The notes beneath the pieces were generated by a model. The model ran no database searches, had not been told where the DNA came from, and saw only the letters and a program-made list of their open reading frames with translations. From Paenibacillus sp. NAIST15-1 (GTDB lineage Bacteria; Bacillota; Bacilli; Paenibacillales; Paenibacillaceae): 64,000 bases of DNA. Location: the NCBI RefSeq assembly GCF_001894745.1, contig NZ_BBYF01000001.1, positions 62,001 through 126,000 of the forward strand, given 5' to 3'. Both the position numbers and the translations under genes were made by a program. This document shows, one piece after another, positions 1-64,000 of the stretch (position 1 is the first letter of the stretch; each line of letters begins with the position of its first letter).

Positions 1-174
1 GTGCAAGCTAAGAAGATCCTGCTGCAGCTCCAGTGAATGTAGCTCCATGGCTAATTCCCTCGCCACATGCAGTTCCTTCTCGTCCCCGTTCATGATATAA
101 TTCCACAGCCCTCTACAATATCTTTGAATCCACTCATTCTCACTTCGCACTTGATGCTTGCAGTCCGTGGTCAA
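1..174 (-). CDS. Partial protein with probable RsbU-type N-terminal domain (5' end only)
   Basis: Reading leftward from 174 gives an open frame to the window edge. The proposed start is TTG at 174-172, six bases after an AGGTGA ribosome site; an in-frame TGA lies just upstream, so the start cannot be much earlier. About 58 residues are visible. The stretch around residues 19-58 (YCRGLWNYIMNGDEKEL, then ARELAMELHSLELQ) is amphipathic and resembles the helical N-terminal domain of RsbU-like phosphatases and related sensor proteins, where a Tyr/Leu-rich helix is followed by a Glu/Ala-rich one and a D-L-L-x-L-H motif. That assignment is inference; the catalytic part lies outside the window. A good sigma-A promoter sits 55 bases upstream. 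Confidence 0.5.
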   Translation of the reverse strand, partial: MTTDCKHQVRSENEWIQRYCRGLWNYIMNGDEKELHVARELAMELHSLELQQDLLSLH

Positions 175-228
175 TGTGGCTCACCTCATTTGTACGGTAA
201 CCGTATCCAGGTTCGTCCCAACAGCTTC

Positions 229-258
229 ATCATAGTAAACTTTTGGCAAAATCGTCAA
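229..258 (-). promoter_or_regulatory. Sigma-A promoter for the leftward partial gene
   Basis: On the minus strand TTGACG (258-253) is followed after 18 bases by TATGAT (234-229). The expected transcript would start about 45 bases before the TTG start at 174. Confidence 0.55.
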
Positions 259-340
259 CACTAGATAATGTCGAAAATGGACAAATAAGCTCATTTCCCT
301 TAAAAGTAAGCTAAAAGCCCATCTCATTGCACGACAAAGA

Positions 341-355
341 GGCGCCATGCGCCTA
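341..355 (-). terminator. Possible weak terminator downstream of the 441-848 gene
   Basis: AGGCGC-CAT-GCGCCT is a perfect 6-bp stem with a 3-base loop, followed on the minus strand by CTTTGTCG. The stem is short and the T-tract poor, so the call is weak. The rest of the 175-440 gap shows nothing else except the promoter at 229-258. Confidence 0.3.
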
Positions 356-440
356 TCGCCCTACGATGAACGCGCCTCGGAGCACGCTGTTTGACGATCG
401 GCTGCCGCCTCTTCCTCTTATCCTATATGACAGACAGCTT

Positions 441-848
441 CTATTTTTGCTTCAGCAGCTTCGCTCTGCGACGACTCATTAGGGCTAATCGACGCTTCAG
501 CTCCGCTTCCCATTGTGTATCTTTCCACTGCTTGGCCAATGCAAGTAAATCAAGCGCATTATCGATTTGTGTCTTCACTAGCTCTAGCGGATCATCATGC
601 TCTTGATTAATACAGTTCTCGAACATACCTTCATCATCTGTGTGTACATAGTCACGGAAGTCAATTTCTTCCGCACCGTCATCTGATGAATATTCCGCCA
701 GTATTTCGTATTCGCTTTCAACTAAGTAATGGACTTCAATGCGATGACAGACCGGACACAGCAGCAGGGGAACATTATGAATGCGTGTTCGATAATGCTG
801 CAGGGTACCCGTTGTCCCGATCATGCTTGCTCCACAACAAAAGCTCAT
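441..848 (-). CDS. Conserved hypothetical protein with Cys-rich N-terminus
   Basis: A 135-residue protein of unknown function. The start ATG at 848 follows a GGAGGGAGAAC ribosome site. The N-terminus carries Cys pairs (CC at residues 4-5 and a CPVC motif near 31) that could hold a metal in a zinc-ribbon manner. The centre is acidic (many Asp/Glu), and the C-terminal 45 residues are a charged amphipathic helix (IDNALDLLALAKQWKD onward) that faintly resembles the short IDEAL helix of Bacillales; this is a guess. It stands alone, divergent from the 1029 gene. The plus-strand open frames across it are shadows. Confidence 0.75.
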   Translation of the reverse strand: MSFCCGASMIGTTGTLQHYRTRIHNVPLLLCPVCHRIEVHYLVESEYEILAEYSSDDGAEEIDFRDYVHTDDEGMFENCINQEHDDPLELVKTQIDNALDLLALAKQWKDTQWEAELKRRLALMSRRRAKLLKQK

Positions 849-977
849 GTTCTCCCTCCTCGCTCTGCGGTAAGCTAAGATTATTGTAGTGTATTCGATA
901 GCCCCTCTAATAATTCCTTTAATTCTGATAAAACTTCCTTCAAACGTCCTACCTTAAGCTCCCCGCGTATAACTGTG

Positions 978-989
978 TGCCCATGGGCA
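978..989. promoter_or_regulatory. 12-bp perfect palindrome upstream of the KTSC-like gene
   Basis: TGCCCATGGGCA is a perfect palindrome about 40 bases before the ATG at 1029, in the divergent intergenic region of two small genes. It could be an operator; no matching regulator is recognisable here. Confidence 0.3.
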
Positions 990-1028
990 TATAGATGTAA
1001 ATAATACAAAGAAGCGGGAGGCATACTT

Positions 1029-1262
1029 ATGAAATCAAATGTACTGTTCATCGCCTCGAAGCAAATTCAATACGTACATTATGACGAATCAAATCTCAAA
1101 TTAGTTGTGCACTATGCAGATGGGAAGCAAGACGCATTTTCATCCATATCGTCAAGCTGGTTCGAGCAGTTAATGCATTCTGACAATCAATACGACGATG
1201 TCATGAAACTTTCGGAAGGTCTGTTACATTCAAGCTTGAAGAAGCGTCATGAACATGTGTGA
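1029..1262 (+). CDS. Small KTSC-like domain protein
   Basis: A 77-residue protein. ATG 1029 follows GCGGGAGG with a normal gap. The central segment (YDESNLKLVVHYADGK, followed by SSSWFEQLM) has the two-strand plus helix pattern of the small KTSC domain seen in single-domain bacterial proteins, in which a Tyr/Asp start, a beta hairpin describing 'function of the form' and an aromatic residue before a helix recur. The assignment is by eye and moderate. No role is known. It is followed by 120 bases without a gene before the alpha-glucan cluster, including a weak AAAGG/CCTTTTTT stem near 1312-1337. Confidence 0.65.
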   Translation: MKSNVLFIASKQIQYVHYDESNLKLVVHYADGKQDAFSSISSSWFEQLMHSDNQYDDVMKLSEGLLHSSLKKRHEHV

Positions 1263-1425
1263 GCGTCAATATTGCCAAGTTTGAAATCAAATGTAAAAGC
1301 ATTTTCATTTTCAAAGGTTCCAATCCTTTTTTCAAATATTCATAAAAGGAACAGACATGAAACACCGATTGCATGGATAGTATAGGTTGAAGCATGAAGT
1401 GATTTCCAGGAAAGGAGGAGCGCTT

Positions 1426-1944
1426 ATTCCTGCTGCCGATGCACGGACGCCATCATCCTATCGTCAACATTCTGCCTTGCAATTGTTACTTAAAGACCCC
1501 TTTACCCTATTCGCCTATTGGTTCATCACAGCACGCACACAAGTAGCCGTAGAGCGACACTATCGAATGGGCTGGAACGAAATGACCAAAGCGATACAGC
1601 TGTATGAAGTACCGCGTGCCGATTTTCCTCACTGCAAGCTAGGCGCATCTAACCAAGTATTACTGCATCCCGTGGAATCGCATGAGAGCTCCGTATATCT
1701 GCATCCTGTTAAGCCGAATCGTTCATACATAGCTGATTATGGGATCATTCCGGTATCGCAATCCTTTGTACCACTTGCACGTTCAACATTCGTTCATACC
1801 CCCTACTTGCAATCATATGGCGAATTCCCTGAGCAGATGGGTGCCTTACAAGCCATACATTTGGAGCAAACAGAAGCTGGATCGCCATTTCCATCATTCT
1901 CATCTTATACGTTATATGAAAATCGAGAAGGAGTTTGTGAATGA
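1426..1944 (+). CDS. DUF4912 domain protein, first gene of the alpha-glucan cluster
   Basis: The encoded protein has the DUF4912 signature: an L-L-x-K-D-P-x-T-L-F-A-Y-W motif near the N-terminus followed by a beta-sandwich-like region with WNEMTKAIQLYEV and a Tyr-x-A-x-Y/G motif (RSYIADYGI). DUF4912 proteins are found beside GH57 and glucan genes in Bacillota. The longest canonical frame begins at TTG 1387, which has no ribosome site. An AAAGGAGG at 1411-1418 lies inside that frame, seven bases before an in-frame ATT at 1426, so I place the start there (172 residues, beginning I/M-P-A-A-D-A). The stop overlaps the next start (ATGA, 1941-1944), indicating translational coupling. Confidence 0.8.
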   Translation: MPAADARTPSSYRQHSALQLLLKDPFTLFAYWFITARTQVAVERHYRMGWNEMTKAIQLYEVPRADFPHCKLGASNQVLLHPVESHESSVYLHPVKPNRSYIADYGIIPVSQSFVPLARSTFVHTPYLQSYGEFPEQMGALQAIHLEQTEAGSPFPSFSSYTLYENREGVCE

Positions 1945-4904
1945 ACGCATTTGTCCCAGTAAGCTCTCATCCCAGCATGCACACGCAAGGATTAGTATCC
2001 CTCGTTCTGCATGCACATTTGCCTTATGTGCGCCACCCGCATGTACAGCGCACATTGGAAGAACGCTGGTTTTTCGAAGCCATGTTGGAGACGTACCTCC
2101 CACTGCTTCATACCTTCGGCCAGCTTGAGCGAGACAACATCCCGTTTCGCCTGACGATGACGTTAACCCCGACTTTGCTGTCCATGATGGACGATGCGGA
2201 GATGAAAGTGCGGTTTGAATCCCACTTGCAGCGTTCGATTGACTTGGCTGAATCCGAAGTAAAGAGATTGGCAGGCCACAATGGCCTGCAGGACGTCGCT
2301 GCAATGTATGTGGAGCGGTGGCATCAGTTGAAGTCCATCTACGCTCGGCTCGAAGGCAATGTCATTAATGGATATCGGCATTATGTCCAAAAAGGGAACT
2401 TGGAATGCATGACATGTGCTGCAACTCATGCCTTCCTCCCTCTAATTAAGCAGCCATCCCTAGCTTACCTGCAAATTGAGGTGGGGATGCGGGAACACGA
2501 GCGGCTGCTCGGCAGACGGCCTAACGGAATCTGGCTGCCAGAGTGCGCCTACGCACCAGAACTTAGCCCGCTTCTTCAGGAATGCGGGATTCAATATTTT
2601 ATTGTTGATCACCACGGATTCGTCAATGCAATGCCGCAGCCAACAGCCATGCATTATGCTCCTATCGATACAGGAGGAGGGGTATTCGCCTTCGCACGCG
2701 ATCCAGATTCCTCAAGACAAGTATGGAGCACGCACGAAGGGTATCCGGGTGACCATGATTATCGAGAATACTATCGCGACATCGGCTACGATCTTGGCTG
2801 GAACAGTGCAGATGAATGGGATTATATTCGTCCTCACCTGCTGGATAATGAAGCACGAATCAATACAGGACTCAAATATTATCGAATTACCGGAGTACAT
2901 GACGTTCCTAAAGAACCATACCGACCAGAACGGGCCCTGCACAAAGCTAGGGAACACGCACGTCACTTCTTGACCAACAGAGAACTTCAACTTGAAGCGG
3001 CTCAAGTAGATGGGGATCGCCTTCCGATCGCCATCAGCCCCTATGATGCGGAACTATTCGGACATTGGTGGTTCGAAGGCCCGCTATGGATAGAAGCATT
3101 ATTCCGAGAGCAGTCGGAACGAACCCGCCATCATACACAACGCATTGAGTTCGTAACACCAAGTGATTACCTATCGCGATACCCCAATCAAGAAAAGGCT
3201 CAATTATCGTTCTGTAGTTGGGGACGCGGCGGATATGCGGATGTCTGGCTGCAGCAGGGAAATGACTGGATGTATCCACGTCTTCATGAGACGGAAGATC
3301 GAATCCTGCACACTGTATCCCATGTCGATAAGGAGGCAGCTTCAAGCTTCCATGACATGCAAGAGCGCATTATCAATCAAGCTATCAACGAATGGATGCT
3401 CGCAGCGAGCAGCGATTGGGCTTTCATCGTAGATGCGGGGACGGTGACCGAGTATGCTGGGATGCGAACGACTCAGCATCTGGAGCGATGCCACAACCTG
3501 CTGGACATGATTGAGCGGGGCGTATACGACCAAGTACTTGTCGAGCGGATGGAGGGAGAATACCCTTGCTTCCCTACAGTTGATTATCGGCTTTTATCCA
3601 GCAGAGCTAGGCATTCAATCGAGCGAATGTACCATTTCAATGCAGCCTATCCCCCTACCAAACGAACTATACCATTCAACTGTCCCCAACCTATCTTGGC
3701 ACATCATCCACAATATCGTTCCAACAAACGCATCTTAATGATAGCTTGGGAGTTCCCGCCGCTCGTTGTAGGCGGGCTGTCACGAGCCGTATATGATCTC
3801 TCCCGCCATTTAAGCAAGAAGCAATGCGAAATTCATGTAGTCACTCGCGAAGTGCCAGGCGCACCTGACTATGAGCTAATGGATGGGGTTCACGTCTATC
3901 GTGTCCCACTTATACAGACAGCTTCACCACTAGAGTTCATGGATTGGGTGTTCCATATGAACGCTGCCATTTCATCACTCGTTGATGATCTCGTAGATGC
4001 CGGTCTGACCTTCGACCTCATGCACGCTCATGATTGGCTCGTCTACCCTGCCGCAGCAGACTTGAAGCAGACTTACCATTGGCCGCTGGTTGCTACCATT
4101 CATGCCACCGAGCATGGCCGCAATCATGGCCGGCTGCACGGCGAGCTTCAGCAGCGAATCCATGACTTGGAAGCAAGCTTGACAGCAGAGGCCGACCATA
4201 CCATTGTGTGCAGCCATGCCATGATTCAGGAGGTCGCATCTCTGTTCGATCTTACACGGCAGCGCGTTACCATGATACCAAATGGGGTTGACGCGATTGA
4301 CACAGCTATACCAGCTGGTTCGATCAACAACCTAGAACATCGCACTGATCTAGTAGATTCCCAACTTCTCTTCTATGTTGGCCGCCTTGTCTATGAGAAG
4401 GGCATCCATATTCTCATTGAGGCAATGCCACTTATTATACAGTCTATTCCACAAGCGAAGCTGATTATCGCCGGTACTGGACCCATGAGACAGCAATTAG
4501 AGGCTCAGGCCGCACAGTTAGGACTGCAAGAACATATCCTTTTCGCTGGATTTGTACAGGATGAGGCACGGGATGCGTGGATTGCAGCCTCATCGGTATG
4601 TGTATTCCCCAGTCTATATGAACCCTTCGGAATCGTTGCGCTTGAAGCAATGCGGTTCGGAACACCTGTTGTCGTATCAGACACGGGTGGACTCGCTGAA
4701 ATCATTGATCATGCTGTAGATGGATACAAAGCACTCCCAGGTCATATTGAATCATTAGCATGGCATGTAACGGATCTCCTCCTCCATCCTGAGCGAGCTG
4801 CTCAAATGGCTGTAAAAGCACAACAGAAGGTTCGAGCGCACTACGACTGGAATACGATAGCTGTGTCAACGAGACAAGTATATGAAGGAGTGATCGCTCG
4901 ATGA
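1941..4904 (+). CDS. GH57 1,4-alpha-glucan branching enzyme fused to a GT4 glycosyltransferase
   Basis: A 987-residue two-enzyme fusion. Residues 18-590 are a DUF1957-type GH57 domain: motif HAHLPY (24-29), nucleophile Glu201 in the GIWLPECAY motif, and general acid Asp369 in YDAELFGHWWFEG. GH57 enzymes of this type make alpha-1,6 branches in alpha-glucans. From about residue 597 a GT4 retaining glycosyltransferase begins (MIAWEFPP then GG loop), with the C-terminal donor site EPFGIVALE and a following GTPVV segment. The two halves would act on the same growing glucan. It overlaps its neighbours by four bases at both ends (ATGA), so the four genes 1426-9323 are one operon. The donor of the GT4 domain is unknown; ADP- or UDP-glucose is plausible. 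Confidence 0.9.
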   Translation: MNAFVPVSSHPSMHTQGLVSLVLHAHLPYVRHPHVQRTLEERWFFEAMLETYLPLLHTFGQLERDNIPFRLTMTLTPTLLSMMDDAEMKVRFESHLQRSIDLAESEVKRLAGHNGLQDVAAMYVERWHQLKSIYARLEGNVINGYRHYVQKGNLECMTCAATHAFLPLIKQPSLAYLQIEVGMREHERLLGRRPNGIWLPECAYAPELSPLLQECGIQYFIVDHHGFVNAMPQPTAMHYAPIDTGGGVFAFARDPDSSRQVWSTHEGYPGDHDYREYYRDIGYDLGWNSADEWDYIRPHLLDNEARINTGLKYYRITGVHDVPKEPYRPERALHKAREHARHFLTNRELQLEAAQVDGDRLPIAISPYDAELFGHWWFEGPLWIEALFREQSERTRHHTQRIEFVTPSDYLSRYPNQEKAQLSFCSWGRGGYADVWLQQGNDWMYPRLHETEDRILHTVSHVDKEAASSFHDMQERIINQAINEWMLAASSDWAFIVDAGTVTEYAGMRTTQHLERCHNLLDMIERGVYDQVLVERMEGEYPCFPTVDYRLLSSRARHSIERMYHFNAAYPPTKRTIPFNCPQPILAHHPQYRSNKRILMIAWEFPPLVVGGLSRAVYDLSRHLSKKQCEIHVVTREVPGAPDYELMDGVHVYRVPLIQTASPLEFMDWVFHMNAAISSLVDDLVDAGLTFDLMHAHDWLVYPAAADLKQTYHWPLVATIHATEHGRNHGRLHGELQQRIHDLEASLTAEADHTIVCSHAMIQEVASLFDLTRQRVTMIPNGVDAIDTAIPAGSINNLEHRTDLVDSQLLFYVGRLVYEKGIHILIEAMPLIIQSIPQAKLIIAGTGPMRQQLEAQAAQLGLQEHILFAGFVQDEARDAWIAASSVCVFPSLYEPFGIVALEAMRFGTPVVVSDTGGLAEIIDHAVDGYKALPGHIESLAWHVTDLLLHPERAAQMAVKAQQKVRAHYDWNTIAVSTRQVYEGVIAR

Positions 4905-7330
4905 AGGCAGTGATTATGGCAGGCGGCAAAGGTACACGGCTTCGACCGTTGACACTAGGCACACCAAAGCCAATGGTTCCCCTATTGAATCGTCCGTGCA
5001 TGGAATACATTATTGAATTGTTGAAGAGGTACGACATTCATCAAATCGCCGTTACCGTACAATATTTGCCCGATGTGATTCGCAACCATTTCGGTGACGG
5101 CTCCAAATATGGCGTGCAGCTGCATTATTTCGAGGAGGACGCTCCTCTCGGTACGGCAGGCAGCATTAAGAATGCTGAGTCCTTCCTTAACGAATCGTTC
5201 ATCGTCATCAGCGGCGATGCCTTGACCGACTTCAATCTGCGCCAGGCCATCCACTATCATAAGGAGAAGCAGGCAATCGCTACGATGGTACTGACGCAAG
5301 TAAGCTTGCCTCTCGAATATGGGGTGGTCATGACCGATGAAGAGGGCCGGGTCTCCCGCTTCCTTGAGAAGCCTAGTTACGGAGAAATATTCAGCGACAC
5401 CGTCAATACTGGCATCTATATATTGGAGCCAGAAATATTAGATTGGATTCCGGAGCGGGAAAGCTATGACTTCAGTCTGCATCTCTTCCCAAGACTGCTT
5501 CAAGAACAGCAGCGACTATACGGATATACTGCTTCCGGATACTGGTCAGATATTGGAAACTTACAGCAATATCGGCAGACTCAATTCGATATGCTCGATC
5601 GCCGCGTAGATGTGCACATTCAAGCAGCAGAACCGATGCCAGGTCTATTCGTAGAGTCAGGCGTGAGGCTCCCTTCCCGTATTAGGCTAAGCGGACCTGC
5701 CTATATCGGATCAGATTCGATCCTCCACCCATCCTGCTCGATCGGACCATATACCATTCTCGGCTCCGGCAATATTGTGTTCCCGCACAGCTCACTTACA
5801 CGCTCCATCTTGTGGAACGGAAACCGCGTTGCCAAGCACTGCGACATTGAAGATGCAATCCTGCTCCACCGCACGAACATCGGCAGTGATGTACACATTC
5901 AAGAAGGCGCTGTTATTGGAAGCGGCTGTACGATCGGCGATAAATCCCATATCCGTTCTCAAGTTAAACTGTGGCCGAACAAAGAGGTTGAAGCGCATAG
6001 CATCGTAAATGCTACGCTCATCTGGGGCAATGCAGCTGCCTCGCTGTTCAAGGGCAGCAAAATATGCGGAAGTCCGAATAGCGAGCTGACCCCAGAATTT
6101 ATCGGCAAGCTGGCCTGTGCTTATGGATCGATCCTCAATCGGGAATCATCTATTGTTCTGGCTGCATCTTCGCATCCTTTTGACACCATAATGAAGAATG
6201 CCTGTGCAGCAGGACTTCAATCACAGGGCATTCATATCATTGATATCGGAGACGCTCCGCTGGAATGCTTGCGGCATGCTGTTACCACAATGAAGGCCGA
6301 TGGCGGCATTCATTTCAAGGTACTGTCCGCTAGCGAGGATGCCAAGTTCGAACAAATGGTAATGAGCTGGATGGATGCAAGAGGAATGCCATTCGCGAAA
6401 AGTTTGGAGCGTAAGATCGAAAATGCCTACTTCCAAGAAGACTTTGCACGAACACCAATCGAATATATGGGGCGCAGAAGAAGCGAAGAACACGCGATAA
6501 CCTCCTATTTTACAACACTATCCAAGGCCATTGACTTCAATCTAATTCAATCTGCAAGCTTCAAGCTCATCGTTCAGAGCTCAGGTGCAGAAGCAGCACT
6601 CGTTCAACAATGGTCTTCCCTGACCGGAGGCATCCTGCTGCATACCCAATCTGATGTGCCGTCCCCAGCTGCCGTTATTGAGCATATTCGAAATGTTCAG
6701 GCTGACATGGGCATCATGCTGACCGAAGATGAAGGGTTCCGCATCTATATGAGTGACGGCACAAGCATGCATCATAATCATCTGCTTCCGCTGCTGCTGC
6801 AGGCGCTTGTCCAAACGGGCGTTAACGCGAGCATCGGGGTGCCGATCAGCGCTCCTGTTACAGCAGAGCAGATTGTCAGTCGCAGCGGGGTAAGGATCGT
6901 ACGGACGCAGGAGCCGCTTCGCTCCCAGATGGAAGCCACGAGCGGCATCGCCTTGTTGCCTGCGGCACATCGCTTATATGCGATTAGTCTGATTTTGCAG
7001 CTCATGGCAGACACCGGACAGCCGCTGCACGAACTTGTTGCGGATATTCCAACCCTGCATACCGCCATTGAAGAAGTGACCTGCCCCCGTTCTGACAAAG
7101 GCAGTGTCATGCGCGAGATGACCGAGTGGGTTCGCCAGTCCTCCTATCGCGCGGAATTTCTGGATGGAATTAAGATTGAGACGCCTGAGGGCTCCATTCT
7201 TATTCAGCCGGATCAAGAAGAGCCTTTGTTCCGCGTTATTTCACAAGCAGACAGTATGACCAAAGCGCGAATTCTAGCTCATGAATATGCAGGACGGTTA
7301 ATCCAGACGCAGTCCCCGTTAAGGAAGTGA
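4901..7330 (+). CDS. Nucleotidyltransferase-hexapeptide-pseudophosphomannomutase fusion
   Basis: An 809-residue protein. Residues 1-235 are a sugar-1-phosphate nucleotidyltransferase with the intact signature MAGGKGTRLRPLT and PKPM; residues about 250-370 are left-handed beta-helix (hexapeptide) repeats; from about 375 onward the sequence follows the phosphomannomutase/phosphoglucomutase fold. In that last part the catalytic motifs are missing: the phosphoserine loop (normally TASHNP) reads KVLSASEDAKF near 473, the metal loop (DGDADR) reads TEDEGFRIY near 606, and the C-terminal phosphate site (RPSGTEP) reads QPDQEEPLF. So the mutase half is probably non-catalytic. The nucleotide and sugar are unknown; the operon suggests an activated glucose for glucan synthesis. 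Confidence 0.85.
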   Translation: MKAVIMAGGKGTRLRPLTLGTPKPMVPLLNRPCMEYIIELLKRYDIHQIAVTVQYLPDVIRNHFGDGSKYGVQLHYFEEDAPLGTAGSIKNAESFLNESFIVISGDALTDFNLRQAIHYHKEKQAIATMVLTQVSLPLEYGVVMTDEEGRVSRFLEKPSYGEIFSDTVNTGIYILEPEILDWIPERESYDFSLHLFPRLLQEQQRLYGYTASGYWSDIGNLQQYRQTQFDMLDRRVDVHIQAAEPMPGLFVESGVRLPSRIRLSGPAYIGSDSILHPSCSIGPYTILGSGNIVFPHSSLTRSILWNGNRVAKHCDIEDAILLHRTNIGSDVHIQEGAVIGSGCTIGDKSHIRSQVKLWPNKEVEAHSIVNATLIWGNAAASLFKGSKICGSPNSELTPEFIGKLACAYGSILNRESSIVLAASSHPFDTIMKNACAAGLQSQGIHIIDIGDAPLECLRHAVTTMKADGGIHFKVLSASEDAKFEQMVMSWMDARGMPFAKSLERKIENAYFQEDFARTPIEYMGRRRSEEHAITSYFTTLSKAIDFNLIQSASFKLIVQSSGAEAALVQQWSSLTGGILLHTQSDVPSPAAVIEHIRNVQADMGIMLTEDEGFRIYMSDGTSMHHNHLLPLLLQALVQTGVNASIGVPISAPVTAEQIVSRSGVRIVRTQEPLRSQMEATSGIALLPAAHRLYAISLILQLMADTGQPLHELVADIPTLHTAIEEVTCPRSDKGSVMREMTEWVRQSSYRAEFLDGIKIETPEGSILIQPDQEEPLFRVISQADSMTKARILAHEYAGRLIQTQSPLRK

Positions 7331-7334
7331 TGAC

Positions 7335-9323
7335 GTGCCGCGCCATCTAGTCGTCGGAAATGGCAAATTTCTCGTGAACCTTGACGAGCACGCCTATGTA
7401 AGGGATGTCTATTATCCGTATGTTGGTCAACTGAATCATACAGCAGGCTATCCCAGCCGTCTCGGGGTATGGGTGGAAGGTCAATTCAGCTGGCTAGGCG
7501 ATCCAGAGTGGAACATTCGCCTGGCTTATCAAGAAGATTCGCTTGTTACCGATGTAACTGCCGAACACGAAGGGCTTGGTATTGTACTTCATATGAATGA
7601 TGCCGTTCACCAGCGGGATTCGATCTACTTGAAGCGGATTGTCATCTCGAATGGTAATCCAAACCCACGTGAAGTACGCTTATTTTTCCACCAGGATCTG
7701 TCCATCAATGAAACGGAAGTTGGCGATACAGCAGGATATTACCCTGACAATGGCACGTTATTTCATTACAAAAAAGATCGCTACTTCATGTTCAATGGCT
7801 GCATCACCCAGCATCATGGTGAAATAGCAGGCATACACCAATACACGACAGGCATCAAGCGATTTCATCAGGCAGAGGGAACGTGGAAGGACGCAGAGGA
7901 TGGGCATCTTATGGGAAATCCTATCGCCCAAGGCTCTGTTGACAGCACGATCTGCTTGCGCACGATCGTCCCCGGCTCAGACAGCCGGGAGAGCTATTAT
8001 TGGCTCAGTGTTGGTAATCGACTTGATGAGGTGAAACAACTTGATCGATATGTACGAGACAGCGGCCCTGCACAACTGATCCAGCGTGTCAGCACCTACT
8101 GGAAGCGTTGGTCGAATCAGCGCCAGCTTGATTTCGCCGATCTGGAGCCCGAGCTGATACGCCTATTTAAGCTCAGCCTGCTTATCATTCGCACGCAGAC
8201 AGACGTGAACGGGGCAATCATTGCAGCAAATGATACGGACATTATGCAATTCAATCGGGATCATTACAGCTACATGTGGCCTCGGGATGGCGCACTTGTC
8301 GCGGAAGCGATGTCCGCTGCGGGATACCACGGGATGACAGCCCCCTTCTTCCGCTTCTGTGCTGATGCGCTGACTGCGGAAGGATACTTGCTGCACAAGT
8401 ATAATCCTGACGGCACCGTCGGTTCCAGCTGGCATCCCTATCTGCGCGACGGCAAATCGCAACTGCCGATCCAAGAGGACGAGACTGGACTTGTGCTGTG
8501 GGCACTGTGGAGATATTACGAACATCACCGGGACATTGAGCTCCCTCAATCACTCTATCAATCCTTAATCCGCAAGGCTGCCAAATTCATGATTCACTAC
8601 CGCGATCCCGAATTGAGGCTCCCCCTGCCCAGCTATGATCTATGGGAGGAGCGGTATGGAATATTCACTTTCACCGCTTCAGCTGTTTACAGCGGCTTAG
8701 TGGCTGCTTCCAACTTCGCATCTCTGTTCGGGGATGAGGAACGAGCTGACCGCTTCCGCAGCGCCGCAGAGGAAATCAAGGCAGCGATGCTGGCCCATCT
8801 ATGGAATGAAGAAGCCGGATGCTTCGTACGCGGACTGTACCGGAAGGAAGGGAAATGGGCTCAGGATTGTACGCCCGAGAGCAGCATTCTAGCCATTTAT
8901 ATGTTCGGTGTACTTCCTGCTGACGATGAGCGGGTACTGTCAACCGTTCGCGTATTGAAGAGCAAGCTGTCCATTCGCAGCCAGACTGGGGGGATTGCGC
9001 GCTACTGGCGAGATTACTACTTCCAGCGCAGCAATGATCCGAGCCTTGCTCCCGGCAATCCGTGGATCATATGTACCCTCTGGTTCGCAGCCCATGACAT
9101 CGATACCGCCTCCAACCTGAAGGAACTGCAAGCCGCACATGATACCTTGCGCTGGGTGGAAGCACACAGTCTGGCAAGCGGATTGCTTCCTGAGCAGTTG
9201 GATCCATTTGATGGTTCTCCACTGTCCGTTGCACCCTTAACTTGGTCACATGCAACATACATTCATACCGTTCTGAAGTATATTGAGAAATACAAGCAAT
9301 TGGAGGCAGCCTGTTTATCTTGA
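7335..9323 (+). CDS. GH15 family glucoamylase/glucodextranase-like
   Basis: A 662-residue protein with GTG start four bases after the previous stop. Residues 1-270 form the beta-sandwich N-terminal domain of prokaryotic GH15 enzymes; residues about 280-655 form the (alpha/alpha)6 barrel. The catalytic acid is expected in YDLWEER (Glu438/Glu439) and the catalytic base in LLPEQLDP (Glu620); a substrate-binding MWPRDGAL motif lies near 315. It hydrolyses glucose from alpha-glucan ends. There is no signal peptide, so it acts in the cytoplasm, probably on the glucan made by the GH57-GT4 fusion. A strong terminator ends the operon just downstream. Confidence 0.9.
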   Translation: MPRHLVVGNGKFLVNLDEHAYVRDVYYPYVGQLNHTAGYPSRLGVWVEGQFSWLGDPEWNIRLAYQEDSLVTDVTAEHEGLGIVLHMNDAVHQRDSIYLKRIVISNGNPNPREVRLFFHQDLSINETEVGDTAGYYPDNGTLFHYKKDRYFMFNGCITQHHGEIAGIHQYTTGIKRFHQAEGTWKDAEDGHLMGNPIAQGSVDSTICLRTIVPGSDSRESYYWLSVGNRLDEVKQLDRYVRDSGPAQLIQRVSTYWKRWSNQRQLDFADLEPELIRLFKLSLLIIRTQTDVNGAIIAANDTDIMQFNRDHYSYMWPRDGALVAEAMSAAGYHGMTAPFFRFCADALTAEGYLLHKYNPDGTVGSSWHPYLRDGKSQLPIQEDETGLVLWALWRYYEHHRDIELPQSLYQSLIRKAAKFMIHYRDPELRLPLPSYDLWEERYGIFTFTASAVYSGLVAASNFASLFGDEERADRFRSAAEEIKAAMLAHLWNEEAGCFVRGLYRKEGKWAQDCTPESSILAIYMFGVLPADDERVLSTVRVLKSKLSIRSQTGGIARYWRDYYFQRSNDPSLAPGNPWIICTLWFAAHDIDTASNLKELQAAHDTLRWVEAHSLASGLLPEQLDPFDGSPLSVAPLTWSHATYIHTVLKYIEKYKQLEAACLS

Positions 9324-9331
9324 AATTGAAT

Positions 9332-9357
9332 AAGCCCCGCAGATTTCTGCGGGGCTT
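9332..9357. terminator. Bidirectional terminator between GH15 and peroxiredoxin genes
   Basis: A perfect 12-bp stem (AAGCCCCGCAGA with its complement) and a 2-base loop, with T-rich sequence on both sides, sits between the convergent genes. Confidence 0.9.
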
Positions 9358-9397
9358 TCCTTTCAGTTGCCTTGCTATATACCAATTGGCAGACCGT

Positions 9398-9943
9398 CTA
9401 GGCGTTCAAGTTCTTATCTCCAGGCTTCCAATTGATTGGGCACAATCCGCCGGACTGCAACGCCTGCAGCACACGAAGCGTCTCCTCTACGCTGCGCCCT
9501 ACATTGTTATGGTTCACGACTTGATATTTCAGTTCGCCCTCTGGGTCAATAATGAACAAGCCACGCAGTGCAATGCCATCCTCTTCTATTAAGACGCCAT
9601 AGTCGCGTGCAACATTCTTCGTAATATCGGAGGCGAGCGGGAAGTTGATTTTGCCAAGACCATTCAGCTCTCTTGGTGTATTGATCCATGCTTTGTGGCT
9701 GTGGATGGAATCAACGGATACCCCTAGGATTTCCGTGTTCAATGCTTTGAACTCTTCCGCAGCTTCGCTCAATGCCGTTATCTCGGTCGGGCATACAAAT
9801 GTGAAATCGAGCGGGTAAAAGAAAAATACGAGCCATTTCTCCCGGTAATCCGACAAAGATGCTGCTCCAAATCCTTGTCCGTCACCTTTTGCAGTTTCCA
9901 TATTGAATTCTGGAGCAGGTCTGCCTACCAAACGTTCTGCCAA
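9398..9943 (-). CDS. 2-Cys peroxiredoxin (AhpC/Prx1 type)
   Basis: A 181-residue typical 2-Cys peroxiredoxin that reduces peroxides in the cytosol. The peroxidatic Cys51 is in the motif DFTFVCPTE and the resolving Cys near 168 in GLCPINWKPG. The length matches the AhpC class, though no AhpF reductase gene is adjacent, so thioredoxin or bacilliredoxin may recycle it. The TTG start at 9943 is eight bases after AGGAGG. It is monocistronic, between its own promoter (9975-10020) and the bidirectional terminator. The Prx family is often induced by peroxide; I see no perfect PerR box, but a striking inverted repeat flanks the promoter. Confidence 0.95.
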   Translation of the reverse strand: MAERLVGRPAPEFNMETAKGDGQGFGAASLSDYREKWLVFFFYPLDFTFVCPTEITALSEAAEEFKALNTEILGVSVDSIHSHKAWINTPRELNGLGKINFPLASDITKNVARDYGVLIEEDGIALRGLFIIDPEGELKYQVVNHNNVGRSVEETLRVLQALQSGGLCPINWKPGDKNLNA

Positions 9944-9974
9944 GCTAAATTCCTCCTAAGTACTAACTGAATTG

Positions 9975-10020
9975 GTGTCATTTATTATATCATTCTACCC
10001 GTTCGATTCAAAAATGACAC
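9975..10020 (-). promoter_or_regulatory. Peroxiredoxin promoter bracketed by a 9-bp inverted repeat
   Basis: On the minus strand TTGAAT (10011-10006) and TATAAT (9989-9984) are 16 bases apart. GTGTCATTT (9975-9983) and its complement AAATGACAC (10012-10020) abut the two hexamers exactly, so the repeat arms enclose the promoter core. A dimeric regulator could bind both arms, or the arms could pair in DNA looping. Confidence 0.65.
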
Positions 10021-10126
10021 GCCCCAAACCAACCTGCATGCAATCAACGGCTTACTGGAGCTATTGTCATCATATAGAGCTGATCATTCCCAGGAATGTC
10101 TGTCCAAAATGACTGGCAACAAAGCA

Positions 10127-10158
10127 AAGGCCAACTCATCCTTCTAAGAGTTGGCCTT
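10127..10158 (-). terminator. leuB terminator
   Basis: AAGGCCAACTC is repeated inverted (GAGTTGGCCTT) with a 10-base loop, followed on the minus strand by TTGCTTTG. It lies 12 bases past the leuB stop. Confidence 0.85.
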
Positions 10159-10170
10159 ATCATCATCCCA

Positions 10171-11250
10171 TTATTTTGTCATAGCTGCCACAATCAGATC
10201 GCCCATTGCTTCCGTTCCGATCGCCATAGACTTATCTGTAGCGATATCGCCTGTCCGATGTCCGCTATCCAGCACTTCCTTCACTGCATCTTCAATGGAT
10301 TGTGCCGCATCTTCATAGCCGAATGTCAATCGGAACATGAGAGCAACCGATAGAATGGTCGCAATTGGATTCGCAATTCCTTGCCCTGCAATATCCGGCG
10401 CCGAACCATGTACGGGCTCATACAGACCGAAGCTGCCTTCCCCTAAGGAAGCAGAGGATAGCATGCCGATAGAACCGGTGAGCATGGCTGCTTCATCACT
10501 TAAGATATCACCGAACATATTCTCGGTGACGATAACGTCGAAGCTAGCCGGACGACGCAGCAGCTGCATCGCGCAGTTATCCACCAATACATGCTCCAGC
10601 TCCACATCTGGATATTCAGGTGCAACGCGGTTCACCGTCTCTCTCCACAAGCGCGAAGTCTCAAGCACGTTCGCCTTATCTACCGAAGCCAGCTTCTTGC
10701 GGCGCTTCTGAGCAACCTCGAATGCTTGGCGTACAATGCGCTCGACTTCCTGTACATTGTAGACACAAGTATCAACGGCTTCCTGTCCATGTTCGCCCTC
10801 GCGGCGGAACTTCTCTCCGAAGTAAATCCCGCCTGTCAGTTCACGTACGACAATTAGATCCGTACCTTCAAGCACTTCAGGCTTCAATGTGGATGCATCC
10901 TTCAAACAGTCAAATACGACTGCAGGACGAATATTAGAGAATAAACCAAGCGCCTTGCGAATGCCAAGCAATCCTGTCTCAGGACGAAGCTCCTTCGGAT
11001 TGTTGTCCCACTTCGGCCCTCCAACTGCTCCTAACAGAACCGCATCTGCATCCTTGCATAGAGCCAGCGTCTCCTCAGGCAGCGGCGTTCCCTTCTCGTC
11101 TATCGCGACTCCCCCGAACAGTCCATGACTCGTCTCGAACGAATATCCGAAAAGTTCCTCCGTACGCTTCAATACCTTCTCCGCTTCTCTTACGACTTCC
11201 GGTCCGATTCCATCGCCAGCAACAATCGCTATCTTCTTCACTTCTGCCAT
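10171..11250 (-). CDS. leuB: 3-isopropylmalate dehydrogenase
   Basis: A 359-residue protein of the isocitrate/isopropylmalate dehydrogenase family. It oxidises and decarboxylates 3-isopropylmalate with NAD in leucine synthesis. The N-terminal GDGIGPEVV motif, the substrate-binding ELTGGIYFG and the metal/NAD region [11 protein letters not shown] and [12 protein letters not shown] are all present. I prefer ATG 11250 to the GTG at 11259 because AGGAG lies eight bases before the ATG and would overlap the GTG. The gene is alone here, 32 kb from leuA, whereas in many Bacillales it follows leuA in one operon; leuCD are not in the window. Confidence 0.96.
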
Positions 11251-11378
11251 GTCTGCCACTCCTCGTTCAAGTAATGTTATTCTTGTTGTATCACAAATGA
11301 ACGAGTCTGACTAAGATATAAAAGCTATTGTTTTTATAGGTAAAAACTATTAAAGGATCTTCCATGTCGTTCTTTGCA

Positions 11379-11996
11379 TTATTTGACTTTAAGCAAATAG
11401 CCCTTCGGATTGAAGGTCAGGAAAAATTTATGCTGGTTGCTATCAATGATAAATTGATCATTTTCCAACAGGAATTTTTGAACCGCCTCCATCGGCCCTG
11501 GCCCGAATGCAGGCATTATCGGATGGCCGTTAACCAGAGTATCCTCGACGATTAGATAACTGCCTTTGGTTACTAACTGGTTATATAAAGAGAGTTCTTG
11601 AAATACATGCTCTTCCGTATGCTCTGAATCTAGTATGACTAACACTACATCTTCAGGAGAAATTTGTTGTTTCACTTGATTGATGATCTCTGGCGAGATC
11701 GTATCCCCTAATAGATACGTAATTCTCTCATGTTGCGGGCGTGCTATTTCCACAATATCAATCGTAATTACCTTTCCCGATCCTAGCAAATCACACATAT
11801 GTGCTAAAAACAGAGCACTTCCGCCAAGGTTGGTTCCACATTCAACGATAACATCTGGCTTAACCCGAAATAATATTTCTTGATATAGAAATAAATCCAA
11901 CGGGCATTTATAAATGTGTTGTCCCATCCAATATGTGTTCATCCATACAAGACTATCATAATAATGAGAGGTAAAATCAGCAACGGTAGAGTTCAA
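11379..11996 (-). CDS. CmcI-family methyltransferase/hydroxylase-like protein
   Basis: A 205-residue protein of the CmcI (cephalosporin hydroxylase, rhamnosyl O-methyltransferase) family. The SAM-binding motif is VECGTNLGGSALFLA near residues 50-65, followed by the acidic turn VITIDIVE, and a DSEHTEEHVFQEL segment near 125 that is typical of the family. In surface-glycan loci such proteins usually O-methylate a sugar, so I infer that role. The TTG start at 11996 follows AAGGAG by eight bases. It diverges from the GT61 gene across 220 bases that hold a short GAATC/GATTC inverted repeat near 12076-12095 but no clear promoter. Confidence 0.8.
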   Translation of the reverse strand: MNSTVADFTSHYYDSLVWMNTYWMGQHIYKCPLDLFLYQEILFRVKPDVIVECGTNLGGSALFLAHMCDLLGSGKVITIDIVEIARPQHERITYLLGDTISPEIINQVKQQISPEDVVLVILDSEHTEEHVFQELSLYNQLVTKGSYLIVEDTLVNGHPIMPAFGPGPMEAVQKFLLENDQFIIDSNQHKFFLTFNPKGYLLKVK

Positions 11997-12216
11997 ATCA
12001 TCATCTCCTTATGTGCAGCCATGTAGATGTACGATTTCAATATATGAATACGGAAAAGGAAATGTGATAGGAATACGAATCTAATCTAGGATTCTTATAT
12101 AAACTCCGCAGAATTGTACTTTTCCATGTCATGATCTGCCGTCTCTTCTCATTCGAGAGAGCCATAGAATGAAATAACTAGCAAGAAACAAGTCTTTCAT
12201 AGGGAGGGAAGATGAG

Positions 12217-13308
12217 ATGTACACCATCCCCGATCAATACTATGGCCGAACCAAAGAGTGGGCGATTTCCTATGCGAATGAACACCGAATTCCAATCGAA
12301 GGGATTTACAAAGTGATTCACCCGCAAGAGACGCTCGCACTACGACCAACAAAGGGATTCGATCCTATGAGATGGCCGATAACATGCAACTATGAGGAAG
12401 CCTTCGTAGCTACCGTGCCGTACGGCCGTCTTGCTACGGGGAACTGCTATGTCATCACACCGGATAACAAACGCTTGCTCGATGTCGAATATTTTTACCC
12501 CTATGACATGTTATCACTTTCACCACCCGTCTACCAATCAGGTACGGTGGGCACTGTCGTATGGGGGTGGAATATTCCTGAGCTGGTGTTCACACAAGCC
12601 ATTTTCGGACATTGGTTTTTTGACATATTGCCGCGATTTCACTTGCTCCAGCAGAGCGGAATACCAATTGACAAATATGTCATCGGCAAACTAACGCATT
12701 CCTTCCAATATGAATCGTTGGACATGCTGGGTATCCCGCTTGAGCGGCTTATTCAGGCCGATCGAAATGAATTCCATATCATGGCCGAGAGACTTCTTGT
12801 CCCTGCAGTACCGTGGATGACAGGCAAAGGTCCTCGCTGGGCATATGAGTATATACGGAGACAACTGAAAGACAACCATCCGGTTCAGCCTATCAGCGGG
12901 TATGAACGAATTTACGTCAGTAGACAGGATGCTTTCGCTCGCTACGTGATCAATGAAGATGAGGTGCTAGAACTGTTGCATTCCAAAGGATTTACCAAAA
13001 TTGTGCTTACTCCGCTAACAACTGCTGAGAAGATCGCGATATACTCTTCTGCTCAAGCAGTCGTCGCCCCCTTCGGGAGCGGGAATATTAACTTTGCCTT
13101 CTGCAATCCCGGAACGAAGGTCATTGAACTGACGCCGCATACTGTTACGGACGATTACTTTTGGAAAATAAGCAATCATGCAGGGCTTGACTACTATGAA
13201 ATCATCTGCGACATTGAGTACCCTGCAAAGCCGGTCGGAGGTGCCGATAACTTGTATGTGGATGTGAATAAGCTGCGGCACGTGCTTCATCTGGCTGGAA
13301 TCGAATAG
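12217..13308 (+). CDS. GT61 family glycosyltransferase
   Basis: A 363-residue protein of the DUF563/GT61 type. The N-terminal half is variable; the family region begins around residue 115 (WGWNIPELVFTQAIFGHWF) and includes the F-G-S-G-x-x-N motif (APFGSGNINFAFCNPG, residues 283-300) and the following VIELTP strand that mark these inverting transferases. ATG 12217 follows AGGGAGGG. It starts the rightward part of the glycan island. Donor and acceptor sugars are unknown; GT61 members act on exopolysaccharides, spore coat glycans and capsules. A terminator at 13349-13371 follows. Confidence 0.85.
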   Translation: MYTIPDQYYGRTKEWAISYANEHRIPIEGIYKVIHPQETLALRPTKGFDPMRWPITCNYEEAFVATVPYGRLATGNCYVITPDNKRLLDVEYFYPYDMLSLSPPVYQSGTVGTVVWGWNIPELVFTQAIFGHWFFDILPRFHLLQQSGIPIDKYVIGKLTHSFQYESLDMLGIPLERLIQADRNEFHIMAERLLVPAVPWMTGKGPRWAYEYIRRQLKDNHPVQPISGYERIYVSRQDAFARYVINEDEVLELLHSKGFTKIVLTPLTTAEKIAIYSSAQAVVAPFGSGNINFAFCNPGTKVIELTPHTVTDDYFWKISNHAGLDYYEIICDIEYPAKPVGGADNLYVDVNKLRHVLHLAGIE

Positions 13309-13319
13309 GAGATGTTAAT

Positions 13320-13361
13320 ATGAGCCAGCTTAAACAGACTCTTGAATTAGCCGGGATATAA
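13320..13361 (+). CDS. Possible 13-residue peptide ORF between GT61 gene and its terminator
   Basis: ATG 13320 follows GGAGATGTT and opens a 13-codon frame (MSQLKQTLELAGI) that ends inside the terminator stem. The ribosome site is good, but the peptide may be a remnant or chance. It could modulate the terminator by ribosome occupancy. No family is recognisable. Confidence 0.25.
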   Translation: MSQLKQTLELAGI

Positions 13362-13371
13362 ACCCCCGGCT
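13349..13371 (+). terminator. Terminator after the GT61 gene
   Basis: AGCCGGG and CCCGGCT form a 7-bp stem with a 9-base loop, followed by TTCTTTATTTT. Confidence 0.75.
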
Positions 13372-13550
13372 TTCTTTATTTTGCAGGGATAGCCTTCTAT
13401 CGAATGCGGCCAGACTCTCCAACCTCTCTTTTGGCACGAACGTCTGCATTTCACCCATTTTAGACGCAATCATTTGTTATGCCTAAGTCGTCCCCCTCAC
13501 AATCATCATAATGTATCAGTACAGACTCTGTGGTCAGGAGGAAATGCTTC

Positions 13551-14192
13551 GTGTCAAGCAAGCAAAAGACTGTAATTATTGGTGCAGGCGGACATGCAAA
13601 AGTGATTATCGATATTTTGCAGCATGATTCATCGATAGAGATCATTGGATGTACGGACAAATCGGAGAAGCCACAGATTATGGGAATTCCCTTATTAGGC
13701 GATGATTCTATCTTGCCTACTTTATTCGCGGATGACATACGCCATGCCTTTGTAGCAATCGGAGACAACAAGTTGCGTTACAAAATAGCAGTTCAAGTAG
13801 AGAAGCTGGGCTTTACCCTGATCAATGCCATCAGCCCGTTCGCTTATGTTGCCCCCTCTTCACAGTTAGGATCAGGAATTGCGATCATGCACAACGCGGT
13901 CATAAATTCAGAAGCTCAAGTCCATCACTACGCAGTCATTAACACAGGTGCCACAATCGATCATGAATCCGTGATAGAGCGAGCGTGTCATATTGCTCCT
14001 GGCACCACACTCTCTGGGAATGTACATGTTAAAGAAGGAAGCTTTCTCGGCACAGGCTCCAAAGTAATCGACGGGGTTACCATTGGAGCATGGTCTATTT
14101 TGGGGGCTGGTTCTGTTGCCATTCGCAATATTCCAGAATCCTGTGTTGCTGTTGGGGTTCCAGCTCGCGTCATTAAGCAGATTCACATTTAA
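13551..14192 (+). CDS. NeuD/PglD-like sugar O/N-acetyltransferase
   Basis: A 213-residue protein. The N-terminus has a Rossmann-like KTVIIGAGGHAKVIIDIL segment, and the C-terminal half is a left-handed beta helix of hexapeptide repeats ending in the catalytic loop and GVPARVIK; this is the NeuD/PglD architecture. PglD acetylates UDP-4-amino sugars at the 4-amino group using acetyl-CoA. GTG 13551 is chosen because AGGAGG at 13535-13541 is placed for it; the longer frame from GTG 13530 overlaps that ribosome site. A gene for a DegT/PglE-type aminotransferase follows after 40 bases, so the pair probably makes an acylated amino sugar. Confidence 0.85.
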   Translation: MSSKQKTVIIGAGGHAKVIIDILQHDSSIEIIGCTDKSEKPQIMGIPLLGDDSILPTLFADDIRHAFVAIGDNKLRYKIAVQVEKLGFTLINAISPFAYVAPSSQLGSGIAIMHNAVINSEAQVHHYAVINTGATIDHESVIERACHIAPGTTLSGNVHVKEGSFLGTGSKVIDGVTIGAWSILGAGSVAIRNIPESCVAVGVPARVIKQIHI

Positions 14193-14232
14193 ATCGAGCT
14201 AATTGCAGACATGAATGTTGGAGGGAAATAAC

Positions 14233-15339
14233 ATGAACAAATACTACCCTATAGCAACCCCTGTCTTGAATGGAAATGAAACGAAATATGTGCTGGATTG
14301 TTTGAATACGACCTGGATCTCTTCCAACGGCCCCTATCTGGATCAATTCGAGCAGCAATTCGCTGCCTTCTGCCAATCGAAGCATGCAATCGCCTGCAGC
14401 AATGGAACAACAGCACTGCATCTTGCCCTGCTTGCTCATGATGTCGGGCCAGGTGACGAAGTCATCGTACCTACACTTACGTTCGTTGCGACAGCAAATG
14501 CGGTGACGTATTGCGGCGCACTACCTGTATTCGTTGACGTTGAAGCCGATACGTGGAACATGGACATTCGAGCAATCGAGCAAAAAATCACTTCCCGTAC
14601 GAAGGGCATTATCGCGGTACATCTATATGGGCATCCCGCCGACATGGATCCAATCATGGAGATTGCTCATAAATATGATCTGTTTGTCATTGAAGATGCT
14701 GCTGAAGCGATTGGGGCGCAGTACAAAGGGAGAATGGCAGGAGCGCTGGGACATACAGCGACATTCAGCCTATTCGGCAATAAAGTCATTACAACTGGGG
14801 AAGGCGGTGTTGTCACCACAGACAACGAAGCCATTGCGGAGAAAATAAGATTGCTGCGAGGCCAAGGGATAGATAAGAACAAAAAGTATTGGCATCCGGT
14901 CATCGGTTACAACTATCGGATGACGAATATTCAAGCCGCTATCGGATGCGCCCAACTGGAGAAGGTTGAGTGGCATATTCGAGAGCGAATTCGGGTAGCA
15001 ATGCATTATTATGATTACTTGCAGCATGACAGCAGACTGACACTGCCTGTACAACGAATATGGGCCAAAAATGTATTCTGGATGTTCAGTATTGTGTTGA
15101 ACGGCCGTTCCGAGCAGCAGCGAGATCATGTCATGCAGCAACTGAAGGACAAAGGAATTGAAACCCGGCCATTCTTCTATCCGATGCACATCCTTCCTCC
15201 CTATCGCGATGGTCAGCTGTATGAAGAATATCCGATCGCCAACCGAATTGCATCGCAAGGCATGAATCTTCCCAGCCACGGCGAATTAACCAAACAGGAT
15301 ATTCAGTATATCTGCCAATCCCTGCAAGACATACTGTGA
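14233..15339 (+). CDS. DegT/DnrJ/EryC1/StrS sugar aminotransferase
   Basis: A 368-residue PLP-dependent nucleotide-sugar aminotransferase. The PLP Lys is Lys184 in FGNKVITTGEGG; the N-terminal loop NGTTALHLAL and the GDEVIVPTLTF motif contact PLP and substrate; EDAAEAIGA holds the ring. Homologues convert 4-keto-sugars to 4-amino-sugars such as perosamine or bacillosamine precursors. ATG 14233 follows GGAGGG by seven bases; the ATG at 14215 lacks a site. It is coupled with the NeuD-like gene upstream. No 4,6-dehydratase gene is in the window, so the keto substrate must be supplied from elsewhere. Confidence 0.9.
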   Translation: MNKYYPIATPVLNGNETKYVLDCLNTTWISSNGPYLDQFEQQFAAFCQSKHAIACSNGTTALHLALLAHDVGPGDEVIVPTLTFVATANAVTYCGALPVFVDVEADTWNMDIRAIEQKITSRTKGIIAVHLYGHPADMDPIMEIAHKYDLFVIEDAAEAIGAQYKGRMAGALGHTATFSLFGNKVITTGEGGVVTTDNEAIAEKIRLLRGQGIDKNKKYWHPVIGYNYRMTNIQAAIGCAQLEKVEWHIRERIRVAMHYYDYLQHDSRLTLPVQRIWAKNVFWMFSIVLNGRSEQQRDHVMQQLKDKGIETRPFFYPMHILPPYRDGQLYEEYPIANRIASQGMNLPSHGELTKQDIQYICQSLQDIL

Positions 15340-15370
15340 CGAACAAATGAGCTGTTAGGAGGAGACATTA

Positions 15371-17062
15371 TTGGATCTGCAATATCGACTCATCCATTTC
15401 ATACAAGCAATCTGGAGGCAGGATGGTCAACATTTCATCACCGAGCTGTTTCGACAGTTCCTTAACCGCGAACCAGGAGCGGTAGAGAGTCAGCACTATA
15501 TGAGACTGTTGACTTCTCGGCAGACCAAACTAGGTATTATCGAGCGAGTCATGTGCAGTGAGGAGGCAGAGCAGAACTACCTTAGGCCCCCTACAAGTTT
15601 TATTCCTACTCAAGCTGTTTCCGCTGCTGGTCTTATTCGGCGATTTTACGCAGCAGAGCCCTTTTTTTTCGTCCATTCTTTATATGATGAACTGTTGTGC
15701 CGCAATCCAGACTCACAGGGCTTGCGAGGCCATTTGAAGGGATTAATGGCCAAACATAGTAAGAAACTAATGCTTCGGCAATTTTTGAATACCACAGAAT
15801 TTCAACAATTGCTTGCACATCCGCATCCACCGTTGAAATCGGATCCCAACGCTTCTTCTAGTCTAACAGCATTCCCGCGAACTGTTCAGCATATTGGGAT
15901 TTTCTTAGCTTATCCGCACCCGCTAGCCATGGATGGTGAAGGAATTGGCCGCTTCCTCTATCGGCTTACGAGAGGAATGTTGTCCAACTTTCCACACGTG
16001 CACATTCATATTGCTGCTACTGGCTATAATTACGCCGATGCAGAACAGTCTTTCTCACCGTTAAGACCAATGTTTCCGGGCAGAGTTCATATCCACCATT
16101 CCAATAATGTAGAGCATTTCAATACGAATGTACCCGCTGAGATATGGATCGTCCCCATTATCTCGCTCGATTTGGCCATGTTTTTAAAAAAGCCGTATAT
16201 TTTATGTCTGCATGATCTCGTTCATCATCAGTTTAAAGAGCTTTATTTCTCTACCTACCCAGAATTTTGTCACCGTGTGGATCGAAATGGCTATTATATT
16301 TTGCATAAAGCCGCGGCGGTTGTATCGAACTCGAATTATGTACGAACTCACCATGCAATTGGCATTGCTGGGCTGCCTGCACACAAAACGCATGTCATCC
16401 GACTTGCTCCACCTAGTGACGAGTATCAAACCTTTTCATTTATGGATCAGCAGCATTTTAGAGCGAAATATCAGCTTCATCATGAATATATCGTATTTCC
16501 AACCGTACTTCGCCTTCACAAAAATTTCGAGCGGCTTCTTGCTGCATTTATTCAATTCCGATTAACGATAGACGGATACCATTCGCGTCTGCGACTCGTC
16601 TTCACTGATCAATTGTCCAGCAGTCCAAAAGAAGCCGATGTCATGCGCATGCTGCATCATGTTCAAGATCCTGAAATTTTAAATAGTCTCATGTTCATCG
16701 GCAGAATTCCGACCTCCGACATGCCTTCTCTCTACAAATATGCAATCGGCACAATCGTGCCTACCTTGTTTGAAGGCAGCTGTCCTTTCCCTATTCTTGA
16801 ATCCTTAACAGTAGGAACACCTGTCGCTGCGGCCAATCTAGAGGTGACGAACGAAATTATTCCCAATATGAGCGCCTTCCTGGCCTTCAATCCATACTCC
16901 GTAGACGAGATCGAAGCCAGTCTTCGCGCTCTATGGGTATATCGCCATACCTTAGTGCCAGGACAACAGGCAGTGATTCAAGGAGCAATGCAGCGAAGCT
17001 GGTCGGATGTTGCGAACGAATACTACGCCCTTCTCCAACATGTTATATCGAACCCGGTCTAA
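15371..17062 (+). CDS. DUF4214-GT4 glycosyltransferase
   Basis: A 563-residue protein. Residues 15-75 and about 90-145 are two DUF4214-like helical repeats (ELFRQFLNREPGAVESQHYM and ELLCRNPDSQG motifs), which occur at the N-terminus of other surface-glycan enzymes. From about 175 to the end is a GT4 glycosyltransferase with a Gly-rich first motif (DGEGIGRFLYRL) and donor motif EGSCPFPILE. TTG 15371 follows AGGAGG by eight bases. It ends in a convergent overlap with the next gene: its TAA and the opposing TAG overlap at 17059-17062, leaving no room for a terminator. Donor and acceptor unknown. Confidence 0.85.
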   Translation: MDLQYRLIHFIQAIWRQDGQHFITELFRQFLNREPGAVESQHYMRLLTSRQTKLGIIERVMCSEEAEQNYLRPPTSFIPTQAVSAAGLIRRFYAAEPFFFVHSLYDELLCRNPDSQGLRGHLKGLMAKHSKKLMLRQFLNTTEFQQLLAHPHPPLKSDPNASSSLTAFPRTVQHIGIFLAYPHPLAMDGEGIGRFLYRLTRGMLSNFPHVHIHIAATGYNYADAEQSFSPLRPMFPGRVHIHHSNNVEHFNTNVPAEIWIVPIISLDLAMFLKKPYILCLHDLVHHQFKELYFSTYPEFCHRVDRNGYYILHKAAAVVSNSNYVRTHHAIGIAGLPAHKTHVIRLAPPSDEYQTFSFMDQQHFRAKYQLHHEYIVFPTVLRLHKNFERLLAAFIQFRLTIDGYHSRLRLVFTDQLSSSPKEADVMRMLHHVQDPEILNSLMFIGRIPTSDMPSLYKYAIGTIVPTLFEGSCPFPILESLTVGTPVAAANLEVTNEIIPNMSAFLAFNPYSVDEIEASLRALWVYRHTLVPGQQAVIQGAMQRSWSDVANEYYALLQHVISNPV

Positions 17063-18234
17063 ATCATGCCGTAATATTTCAAATAGGCAACACGGAAGAC
17101 ATGAATATATTGGCTTGCAATATAATCCCACGTGTCTGTTGGATCATTCATGCCTTGCACAGCAGACGATTTGTAATGACTGGAATGTTCAAAAAATAAA
17201 TTCAGTGCTTGTGCGATGGAATCAGGGGATTCCGGATCGAACCAGATGATCTCCGCGCTATGTCTTGCCATATGCTCTCTCATCACAGGAATATCCGAGC
17301 ACAGCACCGGTACACCAAGACGCAGCGCTTCTTCTACGGGGTAGCTTCCTCCCCCCTCCGACATGCTCGGCATAATAAGTGCTTGCGCGTTGCGAACTAG
17401 AGGAATCACGTTAGAGTCATGAATGAACCCCAGCGGATAGATGTCTGCATCCAAGCGAAGCCCTGTCCTTGATAATAAAGAAATCAGCGTAGGCACATAC
17501 ATTTGTTCCGGCCATTGTGGAGGGACAACTCGCAGCAATTCTGTATGATGTCCAAACAGTACGAGCGGGACTTTGTTAACTGCGGTGCACCTGGAATATC
17601 CCAACAGCAGATTATAGTGATTTTTGTGCGGAGATATATTACTTGGGTAGACCACATATTGCGGCGGGAGACGGACGGCCACATCAGGGCTCACGTTATC
17701 GCTGACGAGATGACTTATCGGATCTGCTGGCAGTATGGCGTGCGGAATAATGGTCGCGCTGTTGCCTACCTCTCCGAAATGATGGAGCAGCCTAGTCTGT
17801 ACATGGCGTGAGGATACGACAATTGAGGTCATGTTACTAAGCCATTCCTTCGCTTCCCGCCAAGCCTGCTCAATAACGGCGCCTGACACATAGGGTGGTA
17901 CAAAGTCAAAGACAGTTGCATCATGAAAGGTGCATATCGTCGGAAGATCTACCTTCACATAAGCAGGCCCATGCGGCCAGAAGAAATACACAACATGGCA
18001 ATCTGCTAACAGCACCCTCGCTTCTGGCGATTGAATGCTTCCGTTAAAATACACAATGTCGATATTCGGGTAGCTGACCGTATCGGTTCTCTCTTTGAAC
18101 TTCGTGTCAGGTGCAATGACTAATCGTACGAGATCAATATCAACCTGCCGAGCCATCGCAGGCAGCATATTCGATAGCAATCTTGCTCCGCCGCCTGCCG
18201 ATATCATATTCGCGCACCATATCATAATTCTCAT
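17059..18234 (-). CDS. GT4 family glycosyltransferase
   Basis: A 391-residue GT4 retaining glycosyltransferase. The N-terminal acceptor-side loop is AGGGARLL; the C-terminal donor site is SMSEGGGSYPVEEALRLG followed by GVPVLCSDIPVMREHM. Between them is a PSNISPHKNHYNLLLGY segment typical of GT4 members that act in polysaccharide clusters. ATG 18234 follows GAGGGAG by eight bases and is preferred to GTG 18243, which would overlap that site. It is convergent with the DUF4214-GT4 gene and divergent from the GT4 gene at 18388. The sugar it transfers is unknown. Confidence 0.85.
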   Translation of the reverse strand: MRIMIWCANMISAGGGARLLSNMLPAMARQVDIDLVRLVIAPDTKFKERTDTVSYPNIDIVYFNGSIQSPEARVLLADCHVVYFFWPHGPAYVKVDLPTICTFHDATVFDFVPPYVSGAVIEQAWREAKEWLSNMTSIVVSSRHVQTRLLHHFGEVGNSATIIPHAILPADPISHLVSDNVSPDVAVRLPPQYVVYPSNISPHKNHYNLLLGYSRCTAVNKVPLVLFGHHTELLRVVPPQWPEQMYVPTLISLLSRTGLRLDADIYPLGFIHDSNVIPLVRNAQALIMPSMSEGGGSYPVEEALRLGVPVLCSDIPVMREHMARHSAEIIWFDPESPDSIAQALNLFFEHSSHYKSSAVQGMNDPTDTWDYIASQYIHVFRVAYLKYYGMI

Positions 18235-18387
18235 TATCCACACTCCCTCGGAAGCGATATCTTGTTGAACGCAGCAATCAGTTAATCCTTATGCTGCATT
18301 CTGCACTAAGATTCGTGGGAGTAGCCGTGACGCATGAAGCATGCTTCCGAGTACAATAACGATAGCTAGATTGGAGGGAATATTAGG

Positions 18388-19497
18388 ATGGCGCAAGTTA
18401 TATGGCATGGCACAGTATTCGATTCCACTGGATATGCTAAGGCAACCAGAGAATATGTACTCGCATTGCATGCTGCCGGCGTAGATGTGAGCCTTGAAAC
18501 CTATCAAGGACTACCGCAAGTAGGACTTCCCCCAGATCAACGTTCTGTACTGGAGCACTTGCTGAGAAAGCGACGCAGCGCTGGTCGCCGCGTTAGTGTA
18601 TATCATTATATTCCGGATCTCTGGCGGAGAAAGCTTCGGGCTTCATTCGGATTTACCTACTGGGAAACGTCGAAGATACCAGATAATTGGATTAAACAAG
18701 CAAATCAAATGAGCGGCATCCTGCTGCCTAGCATTCATAATATCAATGTTTTTCGCCAATCCGGCGTTAATGTACCGCTGCATTACGTTCGGCCCTGTCT
18801 CTCCGAACCCTATCATCCACCTTCTCCTGAGCATACACCGCAGTACGTGAATCATTTACCGCCATTCCGATTTTTGTCCGTATGTTCTTGGATTGATCGC
18901 AAAGGAATAGACATCTTGCTCAAAGCCTTCTGGAGTGAATTTACGGCGGCTGATCCGGTATGTCTCATTATTAAGACAGCAGGTACCGCAGAGGTATATC
19001 ACATGATGGAGCATTGGAAGAGAGAACTGCAGCTGACACATCATCCTGCTCAGGTCTATATCGATTTAGAACTGCGCAGCGAGATGGAGATGGATGCCTT
19101 ATATCGAAGCAGTCATGCATTTGTGCTGCCGAGCCGTGGAGAAGGTGTCGGCTATCCCGTATTGGAAGCCGCTATGAGGGGAGTGCCTATCATTGTAACC
19201 GGCTGGGGTGGTCATCTTGATTTCTTGAATGAATATAACAGTTACTTAATCCCCTACCACCTCGTACCCGTAAGGCCTCAGCCTTATTACCAAGGATACC
19301 AGAGTGATCAGCTGTGGGCTGAGGCTTCAGTAGACGCCCTGCGCAGCCAGATGCGGCATGTCGTTACCAATTATGCGGAAGCATCTACCAAAGGCCAAAT
19401 TGCTATGCACCATACGCTCACTCATTTTTCACCTGATAAGGCAGCTCAGGATCTCATTACTGCCCTATCACGTACAACGGGCTTCACCTTTACCTAG
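18388..19497 (+). CDS. GT4 family glycosyltransferase (paralogue of 21861 and of the 28565 C-terminal domain)
   Basis: A 369-residue GT4 enzyme. The short N-terminal GTVFDSTGYAKATREYV motif replaces the usual G-G loop and recurs in the protein from 21861. A WETSKIPDNWIKQANQM segment near 95 and an RGEGVGYPVLEAAMRG donor motif near 250 are shared with both paralogues. ATG 18388 follows GGAGGG. The stop codon TAG lies within a 13-bp terminator stem shared with the convergent mnmH gene. The role in the island is transfer of one sugar to a surface glycan, by inference. Confidence 0.85.
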   Translation: MAQVIWHGTVFDSTGYAKATREYVLALHAAGVDVSLETYQGLPQVGLPPDQRSVLEHLLRKRRSAGRRVSVYHYIPDLWRRKLRASFGFTYWETSKIPDNWIKQANQMSGILLPSIHNINVFRQSGVNVPLHYVRPCLSEPYHPPSPEHTPQYVNHLPPFRFLSVCSWIDRKGIDILLKAFWSEFTAADPVCLIIKTAGTAEVYHMMEHWKRELQLTHHPAQVYIDLELRSEMEMDALYRSSHAFVLPSRGEGVGYPVLEAAMRGVPIIVTGWGGHLDFLNEYNSYLIPYHLVPVRPQPYYQGYQSDQLWAEASVDALRSQMRHVVTNYAEASTKGQIAMHHTLTHFSPDKAAQDLITALSRTTGFTFT

Positions 19498-19510
19498 AAG
19501 GTGAAGCCCG
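19478..19510. terminator. Bidirectional terminator overlapping the stop of the GT4 gene
   Basis: A perfect 13-bp stem (CGGGCTTCACCTT and its complement) with a 7-base loop carrying the TAG stop. T-rich sequence follows on the plus strand; it also ends mnmH on the minus strand. Confidence 0.85.
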
Positions 19511-19525
19511 TATTTATTGCCTTTA

Positions 19526-20557
19526 TTACTCCGGTCTTCCGAGATGTGCCCTAATCTGCTTCAATGCGTCTTCCAGATGTTCAGCTTTAATGGAATAGAT
19601 CTGGCCTTCATAGCCCATCGAAGCATGATCATACCTGGAATCATAGTAATGCTCCAGCATGAGCGACACCGCTTCTCCATAGTTCTCCAGGCGAAGTGCT
19701 TCTGCAATTGCGTTAGCATGCGGGGTATGCATGCGCCGCTGAATGCGGGCGAATGCTTCACGGATTGCAGTCGGGTGCTTGGACGGCTCATATTCCTTCA
19801 CAATATTTCTAACCCGTACCTGTATCGGCAGCTGGATATCAAGCACCGTTCCCGCCTTCTTCGCATCCATCAGAAATTCTGGCAGTATGACCTTCCCGAT
19901 TCGACGACTCTCCGCCTCCAATAGGAGGCAAGGTACTCTTGCTGACTTTAACTCCTCCAGCTTCTCAAATAGCATCGCATCAAACATCTTCTGATTGTTC
20001 GGGACTTGTCCAATATGCCCAAATACAGAGCCTCGATGTCCTGCCATCTCCTCAAGATCAAGGACGGGATACCCTTCCGCTTGAAGCTGCCGAAGCATAT
20101 CTGTCTTCCCTGTCCCCGTATGTCCGGACAGGACAATGCACGGTATTCGCCAGTCATAGTTCACCAGCGACTCTTGTATCCATTGTCGGTAGGTGCGTAT
20201 TCCCCCTGACAATCGGTATGGCTTCAATCCCATTAGAGACATCACAGTAGCCATCGTACGGCTTCGCATGCCGCCCCGCCAGCAGTAGATGATGGTCGTC
20301 CCTCGAAGCTCCTTGAACTGCTTATATAATGATGGAAGCTTGGCTGACGCGATCTCTAACCCACGTTCCTTGGCCGCTTCTACACTTACTTGCTTGTATA
20401 TCGTTCCGATCTCCGCCCGTTCTTCATTCGTGAACAAAGGAATATTGATGCTTCCCGGTATTCGGAATTCCTCGAATTCTCCTGGCGAACGCACATCAAC
20501 AAGCGTTGCCTCCTTGTCCCGCAATGCCATACACTGCTCTAATGAAATATCGTGCAT
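19526..20557 (-). CDS. mnmH: tRNA 2-selenouridine synthase
   Basis: A 343-residue MnmH (SelU, YbbB). It replaces sulfur of 2-thiouridine at the wobble base of tRNA-Lys/Glu/Gln by selenium from selenophosphate, via a geranylated intermediate. The N-terminal rhodanese domain carries Cys92 in IIYCWRGGMRSRT; the C-terminal part has a P-loop GHTGTGKTD near 143. ATG 20557 follows GAGGTGAGAGAT; the longer frame to 20647 has no ribosome site. It is a single gene inside the glycan island. selD, which makes selenophosphate, lies at 40.7 kb, so the selenouridine pathway is complete in this window. No selA or selB is present here. Confidence 0.93.
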   Translation of the reverse strand: MHDISLEQCMALRDKEATLVDVRSPGEFEEFRIPGSINIPLFTNEERAEIGTIYKQVSVEAAKERGLEIASAKLPSLYKQFKELRGTTIIYCWRGGMRSRTMATVMSLMGLKPYRLSGGIRTYRQWIQESLVNYDWRIPCIVLSGHTGTGKTDMLRQLQAEGYPVLDLEEMAGHRGSVFGHIGQVPNNQKMFDAMLFEKLEELKSARVPCLLLEAESRRIGKVILPEFLMDAKKAGTVLDIQLPIQVRVRNIVKEYEPSKHPTAIREAFARIQRRMHTPHANAIAEALRLENYGEAVSLMLEHYYDSRYDHASMGYEGQIYSIKAEHLEDALKQIRAHLGRPE

Positions 20558-20732
20558 ATCTCTCACCTCTTGTTGTCTCTTACAATCTCGTGATATCGAA
20601 CTATTGTTAAGACTATAGCATTCCGCCCAAGAAATCCACTCTGACAATCGCCGTGCCCTTTTTTACGTTAGGTACATATGTAGTAATAACCCATGATTGC
20701 CATCATTGTCTGTTTCCCAGGAGGTGTTTCAC

Positions 20733-21842
20733 ATCACGACCGTTAAGGCAGTTATATTAGCTGGCGGAACTGGAACTCGTTTCTGGCCTTTCAGCCGCGC
20801 AGATTACCCAAAGCAATTTTTGCCGATTCTTCATCAACAATCGATGCTTGCTGACACGGTGCAGCGAATGCTTCAATATTTACCGCTGGAACATATATAT
20901 ATCGTATCCCTTGAAGAATACATCCCTATTATCCGAAAGCAGCTTCCTGCCTTCCCGCTGCAGAACATTATTGTGGAGCCTATGGCGAGAGATACCGCTG
21001 CATGCATCGGTCTTTCCGCGCTTCAATTAAGTGCAGATGACGAAGATCCCATTCTGATTACCTTACCTTCCGATCACTATATTTCGGATCCTGATGCTTT
21101 TCACGAAGCACTGCGCACCGCCGTCTATCGTGCAGATCAGGAACGATGTGTTGTTACTTTGGGGGTGAAGCCAACACGCCCTGAGACGGGATACGGATAT
21201 ATCCGTATCCAACAGAACAGCCCTACCCCTACTAACGGAAATGAAGCAACCGATATATCCACTCCACTTACCCCAGTTGAGAAATTCATCGAGAAGCCAG
21301 AACTGTCTGTTGCAAACAATATTTTTGCTGATGGCTGCCACTATTGGAATACAGGGACGTTCATTTGGAAAGCTTCAACCATCATGCATCTGATCCATCT
21401 GCACCTACCTGACCTGTATCGTTCCTTGTTTGATATGAAGACACTCTTAAACGATTCACATAACGGTCAACAACAGCTCGCAGCCGCATACAGTAGTCTC
21501 AAGAAGCAATCCATTGATTATGGCGTTATCGAAAAATGTGAATCCATCTACATGATTCCTGTCCATTACGGCTGGGACGATCTCGGCAATTGGAATGCAC
21601 TTGAGCGCATACACCAGACCGATGAGCTCCTGAATATTGTTCATGGGCGTCATGAGGGGATCGATACGGAGCGAAGTATTATCTACGGTGCAACAAAGCA
21701 GTTAATCGCGACGGTAGGCATTGAAGACATCGTGATCGTCGCCACGGATGATGTGGTTCTCGTCTGTCCGAAAGAACGAACACAGGATATAAAAAAGATG
21801 GTGAAGCACTTGAAGCAGCGCGGATACGACACGTTCTTATAG
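20733..21842 (+). CDS. manC: Mannose-1-phosphate guanylyltransferase (GDP-mannose pyrophosphorylase)
   Basis: A protein of about 369 residues that forms GDP-mannose from mannose-1-phosphate and GTP. Motifs: VKAVILAGGTGTRFWPFSR near the N-terminus, PKQF, the GMP signature EPMARDTAACIG, and the VEKFIEKP loop. It has only the nucleotidyltransferase part and no isomerase domain. Canonical starts are TTG 20697 or 20706, both without a site. An AGGAGGTG at 20719-20726 lies six bases before an in-frame ATC (20733) that gives M-T-T-V-K-A-V, the usual ManC N-terminus, so AUC is my preferred start. It precedes a block of glycosyltransferase genes that probably use GDP-mannose. Confidence 0.88.
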   Translation: MTTVKAVILAGGTGTRFWPFSRADYPKQFLPILHQQSMLADTVQRMLQYLPLEHIYIVSLEEYIPIIRKQLPAFPLQNIIVEPMARDTAACIGLSALQLSADDEDPILITLPSDHYISDPDAFHEALRTAVYRADQERCVVTLGVKPTRPETGYGYIRIQQNSPTPTNGNEATDISTPLTPVEKFIEKPELSVANNIFADGCHYWNTGTFIWKASTIMHLIHLHLPDLYRSLFDMKTLLNDSHNGQQQLAAAYSSLKKQSIDYGVIEKCESIYMIPVHYGWDDLGNWNALERIHQTDELLNIVHGRHEGIDTERSIIYGATKQLIATVGIEDIVIVATDDVVLVCPKERTQDIKKMVKHLKQRGYDTFL

Positions 21843-21860
21843 AAAGGTGGATACGACTCG

Positions 21861-22961
21861 ATGTTTCTTCATAATATCGGTACCATCTACGAACCAACAG
21901 GATATGCAAAGGCCAATCGGCATGTCGTGCTTGAATTGATGAAGCTGGGGGTGCAGTTTCACTATACGCCAGTTCATTCCGAAACAGTCAGGGTTCCTAT
22001 GACCCCCGATATCGAGGCGGCCTTGCAGGCGATATCGCACACTCCATTGCCAGAGCCCCATATCGTATTTACGCATTACCCTGCGATCCAATTTGTGAAG
22101 GACATTCGCCATTACTCAATCGGAATGACGATGTACGAATGCAGCCGTCTCCCGTTCATGTGGTCTCGAAGATGCAGCAATATGGATGAAGTATGGGTAC
22201 CGTCCACCTTCAATCGAGATACCTTCCACCGGTCTGGAGTCCCGCTGCACAAGATTCACGTCATGCCTTACGGAATCGATTCGAACTTGTTTGCTCCCGG
22301 TCACCCCCCATTCCCTATTCCGGGCCAACGAAGCTATACCTTCTTATCCGTCTGTTCCTTCGATGACCGCAAAGGCATTGATATCTTACTTACCGCCTTC
22401 CTTGAAGAGTTCGCAGAGTCCGAGGATGTATGTCTCATTATCAAAACGCGTGCAACCACTGAAGAGGAGATCGGCAGACAGCAAGCCTATATTGACGCTA
22501 TCGCCTTCAAGACAGCCGGAAAGTCTCGCTCATCTGTCATTCTCATCTCAGCGATTCACAGTTGGAGCGAGCAGCAGTTAGCTATGCTCTATAACAGTGC
22601 AGACAGCTATGTGCTTCCTACACGTGGAGAAGGATGGAGCTTAACCGTAATGGAGGCAATGGCCTCGGGTCTCCCTGTCATTACAACGCGTTGGTCAGCT
22701 CATCTTGATTTCGTCAACGATGCGAACGGATACCTCATCTCCGTACAGAAGTTCGCTCCCGCCCACCCTACGAATTCCAGAATGCTGTGGGCAGTTCCAG
22801 ATGCTATGCATCTAAGACAGCTGATGAGGCATGTATATATGAACCGGGAAGAAGCAGCAGCTAAGGCTGCCCTCGGCCGAAATACGGTAAAGGAGCAATT
22901 CACATGGCAAGCAAGCGCAGCCCGCATGCTTCATCGCTTGGCGGAAATAGCCGCGCGTTAA
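21861..22961 (+). CDS. GT4 family glycosyltransferase (paralogue of 18388)
   Basis: A 366-residue GT4 enzyme with N-terminal EPTGYAKANRHVVLE motif, a MYECSRLPFMWSRRCSNMD segment, an EVWVPSTFN motif near 115, and the donor loop PTRGEGWSLTVMEAMASG near 255. It follows manC after 18 bases, so GDP-mannose may be its donor; this is inference. ATG 21861 follows AGGTGG. The next gene starts 19 bases downstream. Same domain family as the 18388 gene and the C-terminal half of the 28565 protein. Confidence 0.85.
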   Translation: MFLHNIGTIYEPTGYAKANRHVVLELMKLGVQFHYTPVHSETVRVPMTPDIEAALQAISHTPLPEPHIVFTHYPAIQFVKDIRHYSIGMTMYECSRLPFMWSRRCSNMDEVWVPSTFNRDTFHRSGVPLHKIHVMPYGIDSNLFAPGHPPFPIPGQRSYTFLSVCSFDDRKGIDILLTAFLEEFAESEDVCLIIKTRATTEEEIGRQQAYIDAIAFKTAGKSRSSVILISAIHSWSEQQLAMLYNSADSYVLPTRGEGWSLTVMEAMASGLPVITTRWSAHLDFVNDANGYLISVQKFAPAHPTNSRMLWAVPDAMHLRQLMRHVYMNREEAAAKAALGRNTVKEQFTWQASAARMLHRLAEIAAR

Positions 22962-22980
22962 AAAGGGAGATGGCAACGCT

Positions 22981-23739
22981 ATGATCAGCGTCATTGTTCC
23001 TACGATCCATCACACCGATCTCGTTAAACATTGTGTGCACAGCTTCATCCATACCGTACATGAGCTGCCCTACGAGATCATCGTTGTCGATGATGGCAGT
23101 CCTGCCGCGATTCAAGAAGAACTGGCACGATGGGCTGCTCCGCTCCAGGTGCAATTCATTGCAAAGCCTCATAATCATGGATTCAGCCATACTGTCAACG
23201 CTGGCATCCAGCATGCCAAGGGACAATATATTCTGCTCGTCAACAATGACGTGTTCTTCCACGAGCCCGGGTGGCTCCATCATATGGTTGCAACCATGAA
23301 CAGTGATGCAGCAATCGGCATCGTAGGAGCGAGGCTCCTCTATCCTGATATGACCATACAGCATGGCGGTGTTATCCCGACAGCGAAGGGGCATTTTGAC
23401 CACCGCTACCGCCGACAGTCAGCTGATTATGAGCCTGCATTAGCCGTAGAAGATATGAATGCCGTAACCGGTGCATTAATGCTAATACGCAAGCAGCTCC
23501 TCGACCAGATTGGGCTATTGTCCGAGGAATTCTTCATCGCCTTCGAGGATGTTGACCTCTGTTATCGCGCTAAGGTGCACGGCTCCCGTGTCGTGTATTG
23601 CGGAACGGCTAGTGCCATCCATGCGGAAGGGTATACCCGCGGTACGACAAAAGCGAACAAGAATCTATATTGGAGACAAAAAGAAATGGAAGCTCGAAAA
23701 AAATTCTGGATGAAATGGGGAGGGAAAATCATCCGATGA
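22981..23739 (+). CDS. GT2 family glycosyltransferase
   Basis: A 252-residue single-domain GT-A enzyme. The N-terminus MISVIVPTIHH, the nucleotide-site YEIIVVDDGS, and the DXD-type LVNNDVFF motif near 80 are clear, followed by a GALMLIRK acceptor segment and an FEDVDLCYRAKVHG motif. ATG 22981 follows GGGAGA. The stop overlaps the next start (ATGA, 23736-23739). It acts in the cytosol on a lipid- or protein-linked acceptor; the sugar is unknown. Confidence 0.88.
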   Translation: MISVIVPTIHHTDLVKHCVHSFIHTVHELPYEIIVVDDGSPAAIQEELARWAAPLQVQFIAKPHNHGFSHTVNAGIQHAKGQYILLVNNDVFFHEPGWLHHMVATMNSDAAIGIVGARLLYPDMTIQHGGVIPTAKGHFDHRYRRQSADYEPALAVEDMNAVTGALMLIRKQLLDQIGLLSEEFFIAFEDVDLCYRAKVHGSRVVYCGTASAIHAEGYTRGTTKANKNLYWRQKEMEARKKFWMKWGGKIIR

Positions 23740-24776
23740 CAGCTCCTCTGGAAGTCGTATATGTGCTTGAACTGACCGGATTGTCTGGCGGCATCCGCAA
23801 CGTATTCGAGCAGGTCAACCGCCTGCATGATATGGGGGTCAACGTACAATTATTCGCACTCGATAAGCAGCCTACTTGGTTCCCGCTCAAGGTGCCCGTA
23901 CGGCGCTTCGGCAATTATCCATCCATGATGCGTGCGCTGACGCCAATGAATTGTATTAAGGTAGCCACCTGGTGGAAGACGCTTGCTGCCGTATGGCATA
24001 GCTGCGATCGCAAGCGCGGCGGCAACGGTGTGCCGGTATATCTGGTGCAAGATATTGAGGAGAGTTATTACCCGAACTGGAATGATATGCAGGAGCGAGT
24101 TCGCAATACGTACCGTGTGCCCGTGCATATGCTGACGATAGCGGATTGGACGACCAGACAATTGCTGGAGCGGTTCCAGAAGCATGCAAACAACATTTCC
24201 ATTGCAGTTGATTTCGACCTGTATAAGCCGAATCGCACTCATGACTATGATCCATTCCGTATTCTTGCCTGCAGCCGCCGCAGCCAACACTTGAAGGGAT
24301 TCGACATTACGGTTCAAGCTGCGAAGGATGTGTGCTCCAGACTGCCACAAGCATCTATGGTCACCTTTGGCGTAGAACCTCCCCATCTGCACGGCATTCC
24401 TCATGGCCATTTCTCTCATCCGGATGACCACCATGTTGCCTACTTATATGCCAACTGCGGAGTATTTGTCCAAACCTCCTATCACGAAGGCTTCGGGCTT
24501 CCAATATTGGAGGCTATGGCTTGTGGCGCCCCTGTCGTGACCACGAAGGCGGAAGGAAATGAAGAATTCTGCCATAATGAATGGAATTGCATCCTTGTAG
24601 ACAAAGGAGATGTTGCCGGGGTTGCACAAGGGATCCTGCGCATATTAACCGATCCACAATTCGCCGCACATCTCACAACGAATGCCATGACAACGGTACA
24701 ACACTATAATTGGCCGCGTGTGATGCATAATCTGCTTACGGTATTTCACGCCGTGACACCTCAATTGCAGCAGTGA
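23736..24776 (+). CDS. GT4 family glycosyltransferase
   Basis: A 346-residue GT4 enzyme, last gene of the manC operon. The acceptor loop is LTGLSGGIRNVFEQ near residue 12, and the donor motif is SYHEGFGLPILEAMACG near 245, followed by APVVTTKAEGNEEF. The start ATG 23736 overlaps the previous stop; the frame can be extended to 23670 but only through the preceding gene. A VYLVQDIEESYYPN segment near 105 is typical of rhamnan/mannan-type GT4 enzymes, though I would not name a sugar. A strong terminator follows. Confidence 0.86.
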   Translation: MTAPLEVVYVLELTGLSGGIRNVFEQVNRLHDMGVNVQLFALDKQPTWFPLKVPVRRFGNYPSMMRALTPMNCIKVATWWKTLAAVWHSCDRKRGGNGVPVYLVQDIEESYYPNWNDMQERVRNTYRVPVHMLTIADWTTRQLLERFQKHANNISIAVDFDLYKPNRTHDYDPFRILACSRRSQHLKGFDITVQAAKDVCSRLPQASMVTFGVEPPHLHGIPHGHFSHPDDHHVAYLYANCGVFVQTSYHEGFGLPILEAMACGAPVVTTKAEGNEEFCHNEWNCILVDKGDVAGVAQGILRILTDPQFAAHLTTNAMTTVQHYNWPRVMHNLLTVFHAVTPQLQQ

Positions 24777-24788
24777 ATGCATATGAAA

Positions 24789-24820
24789 TAAGCCCCCTCC
24801 GAACCTCGGAGCGGGGCTTA
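24789..24820. terminator. Bidirectional terminator between the manC operon and the leftward GT operon
   Basis: TAAGCCCC and CTCCGA pair with TCGGAG and GGGGCTTA around a 3-base loop, with CTTT on the plus strand and T-rich sequence on the minus strand. Confidence 0.85.
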
Positions 24821-24838
24821 CTTTATGTGCAGCATATC

Positions 24839-25477
24839 CTAATTCCTTATTCCCACTTGATAGTGAATGCCGGCAAATACCTCATTCCATACTTGATCAC
24901 AAGCAGCATCCCATCCGATGGGCAGCTCTAATCCGCATGTATTCGCAAGCGGCCATTCCTTGTCGATGATCCGATGCTCATTTCCGGGATTGACAACCAG
25001 CAATCTGAATTGATGCTTCACAAGAGATGCCAATGCTGCTTCCAGTTCCGCTGCCTCGTCATATGATGCATTAAATCGGAAGTAGAAGATACGCTTGCTA
25101 TGCTCCGCCTTATCTAGAAATCGATGAATTCTCCGCTGAATCGTCTCAATAAATTTCGGATATTTCAACGCGATCCCTCTCCGACGTTCTGTGTACAAAA
25201 AATCATGAACTGATTGTACACCATACACCCGGTCTAATATACAATAATTATGACGTTTAAAAATGATGCTCTCCACCACTAAATGATCCGGATGCATGAA
25301 CTTGGCAAAGCGATTTCGAAGCAATAAGCTTACACCAGGTGTCCAATTGGAGTACATCCAATCCACGACACCACTGTACGGCCGCAAGCCATAGCGTTCC
25401 AGCCGTTGAGCCGTATAGCAGTTCGACCCCAAACTGTACACGGCATCGTATACGCCTTTTACATCAGACAATCGCAA
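24839..25477 (-). CDS. DUF1796-type (papain-like) family protein
   Basis: A 212-residue protein with the DUF1796 signature: YDAVYSLGSNCYTAQRLERYG at the N-terminus, GVVDWMYSNW near 37-48, and a His/Asn-bearing core downstream. Pfam describes DUF1796 as putative cysteine peptidases; here the Cys in SLGSNC and the Asp in VDW are present, but catalysis is unproven. In glycan islands such proteins may act as transferases or hydrolases. TTG 25477 is chosen because GGAGGAG lies six bases upstream; the GTG at 25492 would be inside that site. It is the last gene of the 28565 operon and ends at the shared terminator. Confidence 0.7.
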   Translation of the reverse strand: MRLSDVKGVYDAVYSLGSNCYTAQRLERYGLRPYSGVVDWMYSNWTPGVSLLLRNRFAKFMHPDHLVVESIIFKRHNYCILDRVYGVQSVHDFLYTERRRGIALKYPKFIETIQRRIHRFLDKAEHSKRIFYFRFNASYDEAAELEAALASLVKHQFRLLVVNPGNEHRIIDKEWPLANTCGLELPIGWDAACDQVWNEVFAGIHYQVGIRN

Positions 25478-25491
25478 GGCAATCTCCTCCA

Positions 25492-26142
25492 CTACGTAAG
25501 GTTGAACGGTGTCCTATAGGTTTCCTCGGCCATTTTGCCGCCCCACTTCAACTCATAATACCGCTCGTACAAGGGCCAAGTCGTATCAATGATAAAATTG
25601 TAATGAGCATCCGATTTCCTCGTTGAGCTTCCATGATGATCGACAGGCAAGCCCGTGAACACTTCATCATATCCTGCCAACCTAAGCCTGCGATGATAGT
25701 CTATATCGGCGAAATAACTGCTGAATACCGTGTCCCATGATCCCGCTGCTCTAACTGCCTCCATATTGTAAGCAGCAAGCGCATCGAAGTTCGTTAAGGC
25801 AAGCCCCCACTTCCGCCCACTGTTCTTCAACTCCTCAAGCACTCCTAGAAATGCTTCTGGCGTACCCGAATGAGCCTCCGCATCGTTATGCATATAGAAC
25901 ACAGAATCGGCCCCCTGATCGAGAGCCACCCTCTGAAACCAATTCATAGATTGGGTAAACGTCAGCGATACAGGGGGCTCATATACGGTTACGCGCCGAG
26001 ATAATTCAGAATCATATCTCAAATCGTGCGCGGGAGAGTTATCCAATACGTAAGTATGCTTCCAATACAGTTCGATACTGTCCAAAGCCCGATACAGCAG
26101 ATCCTTACGGTTCACGTACGGAATTCCCACAACGTAACGCAA
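25492..26142 (-). CDS. GT-A fold (GT2-like) glycosyltransferase
   Basis: A 216-residue protein. The N-terminus RYVVGIPYVNRKDLLYRALDSI is that of a GT2-like enzyme, the metal-binding motif is YMHNDAEA near 105, and a SYFADIDYHRRLRLAGY segment near 150 corresponds to the catalytic-base region of the ED-motif class. TTG 26142 follows AGGAG. The stop TAG abuts the DUF1796 start region. The sugar is unknown. Confidence 0.8.
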   Translation of the reverse strand: MRYVVGIPYVNRKDLLYRALDSIELYWKHTYVLDNSPAHDLRYDSELSRRVTVYEPPVSLTFTQSMNWFQRVALDQGADSVFYMHNDAEAHSGTPEAFLGVLEELKNSGRKWGLALTNFDALAAYNMEAVRAAGSWDTVFSSYFADIDYHRRLRLAGYDEVFTGLPVDHHGSSTRKSDAHYNFIIDTTWPLYERYYELKWGGKMAEETYRTPFNLT

Positions 26143-26189
26143 TGCTGATCACTCCTCATATACAAATTCATTAAGCTTTCCTTATACCT

Positions 26190-28565
26190 TTATAGATAGC
26201 GAATCCGCTCCGCTATTTTCTTCGCCGAGTTCTCCCACGTCCAGTGCGACAGCACAAGCTGGGATACGGCCAGACTTCGCTCTTTCACCACTTCTTGATT
26301 CTCGTACACAAAACGCATGACATGAGCTAGATGCTCAAAATCCGGCTCCGCCCATTGAAATCCTGTATAATACGGACATTTCGCCACGGCCGGAATCAAT
26401 CGCTTCACTTGAATGGGGAAGCCCGTTTGGATGTTCAAAAAGTCCCGCTGCGCACTCCAATCCGTCGCGATAACAGGAATGCCGCAAGCCATCGATTCCA
26501 GTATTGGCATTCCCCAGCCTTCTCCCCTTGTAGGCAGCACGAAGCAATCCGCTGAACGATACAAGCTGCCAAGCAAATAAGAAGGAATGGTCTGATTTTC
26601 GATAATAATGATTTTGGACTCTGCATGCTTTAGATTCAGCTTGCGAATCTCGGCACGCACGTTTACTTCCGGGTCTTTGTTCGTAATTTTGCAGACAAGC
26701 ACCACATCATCGAAGGCGAATTCATTGGCGAACGTTCGCAGCATTTCTTCCGGTGCTTTGCGTTCCCCCCACTCGAATACACTTAAGAATGTAAACTTCT
26801 CAGAGAACCGGAAAGCACGAATATCCGGGTTGAAATAGTTAGGATCAACCCCTAATGGGATAACATGAATCGGAACATGCACGCCGCTGTTGCGGAAGGT
26901 TTCTACATTGAAGCTGGATGGAACCCACACTTCATTCATGCGGTTGCACTGACGCACCCACTCTTCAGGCAGGCCGTCTACTTCCAGCATCGTATAGCCG
27001 ATCTTGTACCTGCCTTCATTTTTGAAGAACACATCTCCCTGCCCGTACACTACTTCAGGTGCTGATTCATTCCTCTTTCGCATGCTAAATAGATTCACAC
27101 GATAATCATCGCTCATATTCGGTTCCTTCGTATGGAACGGTGTTCCAGGGCCGTATACATAGCGATAATGCATCTTCACACGCTGTTCGTCGAGAGCAAT
27201 CATGAGGTTGCGGGAGGAATTCGCATAACCGCTTGGCAGGTTCACAATCGAATGCCAATTCAGCTGTGTATGATACTCTCCTGCAAGCTGGTGGCCCCAC
27301 TTGCCATGGAAGATGCCCTGCGACTGCAAGAATAATTGGTTGAAATCGATGTTGTTTACCTTCGTAGAGGTGTTCTGCGCATGAACGAGCGTTACTCTTC
27401 CATCATAGACAACCCGGAAACCAGCGGCTAATGCCCGCAAGCAATAATCGGTGTCCTCGAAATATGCAAAATAAGCGGTATCCAATGAACCGATTAGATT
27501 AATCAGCTCACGCTTTATATAGGCACACGCAAATACAACCCCTTGCACATCACGTACACCTTCATATTGACGAATATCTGTCTGTTGTCCACCAATCTGT
27601 TGTCCCCAACATGTATCCTCGAAAATATATGTCCCTGCATGCTGAAGCTTCCCGTCTTCACCACGCAATCTGCAGCCTACAACACCGATATTGGGAGCTT
27701 GAAAGGCCGTCTCCTGCAAGCGCTCCAGCCAATCTGCCTGTGTAATCAGAATGTCGTTATTCAGCAGCAGAATATCACTGTCTAGATCACAATGAGCAAT
27801 TGCCAAATTGTTTCCAGCCGTAAACCCTATATTTTGTGGACTCTCAATTAACGTAACCCACTTCAAACCTCGAAGATAGTCCACACTTCCATCCGTGCTT
27901 CCATTGTCCAGCACCACAACATCCACCAATTCATGCGCAGCCAATGGGGAAAGCGAAGCGATGCATTGCTTCGTATGTTCCAGTCCATTCCATGTCAGGA
28001 TGACAATTGATACTTTGCGCCGCAGCGGCGGAGCCGGAGCACGATTGCCGATCGTCTTGGCAGGAGGGTATTCCATAATTTCGAATCGTTCAAAATCAAC
28101 CGGACCATTATGTCTTGGGGCCTGTGGGGCATGGAGCAGCATCTGACATTCCGGCGATACCAGAATCCCCATTAAGATTGACATTCGCGGCTTCCCCTGT
28201 CTCAGCATGAAGTAATAGTGCCGGAAGGCACCGTCCTCCACCTCTCTACACAGCATCTCTCGGTACAGCTCATGCGGAAATTCGTTTGGATCGATTGTCA
28301 ATAAGGTATAAATTCGATGAAAGATACGAAACGGAGTGCCGACCATGTCGACGGCAACTTCACCAGCGAATGTCTGTTTCAACTCTTTGCTTTTCAGGAA
28401 ATGGGTAACAATGGTCATCTTCGTGTGCCCTGCGCGAAGCAGTGCAGTAAAATGGCTCAATCCTGGATAATCCGGCTCTCTATTTAACACCTGTCTATAT
28501 AGCTCCGACACAAATGCTTCTTCTTCCAAGCGGAACATCTGGTGTAACGTCTGGATGATATTCAA
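26190..28565 (-). CDS. DUF4214-GT2-GT4 bifunctional glycosyltransferase
   Basis: A 791-residue, three-part protein. Residues 15-130 hold two DUF4214-like repeats (ELYRQVLNREPDYPG and ELYREMLCREVEDG). Residues 165-430 are a GT2 domain with SIVILTWNG, DVVVLDNGSTDGS, LLNNDIL (DXD) and FEDTDYCLRALAAG. Residues 450-790 are a GT4 domain whose EVWVPSSFN, PTRGEGWGMPILESMACG and TDWSAQRDFLN motifs match the separate enzymes from 18388 and 21861. TTG 28565 follows GGAGGG by six bases; the frame to 28604 has no site. One chain carries two transferases, so it may add two sugars in turn or make a repeat. It heads the leftward operon to 24839. Confidence 0.88.
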   Translation of the reverse strand: MNIIQTLHQMFRLEEEAFVSELYRQVLNREPDYPGLSHFTALLRAGHTKMTIVTHFLKSKELKQTFAGEVAVDMVGTPFRIFHRIYTLLTIDPNEFPHELYREMLCREVEDGAFRHYYFMLRQGKPRMSILMGILVSPECQMLLHAPQAPRHNGPVDFERFEIMEYPPAKTIGNRAPAPPLRRKVSIVILTWNGLEHTKQCIASLSPLAAHELVDVVVLDNGSTDGSVDYLRGLKWVTLIESPQNIGFTAGNNLAIAHCDLDSDILLLNNDILITQADWLERLQETAFQAPNIGVVGCRLRGEDGKLQHAGTYIFEDTCWGQQIGGQQTDIRQYEGVRDVQGVVFACAYIKRELINLIGSLDTAYFAYFEDTDYCLRALAAGFRVVYDGRVTLVHAQNTSTKVNNIDFNQLFLQSQGIFHGKWGHQLAGEYHTQLNWHSIVNLPSGYANSSRNLMIALDEQRVKMHYRYVYGPGTPFHTKEPNMSDDYRVNLFSMRKRNESAPEVVYGQGDVFFKNEGRYKIGYTMLEVDGLPEEWVRQCNRMNEVWVPSSFNVETFRNSGVHVPIHVIPLGVDPNYFNPDIRAFRFSEKFTFLSVFEWGERKAPEEMLRTFANEFAFDDVVLVCKITNKDPEVNVRAEIRKLNLKHAESKIIIIENQTIPSYLLGSLYRSADCFVLPTRGEGWGMPILESMACGIPVIATDWSAQRDFLNIQTGFPIQVKRLIPAVAKCPYYTGFQWAEPDFEHLAHVMRFVYENQEVVKERSLAVSQLVLSHWTWENSAKKIAERIRYL

Positions 28566-28762
28566 ACTCGATCCCTCCATACACATTACGGATGATACGG
28601 TCATTTACATTAGTGTATTAGCACAGGTTCCAATTTGCCTGTGTATTTGACAGAAACGGGCGCGAAATAACAATTGGATGTACGCCTAATCAACATCTCC
28701 ATCATCGCTGAATACAGTGAGTACTAGATTTAGGTGATGGTACATGAATAAGGAGTGAAGAA

Positions 28763-29332
28763 ATGAGACAAATCGTTAAAAATTTGGTGAAAATATGTTC
28801 GGACATTCTTCCATATGAAGTGCCAGTATATGAATTTGGAGCGTATCAAGTGCAAGGTCAGGAAGGATTCGCTGATTTGCGCCCCTTCTTCCCTGACAAA
28901 CCTTATGTCGGCTGTGATATGCGGCCAGGTGTGGGTGTAGATGCGATTTTGGATCTTCATCATATCGACCTCCCTGCGGAGACGGCAGGGCTTGTAATCT
29001 CCTTGGATACGCTTGAGCATGTGGAAGATCCCCGTCTTGCCATGCAAGAGGTTCATCGCATCTTAAAACCAAATGGCATTGCCATTATTACCTCGGTCAT
29101 GAATTTCCCAATTCATGATTATCCAGCCGATTATTGGCGCTTCACACCCCAAGCATTCGCCAGCATCTTGAAGCCATTCGATACGGTAATAACCGACTAT
29201 GCCGGGGAAGAACTATTCCCTCACACCGTCATCGGTATCGGCATTAAGGGCAATGCCGTACCTGCCGAGACGATTAACTCGCTCCAGCAATACTTGGACA
29301 TGTGGAGAGCTGCAAGCTATCACCAGCATTAA
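28763..29332 (+). CDS. Class I SAM-dependent methyltransferase
   Basis: A 189-residue Methyltransf_11-type protein. The SAM site is degenerate at motif I (YEFGAYQVQG), but the downstream parts are clear: VGCDMRPGVGVDAILD, then LVISLDTLEHVEDP and LKPNGIAIITS. Such proteins in polysaccharide loci methylate sugars or carboxylates. ATG 28763 follows AAGGAG. Next genes are an acetyltransferase and another methyltransferase, so this is probably a glycan-modification operon reading rightward. Confidence 0.82.
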   Translation: MRQIVKNLVKICSDILPYEVPVYEFGAYQVQGQEGFADLRPFFPDKPYVGCDMRPGVGVDAILDLHHIDLPAETAGLVISLDTLEHVEDPRLAMQEVHRILKPNGIAIITSVMNFPIHDYPADYWRFTPQAFASILKPFDTVITDYAGEELFPHTVIGIGIKGNAVPAETINSLQQYLDMWRAASYHQH

Positions 29333-29355
29333 CAGCTCGGGGGAGGGGAAGTTCA

Positions 29356-29904
29356 ATGAGCTACTTTTTGAACCAAAATCCAGCTTATCAACAATACCAA
29401 ATCGGCGATTGGTCCTACGGCTACCCTAACGTACTCACATGGGGTGAGAAAGCAACATTAACGATTGGAAAATTCTGTTCCTTCGCTTCGAATACGACGA
29501 TCATGCTGGGCGGAGAACATAATGTGGACTGGGTTACTACCTACCCCTTCAACCCAATATTCCCCAATGCAGCAGGCTTCCTTGGACATCCCAAAACAAA
29601 GGGTGATGTTACGATTGGCCACGATGTATGGATTGGCTTCGACTCGCTGATTCTCTCTGGAGTATCAATTGGAAATGGTGCAGTCATTGCAGCAAGGAGC
29701 ATCGTTACGAAGAGCATTCCTGCTTATGCGATTGCCGGCGGCAACCCGGCTCGTGTGATTCGTTATCGCTTCCCACCTTCCATCATTGACGATTTGCAGC
29801 GTATCGCATGGTGGGATTGGCCACTAGAGTACATCACAGTCGCTTGGCCCCTCCTTCTCTCCAATAGAATCGAGGATTTCATTCGCACGTACAAAACGTG
29901 GTGA
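29356..29904 (+). CDS. CatB-like (XAT) O-acetyltransferase
   Basis: A 182-residue hexapeptide-repeat acetyltransferase. The N-terminal IGDWSYGYPNVLTWG, the KFCSFASNTTIMLGGEHNVDW segment with the catalytic His in GGEH, and the repeat block GHDVWIGFDSLILSGVSIG through GGNPARVIR identify the xenobiotic acetyltransferase class. It transfers acetyl from acetyl-CoA to a hydroxyl, likely a sugar. ATG 29356 follows GGGAGGGGAAG; the frame starting 29302 overlaps the previous gene and lacks a site. It begins 23 bases after the methyltransferase gene and ends 18 bases before the next, so one operon is likely. Confidence 0.85.
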   Translation: MSYFLNQNPAYQQYQIGDWSYGYPNVLTWGEKATLTIGKFCSFASNTTIMLGGEHNVDWVTTYPFNPIFPNAAGFLGHPKTKGDVTIGHDVWIGFDSLILSGVSIGNGAVIAARSIVTKSIPAYAIAGGNPARVIRYRFPPSIIDDLQRIAWWDWPLEYITVAWPLLLSNRIEDFIRTYKTW

Positions 29905-29922
29905 TCATGGGAGGCAACAGAA

Positions 29923-30621
29923 GTGATTTATTTCTGGAATCAGGTCGTACATCCTATTCTTCAGCTGACAAGGCCGAAAGTGATCGTAGAAATAGGATGT
30001 GCCCAAGGATATAACACCGTTAATTTGCTCGAATATGTAAAGCCGATGGAGAACGGTCAGCTAGTGGCAATCGATCCCTCTCCCCTGTTCGATATTGAAC
30101 GAATGAAGCAGTTATATGGCCATAAATTCCTTCTCGTGCAAGATTACAGCCTGAAAGTCCTACCGCACATTCACACATGCGATGCCGCGTTTATTGACGG
30201 GGATCATAATTGGTATACCGTGTACAACGAACTGAAGCAATTCGAGCGCATCAAGAAGTTCCCGATCATCTTCCTTCATGATCTGGAATGGCCTTATGGC
30301 AGGCGAGATATGTATTATTTCCCTGAATCAATTCCGGCGGAGTTCCGCAAGCCGAGCGCTAAGAAGGGAATCTTGCCAGGAATCAATGAGCTTGTAGACA
30401 ATGGACATAATGATTCTGTCCACAACGCGGCATATGAAAATGGAGATCGTAACGGAGTATTGACTGCAGTAGAAGATTTTATGAAGGGAGCCCAAATCCC
30501 GCTCCAGCTGCATCGCGTACGCAGCCAGTTCGGACTAGGCATCATTGTGCCAGACATTACAGAAACACATCATTACTTCAATCGCGAAATACGCCGAATA
30601 ATTGAACAATCCGGTCTGTAA
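29923..30621 (+). CDS. SAM-dependent methyltransferase, paralogue A
   Basis: A 232-residue Methyltransf_24-type enzyme. Motif I is VIVEIGCAQGYNTVNLLEY; an acidic residue ends strand 2 in LVAIDPSPLFD; a DAAFIDGDHNWYTVYNEL motif near 90 and LHDLEWPYGRRDMYYFPESIP near 120 are family marks. GTG 29923 follows GGGAGG. It is a close paralogue of the oppositely oriented gene at 30691-31389: same length, same motifs and same C-terminal ...SGL ending. Likely substrate is a sugar of the surface glycan. Confidence 0.82.
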   Translation: MIYFWNQVVHPILQLTRPKVIVEIGCAQGYNTVNLLEYVKPMENGQLVAIDPSPLFDIERMKQLYGHKFLLVQDYSLKVLPHIHTCDAAFIDGDHNWYTVYNELKQFERIKKFPIIFLHDLEWPYGRRDMYYFPESIPAEFRKPSAKKGILPGINELVDNGHNDSVHNAAYENGDRNGVLTAVEDFMKGAQIPLQLHRVRSQFGLGIIVPDITETHHYFNREIRRIIEQSGL

Positions 30622-30690
30622 TGCAACCGTTCTATGTATCTCTAGCCACAGATTCTCCTTTTATCTGCGGCTAGAATACACCCTATGCTA

Positions 30691-31389
30691 TTATAATCCC
30701 GAAGCTGCAAGAATCGTTTGGACATGTATATCGATCGATGGGTGCTTCGGTGCAATAATACCTAGCCCGCTATTGGACAAGGCTTGATGATAGCTGACGT
30801 ACCAAGGCGTCTGCTGCAGGAAGTCCTCAACAGCAGTCAACACGCCATTGCGAGCTCCTCCTTCATAGAGTGCATTATTCAGTAAATTGTTTGCCCCTGC
30901 GCCATGAACGAGCTGCGATTGACCTGATACCATCCCCATCTTCGCATAAGGGTGCACAAAACCTGCGGGAATCGATTCCGGGAAATAATACATATCTCTT
31001 CTACCATACGGCCATTGTGTGTCATGCAGAAAAACTAGCGGGAACCGTTCCTGCTGCTGAGCCATTATCTCAACTAACTTCAGTTCATGATATACGGTAT
31101 ACCAATTATGATCCCCATCAATTAGGATACAATCAAATTGCTTCAGGTGCGGAAGAATCTCTAAACTATAGTCCAGCAGCATATGAAATTCCTTGTGGAA
31201 ATGCATCTTAAACTGCTGAATATCAAATCTCGGTGCTGGATCTATAACAAATAATTCACCATTCACCGCACGACAATACTGCAATAAGTTGCTCGTATTT
31301 AAACCATGCTCCGCACCAATCTCTACGATTCTCTTCACACCAAATGATTGCAAAAGTGGAAGTATAATTTTTTCCCAAAATGCAAGCAC
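30691..31389 (-). CDS. SAM-dependent methyltransferase, paralogue B
   Basis: A 232-residue paralogue of the 29923 gene, facing it tail to tail. Motif I is VEIGAEHGLNTSNLLQY, then FVIDPAPRFD, LIDGDHNWYTVYHEL and LHDTQWPYGRRDMYYFPESIP. GTG 31389 is preferred to GTG 31398 because GGAGGTGA is seven bases before it and because it then equals its paralogue in length and N-terminus (L-A-F-W-E-K). There is a 69-base gap between the two stops. It probably methylates a different position or sugar in the same glycan. Confidence 0.8.
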   Translation of the reverse strand: MLAFWEKIILPLLQSFGVKRIVEIGAEHGLNTSNLLQYCRAVNGELFVIDPAPRFDIQQFKMHFHKEFHMLLDYSLEILPHLKQFDCILIDGDHNWYTVYHELKLVEIMAQQQERFPLVFLHDTQWPYGRRDMYYFPESIPAGFVHPYAKMGMVSGQSQLVHGAGANNLLNNALYEGGARNGVLTAVEDFLQQTPWYVSYHQALSNSGLGIIAPKHPSIDIHVQTILAASGL

Positions 31390-31563
31390 CTTACTCACCT
31401 CCGTATATCACTATATGCGATTCAACGAACTTGGTATAAACATTCTTCCCTAGACGATCAAAATGGGACTCGCTATGTTCGAGCGAGAATTTCAATCCTA
31501 GATGTGAAGATGATTGAATACATTGAAATGAAGAGCTTGTGCGAACCTAGGGGGTGTAATCCG

Positions 31564-32886
31564 ATGACGCGTATGTTGTTATCGAACCGATATCATTTCT
31601 CCTCGTTGCAGATGAGAGATGGCAGCTTAGTATTCGAACCACAGGAGCATTGTCTCCTTGAATGCCCTAAGCCGGTGATATACCACGATGCGGCCGGTCC
31701 GTTTGGCGTGTGTCAGGATGACGCACATTATGTTCATCTCGTGTATGTGAATAGGGATGACCAGCTCATTCATGTCTCAATCAATCCCTATTCACTTCAG
31801 ACGCACAAGCGCGAAATAGCAGGCCTGTTCAAGCACGTCCTGCATATTCAACTGACGAATTGCCACAATCAGCTTCATGCTGTGATTCAATACCGTTCCC
31901 GTATTGAGTATGTATCGTTATCTGGCATTCATTGGTCAACCGCAGACGTCCTATATGATGGCGAAGAGATCCATTCCCTCCGTCTATTCGCACATCAAGA
32001 TCATATCTGGCTGTGCACTGCATTAATAACGGCGGCGCCTCCCCATCAGCAACTACGTCTGCTCTTGCAATCGTTCCATACAGCATCCAGTCGATGGCTG
32101 CCTTCGACTTCATTGCCTGTTGTCCCACTGGAATCGAGGGAAGATTTCTTAGCCTATGATCTCTACTCTGTACAAGGGCGACTTGGAATGTTCCAGTTTC
32201 AGCGCATTGGGAACAAGCTCTTATTTGCAGCATATGAATGGAATAAGCAAAAGGAATGGACAATGACGGCTCATAGCCAAACAATCATCCCTCCCACTCT
32301 AGCAGCACAAGTCATATGTGCATACGATCATGGTTTGTACCGCTTAAGCTGGGTAACAGAAGACTTGCTGTTCCGCATTCATTACAGCATCCATCAAGAA
32401 GAATGGAGCGACTTATATACAACAGCAATTCCGTGTCCTGCAATCTCGACATGTATCTATGACAAGCAGCCAGGTCGCGATGGCCCTACCGTATGGATTG
32501 CTTCTGACCAGCAAACAACGCCCGACTTCACCGGATTTGCAGCACCCGCAGTCATGCAGGGATACCGAGCAACACGCGACCTCACTCACAGTATCGATTC
32601 AGCCGAAGCAGTCATCGCTTCTATCGTACACATGAGAGAATGTTGCAGAATAAGAAAGAGGGAACTTGTCCAATTGAAGCAAATCCAGAAGGAGCAGCAA
32701 GCCACAGCGGACCGACTGACAGAACGAATCGCTGCCTTGCAGGAGGAAGTTCAAGTGCGCCTTGCCATTCAGGAGCTTAGTGAGAAGAATACATTATTAA
32801 TGAAGAAAGAAGATAAGATAGTCGCTCGAAGCGGCATGAAAGAACAATTATCACGCATTGTATTCAAACTATCGAACCCCCGCTAA
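31564..32886 (+). CDS. Beta-rich protein with C-terminal coiled coil
   Basis: A 440-residue protein of unknown function. Residues 1-340 are beta-rich with repeated W/Y-ending strands (for example LHAVIQYRSRIEYVSLSG, HIWLCTALITA) as in a beta-propeller or beta-solenoid; residues 350-425 are charged helical coiled coil (RKRELVQLKQIQKEQQATAD onward). ATG 31564 follows AGGGGG; a longer frame from 31348 overlaps a methyltransferase gene and has no site. Its neighbour 32900 is also unknown. The same layout, beta-rich head then coiled coil, is found in the leftward protein at 36360-37655, so they may be partners in spore-surface assembly. Inference only. Confidence 0.75.
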   Translation: MTRMLLSNRYHFSSLQMRDGSLVFEPQEHCLLECPKPVIYHDAAGPFGVCQDDAHYVHLVYVNRDDQLIHVSINPYSLQTHKREIAGLFKHVLHIQLTNCHNQLHAVIQYRSRIEYVSLSGIHWSTADVLYDGEEIHSLRLFAHQDHIWLCTALITAAPPHQQLRLLLQSFHTASSRWLPSTSLPVVPLESREDFLAYDLYSVQGRLGMFQFQRIGNKLLFAAYEWNKQKEWTMTAHSQTIIPPTLAAQVICAYDHGLYRLSWVTEDLLFRIHYSIHQEEWSDLYTTAIPCPAISTCIYDKQPGRDGPTVWIASDQQTTPDFTGFAAPAVMQGYRATRDLTHSIDSAEAVIASIVHMRECCRIRKRELVQLKQIQKEQQATADRLTERIAALQEEVQVRLAIQELSEKNTLLMKKEDKIVARSGMKEQLSRIVFKLSNPR

Positions 32887-32899
32887 GGAGGAGCTTGTG

Positions 32900-33394
32900 A
32901 TGATGAATAATCCGGAAACTTCCATTGATGTGATCCTGCAAACTGCAGCCGATGTTGATCTGGAGACGCGCAGAATCTGCTTGATTACCCATATCAAATT
33001 TCGCAATATTTCAGCTCAGCCTGTGTCGTTGTCTCATATTTTGCTAACGCTATCTCCAAGCCGATTCTCAGTGGTGAGCGGGAAAATTGTACCCCCGCAG
33101 CATGCTCTGGTGTTTGGTCTCCATAAGAAAGGCAATCAGCAAACGGGCTGGAAATTCGATCGGGATGATTGGTTCTCGAACGGACGCAAAAACGGGGAGT
33201 ACCGGATTGAGCCTGTCCAGCCTCTTCTGCTCCCCCCACGAATCTGGTCAGACATAAGAGATATTCATATAGAATGCGATATCGATCACCTCATCACCCC
33301 GCTCCACATACACGCTTATGTATGTGCAGGAGGCAAGCAGTTCCCTGCCGCGAATCCAAGCAGTATCAGCTTCCGAGCTGCTGTTCATCCATAA
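32900..33394 (+). CDS. Hypothetical beta-sandwich-like protein
   Basis: A 164-residue protein with no family I recognise. It starts 14 bases after the coiled-coil protein gene, at ATG 32900 (or ATG 32903), after AAGGAGGAG, so the two are one operon. The pattern of alternating hydrophobic residues and motifs such as THIKFRNISAQPVSL and LTLSPSRFSVVSGKIVPP suggests an immunoglobulin-like beta sandwich of the kind found in secreted structural proteins, but no signal peptide is visible. It probably partners the preceding protein in the spore-surface locus. Confidence 0.65.
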   Translation: MMNNPETSIDVILQTAADVDLETRRICLITHIKFRNISAQPVSLSHILLTLSPSRFSVVSGKIVPPQHALVFGLHKKGNQQTGWKFDRDDWFSNGRKNGEYRIEPVQPLLLPPRIWSDIRDIHIECDIDHLITPLHIHAYVCAGGKQFPAANPSSISFRAAVHP

Positions 33395-33489
33395 TTGGTC
33401 TATTCTAAACTACATGAATGACGAGTATCTTGACATAAGTTTGTACGAATGAATCTAGTAATTCATCCAATCTTATGACGAGTCCCTTT

Positions 33490-33498
33490 CATACATTA
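33490..33498 (+). promoter_or_regulatory. Sporulation-type -10 element upstream of the 33561 gene
   Basis: CATACATTA matches both the sigma-E (CATACAnT) and sigma-K (CATAnnnTA) -10 forms, about 55 bases before the start. No convincing -35 (ATA or AC) is placed correctly, so this is a candidate only. Confidence 0.35.
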
Positions 33499-33560
33499 AC
33501 AGTGTAGAAAGAATTCTAGCAGGTTCTTTCGCTCATATGATGAAGGGGAGGTTTACTAAT

Positions 33561-34196
33561 ATGGTTCTTATTCCCATTCAACGGATCGTAAGCAGCACAA
33601 CTAACGTAGTTACTGCTCCTACAAGCGCAACTGCTGCGACTCTAGCACTCGCAGGTGCAGCACCGAATGTAGTGAACGTAGGGAATGCACCGCGTATTTG
33701 GCCTCAGATAACAAAATTCGACAATGATAACGGTCCATTTGCAGCAGTTCCGAATCCGGAATTCATCTGGTCACAACCCACATTCGTTCCGGGTGAAACG
33801 CACGGTTTTGCTACTGCTTCAGTAGCAATTCCACTTACTATTGGAGTTGCCGCTGACTTTGTCATTGCGATGGCTGTATTTGCCGACAATGCTGTGGTTG
33901 CAACGATTCAAGCTTTCAGCCCATTGCAAATCAGCTTGTTCCCAGTTCCTGGACTGAATGTACCATTAATTGGAGGCTCCTTGGATCCAACTACTGGCTT
34001 AACTACAGATGTTGCGAATCCATATAACTGGCAAAATGTGCGCTTCTATACGATTCCAGCATCACTTGGACTCATCTCACTTGCGCTTAGCGTACGGTTT
34101 GTATTCCAATTCCAAGTGACAAACTACTTCACAACTGGCGCTGTCAACACAGCTGGCTTATCTTTCATTGCTGACATTTATCAGTCCTTGCTGTAA
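33561..34196 (+). CDS. Probable spore-surface structural protein (hydrophobic, Ala/Val/Thr rich)
   Basis: A 211-residue protein with no known family. Composition is Ala, Val, Thr and Pro rich and nearly free of charge in long stretches (for example IVSSTTNVVTAPTSATAATL near 6-25). It has repeated beta-strand patterns and lacks a signal peptide, as is usual for spore coat and exosporium proteins made in the mother cell. ATG 33561 follows GGGGAGG. It is monocistronic between its own candidate sporulation promoter and a strong terminator. The island context makes it a candidate for the glycosylated surface protein, since it has many Thr/Ser residues; unproven. Confidence 0.6.
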   Translation: MVLIPIQRIVSSTTNVVTAPTSATAATLALAGAAPNVVNVGNAPRIWPQITKFDNDNGPFAAVPNPEFIWSQPTFVPGETHGFATASVAIPLTIGVAADFVIAMAVFADNAVVATIQAFSPLQISLFPVPGLNVPLIGGSLDPTTGLTTDVANPYNWQNVRFYTIPASLGLISLALSVRFVFQFQVTNYFTTGAVNTAGLSFIADIYQSLL

Positions 34197-34253
34197 TTGC
34201 TGCTGCTTGCCTCTAGCAAACCAGTTGAATAGCTGAAACGAATGAAACAACAT

Positions 34254-34290
34254 GAAGCATGATGCGATTCCTTAGAGCGCATCATGCTTC
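34254..34290. terminator. Bidirectional terminator between spore-protein gene and JAMM peptidase gene
   Basis: GAAGCATGATGCG and its complement form a 13-bp perfect stem around an 11-base loop that contains the peptidase gene's stop codon. Confidence 0.85.
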
Positions 34291-34727
34291 GTGCCTTGTG
34301 TTACGATTCTTATTGATTCTGGCTGTGCTTGACGCCCCTCAATCCGATAACTGCGTACGCGGGGACGAAGCCGTGACAAAGATACAATGATGTACGAGCA
34401 CGGATATACGGCATGCTCAATGTCGAAGATGGACGGGTATGGAACAGAGGCAGGATGAGAGTGAAATACGGCGATGAGCTGTTCTCCACTACGCTCCATT
34501 TGCTTCAGTGCATGATCCAGTTGCTCCATATCCATCGTAAATGATACTGGACTGCGGTCAATATTATCGATGATCCAGCAGCGGCTGGCAATCCCAGCGT
34601 TTCCTGACAGCAGTCCACAAGCTTCCAATGGCTTCTCTTGCAGACAATGCCCTACCATCTCTCGATATGTGTTCTCCGTTAGCTGTAGTCCCACAGCATT
34701 ATGATTTGTCGGTAGAGGATTGTTCAC
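34272..34727 (-). CDS. JAMM/MPN (M67) metallopeptidase
   Basis: A 151-residue single-domain JAB/MPN protein. The JAMM motif is complete: Glu35 in LEACGLLSG, then H89-S-H91-P, seven residues, Ser99 and Asp102 in SIFD. This is the Zn-dependent isopeptidase/peptidase fold. Bacterial JAMM proteins cleave C-terminal tails of sulfur carriers or other proteins. Here it is the last gene of the operon 37655-34272, after the amidase-like protein, overlapping it by 29 bases; GTG 34727 follows an AGGGAG site. No thiS/moaD-type gene is near, so a role in maturing the neighbouring acidic-tail protein is possible. Inference. Confidence 0.85.
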   Translation of the reverse strand: MNNPLPTNHNAVGLQLTENTYREMVGHCLQEKPLEACGLLSGNAGIASRCWIIDNIDRSPVSFTMDMEQLDHALKQMERSGEQLIAVFHSHPASVPYPSIFDIEHAVYPCSYIIVSLSRLRPRVRSYRIEGRQAQPESIRIVTQGTKHDAL

Positions 34728-36324
34728 GTTTTGCCCGCTCCCTCTGCATGAGCAATAGATCTTGAGCTGGATCTTTCGGTATGCGAGTATGGCTCGTTAA
34801 TGATTGTTGATTCAAATAACTAAGCAGTGAGCCGGAATGCTTGCTTGCTCCGTCTGCACGATTTACCGTATTGGCATGAAGCCATGTAAACGTCGAATAT
34901 GCGGGAGCTTGCCGCTTCCTGTCCTCCACCTGTTCCTGCTCTCCGACATTCAACTCCTCCGACTCAGTTTGCAGTTCACGGTTTGCCCCTTTCTCATGGA
35001 GAGGATTGGACATCTCGCCAGCCTTCTGATTGTGTCTCCATCTGCCACCTAGTGATATCCCTGACCCTTGCTCCTTACCCCCGATCGACCGGCTATCTGA
35101 TTGCTCTCCCTTATACAGTTCATCGGCTTCATCCACCGTAGGAGAGTCGTGACTTTTCTCTTTATCCTCCCATTCATATTCCGCGACCAACACGCTTCTG
35201 TTCACGAACATATCGTCATCATAACCGGTGTCATTAAGGCTCTCCTCAACGATATCTACAGCTTCTTCAACATCCTCTTCCTGCCAATCGTCTCCTGCGG
35301 GTTCCTCATTATCCTTATACTTTTGCCAATACACTTGCTCATTCAACTCATCCCCATGCTCAAGCTCATGCACACTTACTCGTTCTTCACTGTGCTCAAT
35401 GGTATCTGTCCCTGAACCCTCATAAGCGGAACGCACTTCTTGAGCAAGCCGCGACTCTTTATCCCCCCGCTGCTGCGAATGTTCGTGCGGTTCCAGTTCA
35501 TCCCTGCGTGAAGTTTCTACAGACTGATGCAAATTGGAGGCATCCATGAATGAAGTCTGCACATGCGGAGCCGTCGCCTCTTCCTCCCGCGATGCAACGT
35601 CTTCAGCGTGCCGCACCTCAGTAGTAACGGGACTTATTTCCTTCTTCCTATCCAATTCAGCTCCTTCGCCATTATCCATCGCTCGAAGCTTCTCAATGAC
35701 ATCTAGAATCGGAAGATACGAGAAGTAGGAGGCAGCTGCACGAGTGATTCCATTGCCGAGCTGCACGAGCTGTTCCGTAGACAATCGCAGGAATCCGCCG
35801 TATGTGAGCGCCACTGAAGTCCAAGATTGCCCTGTCAGCGATAACTGATAATTCGACCGATCCTTCCAATTCAAGCTCGCTCCACGGATAGGCAGCTCAC
35901 CGTGCTTCAACATATTCATAATAAGTAATTGGGCCAACTGTTTGCTCTGTTTGCGATGATGGAAATAATAATGAACACTTACCTCCATTGCATCATCCGG
36001 TACTGCTGATATCCATATCCCCTGCCGCTGATGATTCGATTCGCTTAACAGCTGCTTGCGCGTATCCTCTGAATCCACAATCGTGACTCTCAATCCGGCT
36101 TGGGACAGCGTGGACTGTATCGGGTACCACAACCGATCCACAATCTCCGTCATCTTGCTCTCTAGTACAACTCGGCACCCTTCAAGCGGGTTCATAATAT
36201 CGAGCATGCCTTGTCGTTTGTCCAGATGAAATGTGAACGAGTACTTGCCCAGCAGCTGGTATACATCAACTAACCGCGTCTCCGCAATCTTGCATAATGG
36301 CTTGCCATTCAATCGAATGTGCAT
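34699..36324 (-). CDS. Amidase_3-like pseudoenzyme with long acidic tail
   Basis: A 541-residue protein. Residues 1-45 resemble the stalk domain (LNGKPL, RLVDVYQLLG, then LDKRQGMLDI) seen before amidase_3 domains; residues about 45-200 follow the amidase_3 order: VRTIVDSEDT-like segment (VTIVDSEDTRKQLL), IWISAVPDDA, SKQLAQLLI, PIRGASL, and VALTYGGFLRLSTEQL ending in ITRAAASYF. The zinc ligands of amidase_3 (His in DPGHGG, Glu, His in SIHANA) are missing, so it is probably not an active lytic enzyme. Residues about 230-500 are a disordered acidic tail rich in Glu, Asp and Ser. ATG 36324 follows GGAGGGG by six bases. Likely a structural or peptidoglycan-binding protein. Confidence 0.65.
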   Translation of the reverse strand: MHIRLNGKPLCKIAETRLVDVYQLLGKYSFTFHLDKRQGMLDIMNPLEGCRVVLESKMTEIVDRLWYPIQSTLSQAGLRVTIVDSEDTRKQLLSESNHQRQGIWISAVPDDAMEVSVHYYFHHRKQSKQLAQLLIMNMLKHGELPIRGASLNWKDRSNYQLSLTGQSWTSVALTYGGFLRLSTEQLVQLGNGITRAAASYFSYLPILDVIEKLRAMDNGEGAELDRKKEISPVTTEVRHAEDVASREEEATAPHVQTSFMDASNLHQSVETSRRDELEPHEHSQQRGDKESRLAQEVRSAYEGSGTDTIEHSEERVSVHELEHGDELNEQVYWQKYKDNEEPAGDDWQEEDVEEAVDIVEESLNDTGYDDDMFVNRSVLVAEYEWEDKEKSHDSPTVDEADELYKGEQSDSRSIGGKEQGSGISLGGRWRHNQKAGEMSNPLHEKGANRELQTESEELNVGEQEQVEDRKRQAPAYSTFTWLHANTVNRADGASKHSGSLLSYLNQQSLTSHTRIPKDPAQDLLLMQRERAKREQSSTDKS

Positions 36325-36359
36325 TCCATGCCCCTCCCTCCTGTATGTACTGACTAACG

Positions 36360-37655
36360 TCATTGTATGAGGCGAATTCCGAATGGTGCCAAATTGGAAC
36401 CAACGGCATGCAACTGCTCCAATACGCGAACCTGCTCCCGCTCCATCTCTTCGATAAATGATTCCAATCGCTGCATCTCATGCTCCTCTTGCAGCAGACG
36501 TTCTTCAAGCAGCATCATCTCTTCTTGCCATGCAGCAATTCGCCCAGATGCAAATTCATGCAGTACGCCTAACTGCAGCTTGGCATAATGCAGCAATACA
36601 TCATCCTGTATAGAAGGACCCATTGTATTCATGGTCAAGAATGGATGGAACAAATCAATGAGTTCGATCGGTCGGAAGCATGGGTACCCGATGCCAAGAA
36701 GCGGGACAGGCACATGAGCCTGTTCAGAACAACGAACCCCTTGGATGATGCGAAGCCTCGATTCCCGGACGAACGGTACTTCCATAAAGGATCCCCAGTC
36801 CCTGCCTCCGTTGCTTGAATATGCACAGGCTAACCATGAGGAACCTGTAATCGAGAGAAACAGACCATGTTCTCCTGCAATAGTAAGTCGAGGAACGGAG
36901 GATTGATTCTGAAAAAACACTTTCAATGGGGTACAGGAATTCGTAACTTGTATGCCTCGCGCACAATATACCGTAGCTGTGACTCCGTTGTGTACGACCC
37001 ACGCGAGATATGGATCTCCTTCCCTCGCCGCGGATATTGTAATGCTCCAATTCTGCCCTGCTTGCGCAGAAGAGAAGACGTGTTGCCATTTTGCCTCCTC
37101 TGATTCCATATCGAGCTCGAGCAGCATCAGCTGCTGTCGATTCGTATCTCCATGTCGAATCAGGAACAGCCCATAAAGAGTCCCTGATTCACTTATATCG
37201 CAGCTTGCTTGTTCAATATGTACATTGACGCCATAATCTTCGTGAACATAGGAAAAAGCCCTCTCTCGCCACCTCCCCTGCTCAACCTGTCGAAGCACAT
37301 ACGTAAACTTCTTGTTCAGTATTGTAGTGAAGCCGAAATAGAGGGTTCTGCCAAGGTTAAAGAGATACGGATTCGATGAGCTGGGATGCCTGCTTATTCG
37401 CAATTCTTGCTTTTCATCTGCACGCGCATTCACGCTGCAACGTGCATAATAGATACCCGATTCATAGGCCATCAACATATGTAAATGGCCATGAAGCAGA
37501 ATGGCGCTGAACTGCTTCACGGTACTGCTGAACCTCCATAGGTGCTGCTTCACCTGTTCAACTCCGCGGTATAAGGAATGAAGCAGCGACCCATCGGATT
37601 GAAGTTCTACCCAATGCACGCCTTCTGAGGAATATAAGCAAACTTCTTGCCTCAC
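36360..37655 (-). CDS. Beta-rich protein with C-terminal coiled coil, analogue of 31564
   Basis: A 431-residue protein of unknown family. Residues 1-345 are beta-rich with repeated aromatic strands (LYFGFTTIL, TLYGLFLIRHG, YLAWVVHNGV, GLFLSITGSSW), suggesting a beta-propeller; residues about 365-415 are strongly helical and charged (LLEERLLQEEHEMQRLESF). Size and layout match the 31564 protein, though direct similarity is low by eye. GTG 37655 follows TTGGAGGGG by six bases. It heads the leftward operon with the amidase-like protein (36 bases apart) and the JAMM peptidase. Likely spore-surface assembly protein. Confidence 0.72.
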   Translation of the reverse strand: MRQEVCLYSSEGVHWVELQSDGSLLHSLYRGVEQVKQHLWRFSSTVKQFSAILLHGHLHMLMAYESGIYYARCSVNARADEKQELRISRHPSSSNPYLFNLGRTLYFGFTTILNKKFTYVLRQVEQGRWRERAFSYVHEDYGVNVHIEQASCDISESGTLYGLFLIRHGDTNRQQLMLLELDMESEEAKWQHVFSSAQAGQNWSITISAAREGDPYLAWVVHNGVTATVYCARGIQVTNSCTPLKVFFQNQSSVPRLTIAGEHGLFLSITGSSWLACAYSSNGGRDWGSFMEVPFVRESRLRIIQGVRCSEQAHVPVPLLGIGYPCFRPIELIDLFHPFLTMNTMGPSIQDDVLLHYAKLQLGVLHEFASGRIAAWQEEMMLLEERLLQEEHEMQRLESFIEEMEREQVRVLEQLHAVGSNLAPFGIRLIQ

Positions 37656-37677
37656 TGCGATCCCCTCCAAATTATTT

Positions 37678-37717
37678 TATGGGGGTGTCACCTTTTCTAG
37701 ATCGCCCCCATAGACTG
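37678..37717 (+). promoter_or_regulatory. Divergent spore-promoter region with an 8-bp inverted repeat
   Basis: TATGGGGG (37678-37685) and CCCCCATA (37705-37712) form an inverted repeat. On the plus strand AC at 37690-37691 and CATAGACTG at 37709-37717 are spaced about as in sigma-K promoters (AC, 16-17 bases, CATA), so this may drive the 37763 gene. The symmetric CATAAAATA on the minus strand is too close to the ribosome site of the 37655 gene to be its -10. Confidence 0.4.
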
Positions 37718-37762
37718 TATTGAATTTGAATTCAGATTCTATAAAGGAGGCAGGAAACATTC

Positions 37763-38425
37763 ATGGAGAGCAAGTTAGTTCAAGGGCAAACAACGCCCCC
37801 CGAATATTTGCCACTACCCTCTTTGGAATGTATAGAGGTTCCTAAAGTATTCGATTGGGTGTTGTTAACGACGCAAATTGTTGATGAAGCATGCATTGAT
37901 CCAGCTCTGTGCTTGCCATTGCCGGCTACATTCAGCGCTCAAGCAACGTTACTGACAGTAAGCTGCGGAGAGAAAGTCGGTTCTATTAGAGAAAATGTAG
38001 TGGTTACTGTTGGTGGCACACCAGTTACTCTACAACGTGTTGTCATTAAGAAAACAGGAACGTTTGAAGTCACGATCATTGATACTACAGTCGTCCCTAA
38101 CGTAGTACATTGCACATTTACAAAAACCTTTGTACGCTTCGAGAAAGTTCTGTTGTGTGCGCCTCCGGGAACTACAATTGATTGCGAAATCGTTCCGAAC
38201 ACATCAACGATTGAAGTTCTCGATATTGTCGACAACTCTTGTGTCAACGTGGACATCGTGATTTGCCAAAGCATTCAGGTAAAAGCGAATGTCAAGTTAG
38301 TTGTTGAAGCTGAGCTGTGCCAACCGCGTGCAGTGATTCCAGTCCCTGAAAACGCTTGTGTTGTCACATTCCCGAAACAATGTCCTACTATCTTCCCTGG
38401 TGCACCTTATCCGTTCCCATCATAA
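37763..38425 (+). CDS. Cys-containing spore coat/exosporium-type protein
   Basis: A 220-residue protein. The N-terminus has PLPSLECIEVPKVFDWVLLTTQ, a motif seen in a family of Bacillales spore coat morphogenetic proteins (BMQ_0737 type), and the rest is Thr/Val rich beta sandwich with spaced Cys residues (for example EACIDPALCLPLP, SCVNVDIVICQSI, ENACVV, KQCPTI). There is no signal peptide, in keeping with mother-cell synthesis. ATG 37763 follows AAAGGAGG. It probably forms disulfide- or isopeptide-linked surface layers. A sigma-K-like promoter lies upstream and a terminator downstream. The family name is a moderate guess. Confidence 0.65.
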   Translation: MESKLVQGQTTPPEYLPLPSLECIEVPKVFDWVLLTTQIVDEACIDPALCLPLPATFSAQATLLTVSCGEKVGSIRENVVVTVGGTPVTLQRVVIKKTGTFEVTIIDTTVVPNVVHCTFTKTFVRFEKVLLCAPPGTTIDCEIVPNTSTIEVLDIVDNSCVNVDIVICQSIQVKANVKLVVEAELCQPRAVIPVPENACVVTFPKQCPTIFPGAPYPFPS

Positions 38426-38444
38426 TCAAAATGCTGATCGGCTT

Positions 38445-38474
38445 GGGGTGGTGGCTAAAACCATCCCCTTTTTT
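38445..38474 (+). terminator. Terminator after the coat-like gene
   Basis: GGGGTGGT and ACCATCCCC pair with one bulge around a short loop, followed by TTTTTTATT. Confidence 0.8.
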
Positions 38475-38506
38475 ATTCTCTCGATGACAGGAACGAGGAG
38501 GGGCTA

Positions 38507-39490
38507 ATGCGGCTATACTATATCGCTTCCGGTTATCGGAGGCCAATTGATATCCTCGATAATGCGCTCATGAAGGCTCTGTACGGCCAGTGTCATGAGA
38601 GCAAAATATTTCTGTTGAATCGTGCACCAATTCAGCAGCTTCTTCCCGATATCCGCGAATTCAGGCCTGATTTCGTCTTGACCATTTGCGGTCCGCGCTC
38701 TTTTCTGCCTGTTGATCTGGTTCGCAGCATACGGAGGATGGGCATTCCGATTGGCGTATGGTTCGTTGATGATCCCTATGCCATCGACAATGCGCTGCAA
38801 GTAGCGGCCGAATACGATATCATCTTTACCATTGATTCTGGTTGTGTCCCTTACTATGAGCGCCACGGCTGCAAGCGAGTTCACCACTTGCCGCTCGGAA
38901 CAGACATTGATATCTTCCGTCCCTTCAACGCTCATCCTTCTTATGAGAGCGACGTCTGTTTCATCGGCACTGGGTACGATAACCGACTGCGTATGATGCA
39001 GCAAATGCTGAAGGAGCTTGATCCTGGCTTACATGTGAAGCTTGTCGGACATTTCTGGGACACCGTCAATTGGTCGGGTGGTTGTATCCCTCACCTGCGA
39101 ACCAAGTGGGTCAACTTCTCTGAGACGCCTCGTTATTACAACGGTGCCAAGTTTGTGCTGAATATTCACCGCAGTGAGGATGATACGTTAATTGATAAAA
39201 ATAAGACAGGTGCTCCCGGTCACACCATTAACAATCGCACCTTCGATATTGCGGCATGCCGGCGTGCACAGATCATTGATTATCGCCCAGATCTTCATAT
39301 GTTCTATGAACCAGGCGAGGAATTGCTATGCTTCGAGTCGCCGAAGGAATGTGCTGAGCTTATTCACACGTACCTCTACGAAGATGCCAAGCGGAGCTCC
39401 ATCGCCTCTCAAGGCTATGAACGAACTCGGGCAGAGCATACGTTTGCGAAGCGTCTAGAGCATTTGTTGAGTAGAGTGCGGGAGCTATAG
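38507..39490 (+). CDS. cgeB: CgeB-type glycosyltransferase
   Basis: A 327-residue CgeB family protein. The N-terminal domain has the RPDFVLTICGPRSFLP and PIGVWFVDDPYAID motifs; the C-terminal GT4-like domain has DVCFIGTGYDNRL, FVLNIHRSEDD and RTFDIAACRRAQIIDYRPDL. In B. subtilis CgeB acts in spore crust/surface maturation, so this gene is the clearest sign that the island serves the spore. ATG 38507 follows GAGGAGGGG. It may be a separate unit from the coat-like gene because a terminator intervenes. Confidence 0.85.
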   Translation: MRLYYIASGYRRPIDILDNALMKALYGQCHESKIFLLNRAPIQQLLPDIREFRPDFVLTICGPRSFLPVDLVRSIRRMGIPIGVWFVDDPYAIDNALQVAAEYDIIFTIDSGCVPYYERHGCKRVHHLPLGTDIDIFRPFNAHPSYESDVCFIGTGYDNRLRMMQQMLKELDPGLHVKLVGHFWDTVNWSGGCIPHLRTKWVNFSETPRYYNGAKFVLNIHRSEDDTLIDKNKTGAPGHTINNRTFDIAACRRAQIIDYRPDLHMFYEPGEELLCFESPKECAELIHTYLYEDAKRSSIASQGYERTRAEHTFAKRLEHLLSRVREL

Positions 39491-39651
39491 ATAACTAGTT
39501 CTCCACTTCGATTCGCAAGTTCTGAACTTCCTATCAGCTCTGCTATATCTTATGATGCGTCTTCCGAAATCTTGAGAGACAACAGCCTGATAGACGAGGA
39601 AATGTGCAACAAGCCCGTGGATAGAAACCTAGCATATAGAAGAGGGTGCGA

Positions 39652-39999
39652 TTACCCTTTGACAAATGACTCCATAATCCCGGCCGCACCTGCAATAGCA
39701 AGCAGAAGGATAACCGGAAATGCATAGGTGGGGATGAGAAGGTAACAAGCCGTGATAAATGCGGCAGACCATACTCCCGTGCACCAATAACAGGTGAGCA
39801 GTTTGCGCATAAAGGCATGAAAACGGCCGCCTTTTTCTTCGATCACTGCAAATATAGCTCCATTCTCATCCGTATGATACCGCTCCTCTACAAAAGGTTT
39901 GCGAATGAAAGAAGTAATTTCATCGAATACGATGAGTCTAGTTAGGCGATAGCTCGCCAAAATAAGCAACGTCAATGACAACCAGGTTATGTTATGCAT
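39652..39999 (-). CDS. DUF1360 membrane protein
   Basis: A 115-residue protein of the DUF1360 family, which includes sporulation-related proteins of Bacillales. It has an N-terminal hydrophobic segment (TWLSLTLLILASYRLTRLI), the conserved CYWCTGVWSA motif near 70, and a C-terminal hydrophobic segment (TYAFPVILLLAIAGAAGIM), so it spans the membrane two or three times. ATG 39999 follows AAGGGGG. The function is unknown. The 160-base gap downstream holds no gene I can support. Confidence 0.82.
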   Translation of the reverse strand: MHNITWLSLTLLILASYRLTRLIVFDEITSFIRKPFVEERYHTDENGAIFAVIEEKGGRFHAFMRKLLTCYWCTGVWSAAFITACYLLIPTYAFPVILLLAIAGAAGIMESFVKG

Positions 40000-40156
40000 A
40001 GCAGTCCCCCTTAGCCGCTTGTATCACTCATTCGATCAGTTTCATTGTATGGACTTCTTGACAAGGATAGAACTGTTCCCTACTACTGCCTTGGACATTA
40101 CATAGCGCCACCCTTCCTTGCAGCGGGAACAAAAATCAGAAGGAGGAAGAAGATAT

Positions 40157-40531
40157 ATGCAGGCACTCCCCATCATCGCTACCGAGGATCATCTTATCAG
40201 CTTGATTCAACAGACAGATGAACGACCGTTGTGGCTCTATAAACACAATACAAACTGCGGCTCGAGCAGAGTAGCTCACCTCGCGCTGAACCAATTTATG
40301 AACCGTTATCCGCATTTATCTTCCCGCTTCTCCTATGCTGTCGTTCGTGTCCTCGAAGAGAAGGCTCTCTCAGGCAAAGTAGCCGAATTATTGCAGACTC
40401 CTCATAAATCCCCGCAAATTCTGCTTGTTTACAAGCAGAAAGTCGTATGGAATTCGTCTCATCAGCAGATTAACTCTGTACAGCTGTCACAGCTTGCACA
40501 GCACTTTCTACAGCAGAATCCTTCGCTCTAA
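40157..40531 (+). CDS. ytxJ: YtxJ/BrxC-type monothiol bacilliredoxin
   Basis: A 124-residue thioredoxin-fold protein. The active-site motif is LYKHNTNCGSS, with a single Cys, versus TTCPIS in B. subtilis BrxC; the cis-Pro strand KSPQILLVYKQKVVW and C-terminal helix match the family. It removes bacillithiol from protein thiols. ATG 40157 follows AAGGAGG. It lies convergent with selD across a shared terminator. The altered motif (NCGSS) is noted as a variation. Confidence 0.85.
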   Translation: MQALPIIATEDHLISLIQQTDERPLWLYKHNTNCGSSRVAHLALNQFMNRYPHLSSRFSYAVVRVLEEKALSGKVAELLQTPHKSPQILLVYKQKVVWNSSHQQINSVQLSQLAQHFLQQNPSL

Positions 40532-40584
40532 AGTAAGTTGCCATTTCCGTTGGCGCCTTGCCGAATTCACTTGCTTACATCAAA

Positions 40585-40631
40585 ATACCGCCAGGAATGG
40601 AGGATAACCTCTCCTCTTCTCCTGGCGGTAT
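40585..40631. terminator. Bidirectional terminator between ytxJ and selD
   Basis: ATACCGCCAGGA and its complement form a 12-bp stem around a 23-base loop that can form its own GGAG/CTCC hairpin. Confidence 0.8.
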
Positions 40632-40667
40632 TTGGTACACGTATTCTCTATTTAACTCTGATTGTTG

Positions 40668-41738
40668 TTATCTACCGACGAAGCTGCCCACTACATGAAT
40701 CTTACCTGGATGCGCGGCCACCACTTCACCGATGCACACCGCTTCTACACCACGAGCTTGCATCTCATGAATCATCGCTTCCGCATCGCTAGCTGCAACA
40801 GACAAGAGCAGTCCACCTGATGTGACTGCATCACACAGCATCCACTGTGCAATCTCATCAAGTCGCTCGTCGAATACAACTTGATCCTTCACATGATTAT
40901 AGTTATTCTTCGTTCCGCCCGGTACAGCACCGTTCTCAGCCAGTTCACGAACGCGTGGCAAGAATGGTACGTTCTCCGCGTGAATAACAAGTCCTGCCTC
41001 GCTGCCTGCTGCCATCTCTGTACTATGGCCGAGCAAGCCGAATCCCGTAACATCGGTACATGCGTGGATCTCGTATCCGGCCATTACTTCAGCTGCCGTC
41101 TTATTGAGTGTCGTCATCGTCCGTGTTACCAGCTCAATTTCTTCTGGCTGAAGCAGCTCACGCTTCAAGGAAGTTGTCATGATGCCGACACCAATCGGCT
41201 TCGTCAACACCAGCTTGTCGCCAGGTTTAGCCCCCGCATTCGTCAGAACCTTGTCCGGATGAATGATGCCCGTTACGGCCATGCCGAACTTCGGTTCCGC
41301 GTCATCAATGGAATGACCGCCAACGAGTGTTGCTCCCGCTTCCTTCACTTTATCTCCCGCTCCGCGCAAAATGTCTGCCAAGATGGACTTGTCCAGCTTC
41401 GAAATCGGGAAGGCCACAATATTCAATACCGTGAGCGGCTTGCCTCCCATTGCGTAAATATCGCTAAGTGCATTCGCAGCGGCAACTTGACCGAACGAAT
41501 AAGCATCATCGACAATCGGCGTAAAGAAATCAACCGTTTGCACTAATGCCATGTCGTCATTCAGCCGATACACACCCGCATCATCGCTTGTATCCAATCC
41601 TACGAGTAAATCCGGATGCTTCTCTGTCTGCGGTAACATGCGCAATACTTGAGACAGATCGGACGGCCCTATTTTGCAGCCGCATCCTCCTTTGCTTGAC
41701 AAGGTTGTTAATCGAACCGTTGATTGTTGTTGATCCAT
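40668..41738 (-). CDS. selD: Selenide, water dikinase (selenophosphate synthase)
   Basis: A 356-residue SelD. It makes selenophosphate from selenide and ATP. The catalytic motif is SKGGCGCKIGPSDL: Cys19 and Lys22, so this is the Cys form with no in-frame UGA. Downstream VGLDTSDDAGVYRL and DGAFLP-like VGGHSIDDAEPKFGMAVTG bind metal and ATP. ATG 41738 follows GGGAGG; the frame extends to 42155 but without a site, and would pass the selD promoter. selD is monocistronic here. MnmH (19.5 kb) is its only visible user; no selA/selB. Confidence 0.96.
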   Translation of the reverse strand: MDQQQSTVRLTTLSSKGGCGCKIGPSDLSQVLRMLPQTEKHPDLLVGLDTSDDAGVYRLNDDMALVQTVDFFTPIVDDAYSFGQVAAANALSDIYAMGGKPLTVLNIVAFPISKLDKSILADILRGAGDKVKEAGATLVGGHSIDDAEPKFGMAVTGIIHPDKVLTNAGAKPGDKLVLTKPIGVGIMTTSLKRELLQPEEIELVTRTMTTLNKTAAEVMAGYEIHACTDVTGFGLLGHSTEMAAGSEAGLVIHAENVPFLPRVRELAENGAVPGGTKNNYNHVKDQVVFDERLDEIAQWMLCDAVTSGGLLLSVAASDAEAMIHEMQARGVEAVCIGEVVAAHPGKIHVVGSFVGR

Positions 41739-41958
41739 CACTTTATCCTCCCATCGCATAAGGCGAATTTCTTCCATTTCGTGCGTATCATACATAACTC
41801 TTTTATTGTAACATATCCGCACAATGCGATCGTCCATACGGACGCAAAAGCTGGTTCTGTAAATTCGTCCATTCGCTAGCAAAGCAAAAGCTGTCCATTT
41901 GGCCAATGATGAATGAGATGTGCAACCAAAATATATTAATTTGTTGGGAGGAGCGCTG

Positions 41959-42174
41959 ATATTACAGGCAGCAGCGATCATAAAAATAATCGGAGAACTC
42001 ATCCAAGACACTAGATGTGCATCGATTATAATAATTACGTCATTCTCGAAATTATCAGACATTAACAAAAGTACGATATCGAGAATAGTAAGCAGTGAAA
42101 TAAAACGACCCGAGTTCTCAACTTTAGAACCATTGGCAACAGCATTGGATATCACCTATAAAATATTGGCTTGA
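41959..42174 (+). pseudogene. Remnant of an XRE-type (RRNPP-like) regulator
   Basis: An 84-codon open frame (canonical start TTG... 41920) encodes IKIIGELIQDTRC then LSDINKSTISRIVSSEIKRPEFSTLEPLATALDI, which is the helix-turn-helix of XRE regulators and most like those with a C-terminal TPR domain. The recognition helix is intact but the N-terminal part has odd residues, and the frame stops at 42174 where a one-base change would continue as L-V-D-Y, the usual start of the TPR part. No TPR domain follows. A GGGAGG site at 41946-41951 precedes CTG 41956 and ATA 41959 but no ATG. I read this as a decayed regulator. Confidence 0.6.
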
Positions 42175-42260
42175 TTATAATAAAAATAACTTTGGCCTGT
42201 TAAGCGCCAAAGCTATAATTCCATGGTCATTTAAATTACCTTGTGTTATCTATCGACTGC

Positions 42261-42395
42261 TTACGAAGAAAATGAACTTGTACTGTTGACATATGTAACT
42301 ATACCAATAACAACCGAAATGACAACAATAGCTATTATGGCACCGATGATAACTTTCTTCCTTGATTTTTTTTTGTTATCGTTCTGCTCATTCAT
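42261..42395 (-). CDS. 44-residue single-pass membrane peptide
   Basis: ATG 42395 follows AGGAGGTG with normal spacing and opens a 44-codon frame, too short for most gene finders. The peptide has a charged head (MNEQNDNKKKSRKK), one hydrophobic helix (VIIGAIIAIVVISVVIGIV, residues 15-33) and a short Ser-rich tail (TYVNSTSSFSS). The arrangement resembles a type II membrane peptide or a secreted pre-peptide. It is downstream of the 42497 gene and separated by a strong hairpin. It faces the XRE remnant. Function unknown. Confidence 0.6.
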   Translation of the reverse strand: MNEQNDNKKKSRKKVIIGAIIAIVVISVVIGIVTYVNSTSSFSS

Positions 42396-42419
42396 AAGGA
42401 CACCTCCTACATTAAATAT

Positions 42420-42460
42420 ATTAAATAACGGACAACATTATGAGTTGCCCGTTATTTAAT
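42420..42460. terminator. Hairpin between the secreted-protein gene and the 44-residue gene
   Basis: A 12-bp stem plus 4 bp, one A/C mismatch and a 7-base loop (ATTATGA) at 42420-42460. On the minus strand it ends in TTTAATATATTTAA, a poor T-tract, so it may be an attenuator or a processing site rather than a full terminator. Confidence 0.55.
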
Positions 42461-42496
42461 TTACAGTAATAACCAGATATTCAAGATATTTTAGAT

Positions 42497-43189
42497 TTAG
42501 AAGCTCATGTAGCACTCAAGCTCTTTGGTTGCCACTCTTCCAATGCCGTCAATAATGATGTACAAAGATAACTCTCCGACAATTGTAGCACTTCCACCAG
42601 TTCGCTGACTGTTGACGTTAACACTTGATCTCGAACTTTTATGCTCCCATGAATTTCCAGGATGGAATCCGTACAAACCACTATCAGTAGTTGGAGTGCC
42701 AATAATTTTTCTGTCTTTATTATATGTTGCAATAACATATGCTTTCATCCATGAAATCTTGTTGTCATTCCACGTTTTCTCATGTTTAATTGTGTAATCG
42801 CCGTCAGCCATGGTAGCAAATTCGCTTGAAATACTTGTTGTGGCAGTATTTTTTGCAGAAGAGAATTCATTGTAATAATTTAACAGAGCAGCATATTCAT
42901 CGACCGTATTGATTTTGACATAATTTGCGACTGTGTCAGAAAGCACTCCTTGCCTTGTCTGCGATACCTGGCTTACCGCAAATCCTGCTGCGTTTGCTGC
43001 TTCTTCGTAAGACTTGTACTTTCCAGCGTATTTAGCAAAATACTCAGACGGCACAACATCATGCACAGACACTTGTGACGACAAAGAAATGGCAGCATTA
43101 GGAGCTGCTTCTGCACCTGCCGAAAGTGCAAATACATTAAATACCATAGCACAAGCAAGAACAATTTTCCATGTACGAATTTGTTTCAT
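42497..43189 (-). CDS. Secreted hypothetical protein
   Basis: A 230-residue protein with a signal peptide: positive start MKQIRTWK, hydrophobic IVLACAMVFNVFALSA and a probable signal peptidase I site after AEA (residues 26-28). The mature part is neutral and Asn/Ser/Thr rich, with a YKSYEEAANAAGF helix and a beta-rich C-terminal half (KISWMKAYVIATYNK, SLYIIIDGIG). No family is recognised. ATG 43189 follows GGGAG. Base composition is A+T rich compared with the neighbouring genes. Two palindromes upstream (43225-43267) suggest regulation by a DNA-binding protein. Confidence 0.75.
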   Translation of the reverse strand: MKQIRTWKIVLACAMVFNVFALSAGAEAAPNAAISLSSQVSVHDVVPSEYFAKYAGKYKSYEEAANAAGFAVSQVSQTRQGVLSDTVANYVKINTVDEYAALLNYYNEFSSAKNTATTSISSEFATMADGDYTIKHEKTWNDNKISWMKAYVIATYNKDRKIIGTPTTDSGLYGFHPGNSWEHKSSRSSVNVNSQRTGGSATIVGELSLYIIIDGIGRVATKELECYMSF

Positions 43190-43224
43190 GTTTTAGAAAC
43201 TCCCTTCATATTTGGATTATTCTT

Positions 43225-43267
43225 ATGTAATATACATGATGTTGTTATTAATGTAACATATTTACAT
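43225..43267. promoter_or_regulatory. Twin palindromes upstream of the secreted-protein gene
   Basis: ATGTA-ATA-TACAT (43225-43237) and ATGTAA-CATAT-TTACAT (43251-43267) are inverted repeats with centres 28 bases apart, about 40-70 bases before the gene. They look like a double operator for a dimeric regulator. No perfect sigma-A promoter is visible, though an AT-rich region overlaps them. Confidence 0.45.
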
Positions 43268-43306
43268 CAAGTAATCTACGATAAAATCTATTTTTACGAA
43301 AATAAA

Positions 43307-43336
43307 AGAGAGCGCCCTTCAATCAGGCACTCTCTC
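43307..43336 (-). terminator. Terminator of the ilv-leu operon
   Basis: On the minus strand AGAGAG(A/C mismatch)GCC pairs across a 9-base loop, followed by TTTTATTTT. It lies about 125 bases after leuA, ending the operon there; leuC and leuD do not follow. Confidence 0.75.
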
Positions 43337-43461
43337 TGTTCTACAATAACAAAAACACTTTTGTCTTTTGTCGCTTCACGGGAAAGTATAGCTAACTAAT
43401 CGCATACTTTATACCACTTGTTTTAACCGTCGTGGAAGCTTTGCTTATTAGCTGTCGTCCA

Positions 43462-45021
43462 TTATACGAGGCCGATCTTGTCGCGACGACTGGCTGTACC
43501 TTGCTTGCGCTTCTCAATCAGTCGATTGAGCGCATCGACATAAGCACGTGCGCTCGCTTCGAGTATATCTGTACTTACACCACGGCCAAGCACAGATATT
43601 TCATTTTGTGCGAGAACGACATGCACTTCACCGAGTGCATCCTTGCCGTGCGTGACCGACTTAATGGAATAGTCAACGAGCTCAACATCTTCCTGCGTAG
43701 CCTTGTCGATTGCCTTATAAATCGCATCAACAGAGCCATTGCCTTCCGACTCTTCCTCAAGCACACTGCCTTCCCATGTTACGATACGCACTTTCGCAGC
43801 CGGAATTGCTTGGTTCCCGTAAGCGACGTATATCGTCTCGAGCGAGTACACCTCAGGCGTATCGATCAGTTTCTCCTCGAGAATGGCCCGGATGTCCTCA
43901 TCCGATACTTCTTTCTTCTTATCTGCCAATTCCTTGAACTTGGCGAAAGCTCCGTTCAGCTGTTCTTCATCCAAGTCATAGCCAAGATCAATCAACTTCT
44001 CACGGAAGGCATGACGGCCGGAATGCTTGCCAAGCACGAGTTTGCTTTCCTTAAGTCCGATCGTCTCTGGCGTAATAATCTCATACGTTGACCGTTCCTT
44101 CAGCATGCCGTCTTGATGAATGCCGGATTCATGCGCGAAGGCATTGGCGCCCACGATCGCCTTGTTGCCTGGGATCGGCATGCCTGTCAGCTTGCTGACG
44201 AGTCGGCTCGTACGCGCAATCTCAGACAAGACGAGCGAAGTCTTAGCCTCATAGAAGCTCGATCTCGTATCAAGCGCCATCGCAACCTCTTCAATTGCAG
44301 TATTGCCTGCACGCTCCCCAATACCGTTGATCGTCCCTTCGATCTGATCTGCACCGTTCAAGATTGCAGCGAGCGCATTGGCAGTCGCCATTCCCAAATC
44401 GTCATGGCAATGTGCACTAAGCTGAATCGTCTCAATTCCCGGTACATTCTCCTTCAGCGTCTTGAATATATTTCCGTACTCATACGGCGACAAGTATCCA
44501 ACCGTATCCGGAATGTTCACAACGGTAGCGCCTGCTTTAATCGCCATCTCTGTCATTTGGCATAAGAAGTCGATCTCCGTACGGCCCGCGTCCTCTGGAG
44601 AGAACTCAACTTTGCTGAAGTACTTCTTCGCATAGCGAATAGCTGCTTCAGCTGTCTCAAGTACCTGCTCCTTCTCCATGCGGAGCTTATGCTTGCGATG
44701 AATTGGCGAAGAAGCAAGGAAGAGATGCAAGCAAGCATCCTCTGCACCCTTCAGCGCTTCATAAGCTGCATCAATATCCGGAATACGGGAACGGGACAGG
44801 CCGACAATCGTAGATTGCTTCACCGCTTTCGCCACTGCATTCACGGCCGCCAAGTCACCAGGAGATGCCGCAGGGAATCCCGCTTCGATGCGGTCGACGC
44901 CTAGGCGCTCCAATTGAAGCGCGATTTCAAGCTTCTCCTTCGTATTCAGGTTCACGCCAGGGGACTGCTCTCCATCCCGAAGCGTCGTGTCAAAAATATA
45001 AATTTTGCGCACCGGCTGCAC
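43462..45021 (-). CDS. leuA: 2-isopropylmalate synthase
   Basis: A 519-residue LeuA. It condenses acetyl-CoA and 2-ketoisovalerate. The N-terminal TIM barrel has [14 protein letters not shown] (metal Asp), [10 protein letters not shown], and the HxH metal motif [12 protein letters not shown] near 205; the C-terminal regulatory domain (residues 395-510) carries the leucine-feedback fold, and length is normal. The start at 45021 follows AAGGAGGTGCAGCC. It is the last gene of ilvBNC-leuA, after a 129-base gap with a hairpin. Unlike B. subtilis, leuB, leuC and leuD do not follow it. The start codon is GTG. The plus-strand open frame from 43432 is a shadow. Confidence 0.96.
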
Positions 45022-45062
45022 CTCCTTCTGTAGTCTGTGGAGCTTTACAAGTATCAGTTTAT

Positions 45063-45116
45063 GTTCAAAAAGCCCATGAATAGCACCGAAAAGGCTGCAG
45101 TATGGACTTTTTGAAC
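45063..45116. repeat. Long inverted repeat between ilvC and leuA
   Basis: GTTCAAAAAG-C-CCAT pairs with ATGG-A-CTTTTTGAAC (10 + 4 bp, one mismatch) around a 24-base loop. In the transcript it forms a stable hairpin between ilvC and leuA. Only one copy is in this window. The ends look like dispersed intergenic hairpin elements seen in Paenibacillus, though I cannot confirm that here. Confidence 0.6.
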
Positions 45117-45150
45117 TATATATATGAGATTAAAGCTTACTTTTTACTTC

Positions 45151-46167
<1,017 letters not shown>

Positions 46168-46196
46168 CTATATAAATAGTGTGTAGTAATCTCCCC

Positions 46197-46275
46197 CGAA
46201 TGAGGCGGGTATATCAAGTGACAATCATGGGCCTCTTACAGCTTCCGCTTGTCCCCTGAGATACCCCCTCATTCG
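46197..46275 (-). ncRNA. Structured intergenic RNA element between ilvN and ilvC
   Basis: CGAATGAGGCGGGTATATC (46197-46215) pairs with GAGATACCCCCTCATTCG (46258-46275), giving a stem of about 16 bp with mismatches. The loop has smaller hairpins (for example ACAGC and GCTTGT around TTCC). In the operon transcript this could be an mRNA processing or stability element, as stem-loops do in the B. subtilis ilv-leu mRNA. Confidence 0.5.
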
Positions 46276-46328
46276 AAGGCCGTTATTCGATTCAATCCAT
46301 ACGTGTAGCAAAAATTCCAAACGATTCC

Positions 46329-46829
46329 TTACTTATCTGTTACTTGACCGCGAATCAAGGCTGTAACACCTGTGCGGCTAACCTCACGAATTCCGTATGG
46401 CTCCAGCAATTGAACCATCGCTTCGATCTTCTGCGATTCGCCGACAACCTGCACCATAAGCGTGCTTGGCCCAATGTCGACGATGGAAGCGCGGAACGTC
46501 TCCACGACGCCAAGAATCTCTGGACGTACGTGTGGCTCAGCCTTCACCTTAATGAGTGCAAGTTCACGAGCAACCATTGGCTGGGAGCTTAAGTTGAGTA
46601 CCTTGATCACGTCAACGATCTTGTACAGCTGCTTCTCGATCTGCTCCAGCATATGGTCATCTCCCGTGGTCACAATGACCATGCGGGAGAGACCTTGCTC
46701 CTCAGAAGCACCTACAGTAATACTCTCAATGTTGAATCCTCTGCGGCCAAATAGACCGGAGACACGCTGCAGAACACCTGGCTGATCGTTCACGATGACG
46801 GCAATGGTATGTTTGGTTATGTTCATCAT
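46329..46829 (-). CDS. ilvN: Acetolactate synthase small (regulatory) subunit
   Basis: A 166-residue regulatory subunit of acetohydroxyacid synthase. The N-terminal ACT domain has HTIAVIVNDQPGVLQRVSGLFGRRGFNI, and the C-terminal ACT-like half follows. It binds valine and activates IlvB. The start ATG overlaps the ilvB stop (46826-46829), so the two subunits are coupled in translation. Confidence 0.96.
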   Translation of the reverse strand: MMNITKHTIAVIVNDQPGVLQRVSGLFGRRGFNIESITVGASEEQGLSRMVIVTTGDDHMLEQIEKQLYKIVDVIKVLNLSSQPMVARELALIKVKAEPHVRPEILGVVETFRASIVDIGPSTLMVQVVGESQKIEAMVQLLEPYGIREVSRTGVTALIRGQVTDK

Positions 46830-48571
46830 TCACAATCCCCCATTATCATTTGGTCAATCGTGCAGCCCTGCGTTACCATCGGGTACACATTCTCGTGCTT
46901 GCGAACAACGAATTCCACAACCGCTGGCCCCGGTGTATTCAGTGCTTCCTGCCATGCCTGTTCTGCTTCCTCTTTGTTCGTCGCGCGGAATCCTCTTACC
47001 CCGTAAGCTTCCGCGAGCTTCACGAAGTCTGGGCTTCCAGCAAGGTCAATATGGCTGTAGCGATTGTCATAAATAATTTCTTGCCACTGGCGAACCATCC
47101 CCAGCACGCGGTTATTGATGATCGCTACCTTGACCGGTATATTGTTAATCGCACAGATTGCAAGTTCCTGCGCACACATTTGCATGCCGCCATCGCCATT
47201 GATCGATACAACGGTACGATCCGGGAAGGCCATTTGTGCTCCGATTGCGGATGGGAATCCGAATCCCATCGTTCCAAGGCCGCCAGAAGTAATCCAGGAG
47301 CGCGGATGATTGAAGCGATAATATTGCGCTGACCACATCTGGTGTTGTCCGACATCTGTCGTAACGATGGCTTCCCCTTTGGTCGTATCATTGATCAGCT
47401 GGATGACCCATTGCGGCTTCAGTTCTTCATCCGAATCGATGAATCGAAGCGGTTTATCCGCCTTCATCTGCATGATGCGAGCGCGCCATTCATCCGCATG
47501 GTTTGCACGTGCTGCTGTCTTATTGGCTAGTTCCAATGTAGTACGAATATCGCCTACAATCGGAATGTCCGTTGGGACATTTTTGCCGATTTCTGCCGGA
47601 TCGATATCGATATGGACGATTTTCGCATGTGGCGCGAAACCTTCAAGCTTCATCGTCACTCGGTCATCGAAGCGAGCCCCGATGTTAATGAGCAAATCCG
47701 CCTGCTGAATCGCATTGTTCGCTGTATAGGTTCCATGCATGCCAGGCATGCCCATCCACAGATCATGACCGCTTGGGAATCCGCCAAGTCCCAGCAGCGT
47801 TGTCGTTACTGGAATTTGTGTCTTGCTCACGAATTCATACAGTTCTTCATGCGCTCCAGAATGGATAACTCCAGCTCCCGCGAGAATCACAGGTGACTTC
47901 GACTCTTCGATCGCTTTCAGCATTTTATCGACTTGATATTTGTTCGGCTGAACGTTAGGGTTATAGCCGCGAATATTTACAGTTGATACCGGTTCGAACA
48001 GCGTCTTCGCCGCCGATACATCCTTCGGAATATCGATGAGAACCGGCCCCTTGCGTCCTGTGTTCGCAATGTGGAATGCCTCGTGAATGACACGCGGCAG
48101 ATCCTTCACATCGCGTACCAGATAGCTATGCTTCGTAATCGGCATGGTGATGCCTGTAATGTCTGCTTCCTGGAATGCATCGGTGCCAATCAAGGTCGTC
48201 GCTACGTTGCCTGTAATAACAACGAGCGGAACCGAATCCATATAGGCAGTAGCAATTCCTGTAACCAGGTTTGTCGCGCCTGGTCCCGATGTTGCGATAC
48301 ATACACCGACCTTGCCGCTTGCACGGGCATATCCGTCCGCTGCATGAATCGCTCCTTGCTCGTGCCGGGTCAGAACGTGGTGGAAATCCTCACAGCCGTG
48401 CATGGCGTCATAAATATAGAGCACCGCGCCGCCTGGATATCCGAACACACACTCCACACCTTCCAACAACAAGCTGCGAAGCAAAATATCCGAGCCTGTA
48501 ATGACTTCAGGCTGCATCCATTTCTGTCTTAATTCTTCTTTTGACCTCATTGCCGTACGATGTGAGCTCAT
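46826..48571 (-). CDS. ilvB: Acetolactate synthase large (catalytic) subunit
   Basis: A 581-residue ThDP enzyme making 2-acetolactate or 2-aceto-2-hydroxybutyrate. The catalytic Glu is in LTRHEQGAIHAADGYARASGKVG near residue 75; a VPTDIPIVGDI-type FAD loop is in the middle; the ThDP-Mg motif is INGDGGMQMCAQEL through NNRVLGMVRQWQ near 455-490. ATG 48571 follows AAGGAGGATG. It heads the operon below the T-box leader and overlaps ilvN by four bases. Confidence 0.97.
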   Translation of the reverse strand: MSSHRTAMRSKEELRQKWMQPEVITGSDILLRSLLLEGVECVFGYPGGAVLYIYDAMHGCEDFHHVLTRHEQGAIHAADGYARASGKVGVCIATSGPGATNLVTGIATAYMDSVPLVVITGNVATTLIGTDAFQEADITGITMPITKHSYLVRDVKDLPRVIHEAFHIANTGRKGPVLIDIPKDVSAAKTLFEPVSTVNIRGYNPNVQPNKYQVDKMLKAIEESKSPVILAGAGVIHSGAHEELYEFVSKTQIPVTTTLLGLGGFPSGHDLWMGMPGMHGTYTANNAIQQADLLINIGARFDDRVTMKLEGFAPHAKIVHIDIDPAEIGKNVPTDIPIVGDIRTTLELANKTAARANHADEWRARIMQMKADKPLRFIDSDEELKPQWVIQLINDTTKGEAIVTTDVGQHQMWSAQYYRFNHPRSWITSGGLGTMGFGFPSAIGAQMAFPDRTVVSINGDGGMQMCAQELAICAINNIPVKVAIINNRVLGMVRQWQEIIYDNRYSHIDLAGSPDFVKLAEAYGVRGFRATNKEEAEQAWQEALNTPGPAVVEFVVRKHENVYPMVTQGCTIDQMIMGDCE

Positions 48572-48699
48572 TCGACATCCTCCTTACGCATATTTACTCA
48601 TTTCCATACTCGGGCTCTAGGTTACATTTGTGAAGATATGTCTTGCCTGGCCAGGCACATACTATGCCAACTCATCACATGAAGATGAGAAATGAGAGA

Positions 48700-49075
48700 G
48701 TCGGCAAATACAAAAAAACCTTCCATCCCCACGCAGCAAACTGCTGCATTAGGGACGAAAGGTTGTGCTTCCGTGGTACCACCCGCATTCATTTCATATC
48801 TCGCGATATGAAATCTCAGCAAGTATCCGCATGCAAATAAGATATACGAATACTTATAGCGTCTAACGCGCGCCCTACGATTCTCCCTACTCGCATGATA
48901 GAACGATATAGCGTCCTAATCATCTGTTCAGGAGAACAGCTCCGAGGTGAGCTCGCATATAAGGGGTTAAGGCGTCGGTTTCAGCAGAACCTCCGACCGC
49001 TCTCTGTTCATAAGAGCCCTTACTACTTCGTCCTCTTCATTGCCGTTGGTATTATGTGACATGTTTCAAATGTTT
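48700..49075 (-). ncRNA. T-box leader of the ilv-leu operon (probably Leu)
   Basis: On the minus strand the T-box core GGTGGTACCACGG lies at 48784-48772, ahead of the terminator hairpin (about 48765-48714) with its T-run TTTTTTT at the 3' end. The 5' part begins with GAAGAGGACGAAGTAGTAAGG, which is the stem I start of T-box leaders, with an AGTA loop E type motif. The specifier appears to be CTC at 48951-48949 (in GAGCTCACCTCGG), so it reads tRNA-Leu. Uncharged tRNA would favour the antiterminator and expression. The codon call is an inference from context. Confidence 0.85.
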
Positions 49076-49081
49076 AGAAAC

Positions 49082-49110
49082 ATTATATGCCTCCACCTAC
49101 CAGGAGTCAA
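49082..49110 (-). promoter_or_regulatory. Sigma-A promoter of the ilv-leu operon
   Basis: TTGACT (49110-49105) and TATAAT (49087-49082) are 17 bases apart, a near-consensus sigma-A promoter; transcription should begin about 49075, just upstream of the T-box stem I. Confidence 0.9.
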
Positions 49111-49247
49111 TAGGGCATTCTTTATTTTTTTGTTTTGTGAATCATTATGGATTACTGCTTATTTTTGCATGAATGTTCCTGTTTTCGCTCAGTGGACAAT
49201 TAATATCCGAACCTTATACTTACAAAACAATAGTAATATACGCCTTT

Positions 49248-50744
49248 TCACTTCCCTACTAAAGCGTTTTCAATACCCCGGAACAATACAACGGAACGAT
49301 GCGCTAACGCAGTAAAATCAATAGGATGGAACCCTTCGACATCCGCATATAAAGTATCGTTCAATGGCTGCACGAAATGTGCGGGAAGTTGCTGATGTCC
49401 CATAGAAGCTCCTAAAATGGAACCTACTGTCGCTCCATTGCAATCCGTATCGAATCCACCCAGCACGGACGTTGTTACACCGCGCGCGAAATCCCCTTTA
49501 GAAAAAATCAACGAAGCGGCAACGAGCGCAGCATTATTATTGGTGTGTACCCACGAGTAATGACCGAACGAATTCCAAACTCGCTCTGCTACTTCCTCTT
49601 CACTCCTCGACGTCTTGCCAATCTCAATGGCTTGGGCGATATCAGCAGCCAGGCGTGACGTGTCTGGAATCTGAGCAAGTCCCGCCTTAACGATGCGTTC
49701 AGGATCCGGTTCATAGAAAGCCGCAGCGATCATTGCTGCTACGAACATGGAACCATAAATACCATTCTTCACATGAGATAGGGAGGCATCGTGCCAAGCC
49801 AGCTCTGCTGCTAACTCCGGTCGCCCAGGAGCAGAATAGCCGTATACATCCGCGCGTATCTGGGCGCCAATCCATTCCCGGTAGGGATTCAGGTGCATAC
49901 GCACTCGTTCCCAGTCTACTTCCCGCTTATTACTCGAAGCTGACATCTTGCAGTCCTGCACGGCGGCCAGCTCCTGCTCTAAATTCACGAAGGTCATGCA
50001 TTCAGCAGTGAATACCTGCTTTAGACTGAGCCGTTCCAGCCATACCGCTGCGACATGCTCCGTCTTCAGTTTCAATCCATGGCGTTCCATTAAGAGCTGA
50101 CTAAGAACCGCGTAACGCATATCGTCATCCGTCTCCATGAAGCGAATCTGCTCGAGCTGGCTGTCTGGAAAGAAGATCCTCAATTTCTCACCTGGACGAA
50201 ACTCAATCGATGATGCACGCGAATATCCCGGCACGTAATTCCGAAATGGCCAAGCATCGGCATCTTGAAGCCATGTTCGAATCCACTTCCAACCCGGAAT
50301 TCCACCCGCTCCGTCGACAAATGGAGGCACCTCTAACGGTTTGCCGAGCGCACAGCCGATTGCGCGCCCAACCCATGCCCCATGGAAACGATCATGCCAG
50401 AACTCGTCATCCCGCAGTGCCGATTCCCGTTTGAGCTCCTCTTCTGAGCGAAATGGAGCGTTCGTAGGTCTCAGCTCCCGGATGCTCTCCAAGTCAGATG
50501 GCTCAGTAAAGGGGAAATCGCTGCGAATGCGGCGATTGGACATGTCGCAATACAGCTTTGCGGCAGCCTCCTCATCATGCGAATGATGATGGATCCAGTC
50601 CTCTAAGGCTTCCGCAATGCCCTGTGTCTCCTTGCCTTCTTCGATCATCTGCTTCCATTCCGCCTGCAGCAGCTCGCTCCAGCTTCCATGCGCCCAATTG
50701 TGCTGGATTTCCTCAGCCTGCATATGCATATTCCCTTTGCACAT
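49248..50744 (-). CDS. ADP-ribosylglycohydrolase family protein
   Basis: A 498-residue protein. The C-terminal two-thirds match the ADP-ribosylglycohydrolase fold: WVGRAIGCALGKPLE near 125, METDDDMRYAVL near 210 with the metal Asp pair, and the C-terminal DTDCNGATVGSILGA near 430 with the second metal set. Such enzymes remove ADP-ribose from proteins or cleave related N-glycosides. The N-terminal 100 residues are an extra helical region. ATG 50744 follows AGGAG. It may be in the glycan-uptake operon (110 bases after the last permease gene), in which case the substrate could be a glycoside; the gap contains GTGCATGCAC, a perfect palindrome, and a TATAAT. Confidence 0.85.
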   Translation of the reverse strand: MCKGNMHMQAEEIQHNWAHGSWSELLQAEWKQMIEEGKETQGIAEALEDWIHHHSHDEEAAAKLYCDMSNRRIRSDFPFTEPSDLESIRELRPTNAPFRSEEELKRESALRDDEFWHDRFHGAWVGRAIGCALGKPLEVPPFVDGAGGIPGWKWIRTWLQDADAWPFRNYVPGYSRASSIEFRPGEKLRIFFPDSQLEQIRFMETDDDMRYAVLSQLLMERHGLKLKTEHVAAVWLERLSLKQVFTAECMTFVNLEQELAAVQDCKMSASSNKREVDWERVRMHLNPYREWIGAQIRADVYGYSAPGRPELAAELAWHDASLSHVKNGIYGSMFVAAMIAAAFYEPDPERIVKAGLAQIPDTSRLAADIAQAIEIGKTSRSEEEVAERVWNSFGHYSWVHTNNNAALVAASLIFSKGDFARGVTTSVLGGFDTDCNGATVGSILGASMGHQQLPAHFVQPLNDTLYADVEGFHPIDFTALAHRSVVLFRGIENALVGK

Positions 50745-50854
50745 AACTCCATCTCCTCTTCTTCTAAGGCAGTAATCCCATTATATAGTAAACACCCCAT
50801 CATTTCTCGTGCATGCACATTACTCGTGCTGCGGAAAAGGTATGGTTTGTAATA

Positions 50855-51835
50855 CTATCCGACAAGCCCCGTACGCTCAACACTCTCAACAAAATACTTC
50901 TGGGCAAATACATACAAAATGATCATTGGCATCATGACAAGCAGTGCTCCTGTATTCATAAGCTGCGAAATATAGGAAGGATCTGTCGTAATCCGCCCTA
51001 ATGCCCCTGGCATGCTGGCAAGCGTCGAGGACAGCACCTGCGTATAATTCATATATAGAGAGACATAGTAGTTGTCATTCCACTGCCAGACGATAGAGAA
51101 CAGCAGCACCGTTACGATTGCCGGCACGGTATTCGGAATAATGACTCTCCAGAACGTACCGAGAACCCCTGTTCCATCCACATAAGCGGCTTCCTCTAAC
51201 TCCTTCGGCAGGCCGCGGAAAAATTGACGGAAAATAAAAATGAACAGCCCGTTTTTCATCCCCATTGCTAATGTAGAGGAAATAAAGAACGGCCAATAGC
51301 TTTCCAGCAAGTTAACCCCTTTCTTGCCTGTGAACAGCTCATAGAGACCAAATATATCGAAGAATCGATAATTCAAATACGTCGGGATCATAATGGTCTG
51401 CGGCGGGATGACAATCGTGAACACTACTAACGTGAACAGAATCCCCCTTCCCCTAAATTTCAGCCGCGCGAAGCCGTATCCGGCTAAGGCGCAGGAGACC
51501 ATTTGCAGAACGGAAGTCCCTAGACTCAGCATCGCGGAATTCCAGAACGCGGCGGGATATTCCAGCATATCAAATGCCGTCTTGAAATTGTCCCATGTAA
51601 AATGACGCGGAATCCATACGATCGTCGTATCAAACAAATCCATCCGATCCCGAATCGCCATGGACAGCTTCGTAATGAGCGGGTACAGGATGATGTAGCA
51701 GATCCCAACGATAAGCAAGGTTCGCGCACAAATCCACAGCCACTTCTTCAACTGGTCAAGGGGACGAACTTCCGCATTCCATCGTTCCATACGTCGACCT
51801 ATTGCGTCTGCCTTTTGTCTTGCGGTAGATGACAT
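50855..51835 (-). CDS. Carbohydrate ABC transporter permease (MalG type), pair B
   Basis: A 326-residue inner membrane permease with six predicted segments. The EAA loop that contacts the ATPase is EAAYVDGTGVLGTFWRVIIPNTVP near residue 217. ATG 51835 follows GGGGAG by six bases. It is the last gene of the operon. With the 51852 gene it forms pair B of two permease pairs here. No ATP-binding protein is encoded, so a shared MsmX-like ATPase must serve. Confidence 0.9.
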   Translation of the reverse strand: MSSTARQKADAIGRRMERWNAEVRPLDQLKKWLWICARTLLIVGICYIILYPLITKLSMAIRDRMDLFDTTIVWIPRHFTWDNFKTAFDMLEYPAAFWNSAMLSLGTSVLQMVSCALAGYGFARLKFRGRGILFTLVVFTIVIPPQTIMIPTYLNYRFFDIFGLYELFTGKKGVNLLESYWPFFISSTLAMGMKNGLFIFIFRQFFRGLPKELEEAAYVDGTGVLGTFWRVIIPNTVPAIVTVLLFSIVWQWNDNYYVSLYMNYTQVLSSTLASMPGALGRITTDPSYISQLMNTGALLVMMPMIILYVFAQKYFVESVERTGLVG

Positions 51836-51851
51836 GCTTCTCTCCCCTTTC

Positions 51852-52766
51852 TCAGTCATAATAGAAGACACGTTTGGAAATAAAGTAGACACACGCTCCG
51901 AGCATAATAGATACGATAAAGAAATATGCCCAAGACATTGCTGAGCTTAAGCCAAAGTTATTCTCCCTAAACGCCATCCGATGAATATAACCTGTAACTC
52001 CATTATTCGTGAACGAATCTACGACCGTATAGACCGTATTTGTCAAAATAAGCGGCGACATCATCGGGAATGTAATCTTCCAAAATGCTTCATAGCCCGT
52101 TGCTCCTTCAATCTTGGAAGCCTCATACAAGGAAGGCGATATGGACTGCAGCCCAGCTAAAAATATCAATATCTGCACACCCGACGCCGCTACAATGTAA
52201 TAGATGCGATCAACAGCGCTAGTCAGATAAAATACAATATCGCCGCTCATCCCCATCTCTATCAGCAAAGAACGCAGTCCCATACTGCGAAGTCCTGAGA
52301 AATTGCCCTCTACGCCTGATACAACATCCCCTAGCATCTGGGCAAGATAGTTCGAGCTGTCTATGCCCTGAATAACACCGGATGCAAGTACGACCGGCAG
52401 GAAGAAGATTGCACGGGCAAGCATTCTCCCGCGGAACTTCTGAGAGAGCAGCACTGCTGAAAATAAGCTAAAAAAGATAATTAGCGGCACATTCGCAAGC
52501 ATGTTCATTGTCGCTTCAATCAAGAGCCGATTGAAGTTGGGATCAACGGTGAATGCTTTTGTATAATTCTCAAATCCAACAGATGACAGCTTGTAGCCCG
52601 TCTCTGTCAGACTCAAATGGCTTATGCTGAAGAGCAGCGATCGTACGAGCGGGACAGCCATGAGAAGCAAAAATCCGATCAACCATGGTGCGATAAAAAG
52701 CCAGCCAAACATCGCCTTCTTTCGTTCAAGCGAGGGTCTTCTTCGTTTTCTAATCGACAGCTTCAC
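51852..52766 (-). CDS. Carbohydrate ABC transporter permease (MalF type), pair B
   Basis: A 304-residue permease with an N-terminal cytoplasmic basic segment and six membrane segments. The EAA loop is YEASKIEGATGYEAFWKITFPMM near residue 210. GTG 52766 overlaps the stop of the 52763 gene by four bases (GTGA), after GAGGAGGGG. It pairs with the 50855 gene. Confidence 0.9.
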   Translation of the reverse strand: MKLSIRKRRRPSLERKKAMFGWLFIAPWLIGFLLLMAVPLVRSLLFSISHLSLTETGYKLSSVGFENYTKAFTVDPNFNRLLIEATMNMLANVPLIIFFSLFSAVLLSQKFRGRMLARAIFFLPVVLASGVIQGIDSSNYLAQMLGDVVSGVEGNFSGLRSMGLRSLLIEMGMSGDIVFYLTSAVDRIYYIVAASGVQILIFLAGLQSISPSLYEASKIEGATGYEAFWKITFPMMSPLILTNTVYTVVDSFTNNGVTGYIHRMAFRENNFGLSSAMSWAYFFIVSIMLGACVYFISKRVFYYD

Positions 52767-55411
52767 TTGCTCCCCTCCTCTATGCGATAGTTGGCCGCTT
52801 CCACTGCCGCCCCGCCTACCTGAACAGGCGCATTGCTGTAGTTGACGATGACGCGCACACCATTGCTGTAAGTTGTCTGCACTACCTCATCCGCCAGGCG
52901 CTCATGCTTGATCATGAATGCATCTCCAGCCTTATGGTGCAGCTCATTCAGCTGCCGGTACGCAGAAGCTGCTTCGTCGAGCCATTGCGAATACTCTGCG
53001 GCGAAGAAGTCATCCCACATCGTATCGCGGAGCTGTTCTGTACTCGCTGCAAGCCAGCTGAAGAATACGTTAGAACCTGTCTCTACCGCTTGCAGCATCC
53101 GCCTGTTCACATCCTGATTCTCCACTCCGTTAAATGCTTCACCTGCATAAGGAATCAAGCCATGCATAACCATCGAATAGAAAGGAATCATCTCGTCCGT
53201 TATCTGAAATCTGTTGCTCTGCATCGGTGCGCGGATAATCTGGCTCGCATAAGGAAGCACATACGCATTGCCGCCTTGCAGCATGACCTTGCCCCGATCC
53301 GCCGCTTGCTTCAGCGCCTTGCTGACGAAGGCAATCGACTTCTGACGCAATATGGGTTCATTCAGATTGAAGTTGGAATAGATCTCGCTTCCTGAATCCT
53401 GAATAGAGACACCATCATCCGCTGGCAGCTCTGCATGCTCCAAGTAACGGCTCATGACGGTTGGATACAACGCTGGCGACAATAATGAATGGGAGAATGC
53501 TTCGTAATTTTTCTTGAAATTAGCTGCATTGAATCGGAAAAACTTCAGCGAGATTCGACCAAGCGATTGTACGCTGTCCTTGGTTGCGTTCCACCCATCA
53601 TCATTGTATACGCGTCCAAGCGAGAACTCCGGATACAGGGTTCCCCCTCGGGCCTGCAGCTGTTCACGCAGCCGGTTCAGTCCATCTCTTCCACCCAGCT
53701 CACGAACCGCCTTCACGTTGTTCGGCAGCTTATGCTGAATGCCTCCGTTCATCCATCCGGCATAATTCATCTGAACATTGGAGACTCCCCTAGTTGCAAG
53801 CTCCTCCACCATCTGACCGGCTTCATCGAATGTGGTGAGCGGCACTGGCGAATCATAAGAAACGCCCAAGAAGGTCTTTACTTTAGAAATCGAACCGATC
53901 GCCTCTACGTAAAATGGCGCATCCGCTGGCTTAACAGCCTTATCAGCCTGTTCGCGCAGCGGCTTCAGCTGGTATTTGCGCATTAAATAATCCCGGTATG
54001 CATTCGCCATCCCCGAATATCCTGCCTCTTCGCGATTCTGGAACATGTAGCGAATTTGCAGCTGTCCTGCGTATGGCTCTGCAGGCGTCTTAATAAGCTC
54101 CTCCCTGGCATTCAGCATCACTTTGTCCTTCGGCAATACGGTGAACTGGGGGCCAATCCAGTTATATTCATGCTGCCTTCCACTGACATCTGCATAAAGG
54201 GTCGACATCGCATCTCCGTCCTCGATGACCGCTAGAAAAGAGCTCGTGTCCCGCTTCATGCCGTAAATAGGCATACGAACCGTCTCATACGTATTCAACT
54301 GCTCTGTCTTGAAGAAGCTTGGATCCTCGCCATATACAGGAAGGACTAATCCTTGCGCGTAGTTCTTGCCATTATTGAAATGAATAAGTGAGCCCGAACC
54401 ATCCGGCACGAACAAATAGCCATTCTCCTTCTTACCTGCCGCACCGAAGGAGGATAGAACATCGAGGGTATGCAGCCGGTATGGGGGCTGCGCCTTGATT
54501 GCCGAGGCATCCACACTCACCAGCAGGTGCTCCTCATCAAGCTTGTAGCGAAGCGGCACCGTAAAGGATGCACTGCCTCCGCCCTCTCCTTCAATTACAC
54601 CGTTCTGCTCATTGTCGGACTTCAGATCCTCTTCGGTATATCCAGCCTTCTCAATCAGATCAAGCACTTTCTTGAGCGCTGACTTCGGAATCTCTCTACG
54701 TTCATAGATCCCCGTATCCTCATTGAGACGGAAGCGGGTCAACATCTGATTCCGATCCTTCTGGTCGAGCTTATTCAATATTTTCTCTTCCAGCCGCTGC
54801 TTGCTAATCTTGAGTGGAATCGCTTCTGCGCCGCGTTCCGGATTACCAAATTCATAGACGACGGTCATGCCGTCCGACTCCGATTGGATGGTGAAGGTCT
54901 TATGGACAACACTGTCATTGAAGCTGTCATAATCCTTCGTCTGTCCATTCGGCATTAAGTAGGTAAGTGACAGTTGGGCGCCAAGCTTGCCCTTGATTAA
55001 CGGGCTGGCCATTCCGTCTTGTTCTCGATCCTGTGGATTCGTCCACCACACCGCAGCACTTCGAAGATCAATGACAGCAGCTTCTGCCGTGCTTTTGTTC
55101 ACGTACAATTCCAGGACATCTGTTGCTGCCACTCGTTCCATGGTAGCTACCTGTTGTCGGGCTGCAGATAACTGGGTACTTGATGCCAGCGCAACCGTTC
55201 CCTTGATCGCTCCTAGCGATATGGATACACCGAAGTCCGGCATCGCTGCATCTCCCGTGCGCGGCAGGCTTCTCGGTTGGAACAGAACGAACAGGAGCAG
55301 CAGCACAGCCATAATCGCCCCAGCTATGCCTATGGTTCTCCATTTCCACTTCCGTCGCCGTGTGGGTGCGACAGTTCCAGAATCACGAGACTTGCGTAAT
55401 GAGATTTTCAA
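52763..55411 (-). CDS. Large DUF5696-like membrane-anchored protein
   Basis: An 882-residue protein. It has one membrane segment (residues 27-45, GIAGAIMAVLLLLFVLF) with the rest outside the cell. The C-terminal half (residues about 530-800) has alternating beta strands and helices in a TIM-barrel-like pattern (TLYPEFSLGRV, VSIQDSGSEIYSNF, GKVMLQGGNAYVLPY), which suggests a glycoside hydrolase-type domain; this matches the DUF5696 family that occurs in such operons, but no catalytic pair can be named. TTG 55411 follows GGGGTGA. It lies between the NHL/Yip1 gene and permease pair B, so it probably processes the imported glycan at the surface. Confidence 0.7.
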   Translation of the reverse strand: MKISLRKSRDSGTVAPTRRRKWKWRTIGIAGAIMAVLLLLFVLFQPRSLPRTGDAAMPDFGVSISLGAIKGTVALASSTQLSAARQQVATMERVAATDVLELYVNKSTAEAAVIDLRSAAVWWTNPQDREQDGMASPLIKGKLGAQLSLTYLMPNGQTKDYDSFNDSVVHKTFTIQSESDGMTVVYEFGNPERGAEAIPLKISKQRLEEKILNKLDQKDRNQMLTRFRLNEDTGIYERREIPKSALKKVLDLIEKAGYTEEDLKSDNEQNGVIEGEGGGSASFTVPLRYKLDEEHLLVSVDASAIKAQPPYRLHTLDVLSSFGAAGKKENGYLFVPDGSGSLIHFNNGKNYAQGLVLPVYGEDPSFFKTEQLNTYETVRMPIYGMKRDTSSFLAVIEDGDAMSTLYADVSGRQHEYNWIGPQFTVLPKDKVMLNAREELIKTPAEPYAGQLQIRYMFQNREEAGYSGMANAYRDYLMRKYQLKPLREQADKAVKPADAPFYVEAIGSISKVKTFLGVSYDSPVPLTTFDEAGQMVEELATRGVSNVQMNYAGWMNGGIQHKLPNNVKAVRELGGRDGLNRLREQLQARGGTLYPEFSLGRVYNDDGWNATKDSVQSLGRISLKFFRFNAANFKKNYEAFSHSLLSPALYPTVMSRYLEHAELPADDGVSIQDSGSEIYSNFNLNEPILRQKSIAFVSKALKQAADRGKVMLQGGNAYVLPYASQIIRAPMQSNRFQITDEMIPFYSMVMHGLIPYAGEAFNGVENQDVNRRMLQAVETGSNVFFSWLAASTEQLRDTMWDDFFAAEYSQWLDEAASAYRQLNELHHKAGDAFMIKHERLADEVVQTTYSNGVRVIVNYSNAPVQVGGAAVEAANYRIEEGSK

Positions 55412-55415
55412 GTCG

Positions 55416-57527
55416 TCACCCCTCTCCGATCCGGAATGAGATTTCTTGATATACGGTGGATACGAACATTATCATTTGCTGCCCCAAGCTGAATGCTAAC
55501 AGACCGAGGAACAGGATGATCCCGATAACGACGAAGGTCAGGCCCATCGTGACAACTGTCTTCGATGCCGTATATTGATGCACTGTCAGCATGCCGACGA
55601 ACAAGAGCAGGGCGCACCATATATAGCTGATCGATTCTAGCAAGTAGTAGAACGAGGTTTCCTCTTGCGTCATGATGTTGGATAGAATCAATAGTGGAAT
55701 TTGCATGACAATTAACGGCATAAGCGCGTAGCCCGTTGCTGTTACAATCTCCTTGAACTTGCCCTCTCCATCCATTAACGTAGTCAATGACCAATTCGCA
55801 ATACACCAGAGGAAGAATGGAATGACGGCAACCTGGACTTCCATCCATATACTGAACTGTGTCTCCAAGCTCTGAAAAATAATAAACCCGGTAAATTGCC
55901 GCTTAATAACCGATAAAATGATGAAGATGAGAAGCAAGAGCAGGGAAAAGCCCCAATGACCTGCCTGTTCATATTTCAATTCCCAGAAGGACTTGAATGG
56001 CCTAAACATCAGCTTCCAAGCAAATCGAATCTTACCTGGTTCAGAAGCAAGTCTGCCCTTCAACATCTGATTTCCCATAATCAGGCCAACAACGAGCACA
56101 ATGCACAAGGTTGCGATGAGTCCGAATTGATCCCAGATCAACTGCTTGCGATAACTCTTGAATGCACGCGAGTAATAGTCTGGGCGCATCCCCTGGCGAA
56201 ATTCATGGATGGCCTCCTCAGATTCGCCAGCCCGCAGCTTCGCCTTGCCAAGGCCAACATGCGCCATATCCAAGTTATTGTTCAGCTTCAATGCTTCTTC
56301 CCACGCGGCCTCGGCTTCTTCCTCATTGCCAACCTCCGTCAATTCAACCGCCTTGCGCAGTACGCGTCCATAACGAGTTGGCTCGAACACAATAATCTGA
56401 TTCGATCCTTTATCAAGAATAAGCACCTTATCCCCTGACATCTCCAAGTCAATTGGAGCCTTGAATTGGCCAAACTTATCGCCATTCTGCCCGAAGATGT
56501 ACAGCAGCTTGCCTTCCTTGTCATACGTAAAAATGCGGCCGCGCTTATTATCGAGCACACTATACATGCCAAACTTATCAGCAGTAACCGCAATTAAAGT
56601 GGAGAATCCGCCCATTGTGGCGCTGTTGCTGAAGTACAGATCCCCCATCGGCTTTTCGTAGCCCTTGCGCTTCAATACATCCACCCCAGAAGGGTTCAGG
56701 CGGCGAACGGGCTCGGTAGACATCTCATCGGCAGTGGTTACGTACATGAAGCCTTCATCATCCAGTGATATATTATTGAACTCGACTGGGATGAACAGTG
56801 CCATCTGCTTGCGCTGCTCCTTCGTCGCAAACTGCTTCCAGAACAGCTCGATCGGGTTATACAGAACTGGGTTCACGCCAATAAACCCATTGAATTCCCC
56901 TTCAGGCGACAATTCCATAATGCCGTCAAATACGCCCTTGCTCACGACATAAAATCGTTTCGTTCGGTCAACGACCAGCTTAATCGGAACATATTGCAGA
57001 TCCGCCCGTATCATGTCCGACTTCGGCGTTCCCAGCGCACGTACGAAATTCCCCTCTGGTGTCAGCTCCACGATTCTCGCCTTGCCGGTATCCGCCACAT
57101 AGATGCGATTGTCTTCCGTCACGAATAGGCCTTGCGGGCGTTCGAACGTATCCGTTGTCCCCTGGTTTGTAAACTTGCTTACAACCCACTTGGGCTTCAG
57201 CTTATCGCTCAACGCGATCAATCGGTTATTCCCTGTATCGAGAACATACATCGTCCCATCAGGGCCAATAGTCATATCCTCCGGCGAATTCAATGCGCCA
57301 ACGCCAAGCGCTTCACCCGTCCAGCTCCGCGACGGTTCATATGGAAGCGGCGCCTTGATCGGCTTGCCGTCATATCCATAGTTATAGCCTTCATAGGGAG
57401 CCGCAGATGCTATGGCATCGAACAGAGAAATTCCCAGCATGGCGCAGATGACGAAGGCAAGCACGATTCGATATCCCGCCTGAGCAAGGCGGAACGGCAA
57501 TGTTTGGTTGGGTTGATATAATAACAT
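55416..57527 (-). CDS. NHL-repeat, TPR and Yip1-like membrane protein
   Basis: A 703-residue membrane protein. Residues 17-37 are an N-terminal hydrophobic segment; residues about 70-390 are NHL beta-propeller repeats (PEDMTIGPDGTMYVLDTGNNRL, then GLFVTEDNRIYVADTG and others); residues 395-450 are TPR-like helices (EAEAAWEEALKLNNNLDMAHVGLGKA); residues 470-700 are six hydrophobic segments of the Yip1 type. ATG 57527 follows AGGAGGGAG. The propeller is outside the membrane and could bind glycan or the solute-binding fusion protein. It is located between two permease pairs, so it is a part of this transport system rather than a bystander. Confidence 0.8.
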   Translation of the reverse strand: MLLYQPNQTLPFRLAQAGYRIVLAFVICAMLGISLFDAIASAAPYEGYNYGYDGKPIKAPLPYEPSRSWTGEALGVGALNSPEDMTIGPDGTMYVLDTGNNRLIALSDKLKPKWVVSKFTNQGTTDTFERPQGLFVTEDNRIYVADTGKARIVELTPEGNFVRALGTPKSDMIRADLQYVPIKLVVDRTKRFYVVSKGVFDGIMELSPEGEFNGFIGVNPVLYNPIELFWKQFATKEQRKQMALFIPVEFNNISLDDEGFMYVTTADEMSTEPVRRLNPSGVDVLKRKGYEKPMGDLYFSNSATMGGFSTLIAVTADKFGMYSVLDNKRGRIFTYDKEGKLLYIFGQNGDKFGQFKAPIDLEMSGDKVLILDKGSNQIIVFEPTRYGRVLRKAVELTEVGNEEEAEAAWEEALKLNNNLDMAHVGLGKAKLRAGESEEAIHEFRQGMRPDYYSRAFKSYRKQLIWDQFGLIATLCIVLVVGLIMGNQMLKGRLASEPGKIRFAWKLMFRPFKSFWELKYEQAGHWGFSLLLLLIFIILSVIKRQFTGFIIFQSLETQFSIWMEVQVAVIPFFLWCIANWSLTTLMDGEGKFKEIVTATGYALMPLIVMQIPLLILSNIMTQEETSFYYLLESISYIWCALLLFVGMLTVHQYTASKTVVTMGLTFVVIGIILFLGLLAFSLGQQMIMFVSTVYQEISFRIGEG

Positions 57528-57543
57528 ACGCTCCCTCCTTGGC

Positions 57544-58434
57544 TTACTCTTTCATGCCGGACGTCGACATCGTCTGCAGTACATTGCTCTGTGTAATGAT
57601 GAAGATCGAGATTGGAACAGAGATGAGAATGAGCGTTGCTGCCATTGATGGCCCTGTACGGATAATGCCTCCCGCTAAGATTTGGCTGAATGCATAATCC
57701 AATGTCTTGAGCGTCTCACTGTACAGGAACAGTGAACCGGCCCCGCCGGCTCCCCCTACATTCCACAATCCTTGGAATGAGAAAATAATCAAAGTCAGCC
57801 ATGCCGGCTTCACGATTGGCATGACAATGCTCCAGAAGATTCTCCACTCCGAGCATCCGTCCAGCTGAGCTGCTTCCAGCAGCGCATCCGGCACCTGCTC
57901 CATGAACTGCTTCATTAAGTACAAGCCGAGCGAGGAGCCAACCGCCGGCAAAATAATGGCCCAATACGTATCAACCAAACCAAGCCATGACATCGTCATG
58001 TAGTTCGTAATTTGCGTTACGGTCGCAGAGAACATCAAGGACAAGACGACAACCGTGAACAGAATCCCCTTTCCGGGGAACTTCTTCTTCGCAAGCGGGT
58101 ATGCCGCCAGTGAGGCAATAATGACATGAAGCGCAGTACCGACAAATGCGATGAACAGCGTATTGAAAATGTATCTGGAAAAGGGCACCCATGTGCCCGA
58201 CATGAGATGAAATAAATCCGCGAAGTTATTGAACGTAGGGTTGCGAACAAAGAAGTTAGGTGGAAATTGCAAAATTTCATTGATTGGCTTGAACGCATTA
58301 TTGATGACGAACACAAGCGGCATCGCCATAAAAACACCGATGCAGCTCAAGAATAAGAACAGAAACACATCACCGGTACGAGAACGATTCACCTTGCGTC
58401 CGATACGCAGTCTCCATCGAAATATACGTCCCAT
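57544..58434 (-). CDS. Carbohydrate ABC transporter permease (MalG type), pair A
   Basis: A 296-residue permease with six membrane segments. The EAA loop EAAQLDGCSEWRIFWSIVMP is near residue 180. ATG 58434 follows GGTGGGGG; one base separates it from the previous stop. It pairs with the 58436 gene. The frame to 58470 lies inside the previous gene. Confidence 0.9.
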   Translation of the reverse strand: MGRIFRWRLRIGRKVNRSRTGDVFLFLFLSCIGVFMAMPLVFVINNAFKPINEILQFPPNFFVRNPTFNNFADLFHLMSGTWVPFSRYIFNTLFIAFVGTALHVIIASLAAYPLAKKKFPGKGILFTVVVLSLMFSATVTQITNYMTMSWLGLVDTYWAIILPAVGSSLGLYLMKQFMEQVPDALLEAAQLDGCSEWRIFWSIVMPIVKPAWLTLIIFSFQGLWNVGGAGGAGSLFLYSETLKTLDYAFSQILAGGIIRTGPSMAATLILISVPISIFIITQSNVLQTMSTSGMKE

Positions 58435-58435
58435 C

Positions 58436-59398
58436 TTAATCCCCCACCTTCCGCAGCAGCTTCTGCACAATCAAGTTCGAGCCAAGCATAATCCCGAACA
58501 GCACCGTGGCAATGGAGGAGGCATAGCCCATCTCATAGCGCAGCGATCCGAAGTCCATTAAGTGAGTTACAATCGTATGCCCTGCATACTGCACGCTTGG
58601 GAATCCGGCGAGCGTCGTCGCCACTTCTGCCACAGCGAATGATGAAGTAATCTGGATGACTGCACCGAACAGCAGCTGAGGTCTCATGGAAGGCAGTGTA
58701 ATGTACCATAGCTCCTGCCATCGATTCTTCACCCCATCGATAGCTCCCGCTTCATATAAGCTCTTATCCATACCCTGCAAGCCTGCAATGAAGGCTAGGA
58801 AGCTGGTGCCTAAGCTTAACCATAGCTGTACGATAATAATGATCGGCATAATATACTTCGTATCCTTCAGCCAGAGAATCGGCTCCAGAATGATGCGCCA
58901 CTTCATGAGGAAAGCGTTGATATACCCGTAAGCATCGCCGCTGAACAACAGTGTCCAGACGATGAACGCATTGCCGGATAGCGCTGGAGCATAGAACACG
59001 AGGGTCGCGAATGTACGCACCTTCGGCGACAATTCATTGATAATCCAAGCCAGTACAAAGCAGGCAATATAACTGACTGGGCCAGTGATTACTGCGAACA
59101 TCAGCGTATTTTTCAGGGCAATGAGGAACACATCATCCTGTACGAACAACCGAGCATAGTTTTGCCAGCCTACCCATTTCGGAAGTTCCAGCATGTTGAA
59201 ATTGGTAAAGCTAATAATGAGCGACAACACTACCGGCAAGACCGTAAAAGTAAAGAAAATGAGGAAATACGGCGCGATCATTGCATATAATGTTCGATTG
59301 CGCCGCACCTCTGCCAATTTATGATTCAGGCGCATTCGCAGTTTAGAGGCAGGCTGCACCGACTTCGCAGATGCTGGAACAGGTCGATTCACTTCCAT
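58436..59398 (-). CDS. Carbohydrate ABC transporter permease (MalF type), pair A
   Basis: A 320-residue permease. N-terminal cytoplasmic tail, then six membrane segments (for example YFLIFFTFTVLPVVLSLII near 45). The EAA loop is YEAGAIDGVKNRWQELWYIT near 215. ATG 59398 follows GGGGGAG. Starts four bases after the binding-protein stop. Together with 57544 it makes pair A. Confidence 0.9.
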   Translation of the reverse strand: MEVNRPVPASAKSVQPASKLRMRLNHKLAEVRRNRTLYAMIAPYFLIFFTFTVLPVVLSLIISFTNFNMLELPKWVGWQNYARLFVQDDVFLIALKNTLMFAVITGPVSYIACFVLAWIINELSPKVRTFATLVFYAPALSGNAFIVWTLLFSGDAYGYINAFLMKWRIILEPILWLKDTKYIMPIIIIVQLWLSLGTSFLAFIAGLQGMDKSLYEAGAIDGVKNRWQELWYITLPSMRPQLLFGAVIQITSSFAVAEVATTLAGFPSVQYAGHTIVTHLMDFGSLRYEMGYASSIATVLFGIMLGSNLIVQKLLRKVGD

Positions 59399-59401
59399 CG
59401 G

Positions 59402-62320
59402 CTATTGCTCCCCCTCTCGGATTGGCAAATTGAATTCTTTGCGCTTAATGGTCAATTCCTGATTAATAATGCGTACATATTCTTCTAGCGTCTCACGTAC
59501 ATCCGTTCCGTTATTGAATACCTCGAAGAATGCATTCTGCAAGTGGCGATCGAAGGAGTAAGAACCCGGAACCGCAGGCTTCCCAACAATCCATTTCCAC
59601 TGCTCATTCAGTGTCGCCACTTCCTTCGCAGACCATGGCAGCCGCTTCAACGCCTCAACATTAGCCGCCGTATATCTGCCAGATTCGCCGAGTATAGACT
59701 CCATCTCTCTTCCGAAGGAGGATTGCGTATCCGCATTCGTCCACCAGCTCATGAACTTCCAAGCCGCTTCTTTATTCTTGGCTTTCTTGAACATGACAGA
59801 GCCCGTTGCTGACGACAGACTTTCCCGATGTACAACGTCGTCTGTTCCCTTCACACCCGGAATTGGAGCGAACCCCCATTCCCCACGAATCTCGGGAGCA
59901 AATACAGCTAAGGTATTGAATGTCGTGTAGTCTGCAATGCCAAGCGGTATCTCGCCCGTTCGGAAGCGATTCACAAACTCGAATTCGCGCGGCAGCTTGT
60001 AATGGGTATACAGCTCTGTCCAGCGACGGAATGCCTCCATTCCTTCCGGCCTGCCAATCGCAGTTGCAATGCCATCACCTTCGTAATAGCTGCCGCCCAA
60101 TTGATAGAGGAGTGTATCGAAGGTCGGATTCGGCATTAGCCCGATTTGCATATTTCGCTTCTGCAGCTCCGGCACGAACGACATCATTTCTTCCCACGTA
60201 TCCGGCACCTTCATGCCTAGCTCGCTAAGTACATCCTTGCGATAGAACAGCATTGGGAACAACTGCGTTTCAGGGATAGCAAATATGCCGTCCTTGAACT
60301 TGAAGCTCGCAAATGCACTGTCATGGAATCGCCCATATACCTCTTGGAAATTTGGATATTGGCTCAAATCCTCTAGCGCATTTCGCATCGCGAAGTCGAT
60401 CACGTTGGCCGTTGCAATCGCTACGTCCGGCCCTTTGCCCGCAAGTGTTGCAGGAAGCAGCACATTCTCCCCGACAAGCTGCAGGTCAACTTGAATGCCG
60501 GTCTCCGGCGTGAAATAACTGTCAATTAAGGTTCGGATCAACTGTGCCTGATCGCGTCCGCCAGCTACCCATACCGTAATGTCCGTCTTCTTCCCGCCGC
60601 CTCCCAGATTGTAATCATCGGTGAAGGAATACCAGAACGACGATAATTCATGCTTCACGGATGCCCACAATCCCGCTCCCGCTTCAGGCAATGCCGTCTT
60701 CGGCGAGCTTACAAACAGATAATCAAGCGTTAACGGTTGCGTGTTCACACTAAGCATCCACGTTCCTAGTGACATAATGCCATCTTTGAAGCTGGTCAGC
60801 CGGGATGTAATCGTTTCTGGATGCTCGCCAAGATCCTGCAAGCGATAGCTTGTCGTTCGAAGTACTGTTGCATTTACACTAGCTCCCCCTGCTAGACGAT
60901 CCATCTCATCCGCAACAAGCGACAATTGCTTGCTCTGCGCAAGGAACGTATCCGCCATCGTCGGGATCAAATCCTCAAGCGGGTAATCGCGAAATTGATC
61001 TGGAGCAGTGCCCGTAATCATAATCATTTTGCGATACAATCCGTTCAGCTCTTGAATGCTATCCTTCACGATGCGAACCATATCTGCGAGATCGCCCATC
61101 GTTACTTCCAGCCGCAGCTCATGCTGACCCTTCGTCAGATAGAATAAATAAGGCTTCCCCGTGCGCTCATCGCCTGCTGCCTTCACATCCCATGAAGTGC
61201 TCGGTGGAAACGTAATCTTTGCCGCTTCGGCAAATGGAAGCTCGCCATCGACCATCAGCTTACGTGTCACCTTAAGGCCGCGAGCTAAATCCTGTTTGTA
61301 TTTGAAACCGATCTCATATAGTCCATCCGCAGGCACCTCTACCTTCCATGCGATCCATTGCCCGGGTGCCTTCCAATGGTCGCCTCCAATGGCATTCATG
61401 CGAATGCGGGATGCATCATAGGGCTCCACATCCGGGCCAGAGCGATCGTTAATCGGATATAGCGATGGGCTTGACTTATGGTAAGCCGACTCTCCTTGTA
61501 CTTTAATCAGTGCATCGTTTGCCGGTTGATAGCCTTTCTCTGCATACTCCTTCTCTATGTCTGCATAAGACTTGGCTACACGCGGTTCCAATGTCACGCG
61601 CTCTACCATCATCGGTTCTCTTATCCCAATAAATTGGAGCGAATGCTCCCCCTCCGCCAAATAAATGCCAAGTGTGTCGGCATAGTATCCCTCTGCATCA
61701 TTCAAGCTTCGTTCCGTCCAACCAGGCTGTTCGACTTGACGCGGTCTTATATCGTTATCGTTGCTGTCACGTTCGACGTCCTCTCTCTCATTGCCCCAAA
61801 TTCGCGGATACAGCATCCGTTCCGCTTCTGCAAATGGAATATTTCCGTCCACCCGCAGCTCTCTCTCGATTGGGGAACCTGTTCCACTCTCAGGAAAATA
61901 ACGAAGCTTCACATCGTACCATCCTTCTTCCTCCACATGAAACGTCCAGCCGAACGTCCCCATCTCCCCACTACGAATCACTTGTCCTGTTGAGCCCTCG
62001 TACGACGACTCTATAGGACTTCCCTCGCTTAGCGAATGATCCAATTCGCTCGCTAAGAGTTGAATCGGCTGCGATGCGATTGCAGATGGATTCCCCACTT
62101 TCTTCTGGTACGACTCATAACGAAGCAGCCCTTTCGGATTGGAGTCCGAAGAAGCACTTAGCCGCTTTACTGCACCGCTTGCTAACGCTGGTTCAATTGT
62201 TGAGCTCCGCGAGTCATTCGAGAACAGGGCTGCTCCTGTCCAAATGGCCCCTGCGGCAACTGCGACTCCCAACATCATGCTGATTCGCCGCTTCCATGTT
62301 GAGTCCATGTGTTTGCCCAC
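59402..62320 (-). CDS. Membrane-anchored carbohydrate-binding/solute-binding fusion protein
   Basis: A 972-residue protein. The N-terminus has a hydrophobic segment (residues 16-32, MMLGVAVAAGAIWTGAALF) without a lipobox, so it is membrane anchored. Residues about 90-230 and 260-420 are two repeats of a CBM35/CBM6-like beta sandwich: GWYDVKLRYFPESGTG and GLYEIGFKYKQDLARG, each with the RxLMVDG/RELRVDG motif. Then a helical region, and from about 590 to the end a family-1 solute-binding domain (TDITVWVAGGRDQAQL). GTG 62320 follows AAAGGAGA; ATG 62308 is a close alternative. It likely captures a glycan at the surface and delivers to the permeases. Confidence 0.85.
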   Translation of the reverse strand: MGKHMDSTWKRRISMMLGVAVAAGAIWTGAALFSNDSRSSTIEPALASGAVKRLSASSDSNPKGLLRYESYQKKVGNPSAIASQPIQLLASELDHSLSEGSPIESSYEGSTGQVIRSGEMGTFGWTFHVEEEGWYDVKLRYFPESGTGSPIERELRVDGNIPFAEAERMLYPRIWGNEREDVERDSNDNDIRPRQVEQPGWTERSLNDAEGYYADTLGIYLAEGEHSLQFIGIREPMMVERVTLEPRVAKSYADIEKEYAEKGYQPANDALIKVQGESAYHKSSPSLYPINDRSGPDVEPYDASRIRMNAIGGDHWKAPGQWIAWKVEVPADGLYEIGFKYKQDLARGLKVTRKLMVDGELPFAEAAKITFPPSTSWDVKAAGDERTGKPYLFYLTKGQHELRLEVTMGDLADMVRIVKDSIQELNGLYRKMIMITGTAPDQFRDYPLEDLIPTMADTFLAQSKQLSLVADEMDRLAGGASVNATVLRTTSYRLQDLGEHPETITSRLTSFKDGIMSLGTWMLSVNTQPLTLDYLFVSSPKTALPEAGAGLWASVKHELSSFWYSFTDDYNLGGGGKKTDITVWVAGGRDQAQLIRTLIDSYFTPETGIQVDLQLVGENVLLPATLAGKGPDVAIATANVIDFAMRNALEDLSQYPNFQEVYGRFHDSAFASFKFKDGIFAIPETQLFPMLFYRKDVLSELGMKVPDTWEEMMSFVPELQKRNMQIGLMPNPTFDTLLYQLGGSYYEGDGIATAIGRPEGMEAFRRWTELYTHYKLPREFEFVNRFRTGEIPLGIADYTTFNTLAVFAPEIRGEWGFAPIPGVKGTDDVVHRESLSSATGSVMFKKAKNKEAAWKFMSWWTNADTQSSFGREMESILGESGRYTAANVEALKRLPWSAKEVATLNEQWKWIVGKPAVPGSYSFDRHLQNAFFEVFNNGTDVRETLEEYVRIINQELTIKRKEFNLPIREGEQ

Positions 62321-62369
62321 GACGGTCTCTCCTTTCTCTCTCCAATCTTCTAACGCTACCAACATAAAA

Positions 62370-62392
62370 CCCCCGCTGTGAGGCAGCGGGGG
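62370..62392 (-). terminator. Attenuator-type terminator between lipoprotein gene and the rest of the operon
   Basis: CCCCCGCTG and CAGCGGGGG form a 9-bp perfect stem, followed on the minus strand by TTTTATGTT. It lies 16 bases after the lipoprotein stop. It probably lets the binding lipoprotein be made in excess over the permeases. Confidence 0.8.
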
Positions 62393-62408
62393 ATGAATAA
62401 CCGCACAA

Positions 62409-63818
62409 CTATTTTTTGTTCATTATGGTATCAATCTGCTCTTGGGACGATTTCTTTATCTTCTCAATAGCGGATTCCGGTGTATCCTTTCCTTTGACAA
62501 AAGCTAGAACCGCTTCGGTGTATTTCTTGCCAAGGTCGCCGATATTGTCGTAATAGAGTGGTTGAACCTTCTCTGCCAGCGCCTGAGCAATCTCCACATC
62601 CTCTGGGCTTTGCAGCGAACTCTCGAAGCCCTCCATCCGGAATTCTTCTAATTGATCCCATGGCACCATGTCTTCAAAGATTTGCGCCTTCTCTTTGGCC
62701 TTCTTCACGTTAGCCGGCATGAACCACATCGTGAAGTTTGTAATCGGGTTTGCATAATCGGTTGCCTTCGGCCCTTTCGGATAATATACAAATCCATATT
62801 CATCCGTCATATCTTGGCGTGTAGAACCTTCCCAGATCTCTCCCGGCACGAATAGCGCTTTCCCGCTGTTGAACACTTTCTGCGATTCGTTGTAATCTTC
62901 GAAGTTGCCATTGCGGTTCGGCATTGCCACCTTGTGTGTCGTGTATAAATCGCCTAGGAATCGGAGCGCTTCCATTGCGTTCGGCTCACCGAGTGTAAAT
63001 TGCAGCTTGCCGTCCTTGTAATCAATAATGCTTCCTGCATTCGAGTACACCGCTTGACGGGCTTGCACCGGCGCGTAGGATACAATTCCCCATTGATCGG
63101 TTGCACCGTCTCCATTCGTATCCTTCGTTGCTTTCTTGGCCATTTCCAAATATTTATCCCATGTCCACTCGCCCTTCTTCGCGAGCTCTTGCGGATCTTC
63201 CAGACCTTCGCGCTTCAGCATGGAGCGATTGAAGAATATGCCTGCTCCTGCTCCCGAATCTTCTAAGATCCCGTAGGATTTTCCTGCAAACGAGGAGAAC
63301 TCCTTAATTCGCTTCGGCCATTTCGGATCGTTATAATCGAATAAATCGTCTACCGGCAGCAAATAGCCTTTGTTCGGCAAGTTAGGAAATGCCAAATATA
63401 AATCGAGGATAACAAAGTCCGCCGGCGCTTCTCCCGATAGTGCGCCTTGTGCAATCTTCTCTGCTCCTTCGCCCCACGGCACGGTAATCCATTCAATTTT
63501 CGTATTGTATTTCTTCTCTATTTCTTTCATCCGCTTATAGCGAATATCTTCAGCATTTGATTTGCCTTCCTCTAGCCCTTTGCCCCATGTCAGGAATCGT
63601 ACTGGCTCTCCACCCATATCAAACGCGGGCAGCTCCTTTTTCTCTGACTTGGGTTCTTCCTTTGGTTCCTCTTTTTTTGGTTCTTCCTTCGGAACCTCTG
63701 TTTTGGGCTGTTCCTGCGGCGATTGAGCTGTATTCCCCCCAGAGCCCGAGCATGCAGTGACGAGTAGCATCGTTAGTGCAACAAGCATAATTGCGAACGC
63801 TTTCATTTTAGGTTTCAT
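62409..63818 (-). CDS. Extracellular solute-binding lipoprotein
   Basis: A 469-residue family-1 solute-binding protein. The lipobox is LLVTAC with the modified Cys23 after a signal peptide (MKAFAIMLVALTM). A Glu/Lys/Pro-rich linker follows (residues 36-60, repeats of EEPK), then the binding fold with SWTWDKYLEMAKKA and a PFVPG-type loop. ATG 63818 follows AGGGGGGATACCA. It is the first gene of the operon; it feeds the permease pairs. Specificity unknown; the context suggests an oligosaccharide. Confidence 0.93.
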   Translation of the reverse strand: MKPKMKAFAIMLVALTMLLVTACSGSGGNTAQSPQEQPKTEVPKEEPKKEEPKEEPKSEKKELPAFDMGGEPVRFLTWGKGLEEGKSNAEDIRYKRMKEIEKKYNTKIEWITVPWGEGAEKIAQGALSGEAPADFVILDLYLAFPNLPNKGYLLPVDDLFDYNDPKWPKRIKEFSSFAGKSYGILEDSGAGAGIFFNRSMLKREGLEDPQELAKKGEWTWDKYLEMAKKATKDTNGDGATDQWGIVSYAPVQARQAVYSNAGSIIDYKDGKLQFTLGEPNAMEALRFLGDLYTTHKVAMPNRNGNFEDYNESQKVFNSGKALFVPGEIWEGSTRQDMTDEYGFVYYPKGPKATDYANPITNFTMWFMPANVKKAKEKAQIFEDMVPWDQLEEFRMEGFESSLQSPEDVEIAQALAEKVQPLYYDNIGDLGKKYTEAVLAFVKGKDTPESAIEKIKKSSQEQIDTIMNKK

Positions 63819-63975
63819 TGGTATCCCCCCTGCTTATTATGAACCCTATTCATCTGCTAGATAGCGATAGACAATAACCGCTAGCCTCGATTCATCCCCA
63901 ACAGCTTCTCTCTATTTAGAATGATCATCCATAATGTCTATAAATTTTGGATGTATCCCCCTTAAGGTTATTCAC

Positions 63976-63981
63976 ATTATA
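63976..63981 (-). promoter_or_regulatory. Candidate -10 of the solute-binding operon
   Basis: TATAAT (63981-63976 on the minus strand) is about 160 bases before the lipoprotein start. Its -35 would fall at the window edge and cannot be judged. The leader in between (63819-63970) holds no gene or obvious riboswitch; a long leader is unusual and may contain control signals. Confidence 0.35.
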
Positions 63982-64000
63982 TGCTTTTATCTCTGGAAGC

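Follow-up and report, generated by a model that had tools for sequence, protein, structure and literature searches.

The window analysed here is a stretch of 64,000 nucleotides from Paenibacillus sp. NAIST15-1, and its open reading frames were present where the initial annotation of this DNA had placed them. On the minus strand, propF (36360..37655), psAmi (34699..36363), and the JAMM (Prok-JAB) peptidase gene (34272..34727) occupy 37655-34272, and all three overlap: propF and psAmi by 4 nt, psAmi and JAMM by 29 nt. These overlaps are consistent with one operon, as originally proposed. The plus strand carries propA (31564..32886), gB (32900..33394), coatC (33561..34196), the gene of a BMQ_0737-family morphogenetic spore coat protein (37763..38425; hereafter BMQ), and that of a CgeB-like glycosyltransferase (38507..39490). 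The gB frame, coding for a small protein, opens at 32858 with a likely start at 32900 or 32903, and the coatC frame opens at 33537. A small DUF1360 protein (39652..39999, minus strand; PF07098, 114.4 bits) belongs to the wider conserved set. A large glycosyltransferase cluster adjoins the module, with most of its gene labels assigned by eye.

Queries with propA, psAmi, propF, and BMQ matched an identical set of 17 out of 118 genomes, the source genome included. The order JAMM, psAmi, propF, BMQ, and CgeB-like gene was kept in all 16 fetched relatives, so the neighbourhood, which the initial annotation had proposed to check, is conserved, and the DUF1360 gene was present at the locus in the same 16/16. 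Judging from the kept gene order, the conservation of the module exceeds chance; the genomes compared are related, and the counts are therefore not independent. We dropped coatC as a module marker because it occurs in 24/118 genomes, that is, also outside the module.

Two proteins had been annotated as coat-like, and this label held for one of them. The 37763 protein belongs to the BMQ_0737 family (NCBIfam NF052457, 141.7 bits against a cut-off of 71), whereas the conserved coatC protein matched no Pfam or NCBIfam family, so that the label is not confirmed for it. The annotated cgeB after the module is indeed a glycosyltransferase gene, whose product carries Glyco_trans_1_2 (PF13524) and DUF3880 (PF12996); we call this protein CgeB-like. 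A strongly hydrophobic N-terminal segment was absent from the eight proteins and their homologues, where the highest 12-residue hydrophobic mean was 1.93, versus 3.17 for one secreted amidase.

Upstream of BMQ lies a sigma-K-type promoter, CACC-N16-CATAGACTG (37689..37717, plus strand). Using consensus letters that we presume to be those of sigma-K, and patterns composed after viewing the alignments, the strict form was found before BMQ in 17/17 loci, with a background of 0.0102 per 150 nt. The same two-part pattern was not found before propA (0/15), coatC (0/16), the propF operon (0/17), or the CgeB-like gene (0/17). Upstream of coatC there is a conserved -10 of sigma-K/sigma-E type, CATACATTA (33490..33498, plus strand), and CATANNNTA is present in 14/16 upstream regions of this gene. 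In other Bacillales, a looser sigma-K form precedes 16/22 BMQ-type genes (background 0.047 per 200 nt), and the strict one 4/22 BMQ-type, 0/23 JAMM, and 1/23 fusion genes (described below). The spacing before BMQ agrees with that given in PMC517825.

The JAMM protein matched Prok-JAB (PF14464) with 71.4 bits in the Pfam scan (cut-off 25), and the active-site E, HxH, S, and D were all kept in 17/17 module members and in 17/17 members from other Bacillales. It is a complete JAMM peptidase by sequence, as first described; homologues suggest that its true start may lie further in than 34727. In a profile search, high-scoring JAMMs were confined to the 17 module genomes of 118. Generic Prok-JAB genes elsewhere were not counted as module, since they reached at most 80 bits versus at least 208 for the module type with a profile built from the 17 module members themselves.

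The other members of the set look structural, and psAmi itself is a dead enzyme by sequence, which would fit a JAMM fold kept as a docking subunit in a module that works without proteolysis. However, the retention of every active-site residue in two diverged groups, 17/17 and 17/17, argues against it, and we consider this reading unlikely.

The peptidase could also act on ubiquitin-like or sulfur-carrier proteins, with an incidental location here. Its best NCBIfam model is a desampylase (NF041370), and its solved relatives include a PDB protein named JAMM1, which we take to be from Pyrococcus. The score, however, was 54.7 bits, under the 130-bit cut-off (62.6 bits for the first JAMM member of the other-Bacillales group). 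Moreover, a by-eye reading of the module-adjacent ORFs turned up neither an E1-like nor a ubiquitin-like gene, and JAMM is tightly linked to a gB-type gene across Bacilli. Such a role seems very unlikely.

JAB peptidases are found in phage tails too, and a tail remnant would explain why the JAMM protein matches tail families in PHROGs (E 1.4e-15). Nevertheless, 0/6 other scanned proteins matched any PHROG at E 0.001, and a gene order kept in 16/16 relatives does not suit a remnant; we give this origin next to no credence. Phage-tail and defence readings were dropped because the matches were limited to the JAMM protein.

The second minus-strand protein, psAmi (554 aa), had been described as an amidase_3-like protein without zinc ligands and with a 270-residue acidic tail. 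In the structure prediction, residues 12-232 (35668..36330, minus strand) are folded and well predicted except for 168-177, and disorder extends over residues 234-489. The acidic tail, at residues 236-488 (34900..35658, minus strand), is slightly shorter than first described: 252 residues, 27% D/E, and a net charge of -40. Across the 17 members its length ranges from 90 to 252 residues, and the part behind it has an invariant S490 and F492.

Pfam Amidase_3 (PF01520) matched 0/17 psAmi members, and single-sequence Pfam and NCBIfam scans did not detect the amidase relation. With the psAmi model, Foldseek returned PelC as best match (E 1.1e-3), followed by unrelated proteins with weak E-values, and no amidase was among its top 50. 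A profile-profile comparison with 33 domains drawn from Amidase_3 matches did reveal the likeness (93%, E 2.7e-7, over 134-135 of 168 columns; reversed-profile controls 0.3-0.6%). With the scans and Foldseek silent, it is this comparison that carries the amidase claim. At the positions aligned to the second zinc His and the catalytic Glu, neither residue was found in 17/17 members, and the D-x-G-H motif was absent from all of them; the scored residues are those we take to be catalytic in Amidase_3. Since the zinc ligands and the catalytic Glu are missing, psAmi is by sequence not an amidase, and its N-terminal domain appears to be a degenerate Amidase_3 relative without catalytic residues. The initial annotation was thus right about the likeness and the ligand loss, and the structure prediction it had suggested gave a folded domain and a disordered tail, but not an amidase fold among the best 50 matches.

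For propF, the start is a GTG preceded by a Shine-Dalgarno-like GGAGGGG, and the longest ORF opens at 37670. Its model (17 sequences, pLDDT 80) presents a beta-propeller head followed by a single helix of 72 residues (352-423), in line with the beta-rich head and C-terminal coiled coil originally described. The best PDB matches in Foldseek comprised glycoside hydrolases (5mum, E 1.5e-9, TM about 0.5), a neuraminidase of putative function, and propeller lectins that bind fucose (PLL/PHL). The predicted fold is therefore of the sialidase/lectin beta-propeller type. The proposed pairing with propA was supported in part: propA (440 aa, beta-rich) has a C-terminal coiled coil from sequence and is possibly a beta-propeller, and the two profiles matched weakly (probability 50%, E 1.7e-4).

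Beyond the close relatives, the surroundings of JAMM in other Bacillales frequently include a BMQ_0737-type gene, one for a giant coiled-coil protein, and one for a fusion protein; the neighbourhood clusters behind this result are single-linkage and approximate, and overlapping frames cost the ORF calls some JAMM genes. The fusion protein joins pseudo-amidase-like and gB (32858-type) domains. The psAmi match within it does not extend past roughly the first 91 columns, and the gB domain corresponds to its C-terminal part (hhalign 99.7%, E 5.9e-26). DUF1360-like genes are found near JAMM in other Bacilli too. Named JAMM relatives include Paenibacillus, Brevibacillus, Peribacillus, and Bacillus methanolicus, among others. 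In B. methanolicus, JAMM shares one locus with the fusion, BMQ-type, and coiled-coil genes.

Module-type JAMM was present in 41/398 Bacilli genomes at a cut of 138 bits, chosen once the scores had been seen to drop to 119 below it, and 40/41 also matched the fusion profile, which was built from JAMM neighbours. JAMM and fusion gene were at most 12 kb apart in 36 of the 41 genomes. SpoIVA occurred in 41/41 of them versus 20/39 sampled others.

These loci bear on the original guess that JAMM cuts the acidic tail, releasing or maturing psAmi. The 29-nt overlap of the two genes, the predicted disorder of the tail, and the invariant S490 and F492 behind it would all suit such a cut. However, 16 of 18 fusion proteins aligned from JAMM loci presented no long acidic stretch by eye (two from Brevibacillus have an acidic linker), four JAMM loci yielded no pseudo-amidase within the stretch that was fetched, and the tail length varies widely within the 17 members. 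Since most aligned JAMM-bearing relatives are without the tail, its clipping becomes less likely, and we regard it as improbable.

Taken together, the genes probably form a spore outer-layer assembly module. This reading, close to the surface-layer module of the initial annotation, is well supported by comparative evidence: the BMQ_0737 family, the sigma-K-type promoter, the N-termini, SpoIVA in 41/41 genomes, and the conservation of the set. The first four of these also speak against a vegetative cell-surface glycan module, which the adjoining glycosyltransferase cluster could suggest and to which we assign a very low probability.

Our whole explanation, with a probability of roughly 0.6, is that a late mother-cell set builds the outermost spore layer through a scaffold, stalked propellers, and trimming by JAMM. 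The genes would be expressed late in the mother cell, and the BMQ_0737-type protein would form or stabilise the outermost layer. The pseudo-amidase and gB domains –one protein in many relatives, two here– may act as a non-catalytic scaffold, with the acidic tail of psAmi as a flexible linker. PropA and propF would be beta-propellers on stalks, binding or displaying the sugars that the glycosyltransferases next door produce. JAMM, in turn, may trim a common module protein (BMQ type, gB/pseudo-amidase, or coiled-coil) in the mother cell during assembly. Of all this, the analysis established the gene content and order, the co-occurrence, the intact and lost active sites, the predicted propeller of propF, and the promoter-like sites; from these we infer the spore location, the scaffold, the sugar binding, and the proteolysis with its substrate. 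More tentatively, and at somewhat less than even odds, JAMM could be a dedicated protease that matures the outermost spore layer inside the mother cell across many Bacillales by cutting a structural partner (BMQ type, gB/pseudo-amidase, or giant coiled coil), with a dead cell-wall amidase recruited as scaffold.

How the outermost spore layer is assembled has been worked out in detail mainly for Bacillus subtilis and the Bacillus cereus group. We know of no JAMM enzyme dedicated to cell-surface construction; if true, spore-layer maturation by JAMM would be a new role for the family. The JAMM-linked set, in about 41/398 sampled Bacilli, would offer a direct way into proteolysis at the spore surface, and the module lets the role of a pseudo-amidase there be asked.

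Literature searches, covering listings and abstract openings, returned no paper on the gene set, and data on the expression, localisation, or enzyme activity of its genes did not come to light. The initial statement that no described system has this set therefore stands for the set, but not for the BMQ_0737 protein, which was studied in Bacillus megaterium: PMC4656864 places BMQ_0737-GFP in the outermost spore layers. The 37763 protein is in the same NCBIfam family as BMQ_0737 of B. megaterium QM B1551, with 220 residues versus about 370-390 in most listed relatives from other Bacillales.

Among known enzymes, Prok-JAB/JAMM peptidases (JAMM1 in the PDB, haloarchaeal desampylase) have the domain and active site in common with the JAMM of the window, which differs from the desampylase in falling under the family cut-off and in neighbouring a spore-coat gene. 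Amidase_3 N-acetylmuramoyl-L-alanine amidases resemble psAmi in the profile-profile match, whereas psAmi has lost the catalytic residues, lacks a secretion-like N-terminus, and carries the acidic tail. The SafA/SpoVID coat scaffolds of B. subtilis use LysM domains and provide a works-like analogy only, in that a wall-related domain is joined to a long assembly region. In CgeB and other spore-surface glycosylation genes of B. subtilis, a CgeB-like glycosyltransferase likewise adjoins coat genes, but to our knowledge that set includes no JAMM, pseudo-amidase, or stalked propeller.

We consider the spore-surface reading of this module well supported by comparison between genomes, and we give a probability of roughly 60% to the overall explanation that the gene set would assemble the outermost spore layer. 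The initial annotation had described the set correctly: its ORF positions and complete JAMM peptidase were confirmed.

In the 6.77-Mb host genome, a glycosyltransferase/methyltransferase gene cluster (labels mostly by eye) lies left of propA. On the plus strand, propA (31564-32886), gB (about 32900-33394), and coatC (33561-34196) precede three minus-strand genes that overlap by 4 and 29 nt: JAMM (Prok-JAB peptidase, 34727-34272), psAmi (pseudo-amidase with acidic tail, 36363-34699), and propF (propeller plus helix, 37655-36360). BMQ (37763-38425, plus), a CgeB-like glycosyltransferase gene (38507-39490, plus), and a DUF1360 gene (39652-39999, minus) follow. In the gap between BMQ and the CgeB-like gene (38426-38506), the aligned loci conserve a G+C-rich stem and then a T run, resembling a terminator. 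Gene 40118, presumably bacilliredoxin-like, lies 3' of the module in 16/16 loci (L042-L057), and SelD in 9/16 fetched stretches. The window frame that we take to be SelD-like (40668-42155) has a much longer N-terminus than its homologues, most matching from about residue 140, and its true start is probably further inside.

The gene neighbourhood was conserved when checked: all 16 fetched relatives keep the order JAMM, psAmi, propF, BMQ, CgeB-like, DUF1360, and 40118, with the BMQ gene of L047 split across two frames (8258-8906). propA was not detected within two of these stretches (L044 and L048), yet it was found in both genomes, in one mostly beyond the fetched stretch and in the other on a separate contig. 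Queried as window proteins (psAmi, propF, BMQ) or as an alignment (propA), each of the four matched the same 17 of 118 genomes (own included), within 2 of 43 genera. The JAMM profile, made from those same 17 module genomes, scored at least 208 bits in exactly these and at most 80 bits elsewhere. The psAmi profile was positive in 5 of 296 genomes of an order-level draw, again in the same 2 genera, and the nearest module-bearing relative by psAmi (G017) presented 58% identity. Among the named species with the close type of JAMM are P. alvei, P. profundus, P. apiarius, P. dendritiformis, P. aquistagni, P. terrigena, P. selenitireducens, P. taiwanensis, and P. popilliae.

Regarding expression, a promoter of sigma-K type, written in the letters of the sigma-K consensus after viewing the alignment of the loci (MACM-N15-17-CATANNNTR), lies 5' of BMQ in 17/17 loci, with 0.0102 expected per 150 nt. 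Its spacing is in line with published work (PMC517825), which puts the optimum, counted between longer elements, at 15 plus or minus 1. The strict pattern was absent 5' of coatC (0/16), propA (0/15), propF (0/17), and the CgeB-like gene (0/17). Upstream of coatC, CATANNNTA is conserved in 14/16 loci; a short inverted repeat (TGAAT ... ATTCA, 33450-33465), in a block conserved in most aligned loci, could be a candidate regulator site. In other Bacillales, the strict pattern preceded JAMM in 0/23, fusion genes in 1/23, and BMQ-type genes in only 4/22 cases, and this last count slightly lowered our confidence in the overall explanation. A looser pattern was found upstream of 16/22 BMQ-type genes (background 0.047 per 200 nt), 1/23 JAMM, and 5/23 fusion genes, and a tighter one, picked after viewing the looser matches, upstream of 11/22 BMQ-type genes (background 0.0043). 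By a simple measure, the N-termini of the eight proteins and their homologues all fell short of the hydrophobic segment in one secreted amidase, as expected for proteins reaching the forespore from the mother-cell cytoplasm.

At the protein level, BMQ scores above the threshold of NF052457, which represents a family of morphogenetic spore coat proteins. JAMM scores over the Prok-JAB cut-off and keeps all active-site residues in 17/17 module members; its closest solved structures are 2kks (uncharacterised, E 1.6e-27) and JAMM1 (5lda, E 7.6e-17). In the propF model (17 sequences, pLDDT 80), a beta-propeller leads into one helix (352-423). Foldseek matches of this model were glycoside hydrolases, a putative neuraminidase, and fucose-binding lectins, and since TM-scores were near 0.5, the modelled resemblance is one of fold rather than close kinship. 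Profile comparison found weak similarity between propA and propF. For coatC and gB, the Pfam scan gave no family match and the NCBIfam scan no supported one. A different contig of the window's genome holds a coatC-like stretch within a 941-aa open frame (G000:C21:2125-2754) and a BMQ-like stretch within a 1145-aa open frame (G000:C21:77029-77619). The coatC family can expand, because G070, a genome without the module, has ten coatC-like matches.

On sequence, not structure, we take psAmi as a degenerate Amidase_3 relative. Its N-terminal profile matched Amidase_3 domains (probability 93%, E 2.7e-7, 134 columns) in a set of 33 domains from Amidase_3 matches in this and related genomes, one of which (L112) is wrong-frame noise; the controls stayed at 0.3-0.6% (reversed profiles) and 0.1-0.2% (four other module profiles). 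Pfam Amidase_3 matched 0/17 psAmi members, and the top 50 Foldseek matches of the predicted model included no amidase. At the aligned positions that we assume to be catalytic, the 17 members have V, L, Q, or G for the second zinc His and T, A, N, or V for the Glu, and they lack the D-x-G-H motif. The psAmi tail spans 90-252 residues across the family, with a net charge of -13 to -50; in the predicted model it is disordered and precedes a short conserved C-terminal part.

A JAMM pattern search in other Bacillales retrieved diverged relatives (best 80 of 191 confirmed). We clustered, by single linkage, the proteins of 28 neighbourhoods (L131-L160, with L132 and L154 set aside as module loci), including two from bins labelled Actinomycetes and Chloroflexi. 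The clusters comprised JAMM (24 loci), a gB-bearing protein with a median of 410 residues (23), coiled-coil proteins with giant ones among them (21; reaching at least 1,542 residues, with two read over their whole length), a BMQ_0737-type protein (18), and a DUF1360-like protein (11). The 410-residue fusion protein ends in gB (profile match 99.7%, E 5.9e-26). Its N-terminal region was compared separately with psAmi, whose first part it matched (96.7%, E 4.7e-10, about 91 columns), and with Amidase_3, which it also matched (86.6%, E 4.4e-6, 118 columns); reversed controls gave 0.1-0.2%. psAmi and gB, separate in the window, form one predicted protein elsewhere, at least in part, so they are predicted to work together. 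Beyond the P. alvei group, the common core pairs JAMM with a gB-type protein; BMQ-type and giant coiled-coil proteins, the pseudo-amidase-like domain, and DUF1360 often accompany them. In four loci (L225-L228), gB is a protein of its own, a giant coiled coil is directly 5' of JAMM, and no pseudo-amidase was found within the fetched stretch. In the window, the stalked propellers may substitute for this giant coiled coil.

These loci also bear on the earlier proposal that JAMM cleaves the acidic tail of psAmi, which is disfavoured. Inspection by eye of 18 aligned fusion proteins showed no long acidic stretch in 16; the other two, from Brevibacillus, carry an acidic linker. JAMM is present in loci where the tail is missing, so tail cleavage is unlikely as its general role; of the candidate targets that remain, BMQ-type, gB/pseudo-amidase, or coiled-coil proteins fit best.

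In an independent draw of 398 Bacilli genomes (own included), JAMM of this wider type (at least 138 bits, a cut picked after viewing the gap from 138.7 to 119.2 bits) was found in 41, and the fusion profile, built from JAMM neighbours and with at least one training genome (G405) inside the draw, matched 62. Both occurred in 40 genomes, and G666 had JAMM without a fusion match (Fisher p 8e-38, uncorrected for genome relatedness). They shared a contig in 36 of the 40, 1.3-12.0 kb apart, and lay on different contigs in 4 draft genomes. The match included the N-terminal part in 37 genomes, 2 without JAMM (G354, G619), and was to gB alone in 25, 5 with JAMM (window's genome included). SpoIVA was found in 41/41 JAMM genomes vs. 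20/39 others, sampled without this JAMM type or fusion match (p 6e-8); one of these 20, G329, has fragments only.

The initial annotation knew of no described system with this set. This appears to hold for the set as a whole, for which we found no paper in the searchable literature, but not for every component: its BMQ_0737 member is an already studied spore protein (PMC4656864).
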